From a virus: a DNA stretch of 23,519 bases. Positions 1 to 23,519 of this stretch are shown here, in pieces. The stretch's first letter is position 1. Each line of letters starts with the position of its first letter. Location: positions 1-23,519 of the IMG/VR virus record IMGVR_UViG_3300046007_001267. The stretch is one strand, 5' to 3'. A program made the position numbers and the translations under genes. The notes beneath the pieces were generated by a model, which saw only the letters and a program-made list of their open reading frames with translations, did no database searches and was not told the origin of the DNA.

Positions 1-28
1 ATAAATAATTTATACATTTGCCTTTCAT
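1..28 (-). CDS. Possible 5' end of a further minus-strand gene, cut by the window edge
   Basis: An ATG at 28-26 opens a frame reading MKGKCINYL that is still open at the left edge. The leader reads AAACATTATGA, the same context that precedes the starts at 21384 and 22813. That shared context is the main reason to list it. Nine residues are too few to assign a function, and it lies downstream of the terminator at 51-78. Confidence 0.3.
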
Positions 29-50
29 AATGTTTTGGTTTGATAATTAG

Positions 51-78
51 AAAAGCCGCTATTAATCTAGCGGCTTTT
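51..78 (-). terminator. Stem-loop terminator at the end of the lysis block, probably bidirectional
   Basis: AAAAGCCGCTA pairs with TAGCGGCTTTT around a 6-nt loop, an 11-bp stem. On the minus strand it is followed by TTTTC, and on the plus strand by TTTTTT, so it could stop transcripts from both sides. The first arm also encodes the last codons of the small gene ending at 62, whose stop codon lies in the loop. Confidence 0.75.
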
Positions 79-181
79 TTATTTCATCTTCAATCGGAGG
101 AATACCTTTCCATTTGTTGACTGGCTTTTCAACTCTTACCCAATCAATCCCCTTTTTTATCCATTCGTATTGTGGAATCAA
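62..181 (-). CDS. Small 39-aa protein after the spanin, TTG start, unknown function
   Basis: This frame overlaps the end of the spanin gene: a TTG at 181-179 overlaps the spanin TGA at 180-178 by two bases. It reads (L)IPQYEWIKKGIDWVRVEKP and ends ...EIKKPLD. The frame is closed by a stop about five codons upstream, so the TTG is the only plausible conventional start. The composition looks like real protein (balanced charges, several Trp and Pro), and the stop codon sits in the terminator loop, as expected for the last gene of a compact operon. I do not recognise the family. The non-ATG start and short length keep confidence moderate. Confidence 0.45.
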   Translation of the reverse strand: MIPQYEWIKKGIDWVRVEKPVNKWKGIPPIEDEIKKPLD

Positions 182-669
182 AACAAAAGTCTTTTATAAT
201 ATCGATAGGCTAGGTAAATAGCTAGTATAATCAAGAGCCACAACCACCAGAGTTGAAGTATAAAAGTACTCCAGTTGAATTGCTCCTTATAAACAATCTT
301 TGTGCTTTCAACTTTGTTGACTTCAATCTCGTTAGTGAGTGAATCAACTACGATTTTAGCCACTATCTTTTCACTTACTACTATTGTATTGTCTTTTCTT
401 TTTTTCTTGCTTATACGGGCGTTTTTGTATTTAGTTACTTTACCCTCATTATTTATAATCTCGATTGGTTTGGTGCTATCAACTGCCTCGATAATTATTT
501 CCTCACTCACAACATCGAATTTTATTGAAGTGCTATCGGTTGAAATAGAATCGGTTTTGGTAACTGCGATAGTTTTGGCGATGCTGTCGGTTTTTTTTTC
601 TTCTTTGTTCATTTTACGTGAACCGCAAGAAATAATGAACAATGCAAGTATTAAATATTTCATTTTCAT
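178..669 (-). CDS. Unimolecular spanin (u-spanin) candidate, 163 aa
   Basis: It has the two hallmarks of a one-piece spanin. The N-terminus is a lipoprotein signal: hydrophobic residues 5-13, then IISC with the lipid-accepting Cys at 15, followed by GSRK. The C-terminus carries a Trp-rich transmembrane segment at about 134-155 with a basic end (RYYKR). Such proteins (T1 gp11 is the archetype) span the periplasm from outer to inner membrane and disrupt the outer membrane at the end of lysis. The middle is polar and Ser/Thr/Lys/Asp-rich with alternating hydrophobics, consistent with an extended beta-rich periplasmic part. It lies in the same block as the endolysin (1979-2425) and holin candidate. 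It overlaps the preceding small gene by ATGA (start at 669). Family assignment rests on topology and context, not sequence identity. Confidence 0.7.
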   Translation of the reverse strand: MKMKYLILALFIISCGSRKMNKEEKKTDSIAKTIAVTKTDSISTDSTSIKFDVVSEEIIIEAVDSTKPIEIINNEGKVTKYKNARISKKKRKDNTIVVSEKIVAKIVVDSLTNEIEVNKVESTKIVYKEQFNWSTFILQLWWLWLLIILAIYLAYRYYKRLLF

Positions 670-785
670 TTTAATTTTTTTTTAATTATATTACGATATA
701 CCTCGTTTACGTTTTCTCGGTTTTGCCCTCTTTTGTAATAAAATTGCATTACTCTTTTAATCCGTTGGTAGTGTGTTTGGCTCAT
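666..785 (-). CDS. Small basic 39-aa protein, unknown
   Basis: ATG at 785 lies one base after the stop of the metallophosphoesterase, and the stop overlaps the spanin start as ATGA. This tight fit on both sides is the main support. The peptide begins MSQTHYQRIKRVMQFYYKRG and ends IIKKKLK. It is strongly basic (about a third Lys/Arg), probably helical, with no membrane segment. It could bind nucleic acid or simply translationally couple the two neighbours. I do not recognise a family. Confidence 0.55.
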   Translation of the reverse strand: MSQTHYQRIKRVMQFYYKRGQNRENVNEVYRNIIKKKLK

Positions 786-786
786 A

Positions 787-1938
787 TTAAAATAAATGCG
801 TTAATCTACTTGTCTGACCGTGTTCAAAATCGTGTATAAACCCCTCAACCGCTTTTGGAGAATGTTGATAGCCATTACGATGATGCCAGCTATCTGTACC
901 ACTAGGAGAACGTAAAGCCTCAACACATACACTCATATAATCTTTGCTTATTTTATGATGGAAATGATGGATATAAAAATAACGATGTTTGCTTTCGTGC
1001 CATTGCTTACTTTCGTGCGCCATTAATAAAGCCAAATCGCTTTCCTTTGCACCATCTCCGTGAGTAGTACCTATTAAATTGTTCCCATATTGGTAATATT
1101 TCCGATGTGAAATGCTACAATCAAAAGTAACATTTTTACAATCTTTAAAATGTGCCTCAATAACTTGCGCCAAAAAGAATCCATTTGTATAATCGTGATT
1201 GCTAGGATTGAAAACAAGGTGAACATCTGCAACCGACATCATAATTTCAATAATATCTACATAAAGTTGTTTGGCAATTAAGAAATTCTCAAACCACATT
1301 CCATCGGTATCTTGTGGCGTTCCGCTTGTCGTTGTTCTTTTTGTATTATCTATGTGTAAAATATCGTTTCCAATAACGAATAATATTTTATCTATGCTAT
1401 CTGCTGGAAGTTCGCTTAATAGTCCGTTACAACCATCTAAAACACGTTTAACCGCTATTTGATTGTTATAATCTTCTCCGCTTTCAAATGCGTTACATAG
1501 TTTTCCAATATGAATATCGGCTGGAGAAAATACAAATAGTCTTTTCTTTAAATTTTTAGAACGTTTAATCTGTGGGTATTTTGGAGTGTAATCTTTTAAG
1601 TTATCAATTAACTTTGTTCTGAGTTCTTGTAAGTCTTGCGTAACTTGCTCAACATAATTAGGATTTTTTACAAATAAAGACGCCTCTTTATTTTTTACCC
1701 ACATATGTTTAACGGTTGTATTGGCTATATCTAGACTATTTGTAGCGTTGTAAATACCCTCGTGATCGTCGCAAATTCTTTTAAGGTTGCGTTCTAAATA
1801 TTTACTAAAAGATTTTTTGTCTGCTCCATTTAAATTATCATCTATTTCCCTGATAATGTCAATTTTTTTTAAATCTCTATTTGAATTGTTTACTATTTCA
1901 AGTATGTTATTGTCATAGATACTCCATTTTGATAACAT
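787..1938 (-). CDS. Calcineurin-like metallophosphoesterase with N-terminal helical domain
   Basis: The metallophosphoesterase signature is visible in order: DIHIG (141-145), GND (190-192) with H195, NHD (247-249), THGDG (292-296) and the His-rich HHFHHK (324-329). These are the usual two-metal ligands, so the protein should hydrolyse a phosphomono- or diester; Mre11/SbcD-like nucleases belong to the same superfamily. Residues 1-60 are helical and charged, and could be a small DNA-binding or winged-helix module; that part is inference. It sits between the endolysin and the spanin, separated from the endolysin by about 40 nt holding a possible promoter element. Phage members of this family are usually annotated only as metallophosphatase, and the substrate cannot be told from sequence. 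Confidence 0.8.
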   Translation of the reverse strand: MLSKWSIYDNNILEIVNNSNRDLKKIDIIREIDDNLNGADKKSFSKYLERNLKRICDDHEGIYNATNSLDIANTTVKHMWVKNKEASLFVKNPNYVEQVTQDLQELRTKLIDNLKDYTPKYPQIKRSKNLKKRLFVFSPADIHIGKLCNAFESGEDYNNQIAVKRVLDGCNGLLSELPADSIDKILFVIGNDILHIDNTKRTTTSGTPQDTDGMWFENFLIAKQLYVDIIEIMMSVADVHLVFNPSNHDYTNGFFLAQVIEAHFKDCKNVTFDCSISHRKYYQYGNNLIGTTHGDGAKESDLALLMAHESKQWHESKHRYFYIHHFHHKISKDYMSVCVEALRSPSGTDSWHHRNGYQHSPKAVEGFIHDFEHGQTSRLTHLF

Positions 1939-1958
1939 AGTTTTCTTTTTTAGTTAAA

Positions 1959-1966
1959 CAAATGTA
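1959..1966 (-). promoter_or_regulatory. Possible Bacteroidota -7 promoter element upstream of the metallophosphoesterase
   Basis: In the gap before the ATG at 1938 the minus strand reads TACATTTG, a perfect match to the Bacteroidota -7 consensus TAnnTTTG. No TTTG is found at the expected 19-20 nt upstream, so only half of the promoter is supported. It could give the metallophosphoesterase and spanin segment its own transcript. Confidence 0.3.
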
Positions 1967-1978
1967 GAATTTATAATT

Positions 1979-2425
1979 TTAAAACGGATCTACAAATAAT
2001 ACGTTTATATTTTTCCTAGTTCGGAGCATTACATTGCCGCCATTTGAATCGTTCCCTACTGCCGTATTGCCCTCAATCGCTTCAAAGGTTTTATTTACTT
2101 CTATCCATCGCACAAATATCCCAGTATGGTCGTGTCTACCATCTTTATTCCAATCAAAGAAAACAATATTTCCTGCAACTGGATTAGTTGTAATTCTATT
2201 TGTTTTACGATAATGCGCTACTGCGGTTTGACAACCTGCAAATCCTTTTTTAAAACCAATATTCCCAAGAGGCGCACCAGCTTGATCATAACACCAACTC
2301 ACAAACATACCGCACCAAGCTACGCCATCAAATCCAAACCATTTGCCGTATTTTGTTTTATTGCTGTTTAAAGGTACTTCGCCTTGTCCTATTTCTTTTT
2401 TTGCAATTTCTACTACTTTGCTCAT
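1979..2425 (-). CDS. Endolysin, CHAP-type cysteine peptidase/amidase, 148 aa
   Basis: A single CHAP/NlpC-P60-like domain fills the protein. The nucleophile is Cys38 in AWCGMFVSWC, the catalytic His is H100 in DHTGIF, and the third polar residue is probably E118 or N120 in AIEGN. Such enzymes cut peptide cross-links or the muramoyl-alanine amide of peptidoglycan. There is no signal peptide and no wall-binding domain, which fits a globular endolysin of a Gram-negative host released by a holin. It starts at the TAATG overlap with the coiled-coil gene (stop 2425-2427, ATG 2425-2423). Two small membrane-protein genes lie just upstream in transcription order and the spanin lies downstream. The exact bond cleaved is not determinable. 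Confidence 0.85.
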   Translation of the reverse strand: MSKVVEIAKKEIGQGEVPLNSNKTKYGKWFGFDGVAWCGMFVSWCYDQAGAPLGNIGFKKGFAGCQTAVAHYRKTNRITTNPVAGNIVFFDWNKDGRHDHTGIFVRWIEVNKTFEAIEGNTAVGNDSNGGNVMLRTRKNINVLFVDPF

Positions 2426-2775
2426 TACTTTAATTTTTTGTAATTATCGAAATCAGTTTTTAAGCGGTCATATAACCCTTTTAACTGCTCATAGTCTTTA
2501 GCCAACTTTTGAGATTTTTGTAATTCTTTTGCGTGTAGTTTTTGAATATCATTAAATTCTCTTTGCAAGGTAAGATTGTGCTTCTTCAAATCGGTAACCT
2601 CTTGCATCACTTCATTCATTCGTGATTGGTAAACAATTAAAAAATCATCGTACATCGTTTTCATCGTGCTAACCGCATCTTGTCTTTGCTTTGCTCTGCC
2701 TCCAAAAAACCACGCAACTGGTGCGCTTAATGCTGCTAAAATTGCCTCCCAATATTCACTAAAAAAATTTACCAT
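2425..2775 (-). CDS. Single-TM coiled-coil protein in the lysis block, 116 aa
   Basis: I chose the ATG at 2775 rather than one at 2826 because it forms a tight ATGGTAA overlap with the stop of the preceding gene and puts the hydrophobic segment at the N-terminus (MVNFFSEYWEAILAALSAPV...). One transmembrane helix lies at about 8-24, followed by a basic GGRAKQR and a long charged heptad-like region (about 38-115) rich in Lys, Glu, Leu and Gln, predicted to be a cytoplasmic coiled coil. Its place between a multi-TM protein and the endolysin suggests a role in timing or building the lysis hole (holin partner or antiholin). I cannot tell which from sequence. Confidence 0.65.
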   Translation of the reverse strand: MVNFFSEYWEAILAALSAPVAWFFGGRAKQRQDAVSTMKTMYDDFLIVYQSRMNEVMQEVTDLKKHNLTLQREFNDIQKLHAKELQKSQKLAKDYEQLKGLYDRLKTDFDNYKKLK

Positions 2776-3107
2776 AACAAATGTGTTAATATTACCCCTA
2801 TAATTAAAAATATTTCGCCAACCCATAAATCCTTGTCGCTTTCAAATTTTTCTAATTCGCCAATAATTCTGCCGCTTTGTTGGAATGATTCAAAAGAAAA
2901 TAAGAAAATAAATCCTATAAAACTAGGAACAAATATTTTAAAAGCTATTTCCGTTGCAACGTATGTATCGGTAATTGATTCGCGAATCGCAAAATACAAT
3001 AAACAACCCACAATAAACGCTATTGGTGCGTGTAAATGCCAACGGTTGAGTATTATCATATCTAAACTCTTTATATCTCTTAAAATCGACTTAAATATCT
3101 TTTTCAT
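2769..3107 (-). CDS. Holin candidate, three transmembrane segments, 112 aa
   Basis: It is small and strongly hydrophobic, with three likely membrane helices at about 26-42, 55-73 and 94-112 and a basic N-terminus (MKKIFKSILRDIK). That size and topology match class I holins, which permeabilise the inner membrane at a set time and release the endolysin. It begins at a TAATG overlap with the preceding gene and overlaps the next gene, the coiled-coil membrane protein, so both are probably made together just before the CHAP endolysin. No family motif is recognised; the call rests on topology, size and position. Confidence 0.6.
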   Translation of the reverse strand: MKKIFKSILRDIKSLDMIILNRWHLHAPIAFIVGCLLYFAIRESITDTYVATEIAFKIFVPSFIGFIFLFSFESFQQSGRIIGELEKFESDKDLWVGEIFLIIGVILTHLLW

Positions 3108-3337
3108 TAGGCATTTAGTAAATTTAACAATTCGCTTTTTTCCTCATCGCTCATTACTTGAACTTGTCTTGTAACTAAATCGATAATAACTTCGTTTACT
3201 GTTAAACTTGGTGCAGTCGCTTCTTGTTCAACTTCTATTTCAAACTCTATTGTTTCAAATGAAAGTCCATCAGGAATATCATTTAAGTTTAAAGTTTCAA
3301 TAGTTTGGTTTCCTAGTGTGTATTTATATTTTATCAT
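3107..3337 (-). CDS. Small acidic protein after the tail fibre, 76 aa
   Basis: ATG at 3337 overlaps the fibre stop as ATGA, and the stop overlaps the holin candidate start as TAATG. The protein is acidic, with an N-terminal beta-like part (MIKYKYTLGNQTIETLNLND) and a C-terminal helix (about 58-76, EEKSELLNLL). No membrane segment or signal peptide is present. Position suggests a fibre chaperone or a minor tail component, but that is context only. Family not recognised. Confidence 0.6.
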   Translation of the reverse strand: MIKYKYTLGNQTIETLNLNDIPDGLSFETIEFEIEVEQEATAPSLTVNEVIIDLVTRQVQVMSDEEKSELLNLLNA

Positions 3338-5550
3338 CTTGCAGTTGTGAATGTTTGTTTAAAGGATAAATAATCAGCGTACATATTAACAGAAGTCAAT
3401 CCCGTTGTTTTTTGCATACCATTTAAAAAATACATAGCAGTTGTTGTAGCTGGAATATTACTAGCGTTCGTTGCCACTAAAGTATCGTTTATGTAAAACC
3501 CTACGGATGTTGCATTTGCGTTTATTTCTATTCTTAATTTTGTCCACGCACTCGCAGTTACCGCAACAGTTGAATCAGTTGAAGTTCTTGTACCCGCATT
3601 TCCTGTTACACATTTCCAATTAGGTGATGCACCAATACCACCACTCGCAAAAACTCCGCCCTCATCGTAAATAAAACTAATTAAATTGTTACTCGTTGTT
3701 ATGCTTGAACCAGTATAAAATCCGAATACATTTACAAACCTATTGGCTAAAGTTGAAAGTGTTTCTATATTGATTAAAACCTCGTAAGAAATAGCACCAC
3801 TACCAATAAAAAACGTAGGCGTATTTACCGAACCTAATCTATAACTCGCATTTCCAGTAATCAAAGTTCCAGTAGCTAATTGAATAACTCCTTGTTGATT
3901 TGTTCTATTAGGATAAACGCCAGTTATTCTAGTAATTGAACCAGTACCAACCCCAGACATTGTAACTCCAGTTGATGTTGCAATTCCAGCGTTATCATTA
4001 GTTCCTAAAAAGTCATCAAAAAATATAATTCCTTTAGTTTTATTAAAATCTTCAACTATATCAATTAAATTTTTATTTTGCCAAATATCTGTTGCAGAAG
4101 TGTACGCTAATAATTGATTGTTTGTTTCGCTAGTTATTTTAACGTTATGAAGTTCGTTTAATTCATAACCGTTATCTACTTTTACAAAGATTGAACCTTG
4201 CGTAGCGTGTGCGCTTACAACATAACCGATAATAACTAAATGATTTGGTGCAGTTGGTTTTACTTTTGTAACTCTACCCGCAGTTGTTGGAGATAAATAT
4301 AAAATATCGCCATCTGCCCACGTTTCAGATTGTAAAGAACCCGTTGTATTTACGTTTCTTATCAGTCCGCTTGTAGTGATAAAACCCTCTTGATTGTTAT
4401 TTATTGTTTCTGTTACAAGTCCTATTGTTTCAGCCGATAAAGCATCTGTTGTGGCTTGTGCTAAATCAACTTTTAATCTTTGACCTTGTGCGCCAGTAAC
4501 TCTTACCGCTTGGTAATTGGCTTCTAATAGATTTACGTTAGTTGCGGTTTTGTTTACTACTCGAATAACATTTTCTTGACCTACTTGTAATGTAACATTC
4601 CCGCCTTTTAATTTCAAATCTAAAGTTCCATCTGTATCGTTCCAAACTAATGAACCAGCACCCGTTGGAATGTTTGTCGGTGTATTGTCAAACTCTATGT
4701 TTCCAGTAAGTAAACCAAACTCACCTAAATTAACATCAGCAGTCGCGCCTGTGTAAGGAACTCCTGCGGCTGGAATATCAGAAGTAAAAGCTAGTGTTCC
4801 ACTTCCGTTTGGAACTAATACTACGTTATCAGGATTTGTAGGTGTTTCAAAATTAAGCAAAGTGCCATTTGCGTTTAAGTTTCTTTGAATACCATTTGAT
4901 GCGTATACAGTTGTTTCTTCATCAATACCATCATTTTCTACAAATGATAAACCATCTATGCTAACTGCACTTGTTAAATTAGGATTTCCAACAGAATCAA
5001 ATGCAATTGCTGAATCTGTTAGTTGCCCATCTTCATTAACTACTTGTTGAAGTGTAGGAATAAAATTATGATAAATTTCCCATTCTGCTGCGCCCTCTGT
5101 TGCATCTGTACAAATGTAAGTAGTGCCATTATCTAAAGTCCAAAATGAACCAACTTTAAAACGCAAAGTAACATCAAAGCTAGAATCAGGAACTAAATCA
5201 AATCCATTACTTGAATTTCTTATAAATCCGCTTTGGTCAAATACGTGTCTAAATCCATTCTGCCACATATCCTCGTACTGATTTGAGCAAATACGAGATA
5301 TACCACCATTACCGCCAAAATCATACGTTCCTTTTTTTAGTAAAGAAGTATTCTCTAGTTCAATCGCATCGGCATTATTAACGAGTATATTTTCGCCACC
5401 AGTTTGATTGCCTAAATCTAAAGTTTGTGCTAGTGTTTGAGAACCGCCTCCGCCTCCGCTGGTCCTAGTTACATTAACCTCTATTATATTAGGGTTTACC
5501 GTAATATCAACAACATCAATCGTTTCGTTAATCGTTATATCTACTGCCAT
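3334..5550 (-). CDS. Tail fibre / receptor-binding protein with lectin-like C-terminus, 738 aa
   Basis: The long beta-rich, Asn/Thr/Gly-rich sequence fits a trimeric tail fibre. Residues 1-30 probably anchor to the tail and are followed by a glycine linker (SGGGGGS, 31-37). The middle contains fibre-type segments, including a region around 405-470 (TWADGDILYLSP..., ...GSIFVKVDNGYELNELHNV) of a type I recognise from many phage fibres. From about 505 onward the sequence looks like a concanavalin/laminin-G jelly roll, opening FFDDFLG with paired Trp and Tyr strands (AWTKLRIEINA, VGFYINDTLVAT); this would be the host-binding domain. It starts at a TAATG overlap with the BppU-like gene. The host receptor is presumably a surface glycan, which is inference. 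Confidence 0.75.
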   Translation of the reverse strand: MAVDITINETIDVVDITVNPNIIEVNVTRTSGGGGGSQTLAQTLDLGNQTGGENILVNNADAIELENTSLLKKGTYDFGGNGGISRICSNQYEDMWQNGFRHVFDQSGFIRNSSNGFDLVPDSSFDVTLRFKVGSFWTLDNGTTYICTDATEGAAEWEIYHNFIPTLQQVVNEDGQLTDSAIAFDSVGNPNLTSAVSIDGLSFVENDGIDEETTVYASNGIQRNLNANGTLLNFETPTNPDNVVLVPNGSGTLAFTSDIPAAGVPYTGATADVNLGEFGLLTGNIEFDNTPTNIPTGAGSLVWNDTDGTLDLKLKGGNVTLQVGQENVIRVVNKTATNVNLLEANYQAVRVTGAQGQRLKVDLAQATTDALSAETIGLVTETINNNQEGFITTSGLIRNVNTTGSLQSETWADGDILYLSPTTAGRVTKVKPTAPNHLVIIGYVVSAHATQGSIFVKVDNGYELNELHNVKITSETNNQLLAYTSATDIWQNKNLIDIVEDFNKTKGIIFFDDFLGTNDNAGIATSTGVTMSGVGTGSITRITGVYPNRTNQQGVIQLATGTLITGNASYRLGSVNTPTFFIGSGAISYEVLINIETLSTLANRFVNVFGFYTGSSITTSNNLISFIYDEGGVFASGGIGASPNWKCVTGNAGTRTSTDSTVAVTASAWTKLRIEINANATSVGFYINDTLVATNASNIPATTTAMYFLNGMQKTTGLTSVNMYADYLSFKQTFTTAR

Positions 5551-5870
5551 TATCTTGAAATATCGTCGTTAATAATAAACAATCCACTAATCCACGTTAC
5601 AACCGTATCATCCGCTAAAGTTATTTGTATATCGTATTGATAAGTACACGCAGGAATATTTATAATTTGCTCATCAATTTGAAAATCCCCACCAACGGCA
5701 TCGGTAATGGTTAAATCGGGAGTTAATGCAATAACGCCTCCAGCCTCTTTTCGAAGTTGCATTAAAATAACTGCATCGGTTAAATCGAGATCAACATTAT
5801 TTACTTTTACGTTGAATAGTGTCGCGTAAAATGTATCCCCTCGTTTGTGCGTGAAATTTACTGTTTTCAT
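5550..5870 (-). CDS. BppU-like baseplate/fibre-attachment protein, 106 aa
   Basis: The pattern RGDTF, a short hydrophobic strand, LDLTDAVILMQLRK, then alternating strands and a final VVTWISGLFIIN resembles the N-terminal immunoglobulin-like domain of baseplate upper proteins (BppU_N, DUF2479), which attach receptor-binding proteins to the tail. It stands alone here instead of being fused to a fibre, directly upstream of the fibre gene and overlapping it by TAATG, which supports an adaptor role. Start ATG at 5870. Remote similarity judged by eye, so the family call is moderate. Confidence 0.55.
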   Translation of the reverse strand: MKTVNFTHKRGDTFYATLFNVKVNNVDLDLTDAVILMQLRKEAGGVIALTPDLTITDAVGGDFQIDEQIINIPACTYQYDIQITLADDTVVTWISGLFIINDDISR

Positions 5871-5931
5871 TTGATAAATACTTTTGTAATTTTTTTATAT
5901 TGTCCTCTGTTCTTTTGTCTACTTTTCTCAT
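5797..5931 (-). CDS. Possible 44-aa basic protein overlapping the BppU-like gene
   Basis: ATG at 5931 follows the stop of the DUF6712-like gene by one base, the junction style used throughout this genome. The frame reads MRKVDKRTEDNIKKLQKYLS and ends RDTIQRKSK. It is basic and helical, and its last 74 nt overlap the BppU-like gene out of frame. Without it there is a 62-nt unexplained gap. The large overlap with a better-supported gene lowers confidence; only the first half may be conserved coding sequence. Confidence 0.35.
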   Translation of the reverse strand: MRKVDKRTEDNIKKLQKYLSNENSKFHAQTRGYILRDTIQRKSK

Positions 5932-5932
5932 T

Positions 5933-6451
5933 TTAAAAATAGTTGTTATTCGGATCTAAAAAGTACCATCTATTTAAAATACTACTTTTGTTGTAAACTG
6001 GAGGCACAATTTGACTATCTGCACTTAAATATTCTGGTAATTCGTTTAGCATTAACCAACGCTCTAAACGCCCTTGATACATTTCCGCTTTTAATCTTTG
6101 GTTATTTACTAAATAATCAACTTCGGTTTTATCAACTGCTGCGGTGTTTTCGGGTTGTGTTTTATAAATCCCATTATTCGTTATCTTATAAGCACCCACC
6201 AAAAGATATTCTACTGCGCTCTGGTGTATTAAAAATGGCTTAATGTAATCATCAAACAAAGTAAGATATAAACCGCTTAAATCATCGTTTCCGAAGTCAA
6301 CATCAATTTTATTAAATAGCGTTTCCCCTAGAATTTCCTCAAGTCTTGTTCTTTGTGCGTCTGCAATGCAAGGGATATATAAATCAATATCTATATTGCC
6401 ACCTAGTAGGGTGTTTTTTGTAAGTTCGTTTTCTCTTAGCCAAATATTCAT
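5933..6451 (-). CDS. DUF6712-like head-tail connector candidate, 172 aa
   Basis: A mostly helical protein with the layout of small head-completion proteins found next to portals. The N-terminal part (LLGGNIDIDLYIPCIADAQR) leads into a helix LEEILGETLFNKI, then a hydrophobic helix (IHQSAVEYLLVGAYKI) and a basic amphipathic helix (NQRLKAEMYQGRLERWL). I associate this with the DUF6712 family of Bacteroidota phages and place it as an adaptor binding the portal ring. It is 18 nt downstream of the portal gene, which supports the role. Not proven by any catalytic motif. Confidence 0.55.
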   Translation of the reverse strand: MNIWLRENELTKNTLLGGNIDIDLYIPCIADAQRTRLEEILGETLFNKIDVDFGNDDLSGLYLTLFDDYIKPFLIHQSAVEYLLVGAYKITNNGIYKTQPENTAAVDKTEVDYLVNNQRLKAEMYQGRLERWLMLNELPEYLSADSQIVPPVYNKSSILNRWYFLDPNNNYF

Positions 6452-6469
6452 AATACTTTTTTTTGTAGG

Positions 6470-8209
6470 TTACATATCGTGAGGCGCGATATATGCTTTT
6501 GATTCACTTGGTTTTAATGCTGGTAAAATTTCGCCCTCTTTTCTTGCTTTTGCAGGTGTAATTTTTTCAGCTAAAGGATTGTTTACATCGGCTCTTAATC
6601 TGTACGTTTCACGCACCCAAAAATGCTTACAAGTTCCAAAAGGGAAAGCCTCTGAAAGCAATCCGCCACCTTTCCATAAAAATATATCATAAGGCTTGTT
6701 TGGGTTTGGTCGCATTCCAAATCCAGGATTAACATTTCGCTCACTCATTAAAGCAATATCCTCTCTTCTATACAATTTATTTGCGCTCATCATTGCTTTG
6801 CAAAACTCACGTTCCGGGTTTGGGTTCCCGCTGTATCTATATCGGCTTTTAAATATAACGCCATCTTGTGAACTCCTTGCGTTTGGTCTTGCAGTTCCAG
6901 TCTTTACATCTGCCAAAGCAACATTCATTAATTTAACGGTTGTAGAGTTTAACCTCTCCAACTCCGCATCTCTCTCCTCTTCTTTGTCGTAGTCAACTGG
7001 ATCGGCACTAATTAACTCCCACTCGTTCAAATCTATTTCCTCTCCTAAGTCTGAAAAATCATCCGCAGCCATTTGAATTGGTGTTACTATTGTTTCAGTT
7101 GGTGTAATTGTTGGGGCCTCACTTCTTAAACTTAAAAACTGCAAATCCAAACTAATACCGTTTGCCGATAATATTTCCATTAAGCCATCCAAAATAATTT
7201 CTTGCTTTGGAGTAATTACATTTATCATCAACTCCGCAAATCCGACTTTTATTTCGTCAGCGTTTGAACTAAATCCGCTCGCCTCTTTTATACCTACCAA
7301 CATCGGTGAAGTAAGTTTGTGAGCGGTGCAAAGTTGTTGCCTAGCTTCAGCAGTTAAGTATTCATATTGTTTATGCGCTTCGCTAACTTCTAAGGCAGTA
7401 ATTGTAATCTCACTATCTTTGTTGTCGTTCCAATTTAAAAAGAAATTCCCAGCTTTATTTGATCCGGTTAAATTCTCACGAATTCTGCGAGTGCTTTCCA
7501 TTATTTCAATCTCACTCGCTTGAACTCCAGCGTTCATATTTATAATGTACCCAAAAGATAGTCCATTTTGAATATGCTTAATACAATAGTTTTGAAACTC
7601 CTCCTCAAATTTTGCCCAACTTAAACCACTTACATAACTAGGGTTAGAATAGTAAAATTGTCCGACTTGGTAATCTCTAATAATATAAATTTCTGAACGC
7701 TCTCCGCCTCCACTACCAAATCCGAAAGCATCATAACGCTCGGGCTTATATTTTTGAACATTTGAAAAATCATAACTATACCAATATCCCGTAATATCGC
7801 CATCCTCGTTGGCTACTTCGGGAGCAACCCTTTCTTTTGCAATATGGTAAACTTTTCGTACTTCATTATTCAAATATTTCACTTCAACCGAAGCCTCTCC
7901 AAACATTTCAAAATCTTTGCAAATTTTTCTTAATTCCTTTTTATCAAATATGGTGTTTAATGCGCTCCACTCTTTTGGCTTGGTTAACTTCTCGTTGGAG
8001 TTAATCCCTTTACCGTAAATGAAATTGGCGTAACTATCAATTATTGCACTATTTGTAGTTGATCCGTTATAAGCATCAATAATCGTTTTGTAAAATTCGT
8101 TATTTCGCCCATTCAATACCCACTTTTTACCCTGCACCTCTTTAATTTCTGGGCGGATGTAGTTTGATAATTGAATTTCGAATACTCTTTGTTGTGGTTT
8201 ATTAGCCAT
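6470..8209 (-). CDS. Portal protein with an extra C-terminal Cys/His domain, 579 aa
   Basis: Residues 1-360 look like a portal: an N-terminal clip/wing region, Ser/Asn-rich strands, helix-rich EIEIMESTRRIRENLTGS (about 232-250), then the LTAEARQQLCTAHKLTSPMLVGI stretch (286-307) followed by SGFSSNADEIKVGFAEL, which is typical of portal stems and membrane-active helices near the channel. After an acidic, low-complexity linker (365-420) a second domain follows (about 448-545). It carries SRYRYSGNPNPEREFCK, then CKHFWVRETYR, and resembles the Cys/His-bearing C-terminal part of some phage morphogenesis (MuF-like) proteins. The portal is thus longer than a minimal portal and may be a portal-morphogenesis fusion. 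It is unusually placed after the capsid genes. The portal call is good; the domain call is tentative. Confidence 0.75.
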   Translation of the reverse strand: MANKPQQRVFEIQLSNYIRPEIKEVQGKKWVLNGRNNEFYKTIIDAYNGSTTNSAIIDSYANFIYGKGINSNEKLTKPKEWSALNTIFDKKELRKICKDFEMFGEASVEVKYLNNEVRKVYHIAKERVAPEVANEDGDITGYWYSYDFSNVQKYKPERYDAFGFGSGGGERSEIYIIRDYQVGQFYYSNPSYVSGLSWAKFEEEFQNYCIKHIQNGLSFGYIINMNAGVQASEIEIMESTRRIRENLTGSNKAGNFFLNWNDNKDSEITITALEVSEAHKQYEYLTAEARQQLCTAHKLTSPMLVGIKEASGFSSNADEIKVGFAELMINVITPKQEIILDGLMEILSANGISLDLQFLSLRSEAPTITPTETIVTPIQMAADDFSDLGEEIDLNEWELISADPVDYDKEEERDAELERLNSTTVKLMNVALADVKTGTARPNARSSQDGVIFKSRYRYSGNPNPEREFCKAMMSANKLYRREDIALMSERNVNPGFGMRPNPNKPYDIFLWKGGGLLSEAFPFGTCKHFWVRETYRLRADVNNPLAEKITPAKARKEGEILPALKPSESKAYIAPHDM

Positions 8210-8211
8210 TT

Positions 8212-8520
8212 TTATACTTTTAGAATGCCGTTGTTCATTTCGTAGTTTTCTAGATCTGTTTGAGCAGTAACATAAGCCTTGCCTCTGTACGTAATTGCGT
8301 CATTTTCGAGTACTACACACTCAAAACTTTGCCCCTCGATGGTCTGAAAATCCGAAAATGTGATTATTAATTGAAAGTTTTGGTAAAAAACATTATCATA
8401 TTCAATCGAATAGGTAATATTTTTAAGTTCATCACGTAAATTTAACACAATTTCGCCACCATTATAGCTAGCTGGGATACATTTAAACGTGTGATTTGTT
8501 GCTACTGAAAAGACTATCAT
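8212..8520 (-). CDS. Small beta-rich protein before the portal, 102 aa
   Basis: It is predicted to be almost all beta, with strands such as GGEIVLNL, ITYSIEYDNVFY, FQLIITFSDF and GKAYVTAQT. It begins five bases after the AGTCTTA box of the third late motif and directly precedes the portal (2-nt gap). Position suggests a head-tail connector or virion component. No known family recognised. The first codons (MIVFSVATN) are hydrophobic but too short for a signal peptide. Confidence 0.65.
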   Translation of the reverse strand: MIVFSVATNHTFKCIPASYNGGEIVLNLRDELKNITYSIEYDNVFYQNFQLIITFSDFQTIEGQSFECVVLENDAITYRGKAYVTAQTDLENYEMNNGILKV

Positions 8521-8525
8521 ATTTA

Positions 8526-8549
8526 TAAGACTAAAATATATCGATTTGT
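8526..8549 (-). promoter_or_regulatory. Late motif copy 3: ACAAA-N12-AGTCTTA in front of the portal block
   Basis: On the minus strand ACAAA (8549-8545), then 12 AT-rich bases, then AGTCTTA (8532-8526), then TAAAT and the ATG at 8520-8518. Spacing is identical to the copies at 11319-11342 and 18701-18724. It begins only three bases after the T-tract of the terminator at 8553-8579, exactly where a new promoter would be needed. Proposed as a late promoter used by the phage sigma-like factor; the function is inference. Confidence 0.6.
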
Positions 8550-8552
8550 AAC

Positions 8553-8579
8553 AAAAAACCCATCAATTAAGATGGGTTT
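8553..8579 (-). terminator. Rho-independent terminator after the probable tail tube gene
   Basis: On the minus strand AAACCCATC pairs with GATGGGTTT around the 6-nt loop TTAATT, and the second arm runs into six T residues. It has a 9-bp perfect stem and a good T-tract in the direction of transcription. It ends the capsid/tube block; the portal block then restarts with late motif copy 3. Confidence 0.85.
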
Positions 8580-8601
8580 AAGTAGTAAGTTAAGCTAAAA
8601 T

Positions 8602-9132
8602 TTAAGAAACAACCGTTGCAGATACAAAAGTTAACAATTCAGCTTTTGTAGTGTTATCTAAGAAAGGAGATAATGAACCTTCCTCGGCAGTGATGGTAAG
8701 TGTAAATCCTGAGAGGTCGCCTCCCGCTGCGCCACTCGCTTTGGTACAGTTGCTCATTGTGCCATTTGTTGCTCCTAAAAGCATAATATTACCGTTGTAA
8801 TCTTCTACAAATACAAAAGGTCTGCCCTGACAAATTAATTGTACTTGCGCTTGTAAATCTGCCGCCAATTTTGGAAGTGTAACCGCCAAAGATTGAGCCA
8901 CTAAATAAGTTCCGTTATCTTCAGAACTTGTACCCGTTTCTGTTAGTGCGTTTGTTGTAGCTTTTACTTCGTATTTAAAAACTTCGTCTAAAGTTCCCAA
9001 ATCGGTAACCGCTTGCGCTGCTACTACAAAACCGTAAGAATCGTAATTCGCAAAGTAAAGGTTTTTAATACCTCCTCTTTGATTTTTACAATTATTCAAA
9101 AGTCTACCCGCAGTTATTGGACAATATGCCAT
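8602..9132 (-). CDS. Probable major tail tube protein, 176 aa
   Basis: It is beta-rich with a tube-like layout: MAYCPITAGRLLNNCKNQRG at the start, central strands (EVFKYEVKATTNALTETGTS; SLAVTLPKLAADLQAQVQLI), then RPFVFVEDYNGNIMLLG and a C-terminal GDLSGFTLTITAEEGSLSPF. The alternation of strands with a loop describing the reference state matches siphophage tube subunits I associate with Bacteroidota phages. The gene is alone between two stem-loops (9152-9173 and 8553-8579), an arrangement that suits a very abundant protein. It lies directly after the major capsid gene instead of before the tape measure, which is atypical, so a head decoration or head-tail role remains possible. Confidence 0.55.
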   Translation of the reverse strand: MAYCPITAGRLLNNCKNQRGGIKNLYFANYDSYGFVVAAQAVTDLGTLDEVFKYEVKATTNALTETGTSSEDNGTYLVAQSLAVTLPKLAADLQAQVQLICQGRPFVFVEDYNGNIMLLGATNGTMSNCTKASGAAGGDLSGFTLTITAEEGSLSPFLDNTTKAELLTFVSATVVS

Positions 9133-9151
9133 AATATTTTTATTTAAAATA

Positions 9152-9173
9152 AAGGGGGAAACTAATCCCCCTT
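9152..9173 (-). terminator. Stem-loop between major capsid and tail tube genes
   Basis: On the minus strand AAGGGGG pairs with CCCCCTT around an 8-nt loop; the stem is GC-strong and followed by TATTTTAAAT. The T-tract is weak, so it probably acts as a leaky terminator or a 3'-end stabiliser of the capsid message rather than a full stop. Confidence 0.6.
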
Positions 9174-9182
9174 AGTTACTTC

Positions 9183-10202
9183 TTATCCTCCGTAAAGTAC
9201 TCCTTTTGTAGCTTGACCTACATTCGCTGCCAATGTGTAGATTGAACGTACAAATTGAACATCGCCATCGTTAACCAATTTACCTACTTCAAATCTGTTT
9301 ACATCGTCAAGTAAATCTGTATTCCAAGATACTGCCGCTTTTCTTTGAGCGTAAGCCATCAAAGCATTTGGAGCAGGAACGAACAACAATTCAATTCCGT
9401 TGTAAAACACTTGAGAATTGTTAAAGTTATCTCCAGTTATTACAAAGTTGATTTGTTGAGCAGCACCAACCGCATTGTTAGCGTTGTAGCATAATTGCTT
9501 CCAAGAACGTGGGCAATAGATAACTGTTGGAGAAACTGTATCGAGTAAGTTTTCCGCTGGTATTGCAGCAAAGATTTTACCAACTTCCGCAGCGATGTTC
9601 GCAGCAGTTACAGTTGTTCCAGTTACTTTGATATAACCACCAATTGCAGCGTTATCATAAAGTACTTTTGCAAATACTCCATCAACAAGTCCAGCAGTTA
9701 AAGCAGCAACCGCAGTTTGTGTTGCAGCAGTCATCGAACCTTGTGCAGATCCCGGAGTTAATGCAGCGATTGCAGTTTTTGTTCCGCTTGTAATACCACC
9801 CCAAAAAATGTTTTCTGCATCTTGTGAAACGTTTGGTCCAACCATTGCCAAAACAGTTGAAGCGAACTCGCTTGATTCAATGTTGAACGCTCCCGGATTC
9901 ATTGAACGGTTAAATCTAGATGAACGTAAAGCCTCTTGTAAGAATGTTTGCTTGTACTCTAGTTTTGTAGGTGTAATTGTACGGTCTGTAATGTTAATAC
10001 TTCCGCTTGAACTCAAAGCACTACCTGTGTATAGTTGTGCAGTTACGTCAACTCCAGCCTCTGTAAAGATTGTACCGGCTTTGATGTTGTCGTTAAATGT
10101 TACGTATCCATCGCTAATAGTTTTATTTGCGAATAATACTTCCTCAAGGATTGGTTCTACTGCAACCCCTCTAATGTCTACTGGTGTATAGCTTATTGCC
10201 AT
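9183..10202 (-). CDS. Major capsid protein, HK97-like fold, 339 aa
   Basis: Length and composition fit an HK97-fold capsid subunit. The N-terminus (AISYTPVDIRGVAVEPILEE) is followed by an extended arm and strands, an Ala/Gly/Thr-rich middle (about 140-180), and a C-terminal region with paired motifs PTVIYCPRSWKQLCYNANN, GIELLFVPAPNALMAYAQR and DVNRFEVGKLVNDGDVQFVR, typical of the A-domain and P-domain closing strands. It directly follows the protease/scaffold gene, the standard arrangement. Codon use is very regular, as in a highly expressed gene. A stem-loop follows its stop. The fold call is by eye, supported by context. Confidence 0.8.
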   Translation of the reverse strand: MAISYTPVDIRGVAVEPILEEVLFANKTISDGYVTFNDNIKAGTIFTEAGVDVTAQLYTGSALSSSGSINITDRTITPTKLEYKQTFLQEALRSSRFNRSMNPGAFNIESSEFASTVLAMVGPNVSQDAENIFWGGITSGTKTAIAALTPGSAQGSMTAATQTAVAALTAGLVDGVFAKVLYDNAAIGGYIKVTGTTVTAANIAAEVGKIFAAIPAENLLDTVSPTVIYCPRSWKQLCYNANNAVGAAQQINFVITGDNFNNSQVFYNGIELLFVPAPNALMAYAQRKAAVSWNTDLLDDVNRFEVGKLVNDGDVQFVRSIYTLAANVGQATKGVLYGG

Positions 10203-10221
10203 TTTTTTTAGTTTTTAGTTG

Positions 10222-11313
10222 TTATTTTAATTGTTTTTTGATTTCTCTGTGTCGTTCCAAAGCTGTCATTGCCTCGAAAGGTTTTGCATCTTTAACTTCT
10301 GGTTTTGCTTTTGTGCTTGCGCTTAATTGAATTTCTTTTGCCTCTGAAATTTCCGCTTTCAATTCAACTTTAAGATCGTTCATTTGCTTAGCCACTTCGC
10401 TAGACAAATTCATTACGATTGTTTTGATTAACGCCTCAAATTTTCCATCGTTACTCATTTCCACTTCTTCAGCTTCCATTTCTTTAACTCTGATTTCAGC
10501 GATAATTCCCGCTTCTGTAATTATTAAGATGTTGCCATCTTCCAATTCGTGTTCGCCAACTGGAGCAGGAGTAGTCGTGCCATCTTCAGCTACGATGTTT
10601 ACTTCTTGACCAGCTTCAAAACTTGCCGCTTCTAAAACTGTAACTCCATCGCTAAGTTTCATTTGTGCCAATTTTACATCCACCACTTCGGGTGCTGGGT
10701 TATCGCTCGATAATTTTATCGCAGCAAACCCCTCTTTAATTGCATTTGCAATCGCTTCTAGATTCATATAGTTAGTATTTAAATTAATTTTCTCTAATCC
10801 GAATTTTGTACCATCGATTGAAAAGCCTTTCACTTTTCCAGTTTTTATATAGTCATTCCAAACCTCGTCATTGTTTATTTTCTGCATCCCGTACAAAGTT
10901 CCAATCGGGTGCTTAAATCCGTATAAAACCGACTTATCGTGTACGTCATCCTCCTTTATCCACGTTTCTGTAAAGGTTACATCTTCTATAAATTTCCCAT
11001 CGTGTTCGATAGTTGAATTGTTTTGAAATCCGTTTTTAATAAACTTTTCGTGGATTTCTTTTATTGTTTCTGCCTCGAACATAATGTTAAAAGGCTCCCC
11101 TCCATCGGGATCGTTTCTCATTATTAGTTGGTTTGGAATTAAAACCGCTCCAACTACTATCCTCTTTTCCTCGTTTACCGTTGCAAGTTGTATATCGGTT
11201 TGCTCTGCTGAAAGTGATATAAATAACTCCTTTGTGGCTGGATCATCCACTAAAGAAATTGCGTAAATTCCGCTTTCATCATTTTCGTTTAAAACCACTT
11301 TGTAAGTTTGCAT
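10222..11313 (-). CDS. XkdF-like prohead protease with C-terminal scaffold-like region, 363 aa
   Basis: The first about 175 residues match the XkdF/Peptidase_S78_2 type: SLVDDPATKELF (20-31), VGAVLIPNQLIMR (54-66), a likely catalytic His104 in TIEHDG and a likely Ser165 in KGFSIDG. Such serine proteases cut scaffold and capsid ends during prohead maturation. The rest is acidic and contains a short beta unit (TTPAPVGEHELEDGNIL) and a helical Lys/Glu-rich tail (about 290-363), as in scaffolding proteins, so protease and scaffold may be one polypeptide. It is the first gene after late motif copy 2; the ATG lies five bases from AGTCTTA. The major capsid gene is 19 nt downstream. Catalytic residues are inferred from position and motif. 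Confidence 0.75.
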   Translation of the reverse strand: MQTYKVVLNENDESGIYAISLVDDPATKELFISLSAEQTDIQLATVNEEKRIVVGAVLIPNQLIMRNDPDGGEPFNIMFEAETIKEIHEKFIKNGFQNNSTIEHDGKFIEDVTFTETWIKEDDVHDKSVLYGFKHPIGTLYGMQKINNDEVWNDYIKTGKVKGFSIDGTKFGLEKINLNTNYMNLEAIANAIKEGFAAIKLSSDNPAPEVVDVKLAQMKLSDGVTVLEAASFEAGQEVNIVAEDGTTTPAPVGEHELEDGNILIITEAGIIAEIRVKEMEAEEVEMSNDGKFEALIKTIVMNLSSEVAKQMNDLKVELKAEISEAKEIQLSASTKAKPEVKDAKPFEAMTALERHREIKKQLK

Positions 11314-11318
11314 ATCTT

Positions 11319-11342
11319 TAAGACTGAATTTAATTATTTTGT
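11319..11342 (-). promoter_or_regulatory. Late motif copy 2: ACAAA-N12-AGTCTTA in front of the capsid block
   Basis: On the minus strand ACAAA (11342-11338), 12 AT-rich bases, AGTCTTA (11325-11319), then AAGAT and the ATG at 11313-11311. It fills most of the 38-nt gap after the tape measure gene. Same geometry as the other two copies, while the 12-nt spacer sequence differs; the boxes, not the spacer, are conserved. Confidence 0.6.
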
Positions 11343-11351
11343 TATAAACTT

Positions 11352-13358
11352 TTATCCTAAACTCGCATTTCGTATGATGTTGCGGTCTAGTGATTGCCCC
11401 GTTGTAACATCGCTCGGAACTACGTAAGCCTTAACAGGTGTTTGTTGTTGAGTGCTCATCACGTTTGCTAATTGATTAACTCCGCTATTACCTACTACGT
11501 TGAATTGTGGTGCTGCTCCACCTGCTGCACCGCCACCGCTCATTGTTGGTGCTGCACCTCCGCCTCCACCTCCGCCACCTTTAGGAGTTTTAACTGCTAA
11601 AATCTTTTTAACCGATGCGTAACCAGAAGCTAATGCACCAGCTGCCGCAACTGCCCCTAACGCAATACCAACAGGTCCAGGCACTGCGCTCACCATTCCT
11701 TTAAAAGCCGAAACTCCCGACTGAATAGTATCTATTGTTGTAGCTGCTATTGCCGCTGCCTTACCAGCATCTGTGCTTTCTCCCAATAAACTTGCAGCTG
11801 TTTTTAGTGATGATGAATAAGCCGAAAGGGCAACCTGTCTAGCTTGTTGTTTTTTCTTTTCTATTTCATCTTGTGTTGCGGCAGTCGCTACATCTACTGC
11901 TATAATATCCTTATCTAATTTTATTTTAAGTTGCTTTTGCAATTCAGCATTACCCTCTGCCGCTAAATATTCAGATTCATATTTTTGAGTTAAAACTAGC
12001 TTATCATAATCATCTTTTTCAAGTGTTAACTCTTGTAATCTTAGAAATTCAGAATCTTCTTTTTCAATTTTTTTAGCGGCTATATCAAGTTCAATATTTG
12101 CTAAATTTTTTAAATGTTGCCTTGTTAATTCTTCAGTCGATAAATTGTTAGCCTCTAAAACTGCTTTTCTATCTTTATATTCTCGCTCCGCTTTTTCTGC
12201 TGGAGTTTCATTATTTTGGCTTAATGTATTTAATATGTTAATTGCATCTTGTGCTGACTTCATATCATCAGCCAATTTTTTATCCGCTATTGCTTTTAAT
12301 GCAGCGGCTTCTTCTTTTTTATTTTTTTCTGTATTTGCTGTTTTTTCCTCACCGCTTTTCTTTTCGGCTTCTCTTTCTTTTTCAGCTTGTTCTGCATTAA
12401 AATTGGCAATTTCTAATCTGCCTTTCCTTTCTAAATCTAAATTTTCTGCCGTTAATTCTTGTATTCTTTTATTTTGTTCTTTTGTTAAATTATAACCCTC
12501 TTTTTGAGTGGCTGCAATAGATTTAATTTCTTCATAATTGGCATTTCTTCTAGCATTAACGCCATCAAGTTTAATTTGTGTTAGCTCCTTATCACTTGCG
12601 CCTCTTTGTTTTGCCGCAGCTAATTCAATTTGAGTATTATAATCTATTCCTTTGGCGTTAAAATCGGCTAATTCTTTACCGTATTCTAATTGTCTGTTAA
12701 GTCCTTTTTGCTTATCAGTCAATTCTTCAGTTGCATCTGAACTTTCATTCATTTTCGCTACTAAATAACCAAGTCCAACTACTAAAGCACCTATACCAGT
12801 ACTAACAATAGCGGTTTTTAAAGCGTTAAATGATACTGCGGTTGTAGTTACTGCGCTAGAAAATAATCTTTGCGCTACCGTTGCCGCTGCGGTTGCTAAA
12901 GTATCTAATTTTTTAAAAGTTGTAGTGCTTTGAATTACTGCGCTTAATTGTTTGAAACTATCAACACTCTCTCCAATAGCTTGTAAACCTTGCGATAGTG
13001 CCATTGCGGCTTGAACTTTCAAAAGTGTCTTTTCAACTTCCTCCGATTGCGCACCAAACAAAGCCATCCCACCTTGCACCGCAGCAAATCCACCAGCAAC
13101 TCCTGCTAGGGAACTGCTCAACGCCTTAAACTTCGCATCGGGGTTAAACGCATCTGTTAACGCTTTTGCATCGCCAATCCTATCTTTTAATTCTCCCGCT
13201 TTTTTAGCTGCCTCGACTGCTTGTTGCGACGTAACTCCAAACTTTTCAGATAATGCAGCTACATCCGCCTGCGCTGCTCTTAATTGCGAACGTAATGAAC
13301 CAACCGCCTCATCCGCGTTGCCTTGTACTTTTATATCAATTACTTTCTCTATTGCCAT
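11352..13358 (-). CDS. Tape measure protein, 668 aa
   Basis: It sets tail length and is carried inside the tail tube. The sequence shows an N-terminal helical region (1-70), an Ala/Gly-rich stretch (80-200) with a TM-like helix at about 181-203, a long charged coiled coil (about 210-500), and a second Ala/Gly-rich hydrophobic region (about 520-585) of the GKAAAIAATTIDTIQ type found near the C-termini of many tape measures. An 8-Gly run starts at 594. The end carries VKAYVVPSDVTTGQSLDRNI, which I associate with Bacteroidota phage tape measures. At roughly 0.15 nm per residue the length predicts a tail near 100 nm, consistent with a siphovirus. No lytic domain seen. It overlaps the preceding small gene by 10 nt. 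Confidence 0.88.
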   Translation of the reverse strand: MAIEKVIDIKVQGNADEAVGSLRSQLRAAQADVAALSEKFGVTSQQAVEAAKKAGELKDRIGDAKALTDAFNPDAKFKALSSSLAGVAGGFAAVQGGMALFGAQSEEVEKTLLKVQAAMALSQGLQAIGESVDSFKQLSAVIQSTTTFKKLDTLATAAATVAQRLFSSAVTTTAVSFNALKTAIVSTGIGALVVGLGYLVAKMNESSDATEELTDKQKGLNRQLEYGKELADFNAKGIDYNTQIELAAAKQRGASDKELTQIKLDGVNARRNANYEEIKSIAATQKEGYNLTKEQNKRIQELTAENLDLERKGRLEIANFNAEQAEKEREAEKKSGEEKTANTEKNKKEEAAALKAIADKKLADDMKSAQDAINILNTLSQNNETPAEKAEREYKDRKAVLEANNLSTEELTRQHLKNLANIELDIAAKKIEKEDSEFLRLQELTLEKDDYDKLVLTQKYESEYLAAEGNAELQKQLKIKLDKDIIAVDVATAATQDEIEKKKQQARQVALSAYSSSLKTAASLLGESTDAGKAAAIAATTIDTIQSGVSAFKGMVSAVPGPVGIALGAVAAAGALASGYASVKKILAVKTPKGGGGGGGGAAPTMSGGGAAGGAAPQFNVVGNSGVNQLANVMSTQQQTPVKAYVVPSDVTTGQSLDRNIIRNASLG

Positions 13359-13483
13359 TTCGCTGCTTTTTTAAATAATTCCCAGTTATTTGTATATTGA
13401 TATTTTCCCTTTGCGGTTTCGATTATCTCGTTGCCTTTATAGTCCTCTGCTATTTGTAGCATTTCTAGTATTTGATTAAGCAT
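13349..13483 (-). CDS. Small 44-aa protein between tail-tip and tape measure genes
   Basis: ATG at 13483 overlaps the stop of the 798-aa tail protein by 8 nt, and its stop overlaps the tape measure start by 10 nt, so it fills the gap exactly. It reads MLNQILEMLQIAEDYKGNEI and ends NNWELFKKAAKWQ. It is helical with no membrane segment. Position next to the tape measure suggests a tail-assembly role, but this is inference; family not recognised. Confidence 0.6.
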   Translation of the reverse strand: MLNQILEMLQIAEDYKGNEIIETAKGKYQYTNNWELFKKAAKWQ

Positions 13484-15872
13484 TTTGTAATACTGGTATT
13501 GAAATTTGTATTGATGATGCGCCTTTAAAGTAGTCTAATAATACATTGTCAGTTCGATTAACGCCAGTTGTATTTGCTGGAACTGAAACATTTAAAAGTC
13601 CATCTTTGTAAACGTTGCCACCGCTTGAATAAGTTCCCCCTAGAAAACCAGCTGCGGCTTTTGATTCCCAAAAATCGTTATCATTTAAAAATACTTGCAC
13701 CTCTATTTCTTGCGCTGTATTGTCTATAACTAAATTTTGAATGTTTGTATTACGAAGCCCTAAATTTACATCGCTAAACTGTCTAAAATCGCTTAACAAT
13801 TCAAAGGTTGTTTCCTTTGTCGTTAAATCAACGGTCATCGTGTTAATCGTATATCGTTTATTTTTTAAAATAATTCTATCGTATAACTGAATGCTATTTA
13901 CAATTAAAGTATTTAGCATCGCTTTTACCGTTACTTTTCGAGTTCTAATATTGTACAGATTTTCCACATATTTTGAATAATAAGTAGTAAATAAACCCTT
14001 TGGCGGTGCTAGGTCAGTATTTACCACTCCAAACTCATCGCCAAAATTTAAAGAGTATAAATAGGCTTGATCGGTTGCTCCTATTGATATTTCATTTGTA
14101 AATAACCTATAATTAGGTAAATTAAAAAGTGTGCCGCCAAAGTCGTATTTAATTGGTGTATTTACTCCATCTATTAATAAAGGAACTCGGCTATTTAAGT
14201 ACATCAATACTGGTTTAGGAGTATAAGGTTGTTGGTCTTTATTCCATAGCGTAGCAGTTACAAAATTTGTTACAGTCGTTCCGCTTGTAATTGGTGGAAT
14301 GTAACGCTCGTAAAGTATATCCTCAAATGGTAATTTTACATCGTAAACTTCAGTACTTGTAATATTTTCGTTTGTGTAATTTAAATCTCCATATTCTCGG
14401 TTGAACAATCCACGAAAAGCATTATTAAGTATGTTTTCTGACTTTTCATAAGCAAATTTAATTGACTTAAATATTTTCGGTTTACTAATTTGTTCTTGAT
14501 CTGTACCGCAATATTCTGTTAAATCTAAAATTGTACCACGCTCAAAATAAACATCCATTGTAACAAACTCAAAAGATGTTTCGCTTAATGGAATAATCAT
14601 TAAATTGTGCGCTTTCATAATTCCTATTATAAAAGCTTCTATTGTAATGTCTGGAACGTAATTTTGTATGTTTAATTTTGTTGTTGTTGTTTGTGCGCTT
14701 GAACTACCAAACATATCTGTAAAAGCAGTAAGAGGAGGTATATTGTAATTTCTTTTATACTGAATAGTTGACGTAAAAGTCATCGGTAAATTTGATACTA
14801 TTTTAAAAGAAAATTTATGTAAAGGATATTCTCCATTTACTTTAGCTTCATCTACTCGTAATTTTGAGAAATAACATTGGTCAGTATTTCCAAAAAGATT
14901 TTCATAGGTTAAGTAAAGAATATCATTATCATAAATTTCAACTGTGTATTGAATACTAGAGTCTGTCGGAAATATTTTAATCCAAGATTCAAGTCTAACA
15001 TTGGCAAAAGGATTTGCTGGTGGTAAATCATTAAATCTAAAAATTAATTCATCAGTCGTCAAGTCTAAATAACCCCTTGTAGTGTTGTTAAAGTCAGAAT
15101 CTCTTGAGGTAAAATTAATTTTTAAAGGTTCTGTTTTAGCAGTAAACTTTTCCGCATTTTTTAAATATAACCATAGTTTTTTAAACAATATACTTTCTAA
15201 AAATACACCGCTAAAAGTAAGGTTATATCTTGTTTGAATAAAATTAAATATTTTGTAAACTGGAATAGCAGGAAATAAATCTCTTGCATCAATAGTTCCT
15301 GCTGTTGTTGTAATATCTGAACCGCTGCCAGTTCCACACTCAAAACGCCTATCACTTCCAATTAAAGGGAATGCAAGGTTTTCAGAAATACCTACAACTC
15401 CGTTTAAAATAATACTAACATTTGCTTGAGTGTAATTAAAGTTTAATTGACTATAATCTAAACTATTTAACTTGTCATCTTTGAAACTGTCTTTTAGTTG
15501 CGTTAAATTGCCTGTAAAATTGATAGTATAGCTTTCAATCATATTATCTTTTTTGTCGGCTTTCTCTAACTGAAATTTGCCAAACCGAAAAGGTATATCG
15601 TCAATCTCTATTCTACCAAAGTATTTTTTTCTTTGGTCAAAACCATCACTAACTGAATTTTCATACCAATGCGAAAAGATTTTATTATTAACCGCACTCG
15701 CTGGTACTGTAAACGATTTGGAGTAGTCTGTAAATATTTTTCCTAAATCGTTGAAATTCTGAATTGATGATGTGATAGTAATTGTTTCATCAGCAAATAA
15801 TTCTATTCGTCTTGAAATTGGCGTGAGTACATCGTCAATTAATTCATCGATATAAATGTAAATTCCTACCAT
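13476..15872 (-). CDS. Large tail-tip / baseplate hub-like protein, 798 aa
   Basis: It is beta-rich throughout. The N-terminal region (about 24-130) contains ELFADETITITSSIQNFND, FTVPASAVNNKIFSHWYEN, and later PFRFGKFQLEKADKK followed by YTINFTGNLTQLKDSF. I recognise this region as characteristic of a large tail protein in Bacteroidota siphophages. By size and place (beside the tape measure, downstream of another tail protein) it is the best candidate for the tail-tip hub that binds the tape measure end. No lysozyme or peptidase motif is visible. The start overlaps the previous stop as TAATG at 15872. Confidence 0.65.
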   Translation of the reverse strand: MVGIYIYIDELIDDVLTPISRRIELFADETITITSSIQNFNDLGKIFTDYSKSFTVPASAVNNKIFSHWYENSVSDGFDQRKKYFGRIEIDDIPFRFGKFQLEKADKKDNMIESYTINFTGNLTQLKDSFKDDKLNSLDYSQLNFNYTQANVSIILNGVVGISENLAFPLIGSDRRFECGTGSGSDITTTAGTIDARDLFPAIPVYKIFNFIQTRYNLTFSGVFLESILFKKLWLYLKNAEKFTAKTEPLKINFTSRDSDFNNTTRGYLDLTTDELIFRFNDLPPANPFANVRLESWIKIFPTDSSIQYTVEIYDNDILYLTYENLFGNTDQCYFSKLRVDEAKVNGEYPLHKFSFKIVSNLPMTFTSTIQYKRNYNIPPLTAFTDMFGSSSAQTTTTKLNIQNYVPDITIEAFIIGIMKAHNLMIIPLSETSFEFVTMDVYFERGTILDLTEYCGTDQEQISKPKIFKSIKFAYEKSENILNNAFRGLFNREYGDLNYTNENITSTEVYDVKLPFEDILYERYIPPITSGTTVTNFVTATLWNKDQQPYTPKPVLMYLNSRVPLLIDGVNTPIKYDFGGTLFNLPNYRLFTNEISIGATDQAYLYSLNFGDEFGVVNTDLAPPKGLFTTYYSKYVENLYNIRTRKVTVKAMLNTLIVNSIQLYDRIILKNKRYTINTMTVDLTTKETTFELLSDFRQFSDVNLGLRNTNIQNLVIDNTAQEIEVQVFLNDNDFWESKAAAGFLGGTYSSGGNVYKDGLLNVSVPANTTGVNRTDNVLLDYFKGASSIQISIPVLQNA

Positions 15873-16957
15873 TAGTCTACATCGTTTATTAAGTTAAACG
15901 AGTACTCAAAATTCATTTCGTAATTAATCATTTTATCTTTCAACCTTGTTTTCTTTTGTAAAGATTTGTCTTTTAGTGTTGCTGGCTCGTTATCTAGTAA
16001 AATAGTTTCGCTAGTCATTAACTCTACAAGTAACTCGATTGTGTTTTCATCTACCCAACCCGTATTCAATTTAACACTTTGCTTTAAATCAAAATTAAAT
16101 TCTTTGCGTTGCCCTCTTAATGGGTTATAATCAACCGCATCAGCTAATAAATTAAAACCTTTGCTCTTTACTTCGTAGCTGTCGGTTCGTGCTTTAAAGA
16201 ATGTTAGGTATTGCCACCCACCTTTTGAGTTTATAAACGCGCATTTAATCGGTGTGTAAAGGCAATCGTCTCCATTTAAGAAGTAAATAAAAGGTTGTGC
16301 AGGTACACTTCCTGAAGTATTGTATCTAACCTGTACAGTATTACCGTTTTCAAGTCCAGCAGTTGCAGTTCGATAAGGAACTTTGTACATATAAATTCCA
16401 CTTTCATAACCACTACCAATAACAACTACATTTTCAATCGTTGTACCCGCAAAATTTCTATATCTGTAAATTAAATCATAAGTTCCAGTTGTAAAATCAA
16501 TCAGTAAATTAAAATATTGGTTATTATCGGAGCGGTAAATTTTTACATCAGGATTGGTTAATAAAACAACATCCGAAGTGATTGATTGATTGTAACCACC
16601 TTGATAATTGTTGTACCCATTTACTGCAACAAACTCTTGTACTTCTAACTCTGTCCATTCATCGTTTATATCTACTTTCCAATACGTTGTAACTTCAACC
16701 TTGCGCCACATATTTGCGTCTTCATCCGTTGGCGTAATTGCACTCGGTGCGATGTTTTCTATTTCGTCTTTTATGTAAGGCGAAATATTAAACCAGCAAT
16801 CCCGATTAACTGTATCAGGTATTTGCTTTTCTAGTGTTACGGTTTTATTTGGTAGCACTCCAGCAGGGTCAATTATATCAACCACGCATTTAGTATAAAC
16901 CTGCGTAGCTTCATCAACTAGAATTTTATAAGGACTTCGAACAAATATTACTTTCAT
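15872..16957 (-). CDS. Tail protein, distal-tail-like, 361 aa
   Basis: The beta-rich sequence opens MKVIFVRSPYKILVDEATQV. It carries a conserved-looking segment CAFINSKGGWQYLTFFKART (239-258), followed by a region ending MINYEMNFEYSFNLINDVD. I associate this protein type with Bacteroidota siphophages, always next to the large tail-tip protein, and interpret it as a distal tail or tip-assembly component. TAATG overlaps on both sides show tight translational coupling with its neighbours. There is no enzymatic motif. The precise role in the tip is unknown. Confidence 0.6.
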   Translation of the reverse strand: MKVIFVRSPYKILVDEATQVYTKCVVDIIDPAGVLPNKTVTLEKQIPDTVNRDCWFNISPYIKDEIENIAPSAITPTDEDANMWRKVEVTTYWKVDINDEWTELEVQEFVAVNGYNNYQGGYNQSITSDVVLLTNPDVKIYRSDNNQYFNLLIDFTTGTYDLIYRYRNFAGTTIENVVVIGSGYESGIYMYKVPYRTATAGLENGNTVQVRYNTSGSVPAQPFIYFLNGDDCLYTPIKCAFINSKGGWQYLTFFKARTDSYEVKSKGFNLLADAVDYNPLRGQRKEFNFDLKQSVKLNTGWVDENTIELLVELMTSETILLDNEPATLKDKSLQKKTRLKDKMINYEMNFEYSFNLINDVD

Positions 16958-17511
16958 TATTTTATTTCTTTTAACGTGAATTTCAAAAACGTTTCTAAAT
17001 CCAAACCGTATTTTTCAACTATATTTTCATCTAAACTTTTGTACGTAGTTTCAAAGGCTTCTGTAAAAAACTTTGTTTCGGGTGTACCCTTTAAGTATAT
17101 ACTTCGGCTTATTTTAGAAACCATTTGCTTCCTTGTAATAAATTTACCATCCTTTCCCCTCGTTCCTGCCAATCCTTTCCTTACAACCCATTTATCGATG
17201 GCAGCACGTAACCCGCCTTTTTTTCCAGTTCCGCTACCAAATTTAAAATCTGAGTTTGGTGCTAGTGCGCTTGAAATTTTACCCTTAACTCCTTGGTCTA
17301 AAAACTTCCAATAATCCTCAGCGTAAAAATCAAAAGCAATACTTCTAGCACTTTCCTTTGTTTCAAACCTTAACGAGTTGGTCAACTTGTTACTTGTATT
17401 GTGTGAACCGTATTTGCCTCCTTTCTTTAAGTTAGACTTCGCTCGATCAATAACAAGTTTTCCGAACTCGTTTAACGCTGCTTGTACGTTCTCAATCTTC
17501 ACAACAAACAC
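16957..17511 (-). CDS. HK97 gp10-like tail completion/neck protein, 184 aa
   Basis: The pattern ALNEFGKLVIDRAKSNLKKG, then NKLTNSLRFET, FDFYAEDYWKFLDQGVKGK and the GKKGGLRAAIDKWVVRKGL helix fits the gp10-like family that completes the tail end or neck. It is basic (many Lys/Arg). The longest frame starts at GTG 17511, overlapping the previous gene by 20 nt; a second GTG lies three codons later (17502), so the start is uncertain by a few residues. It ends in a TAATG junction with the next tail gene. Confidence 0.55.
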   Translation of the reverse strand: MFVVKIENVQAALNEFGKLVIDRAKSNLKKGGKYGSHNTSNKLTNSLRFETKESARSIAFDFYAEDYWKFLDQGVKGKISSALAPNSDFKFGSGTGKKGGLRAAIDKWVVRKGLAGTRGKDGKFITRKQMVSKISRSIYLKGTPETKFFTEAFETTYKSLDENIVEKYGLDLETFLKFTLKEIK

Positions 17512-17953
17512 TCATTGCGTTGTTCGGAATTGAAAGCGTTAAATCTACTTTCCATCCATCCAACATATTTGTAAATTCTAAAAGGATCGGAGTTAAATCT
17601 GAAACGTTTTCGATTTCAATATCAAACTGATTTCTACTTAACTGCATTTTGGTTAATGCATAATTTATAATGGCGTGGCAAGTGTTCAAATTGTCAATCT
17701 CATTATCGTTCCCCAGAAACTTATTATTTGATTTTACCTTTGACACGTTTCGAATATCTAGGACCGCAATCTCAAACGTAAAAGTATTGCTTTGTCCGGG
17801 TGCCGATGCGTTTAAAATATTAATATGTGCAAGTGGAAATATATTCTTTTTGACGTTATCGATTATATCTGTTCCCTGCGTGATCGTGTTAACGAATGGC
17901 GCGCCTTTTATGCTATCTCGGATGAAGTTTAAACAAGTGTAATATTGGTTCAT
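17492..17953 (-). CDS. Tail terminator / minor tail protein-like, 153 aa
   Basis: It contains FPLAHINILNASAPGQSN, then TFEIAVLDIR, a loop with FLGNDNEIDNLNTCHAIIN, and a final NMLDGWKVDLTLSIPN. This alpha/beta pattern resembles small proteins that cap the tail or join it to the head. Its ATG overlaps the stop of the frameshifted chaperone frame (17950) as ATGA, which couples its translation to that frame and not to the zero frame, whose stop is 49 nt away. Family call is moderate. Confidence 0.5.
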   Translation of the reverse strand: MNQYYTCLNFIRDSIKGAPFVNTITQGTDIIDNVKKNIFPLAHINILNASAPGQSNTFTFEIAVLDIRNVSKVKSNNKFLGNDNEIDNLNTCHAIINYALTKMQLSRNQFDIEIENVSDLTPILLEFTNMLDGWKVDLTLSIPNNAMSVCCED

Positions 17954-18695
17954 TTCTGTTGTGTTTGTTTTATTCTACGTGCTTCCTCTTTGCTCTCATC
18001 AATTAGGTAAGATAATAACGTGAGTGATTCAAAAAGAGGTTCTTTTCCAACGTCTGAAATTCTAATTTTAAGTTCTCGGCTAATTGTGATAAAGGATTGA
18101 TACCATCCCCAGCGTTCGGTAAAACTTCCGCCAAATTCAGCTTCTCCCTCGCTGCCATCTTGGGAATAGAGCAAAGGGTGTGATTCAATAATTCGCTGAA
18201 TAAACTCCAAAAAAAAACCATTGCACCCCTAACTATGTGCATCGGTGTATCGTTGAAATTTAACGCTAAAGATTCATCTCCAGTAAACTCTTCAATCTCG
18301 TAAAACTCTCCCGCTTTTCTTTTGATAGGTCTGTACATTACTGAAAGCATCAACTCGGTTAATTCATCTTTGCCCATACACGTATCAATCGTTGCGTGTT
18401 CTCCTAAACTAATCCGTTCCATATTAGGAATAAATCCGTAGTTAACGCCATTCATTTTAAATGTTCTTGTAAGTGCAGGAGATTGGTCGAGTGTTTGCGC
18501 TATTGTTTTTACTATATCGGCAAACTCCAAGGCTGGAAGTTTCATCACATCGCTAACTTCTATATTGCAAAAGATAGCCACCATCTGAATACAAATGTAC
18601 GTTTCATCATCTGCATTGTCGGCTACTACTTTTTGGTAACGCTTGTATTGTGATAGCGTTATTTCTTTTAAATCTGTTGGAATTATTACTCTCAT
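17950..18695 (-). CDS. Frameshifted tail assembly chaperone (G-T-like), 248 aa via -1 shift
   Basis: Translation starts at ATG 18695, runs 162 codons in frame 0 to the T9 run (18209-18217), and would then slip back one base. It continues in the -1 frame as LEFIQRIIESH... for 86 codons to the stop at 17950. The -1 extension carries GSFTERWGWYQSFITISREL, followed by a helix FESLTLLSYLIDESKEEARR, a layout I associate with chaperone C-terminal parts in this tail position. Its stop overlaps the next gene by ATGA, as expected for the main reading frame. Lambda-type tail assembly chaperones are made as a short and a long form by such a shift. Transcriptional slippage adding one T would give the same product. 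Coordinates span both frames. Confidence 0.65.
18003..18695 (-). CDS. Tail assembly chaperone-like protein, zero-frame product, 230 aa
   Basis: Without a shift the gene ends at 18003 after 230 residues. Residues 1-162 are shared with the long form: an N-terminal ITLSQYKRYQKVV, a helix-rich middle, and an RPIKRKAGEFYEIEEF segment. Residues 163-230 are encoded in the same DNA as the -1 frame and read plausibly (...AGDGINPLSQLAENLKLEF...), so the 18003-18210 stretch may be dual-coding. The ATG is five bases from AGTCTTA of late motif copy 1. In siphophages such a protein helps polymerise the tube around the tape measure. The identity is inferred from gene position and the frameshift. Confidence 0.65.
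   Translation of the reverse strand: MRVIIPTDLKEITLSQYKRYQKVVADNADDETYICIQMVAIFCNIEVSDVMKLPALEFADIVKTIAQTLDQSPALTRTFKMNGVNYGFIPNMERISLGEHATIDTCMGKDELTELMLSVMYRPIKRKAGEFYEIEEFTGDESLALNFNDTPMHIVRGAMVFFWSLFSELLNHTLCSIPKMAAREKLNLAEVLPNAGDGINPLSQLAENLKLEFQTLEKNLFLNHSRYYLT
18209..18217 (-). promoter_or_regulatory. T9 slippery run, programmed -1 frameshift site
   Basis: On the minus strand the codons are GTT TTT TTT TGG. The heptamer T TTT TTT is a perfect X XXY YYZ slip site in the zero frame. A one-base backward slip continues as TTG GAG TTT ATT into the 86-codon -1 frame. No strong downstream stem was seen by eye. RNA polymerase slippage on nine T residues is an equally possible mechanism. Confidence 0.65.
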
Positions 18696-18700
18696 ACTTA

Positions 18701-18724
18701 TAAGACTAAAAAATATTGTTTTGT
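18701..18724 (-). promoter_or_regulatory. Late motif copy 1: ACAAA-N12-AGTCTTA in front of the tail block
   Basis: On the minus strand ACAAA (18724-18720), 12 AT-rich bases, AGTCTTA (18707-18701), then TAAGT and the ATG at 18695-18693. The motif begins at the base directly after the terminase stop codon (18725-18727), so it and the N5 make up the whole intergenic space. Same spacing as the copies at 11319 and 8526. Confidence 0.6.
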
Positions 18725-19888
18725 TTATGTAATTATTACTTTTCGTGTTGGCTTGATTGCAAGTTGCATCATTGCGAAGTATCGAAGCGCATCGATAGCG
18801 TGGTTCATTGAATCAATCGGCTTGTTTAATTTTTTGCCAGTCTTGTCAACATCCCAGCTATACGCTCGGAGTTCTTTGATAAGGTTCACGCTTGACTTTG
18901 TGATTAACATTTGCTTTTGTTGCAGGACTGAAATACCAAAATTAATCGAGTCGGCACCCTTTACAACCGGTTTGATATTATATCCTGCTCTGCGTATTTC
19001 CTCAATACTTTTCGGCTCTGCACTATCTGCCCAAATCGGGAGGCGTTTATCGTGGCTCATTAAGTTGATAATATCGGAATTCAAAAGTGAGGTGCTATAA
19101 ATAACCTCGTTGCAAATTATTTTACCATCGTATTCGTGAACTTCAATAAGTGCGCTTGGATCGTTGCTATATCCAAAATCTAACCCGTAACCGATTAACT
19201 TTGCCTCTGCTGGTATTGTATCGATTAATTCGTAATTCTCGAATATAACGCCCTCCAGCGTTCCGAGTTGGCCTAATCCGTAAACCTTATACCAATTATC
19301 CCAATATGATGAAGTTAACGCCTTTTGCTTTGCTTTGTTTATGAAGTTCAAAGCGGATTCCGGGCAGGCTTCATTATCCAAATAGTTAACGATTATAAAA
19401 TCCACATCACTATCATTTTGGAGTTCAGTATGGAACCAAAATTCATTTGTTGGATTCCAGTCTAAATAAACTCCTAATTTTGTTCGTGAGGCGAGTTCGG
19501 TGTATGCGTGAAATACCATATTGTTCGCTTCATTCATATACAAATAATCACGCCTCGCACCTCTCAACTTTGCATCGTTATCCGCAGAGAAGAACTCTAT
19601 TTGTGATCCGTTGGCAAACGTGTATTTGAAATCGGTTGCGTTCCATCTATTGTCAAACCATCGCCCCGTTTCTTTCATTATCTTTTTAAAATCTTTCATC
19701 GCCCCACGTTTGAGATGTGGTATTGATTCAGCCACTACGCTAATTTCGGTTAACTCGGTTTTGGTTGCGATATTAATTAAAATAGGAAGCACTCCAAAGG
19801 TTTTCCCCGCTGAAGTGCCTCCTTGTATTCCTTTGACAAATTTTGTCAAATTAAGTATTTTATTTATTACTGTGGTTCGAATAAACAT
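18725..19888 (-). CDS. terL: Terminase large subunit, 387 aa
   Basis: This is the ATP-driven DNA packaging motor and headful nuclease. The ATPase has a Walker A variant GGTSAGKT (23-30), Walker B and catalytic Glu in YLYMNE (about 115-120), and a coupling region NPTNE (145-149). The RNase H-like nuclease has its acidic residues at D237 (LDFGYSNDP), D288 (WADSAEP) and D359 (IDSMNHAIDALRYF), the Terminase_3 layout. I chose ATG 19888 (TGATG overlap with the small subunit stop) over a TTG one codon upstream. It is on the short side for the family, but all motifs are present. Packaging strategy (cos or pac) is not visible. The tail block starts right behind it with its own motif. Confidence 0.92.
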   Translation of the reverse strand: MFIRTTVINKILNLTKFVKGIQGGTSAGKTFGVLPILINIATKTELTEISVVAESIPHLKRGAMKDFKKIMKETGRWFDNRWNATDFKYTFANGSQIEFFSADNDAKLRGARRDYLYMNEANNMVFHAYTELASRTKLGVYLDWNPTNEFWFHTELQNDSDVDFIIVNYLDNEACPESALNFINKAKQKALTSSYWDNWYKVYGLGQLGTLEGVIFENYELIDTIPAEAKLIGYGLDFGYSNDPSALIEVHEYDGKIICNEVIYSTSLLNSDIINLMSHDKRLPIWADSAEPKSIEEIRRAGYNIKPVVKGADSINFGISVLQQKQMLITKSSVNLIKELRAYSWDVDKTGKKLNKPIDSMNHAIDALRYFAMMQLAIKPTRKVIIT

Positions 19889-20292
19889 CAATCCGGAAAT
19901 AGTGGTTGCTCTGCAATTATAGTATTTTGAACCTGCTCTGTTAGTCCGTTTAATCGTTGCGTTATGCTCGGATTGTACACTCCAGCCATACCGCCCTCGA
20001 TTTGATCTTTACGTGTGTGTTTTTTGATATATGAACAGATGGGTGCATAATCGGAGTATCTGTTATCTTTATTCTTTAAATAATCTCCCAAATCTTCTAT
20101 AATATCATTATCTGCTAACCAACATTCAAACCCCTCAATAGTTAGAGGTCGTTCCTTTTCTTTGTACACTTCTAAAGCATCTTTTCCTACCCAATCTTTA
20201 ACTATAAAAGGATTGTTTTTAGTTTCCTTTTGATAGCAATGGAAGTACTCTTTTAGCTTTTCGGGTGTTTCTATGTATTTAGTTCTCCCCAT
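19888..20292 (-). CDS. terS: Terminase small subunit, gp3-package type, 134 aa
   Basis: The fold pattern, an N-terminal helix (TPEKLKEYFHCYQKET), an extended KERPLTIEGFECWLADND segment (47-64) and a helical ICSYIKKHTRKDQ, resembles the DNA-packaging gp3 family (P22-type small terminase), which recognises the packaging start site and stimulates the large subunit. The C-terminus ends in an acidic/hydrophobic tail (IIAEQPLFPD). It overlaps the gene before it by 14 nt and joins the large subunit by TGATG. The adjacent large subunit makes the assignment safe. Confidence 0.8.
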   Translation of the reverse strand: MGRTKYIETPEKLKEYFHCYQKETKNNPFIVKDWVGKDALEVYKEKERPLTIEGFECWLADNDIIEDLGDYLKNKDNRYSDYAPICSYIKKHTRKDQIEGGMAGVYNPSITQRLNGLTEQVQNTIIAEQPLFPD

Positions 20293-20575
20293 CGTTAAAC
20301 AATTTATTCAAATCTTTTACCATTATCGCCATAACCTTTTCGCTTTTGGTGTTGGTGTTATCCAATCCGAAGTATTTTAAGTATAAAGCTGGGATATTAG
20401 GATTATCACTATTAAACGCTTCGCAGTCTTTACAATCGATTTTACAAATTGGCTTTTTATGTGTCCATTTATCCATTGTGAATTGTCTGTCCTCACATTT
20501 GGCACATTGCTTAATTCCGACTGCCTCTGTGATCTCTTTTACTATTGTTCCGAGTTTTGGTTTTTTACTACGCAT
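20279..20575 (-). CDS. Small Cys-motif protein before the terminase, 98 aa
   Basis: Cysteines at 24, 27, 44, 48 and 51 (QCAKC; CKIDCKDC) could bind zinc. The remainder is helical and charged, with LYLKYFG at 64-70 and a C-terminal MVKDLNKLFNDG. It overlaps the sigma-like gene by 34 nt and the small terminase by 14 nt, so it belongs to the same transcript. The GIKQCAKC stretch resembles a short Cys motif seen in small phage proteins near terminases. Function unknown. Confidence 0.6.
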   Translation of the reverse strand: MRSKKPKLGTIVKEITEAVGIKQCAKCEDRQFTMDKWTHKKPICKIDCKDCEAFNSDNPNIPALYLKYFGLDNTNTKSEKVMAIMVKDLNKLFNDGEN

Positions 20576-20979
20576 ATTAATTTCTCTTTTACCATTTTAT
20601 TAATTCTGTGAACTGTTTGAATGTGTATGCCTGTTTGCCTTGAGAATGGTCGTTGCCCCTCTAATGTTGAGCAAACAAACATTGTTTTTTCGTACCACGT
20701 TAACCGCTTTGAAATTTCATCAAACTCTGGCAGCGTAACGTATTCATCATCAATAATCTCAAACCTTGTAAAGTCATCAATTAGTATTTCTTTTGTCTTT
20801 AAACTATCGTAAAACAAGTTTCGTAAGATTGTGTAAATGTACGAATTATTTATATTCTTGAACGTGTGCGCTTTTAAGTACATCTCCTGCACGATATCGT
20901 CAGCAAGGTCTTTGTCTTTCGTAATCTTGAAAGCCATCAATCGCCAGTCGCTATCTTTTTGTGCAAGTTGTTCAATCAC
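20542..20979 (-). CDS. Sigma-70/ECF-like RNA polymerase sigma factor, 145 aa
   Basis: Region 2 is at about 11-61: DWRLMAFKITKDKDLADDIV QEMYLKAHTF, with the helix NSYIYTILRNLFYDSLK that in ECF factors contacts the -10 element and core polymerase. Region 4 is at about 89-135 with a helix-turn-helix PFSRQTGIHIQTVHRINKMV. No sigma-1 or sigma-3 domain is present. It starts with GTG at 20979, inside a GTGA junction with the RHH-like gene. It should redirect host RNA polymerase to phage promoters; the three ACAAA-N12-AGTCTTA motifs in front of the virion blocks are candidate targets (inference). It lies on the transcript from the host-type promoter at 21418-21448. A diverged sigma-like protein with another role cannot be excluded. 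Confidence 0.7.
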   Translation of the reverse strand: MIEQLAQKDSDWRLMAFKITKDKDLADDIVQEMYLKAHTFKNINNSYIYTILRNLFYDSLKTKEILIDDFTRFEIIDDEYVTLPEFDEISKRLTWYEKTMFVCSTLEGQRPFSRQTGIHIQTVHRINKMVKEKLICVVKNQNSEQ

Positions 20980-21164
20980 ATATCAAATGTATTTAATTTT
21001 TCTTTAAGTTGTTCTTTTACGAGTATTTTTATTTCATTTACTAAAGATAAAGGCACCCTAAAGGCGATTGTTGTTGTCGGCTCGTTATACTTCGGCTTTG
21101 CTCCTTGATTACGATTAGAACCGCCCCTGTTATCGGAGCGGTTGGGTTTTAGTAGTTGTGCCAT
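20976..21164 (-). CDS. Ribbon-helix-helix-like DNA-binding protein, 62 aa
   Basis: A disordered basic N-terminus rich in Asn, Arg and Gly (1-28) is followed by a strand TTTIAFRVP (30-38) and an amphipathic helix (about 39-58, LVNEIKILVKEQLKEKL), the layout of MetJ/Arc-type repressors. Only one helix of the usual two is clear, so this is a reduced or partial RHH. The stop codon overlaps the sigma-like GTG start (GTGA), so the two proteins are probably made together, and it may regulate the same transcript. A short inverted repeat lies inside its coding sequence (21119-21143). Confidence 0.5.
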   Translation of the reverse strand: MAQLLKPNRSDNRGGSNRNQGAKPKYNEPTTTIAFRVPLSLVNEIKILVKEQLKEKLNTFDM

Positions 21165-21165
21165 T

Positions 21166-21384
21166 TTAATTATGAATTTTAAATATTGGCGCCATTGAAT
21201 ATTTACCTAATAAATAAACATATTCTTCTCCATTCCATACGTTTACTTTTTTACGTACAATTTCATTATTAACTACTGCAATAACAAAATTTCCTTTGCG
21301 CTCAATTACTTTAGCAAACCATACGCAGTTTGAATCACAAATTGAAGTAGCTTTTAATACGGTGTTTTTTTGAATAGTTGTCAT
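21166..21384 (-). CDS. First gene behind the host-type promoter, 72 aa, unknown
   Basis: It is beta-rich (VWFAKVIERKGNFVIAVVNN; EEYVYLLGKYSMAPIFK) with two Cys at 16 and 20. It is the first open frame after the promoter at 21418-21448, with a leader of about 25-30 nt ending AAACATTATGA. Its stop is followed one base later by the stretch before the RHH-like start. The strand-rich fold and place suggest a small regulatory or anti-host protein, but nothing shows this. Family not recognised. Confidence 0.6.
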   Translation of the reverse strand: MTTIQKNTVLKATSICDSNCVWFAKVIERKGNFVIAVVNNEIVRKKVNVWNGEEYVYLLGKYSMAPIFKIHN

Positions 21385-21417
21385 AATGTTTGTTTTTTAA
21401 TTGTTGTTATCTGAGTA

Positions 21418-21448
21418 CAAATATACAACCTTATTTTGATTATGCAAA
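21418..21448 (-). promoter_or_regulatory. Canonical Bacteroidota promoter, TTTG-N19-TATATTTG
   Basis: On the minus strand TTTG at 21448-21445, then 19 bases, then TATATTTG at 21425-21418. This matches the -33/-7 consensus TTTG and TAnnTTTG used by the primary Bacteroidota sigma factor. The start would lie near 21411, 25-30 nt before the ATG at 21384. It should be read by host RNA polymerase early in infection and drives the regulatory and terminase genes. Confidence 0.8.
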
Positions 21449-21472
21449 CAAAATTAAAACTTTAACATATTA

Positions 21473-21676
21473 TTAACATTCTAATGTTTTGCTTTTTATT
21501 CTTACTCGTACCCAGTCGGTAACATTTGACTTTGGATCTAAATCAATTATATCATCATAAATGGTGCCATCTAAATCGGATTTTCGGCAAATTTGTCTAG
21601 CATCGGCAAAGGTTAGGTTTTCTTGAAGTAGGTAAAGTTGAAATATTTTTGTGTCTGTGGTCAGTACTGCAATCAT
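21473..21676 (-). CDS. Small acidic protein, 67 aa
   Basis: ATG at 21676 overlaps the stop of the DUF3310-like gene as ATGA. The protein starts MIAVLTTDTKIFQLYLLQEN, has a helix with ADARQICRKS and an acidic loop DGTIYDDIIDLDPKSNVTDW. Two Cys are present. The gene ends just before the host-type promoter. No family recognised. Confidence 0.55.
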   Translation of the reverse strand: MIAVLTTDTKIFQLYLLQENLTFADARQICRKSDLDGTIYDDIIDLDPKSNVTDWVRVRIKSKTLEC

Positions 21677-22020
21677 TTTTCTATTTGTTTAAGTTCTTTT
21701 TCTCTTACTATTTTAATTTCTCGTTGGATATAATCGAGTGCCTTTTCTAGGTCTATTAAATGCGTTCCTTTTTTTCTGGCACGTGTTATGTACTTAATAA
21801 CGTTTCCTTCGTTAAAATTGAGGCTATTGTCGCTCACGAAGTCGATAACATCGTATTTTTGCGGGTAATGTAATGGAATCATAATTTCTTTTTTAAAAAT
21901 TTCTAATAATTCATTGTACAAATAAGTTTCATCATATTTGCTTTTGCCGTACAATTTTTCATTTCTGTAATTCCTATTTCTGTACGGATAATTTCCGTTT
22001 AACCAATCTTCAAAACTCAT
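21673..22020 (-). CDS. DUF3310-like protein, 115 aa
   Basis: Residues about 50-103 carry HYPQKYDVIDFVSDN, then LNFNEGNVIKYITRARKKG and LEKALDYIQREI, the pattern of the DUF3310 (SaV) family found in many phages, often near replication and nucleotide-metabolism genes. The family's exact function is not established. The first 48 residues are Tyr/Asn-rich and not part of the domain. It overlaps the following gene by ATGA and lies 32 nt after the Cys-rich gene, in which gap a weak stem-loop is visible. Confidence 0.75.
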   Translation of the reverse strand: MSFEDWLNGNYPYRNRNYRNEKLYGKSKYDETYLYNELLEIFKKEIMIPLHYPQKYDVIDFVSDNSLNFNEGNVIKYITRARKKGTHLIDLEKALDYIQREIKIVREKELKQIEK

Positions 22021-22040
22021 ATTACTTTTTGTTGTTATAA

Positions 22041-22061
22041 AAACCCAAAAATTTAGGGTTT
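22041..22061 (-). terminator. Weak stem-loop over the stop codon of the Cys-rich gene
   Basis: On the minus strand AAACCC pairs with GGGTTT (6 bp) around a 9-nt loop that contains the stop codon, followed by TTTTTAT (sharing the last Ts). The stem is short, so partial termination or RNA processing is more likely than full stop. Confidence 0.35.
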
Positions 22062-22301
22062 ATCTTGTTGTGAAAGGTTAATTAATATTTTGTGACTGGC
22101 GCAGCTTAATTTGTGATTTCCCTCATTTTGTCCGCAGTATTTACAAATACCATTATGCCAAAATAGATCGCAGTTGTAAGCATCCGCCTCTCTATTAGTA
22201 TTTACCCAGCTTTGTCTAAACTTGTCTGCTGGCGCAGTAAATCGATAACAAATAGTTTTTGAGGGGCAAAGGTGGTCGGAGCATTTACTTATATCAGCCA
22301 T
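22053..22301 (-). CDS. Cys-rich small protein, probable zinc binding, 82 aa
   Basis: Cysteines at 7, 12, 18 and 44 form one possible cluster (MADISKCSDHLCPSKTICYR...), and C53, C56, C67 and H70 form another, a zinc-ribbon-like CxxC-x10-CxxH. I associate the N-terminal part with a common small protein of Bacteroidota phages of unknown role. It overlaps the preceding gene by 8 nt. It could be a small nucleic-acid- or protein-binding adaptor. Confidence 0.6.
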   Translation of the reverse strand: MADISKCSDHLCPSKTICYRFTAPADKFRQSWVNTNREADAYNCDLFWHNGICKYCGQNEGNHKLSCASHKILINLSQQDKP

Positions 22302-22548
22302 TTTTAAATAATTTTAACGATTGCTCGTGGTTAAACTTCTGTACAAATTTATCGTAATAATCAAACTCAAATCCAAAAAAGCTATTGTCATCCGTATAAA
22401 TAAAAACATAATACCAATGCCAATGCTCAAGTTTATTGATCCATTTACTTGACATTTGTAAATTTTTACCAATACTTAATAAGCGGTAAGGTCTGCCCAA
22501 CTTTGAAAGTTGAGGCGTTGATGTTAAATTGAGGCTTCTATAATCCAT
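22294..22548 (-). CDS. Small Trp/Tyr-rich protein, 84 aa, unknown
   Basis: The sequence is rich in aromatic residues (HWHWYYVFIYTDDNSFFGFE), predicted as beta-strands, followed by a C-terminal helix. It is not a convincing membrane protein because the aromatic strands carry charges and polar residues. The start overlaps the 51-aa gene by 25 nt and the end overlaps the Cys-rich gene by 8 nt. No family recognised. Confidence 0.55.
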   Translation of the reverse strand: MDYRSLNLTSTPQLSKLGRPYRLLSIGKNLQMSSKWINKLEHWHWYYVFIYTDDNSFFGFEFDYYDKFVQKFNHEQSLKLFKNG

Positions 22549-22679
22549 AAACGATCAATTTGCTTTTGACAATGCTCAATACTCGTTCCAGTTCCCATAT
22601 AAGATTGCTCCCAAAAAAAATCAAATGTTAATTCACTTGAAGTATAATCCCTTTCGATGTTGTAACCTCTGTAAATCAT
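22524..22679 (-). CDS. Small 51-aa protein, unknown
   Basis: ATG at 22679 overlaps the previous stop as ATGA; the end overlaps the next gene out of frame by 25 nt. It reads MIYRGYNIERDYTSSELTFD... with a C-terminal GTSIEHCQKQIDRLWI. A short strand pair followed by a helix of the type SIExCxxQID is seen in many tiny phage proteins, which supports it being real. Function unknown. Confidence 0.6.
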   Translation of the reverse strand: MIYRGYNIERDYTSSELTFDFFWEQSYMGTGTSIEHCQKQIDRLWIIEASI

Positions 22680-22813
22680 AATGTGTAAACTTCTCTAATT
22701 TCGTAATTGTATAAACCTTTTAACTCTGCTCTTAATTTAGCTTGCTGCTCGGTTCGGTAATAATTTTCAGAGTGTTGGTTCTCTTGTGTCCAGATAAAAA
22801 ATTGCTTTGTCAT
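22676..22813 (-). CDS. Small 45-aa protein, unknown
   Basis: ATG at 22813, stop overlapping the next start as ATGA. It reads MTKQFFIWTQENQHSENYYR... and ends YNYEIREVYTL, a likely strand-helix-strand mini-domain. Its leader shares AAACATTATGA with the start at 21384. A weak promoter-like element lies 24-31 nt upstream. Family not recognised. Confidence 0.55.
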   Translation of the reverse strand: MTKQFFIWTQENQHSENYYRTEQQAKLRAELKGLYNYEIREVYTL

Positions 22814-22836
22814 AATGTTTAAATTTAATGTTTGAG

Positions 22837-22844
22837 CAAATATT
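22837..22844 (-). promoter_or_regulatory. Weak -7-like element before the small-gene cluster
   Basis: The minus strand reads AATATTTG, one mismatch from TAnnTTTG, 23 nt before the ATG at 22813. The expected TTTG at -33 is absent (AGTT). Listed because it is in a real gap and shares the leader end AAACATTATGA with the gene behind the good promoter at 21418. Confidence 0.25.
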
Positions 22845-22864
22845 AAAAGAATTTTTTAATTGAA

Positions 22865-23128
22865 CTAATTATTTAACATAAAATCGCATTCGTAGTCTGT
22901 CCAGACCTTGCACTCAAAACCGAGATCCGTTAATTGCTTAATTCTTAATTTTTGTAATTCAGATAAAACGCCATTTGGTTGCTTAACTTCTATAAAAATT
23001 ACTTTGCCATCTTTAAGGCACATTAAGTCTGGGATTCCATTGCAGGAAGTTTTAATTAGCTTAACGACTAAAAACCCCTTTTCTTCCAACTTCTTTTTTA
23101 TTTTGGTTTGTATTTTTGATTCCAGCAT
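22865..23128 (-). CDS. VRR-NUC domain nuclease, 87 aa
   Basis: It is a minimal VRR-NUC (PD-(D/E)xK) nuclease. An N-terminal helix contains E3, GIPD with Asp34, FIEVKQ with Glu47 and Lys49, and a later Q59 helix form the catalytic set. Such stand-alone phage nucleases resemble the Holliday-junction-like enzymes of the VRR-NUC family. I chose ATG 23128 because it gives exactly one full domain; the frame is open to 23293, but the extra 55 codons overlap the helicase and do not look like part of the domain. It overlaps the helicase by 68 nt and probably works with it in replication or recombination. About 50 nt of AT-rich spacer follow. Confidence 0.85.
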   Translation of the reverse strand: MLESKIQTKIKKKLEEKGFLVVKLIKTSCNGIPDLMCLKDGKVIFIEVKQPNGVLSELQKLRIKQLTDLGFECKVWTDYECDFMLNN

Positions 23129-23519
23129 CGTGTTTAAATAGGTTAAGTGTATAATCTTTTTTTTGCAAAACGGTCTTATAAATTTTATATTCAATACCTC
23201 CTTTTGAAAATAACCAAAATATCTCGTTTTCTTTTCTCTGCATTGTAGTAAGTCGATCCCTACTTTGCCAATAACTGACACTAGAGAAGTCAATATTATA
23301 ATAAACTAAATATTTTGCCTCTTTTAAACTGATTCCCTCTCTGCCACTTACAATCTGCAAAGCAATCCATTTGTCGCTTATATTAAACTCCTCCAAGTTA
23401 TCGGTTAACTTATCGCCTAAAATCGATTTTAAGGCGTTATATTCCTCTTTAAATTTATAAAATATACCAATCTTTACTTCTTTAAAATTATCCCTTATAA
23501 ACTCCGCTTTTGAGTATTT
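23061..23519 (-). CDS. SNF2-like helicase, C-terminal part (start beyond the window)
   Basis: The frame is open to the right edge, so this is the last 152 residues of a larger protein. It contains a strand GIFYKFKEEY, motif V in IVSGREGISL, then YLVYYNIDFS, and a motif VI-like QSRDRLTTMQR, followed by GIEYKIYKTVLQKKDYTLN. These belong to the second RecA-like domain of superfamily 2 (SNF2-type) helicases, as found in the replication modules of many phages; the enzyme would use ATP to move along or remodel DNA. The final about 25 residues overlap the VRR-NUC gene. A TTG at 23396 is not the true start because conserved sequence extends upstream of it. Confidence 0.85.
   Translation of the reverse strand, partial: KYSKAEFIRDNFKEVKIGIFYKFKEEYNALKSILGDKLTDNLEEFNISDKWIALQIVSGREGISLKEAKYLVYYNIDFSSVSYWQSRDRLTTMQRKENEIFWLFSKGGIEYKIYKTVLQKKDYTLNLFKHDAGIKNTNQNKKEVGRKGVFSR

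Follow-up and report, generated by a model that had tools for sequence, protein, structure and literature searches.

The window analysed here, the whole stretch of DNA studied, is a complete viral record in IMG/VR (23,519 bases). It encodes a short ECF-type sigma factor between host-type promoters and the terminase genes, and the same bipartite promoter-like element stands immediately before each of the three genes that open its virion blocks. We propose, with a probability of roughly 0.8, that the phage sigma factor is made by the host transcription machinery and would direct the host core polymerase to these three predicted late promoters. What we observed directly is the family of the protein and the promoter-like element, with the place it takes, its conservation and its coherence within genomes. 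The evidence described below is comparative and drawn from sequence; it confirms the earlier observation and largely supports the way in which it was read.

Gene content of the window

The recognised genes of the window are all on the − strand. The predicted terminase, portal, tape-measure and CHAP-lysin genes mark the virus as a tailed phage, and the host-type boxes (TTTG / TAnnTTTG) together with the nearest cultured relatives, P12024L and P12024S, point to a Bacteroidetes host. The genes from the sigma region to the portal are as follows.

21166–21384, − strand: 72-aa gene (ORF), the first after the host-type promoter at 21448–21418
20976–21164, − strand: 62-aa small gene, RHH-like pattern by eye; weak match to a PHROG of unknown function
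20542–20979, − strand: 145-aa ECF-type sigma factor, GTG start; regions 2 and 4
20279–20575, − strand: 98-aa four-cysteine protein between sigma and terminase (ORF)
19888–20292, − strand: terminase small subunit (PF16677, GP3_package, E = 4e-8; phrog_606)
18725–19891, − strand: terminase large subunit (PF17288, E = 8e-15)
18003–18695, − strand: 230-aa gene, head of virion block 1, followed by tail and tape-measure genes (ORF, orthologues)
10222–11313, − strand: 363-aa gene, head of virion block 2 (weak head-maturation-protease match)
10202–9183, − strand: probable capsid gene, after the 363-aa gene
8212–8520, − strand: 102-aa gene, head of virion block 3 (ORF, orthologues)
8209–6470, − strand: portal, after the 102-aa gene

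Along 19891–6470 (− strand) the order is terminase, tail and tape measure, protease and capsid, and portal, with the portal apart from the terminase; the usual order in siphophages is terminase-portal-capsid.

The first-pass annotation had read the upstream end as a small gene, an RHH-like gene and the 145-aa gene, with the terminase next. The three reading frames stand. The RHH-like label was not supported by Pfam, where the 62-aa protein gave no match, and it is a guess. The terminase does follow, with the 98-aa gene, which had been left unmentioned, in between. In P12024L, gp37 occupies the position matching that of the 98-aa protein, looks similar to it on visual comparison and is preceded by a sigma-type promoter of its own. 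The 98-aa protein, with its four cysteines, could be a zinc co-factor.

Assignment of the 145-aa protein to the ECF sigma factors

The earlier reading of sigma regions 2 and 4 in the 145-aa protein was borne out. Region 2 was recognised by Pfam (Sigma70_r2, PF04542, above cut-off, E = 4e-6), and region 4 was confirmed at the family level; the Pfam region 4 models match some family members only. We took 60 loci with relatives from viral contigs, and in the resulting family alignment (A1, 30 members) we observed a near-invariant DDIVQEMY block, corresponding to region 2.2, and a C-terminal helix-turn-helix. Sigma70_r2 was matched by 23 of the 30 members at E ≤ 0.01 and the NCBIfam ECF models by 28, the window protein itself being below the cut-offs of the named families.

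Profile searches had been named as the check on which the sigma identity could fall, and both profile and fold searches placed the protein inside the ECF sigmas. In the PDB, the family profile had sigma factors as its only matches, and these spanned both domains (Bartonella RpoE, 6e-8; SigW, 7e-7; also mycobacterial SigE and SigH), and it aligned with 5uxx and SigW across positions 13–151 of 156. An AlphaFold2 model has two helical domains joined by a loose linker, with C-terminal helices (pLDDT 78); its pTM is low (0.42), so only the domains and not their packing are reliable. In Foldseek, ECF sigmas ranked first, including ones in transcription-initiation complexes. A length of 145 aa accommodates two domains only, without region 1.1 or region 3, as in the ECF factors (group 4). 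A cognate anti-sigma nearby is usual, not universal, for ECF sigmas; among the Pfam and PHROG matches of the neighbouring genes no anti-sigma was recognised. A scan of genome contigs returned mostly chromosomal ECF sigmas from other phyla and no clear prophage members of the family. From these sequence and model comparisons we conclude that the 145-aa protein is an ECF-type sigma factor in a phage family of its own.

A bipartite element heads the virion blocks

The element ACAAA-N12-AGTCTTA has three exact copies in the window, all on the − strand, against 0.02 expected, and no more than one was found in any of 100 shuffles. Each of them stops 5 nt short of an ATG (at 18695, 11313 and 8520) with which a virion block begins.

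18701–18724, − strand: predicted sigma-dependent promoter 1, ACAAAACAATATTTTTTAGTCTTA, upstream of the 230-aa gene, the first after the terminase
11319–11342, − strand: predicted sigma-dependent promoter 2, ACAAAATAATTAAATTCAGTCTTA, upstream of the 363-aa gene before the probable capsid gene
8526–8549, − strand: predicted sigma-dependent promoter 3, ACAAATCGATATATTTTAGTCTTA, upstream of the 102-aa gene before the portal
8556–8579, − strand: terminator-like hairpin directly upstream of predicted promoter 3

AGTCTTA alone, allowing one mismatch, is not enriched in the window (65 found, 81.5 expected), so the enrichment concerns only the pair at its fixed spacing. ECF promoters have an AAC-type −35 and a CGT-type −10 box, and the core of the element, AAC-N15-[AC]GT, resembles them in both (AAC at −35, [AC]GT at −10). 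In F. psychrophilum, a CGT −10 box has been named as the sigma-ECF signature (PMC9723704).

The boxes change together across relatives

In the near relatives both boxes are fixed and the 12-nt spacer is variable. Profile-iterated searches yielded head-gene orthologues in ~20 genomes, with sigmas down to ~25% identity; nearly all of these genomes carry the element at the three orthologous head genes, and their capsid and portal genes, which lie inside the blocks, have no element. The −10 box is AGTCTTA, AGTTATA or AGTTAAA in the window clade and CGTTATA, AGTTATA or CGTTAAA in other clades. Further clades have TTGTTTTTAAATAA (G019), TAATTTTTAAAATAA (G011, G012), TTATTATTATAAA (G025), TATTGTAT (G015) or CTATAAT (G030), mostly with ACAA[AT] 12 nt upstream. 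AAC-N15-[AC]GT precedes the head genes in the window and in most clades, the −10 boxes of G011, G019 and G025 being A/T-rich and less clearly ECF-like.

We compared the likeness of boxes at non-homologous genes within a genome with that obtained by permutation and found 42.6 against 36.6 (sd 1.07, p ≤ 5e-5); control genes in the same test gave p = 0.64. A trans-acting factor would be expected to leave boxes that are coherent within a genome and differ between genomes; simple descent would not. The claim of the first-pass annotation that the ACAAA/AGTCTTA motif heads the virion blocks was confirmed in the window and extended by the joint change of the boxes among relatives.

The presence of a dyad was tested with a fixed ACAAW anchor, which had been chosen after the window boxes were seen, any spacing from 5 to 25, any 8-mer and 200 shuffles. 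It was significant in 12 of 15 sigma-bearing genomes (0–1 of 200 shuffles) and in none of the five sigma-less terminase relatives, which are few, partly fragmentary and inter-related; this control set is small because nearly all relatives carry the sigma, found by profile in 30 of 33 terminase relatives. In G016 the sigma is present and no element was detected. The expected genes of G021 and G022 do carry AGTTATA/CGTTATA boxes, but both genomes fail the ACAAW-anchored test; no clear ACAAW was seen at the right spacing in either. Searching each genome de novo for motifs by EM (width 28) proved insensitive owing to the few sites and the long free spacer, and the anchored dyad test was used instead.

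We also scanned 2.9 million viral contigs with the exact pattern ACAAA-N12-AGTCTTA-N3-[AG]TATG. This gave 57 matches in stretches new to the analysis, some of them from already known contigs. In 43 of them the gene downstream is homologous to one of the three head genes, in 5 more it is a 154-aa gene from this kind of phage or a cut copy that can still be recognised, and 9 look like chance. Two 33-kb contigs (G037 and G046) were located by the scan alone, and both encode a distant member of the sigma family. In G010, the tandem 109- and 121-aa genes at 13532 and 13906 (L178/L179) have identical 45-nt upstream stretches with ACAAAATTAAGTTTATTTAGTTTAA; the pair is a promoter–gene unit that has been duplicated.

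Five changes, the minimum possible, suffice to place the six box types on the sigma tree. The terminase and 230-aa trees need five as well, and therefore the mapping alone fails to single out sigma. When the A/T-rich types were grouped coarsely as one clade, the AU test rejected the grouping for terminase (p = 0.004) and not for sigma (p = 0.41); we treat this contrast as weak because the grouping was made after the data had been seen. We did not read the fine box variation as covariation with sigma, because the AGTCTTA versus AGTTATA variation in the window clade does not track sigma identity.

The cultured Nonlabens phages P12024L and P12024S (Inhavirus) share with the window the gene order nuclease, sigma, terminase and virion genes. 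In P12024L the sigma is gp35, which is listed as hypothetical with the remark 'containing Sigma-70 region 2'; its gene stands between a VRR-NUC gene and the terminase, as in the window, and its product is ~37% identical to the window sigma over half of the protein; the P12024S sigma is 98.7% identical to that of P12024L. P12024L has six ACAAA-N(12-15)-CGTTAW elements (0.34 expected; never six in 100 shuffles), which precede gp05, gp08, gp37, gp42, gp45 and gp46, and a seventh, looser element precedes gp01. These elements are like AAAACAAA-N13/14-CGTTAA, with a −10 box CGTTAATA and a spacer of 13–14, whereas the window has N12-AGTCTTA.

Host-type promoters ahead of the sigma gene

Two host-type signals precede the sigma gene, as would suit the early role first suggested for it.

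21418–21448, − strand: host-type (Bacteroidetes sigma-A) promoter TTTG-N19-TATATTTG, a pattern match
20984–20991, − strand: host-type −7 box TACATTTG, ending 4 nt upstream of the sigma GTG and recurring in relatives

Predictions of E. coli-type Sigma-70 promoters for the window were set aside, because Bacteroidetes promoters use boxes other than those of the E. coli sigma-70 type. The Bacteroidetes sigma-A consensus is TTTG / TAnnTTTG (PMC6847099). The promoter at 21448–21418 had been noticed before as the only one of its kind; the promoter stands and its uniqueness does not, since matches to a loose host-type pattern number 8 in the window, where 3.1 would be expected, and the box at 20991–20984 comes in addition.

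The upstream promoter is part of a conserved unit, TATATTTGTACTCAGATAACAACAA (window 21425–21401, − strand), with −33/−7 spacing, for which we found 111 distinct sites in other viral contigs. It precedes many unrelated small genes, with the ATG mostly 28–30 nt downstream of the −7 box, and it recurs nearly unchanged at L086 (2800–2818) and at loci from L261 on. The conservation of this sequence past the promoter and into the transcript start suggests a common early-gene leader with a role of its own.

The TACATTTG box has the same spacing to the sigma start in L004, L018, L039, L046, L056, G016 and G030. Its significance comes from this recurrence and not from rarity in the window, where it has one match against 1.55 expected. 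A −7 box ending between −30 and +25 of the start was found at 14 of 31 sigma genes, not all of them independent, against 27 of 526 other genes (~5%), and near the sigma start it is often at exactly −4. Of the promoters ahead of the sigma gene, the one nearest in its control is probably the −7 box at 20991–20984, which heads the gene most directly. In F. johnsoniae, transcription starts 4–5 nt after TAHHTTTG (PMC6847099), and by analogy the sigma mRNA itself may be leaderless. In many window-clade relatives the TACATTTG-type box and the sigma start are separated by an inserted small gene, which differs from relative to relative (L002, L012, L020, L033 and others, 180–260 nt before sigma); the junction looks like a site at which accessory genes enter.

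In some relatives sigma-type boxes are also found on the early side. In G029 (L198) and L035 a sigma-type promoter upstream of sigma overlaps the host TATATTTG box (ACAAA..CGTTATATTTG), and in G021 (L190/L191) a CGTTATA box stands before the gene preceding sigma; small genes just upstream of sigma are preceded by such boxes in all three. These arrangements suggest positive autoregulation of sigma in G029, L035 and G021, and the overlapping boxes of G029 and L035 are a possible switch from host to phage control. In the window no sigma-type box was seen before the sigma gene.

Proposed cascade and alternative explanations

In the cascade that we propose, host polymerase with its primary sigma would transcribe the phage sigma and terminase genes together from the TAHHTTTG-type promoters ahead of sigma, at 21448–21418 and/or 20991–20984. 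The phage sigma would then join the host core polymerase and direct it to (A)ACAAA-N12-AGTCTTA at 18724–18701, 11342–11319 and 8549–8526, the predicted promoters that head the tail, head/capsid and portal blocks. Core binding, direct recognition of the boxes, the temporal order and the leaderless start are what we infer from the observed arrangement. In phiEco32 and 7-11, transcription starts 6–9 bp from the box (PMC8948821), and this distance, if applied here, places the starts on the ATG. Late transcription would thus begin at the ATG or within ~2 nt, and the late mRNAs would be leaderless or nearly so, a notable departure given that only 5.5% of mRNAs are leaderless in F. psychrophilum (PMC9723704). 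Somewhat short of an even chance, in our estimate, is the wider possibility that the family forms a panel of at least six sigma/promoter specificities on a Bacteroidetes core, with starts on the start codon, leaderless virion mRNAs and, in several clades, a leaderless sigma mRNA made from a host promoter, all within a phylum in which only a small share of mRNAs is leaderless.

We weighed this cascade against three other explanations. A host ECF sigma might recognise the boxes while the phage protein does something else, e.g. competes for core polymerase. Flavobacteria do have several ECF sigmas and a CGT-box promoter class (PMC9723704). However, the boxes shift jointly at three unlinked genes within each phage genome, several box types occur among phages with similar terminases, and the boxes were not detected in the five sigma-less relatives; we consider this explanation quite improbable. 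Nor do we find it easy to explain the conserved upstream sequence by shared ancestry alone, without trans-acting recognition. The loci are orthologous in related phages, and the box types can be placed on the terminase and 230-aa trees no less well than on the sigma tree, but non-homologous loci in one genome share boxes unlike those of the orthologous locus elsewhere, and the spacers vary while the boxes are fixed. To this explanation we give hardly any credence.

The element might also serve as an operator on which another phage regulator acts, e.g. the 62-aa RHH-like protein, or it might be an upstream activator site or a signal for translation. In favour of these roles are its place immediately 5′ of the ATG and the small, possibly DNA-binding protein encoded beside sigma. 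Against them, the two boxes are non-palindromic, have ECF-like content, are held at a fixed 12-nt spacing around a variable spacer and are found at block heads only, and the 62-aa gene is not a constant neighbour, relatives having other genes before sigma. These roles appear very unlikely to us, and we favour the recognition of the element by the phage sigma.

Comparison with known systems

To our knowledge, little has been learned of how Bacteroidetes phages programme their transcription, and P12024L/S offer a cultured system in which the proposed cascade is directly testable. The factor/promoter pairs could show how residues of regions 2 and 4 set the choice of boxes, and they could serve as orthogonal expression tools in Bacteroidetes. 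As far as we know, Shine-Dalgarno sequences are not used in these bacteria, and the predicted leaderless late mRNAs bear on how translation is initiated in them.

In phages of Gram-positive bacteria, late regulators of the RinA/ArpU/LtrC type are encoded by a small gene just before the terminase and control late genes. As far as we know these regulators lack a core-binding sigma region 2, whereas region 2 is the best conserved part of the window sigma family. Host ECF sigmas (Bacteroidetes TIGR02985 and NF058625; B. subtilis SigW) are alike in having regions 2 and 4 only, and their AAC −35/CGT −10 promoters resemble those predicted in the window and most clades; the window sigma differs in being short (145 aa), in having no adjacent anti-sigma recognised and in lying in a phage operon with the terminase.

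The first-pass annotation had regarded the combination as new. This is so only in part, as phage-encoded sigmas that drive late genes are established in phiEco32 and 7-11 (PMC8948821, PMC4331800). We found no description of a phage-encoded late sigma for Bacteroidetes phages in the open-licence literature searched, and what appears to be new from the sequences is a lineage in Bacteroidetes phages in which several sigma/promoter types have diverged jointly and the late mRNAs are predicted to be leaderless.

By its published description, phiEco32 gp36 is likewise a phage sigma that acts on the host core and turns on middle and late genes, with starts 6–8 bp downstream of the box, but its promoter is a single element, tAATGTAtA, that lacks a −35 box, and it works with a phage co-factor, gp79, in an E. 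coli podovirus (PMC8948821). The window, from a Bacteroidetes phage, has the two-box ACAAA-N12-AGTCTTA, and no co-factor was identified. In Salmonella phage 7-11, again as published, the late sigma gp47 acts with the host core in vitro on bipartite late promoters, GTAAtg-(16)-aCTA, and the early promoters of that phage use host sigma-70 (PMC8948821). Phage 7-11 differs from the window in its boxes, its virus group and its E. coli-type host promoters. What the window family has in common with both systems is the presence of phage-specific promoter elements upstream of virion genes.
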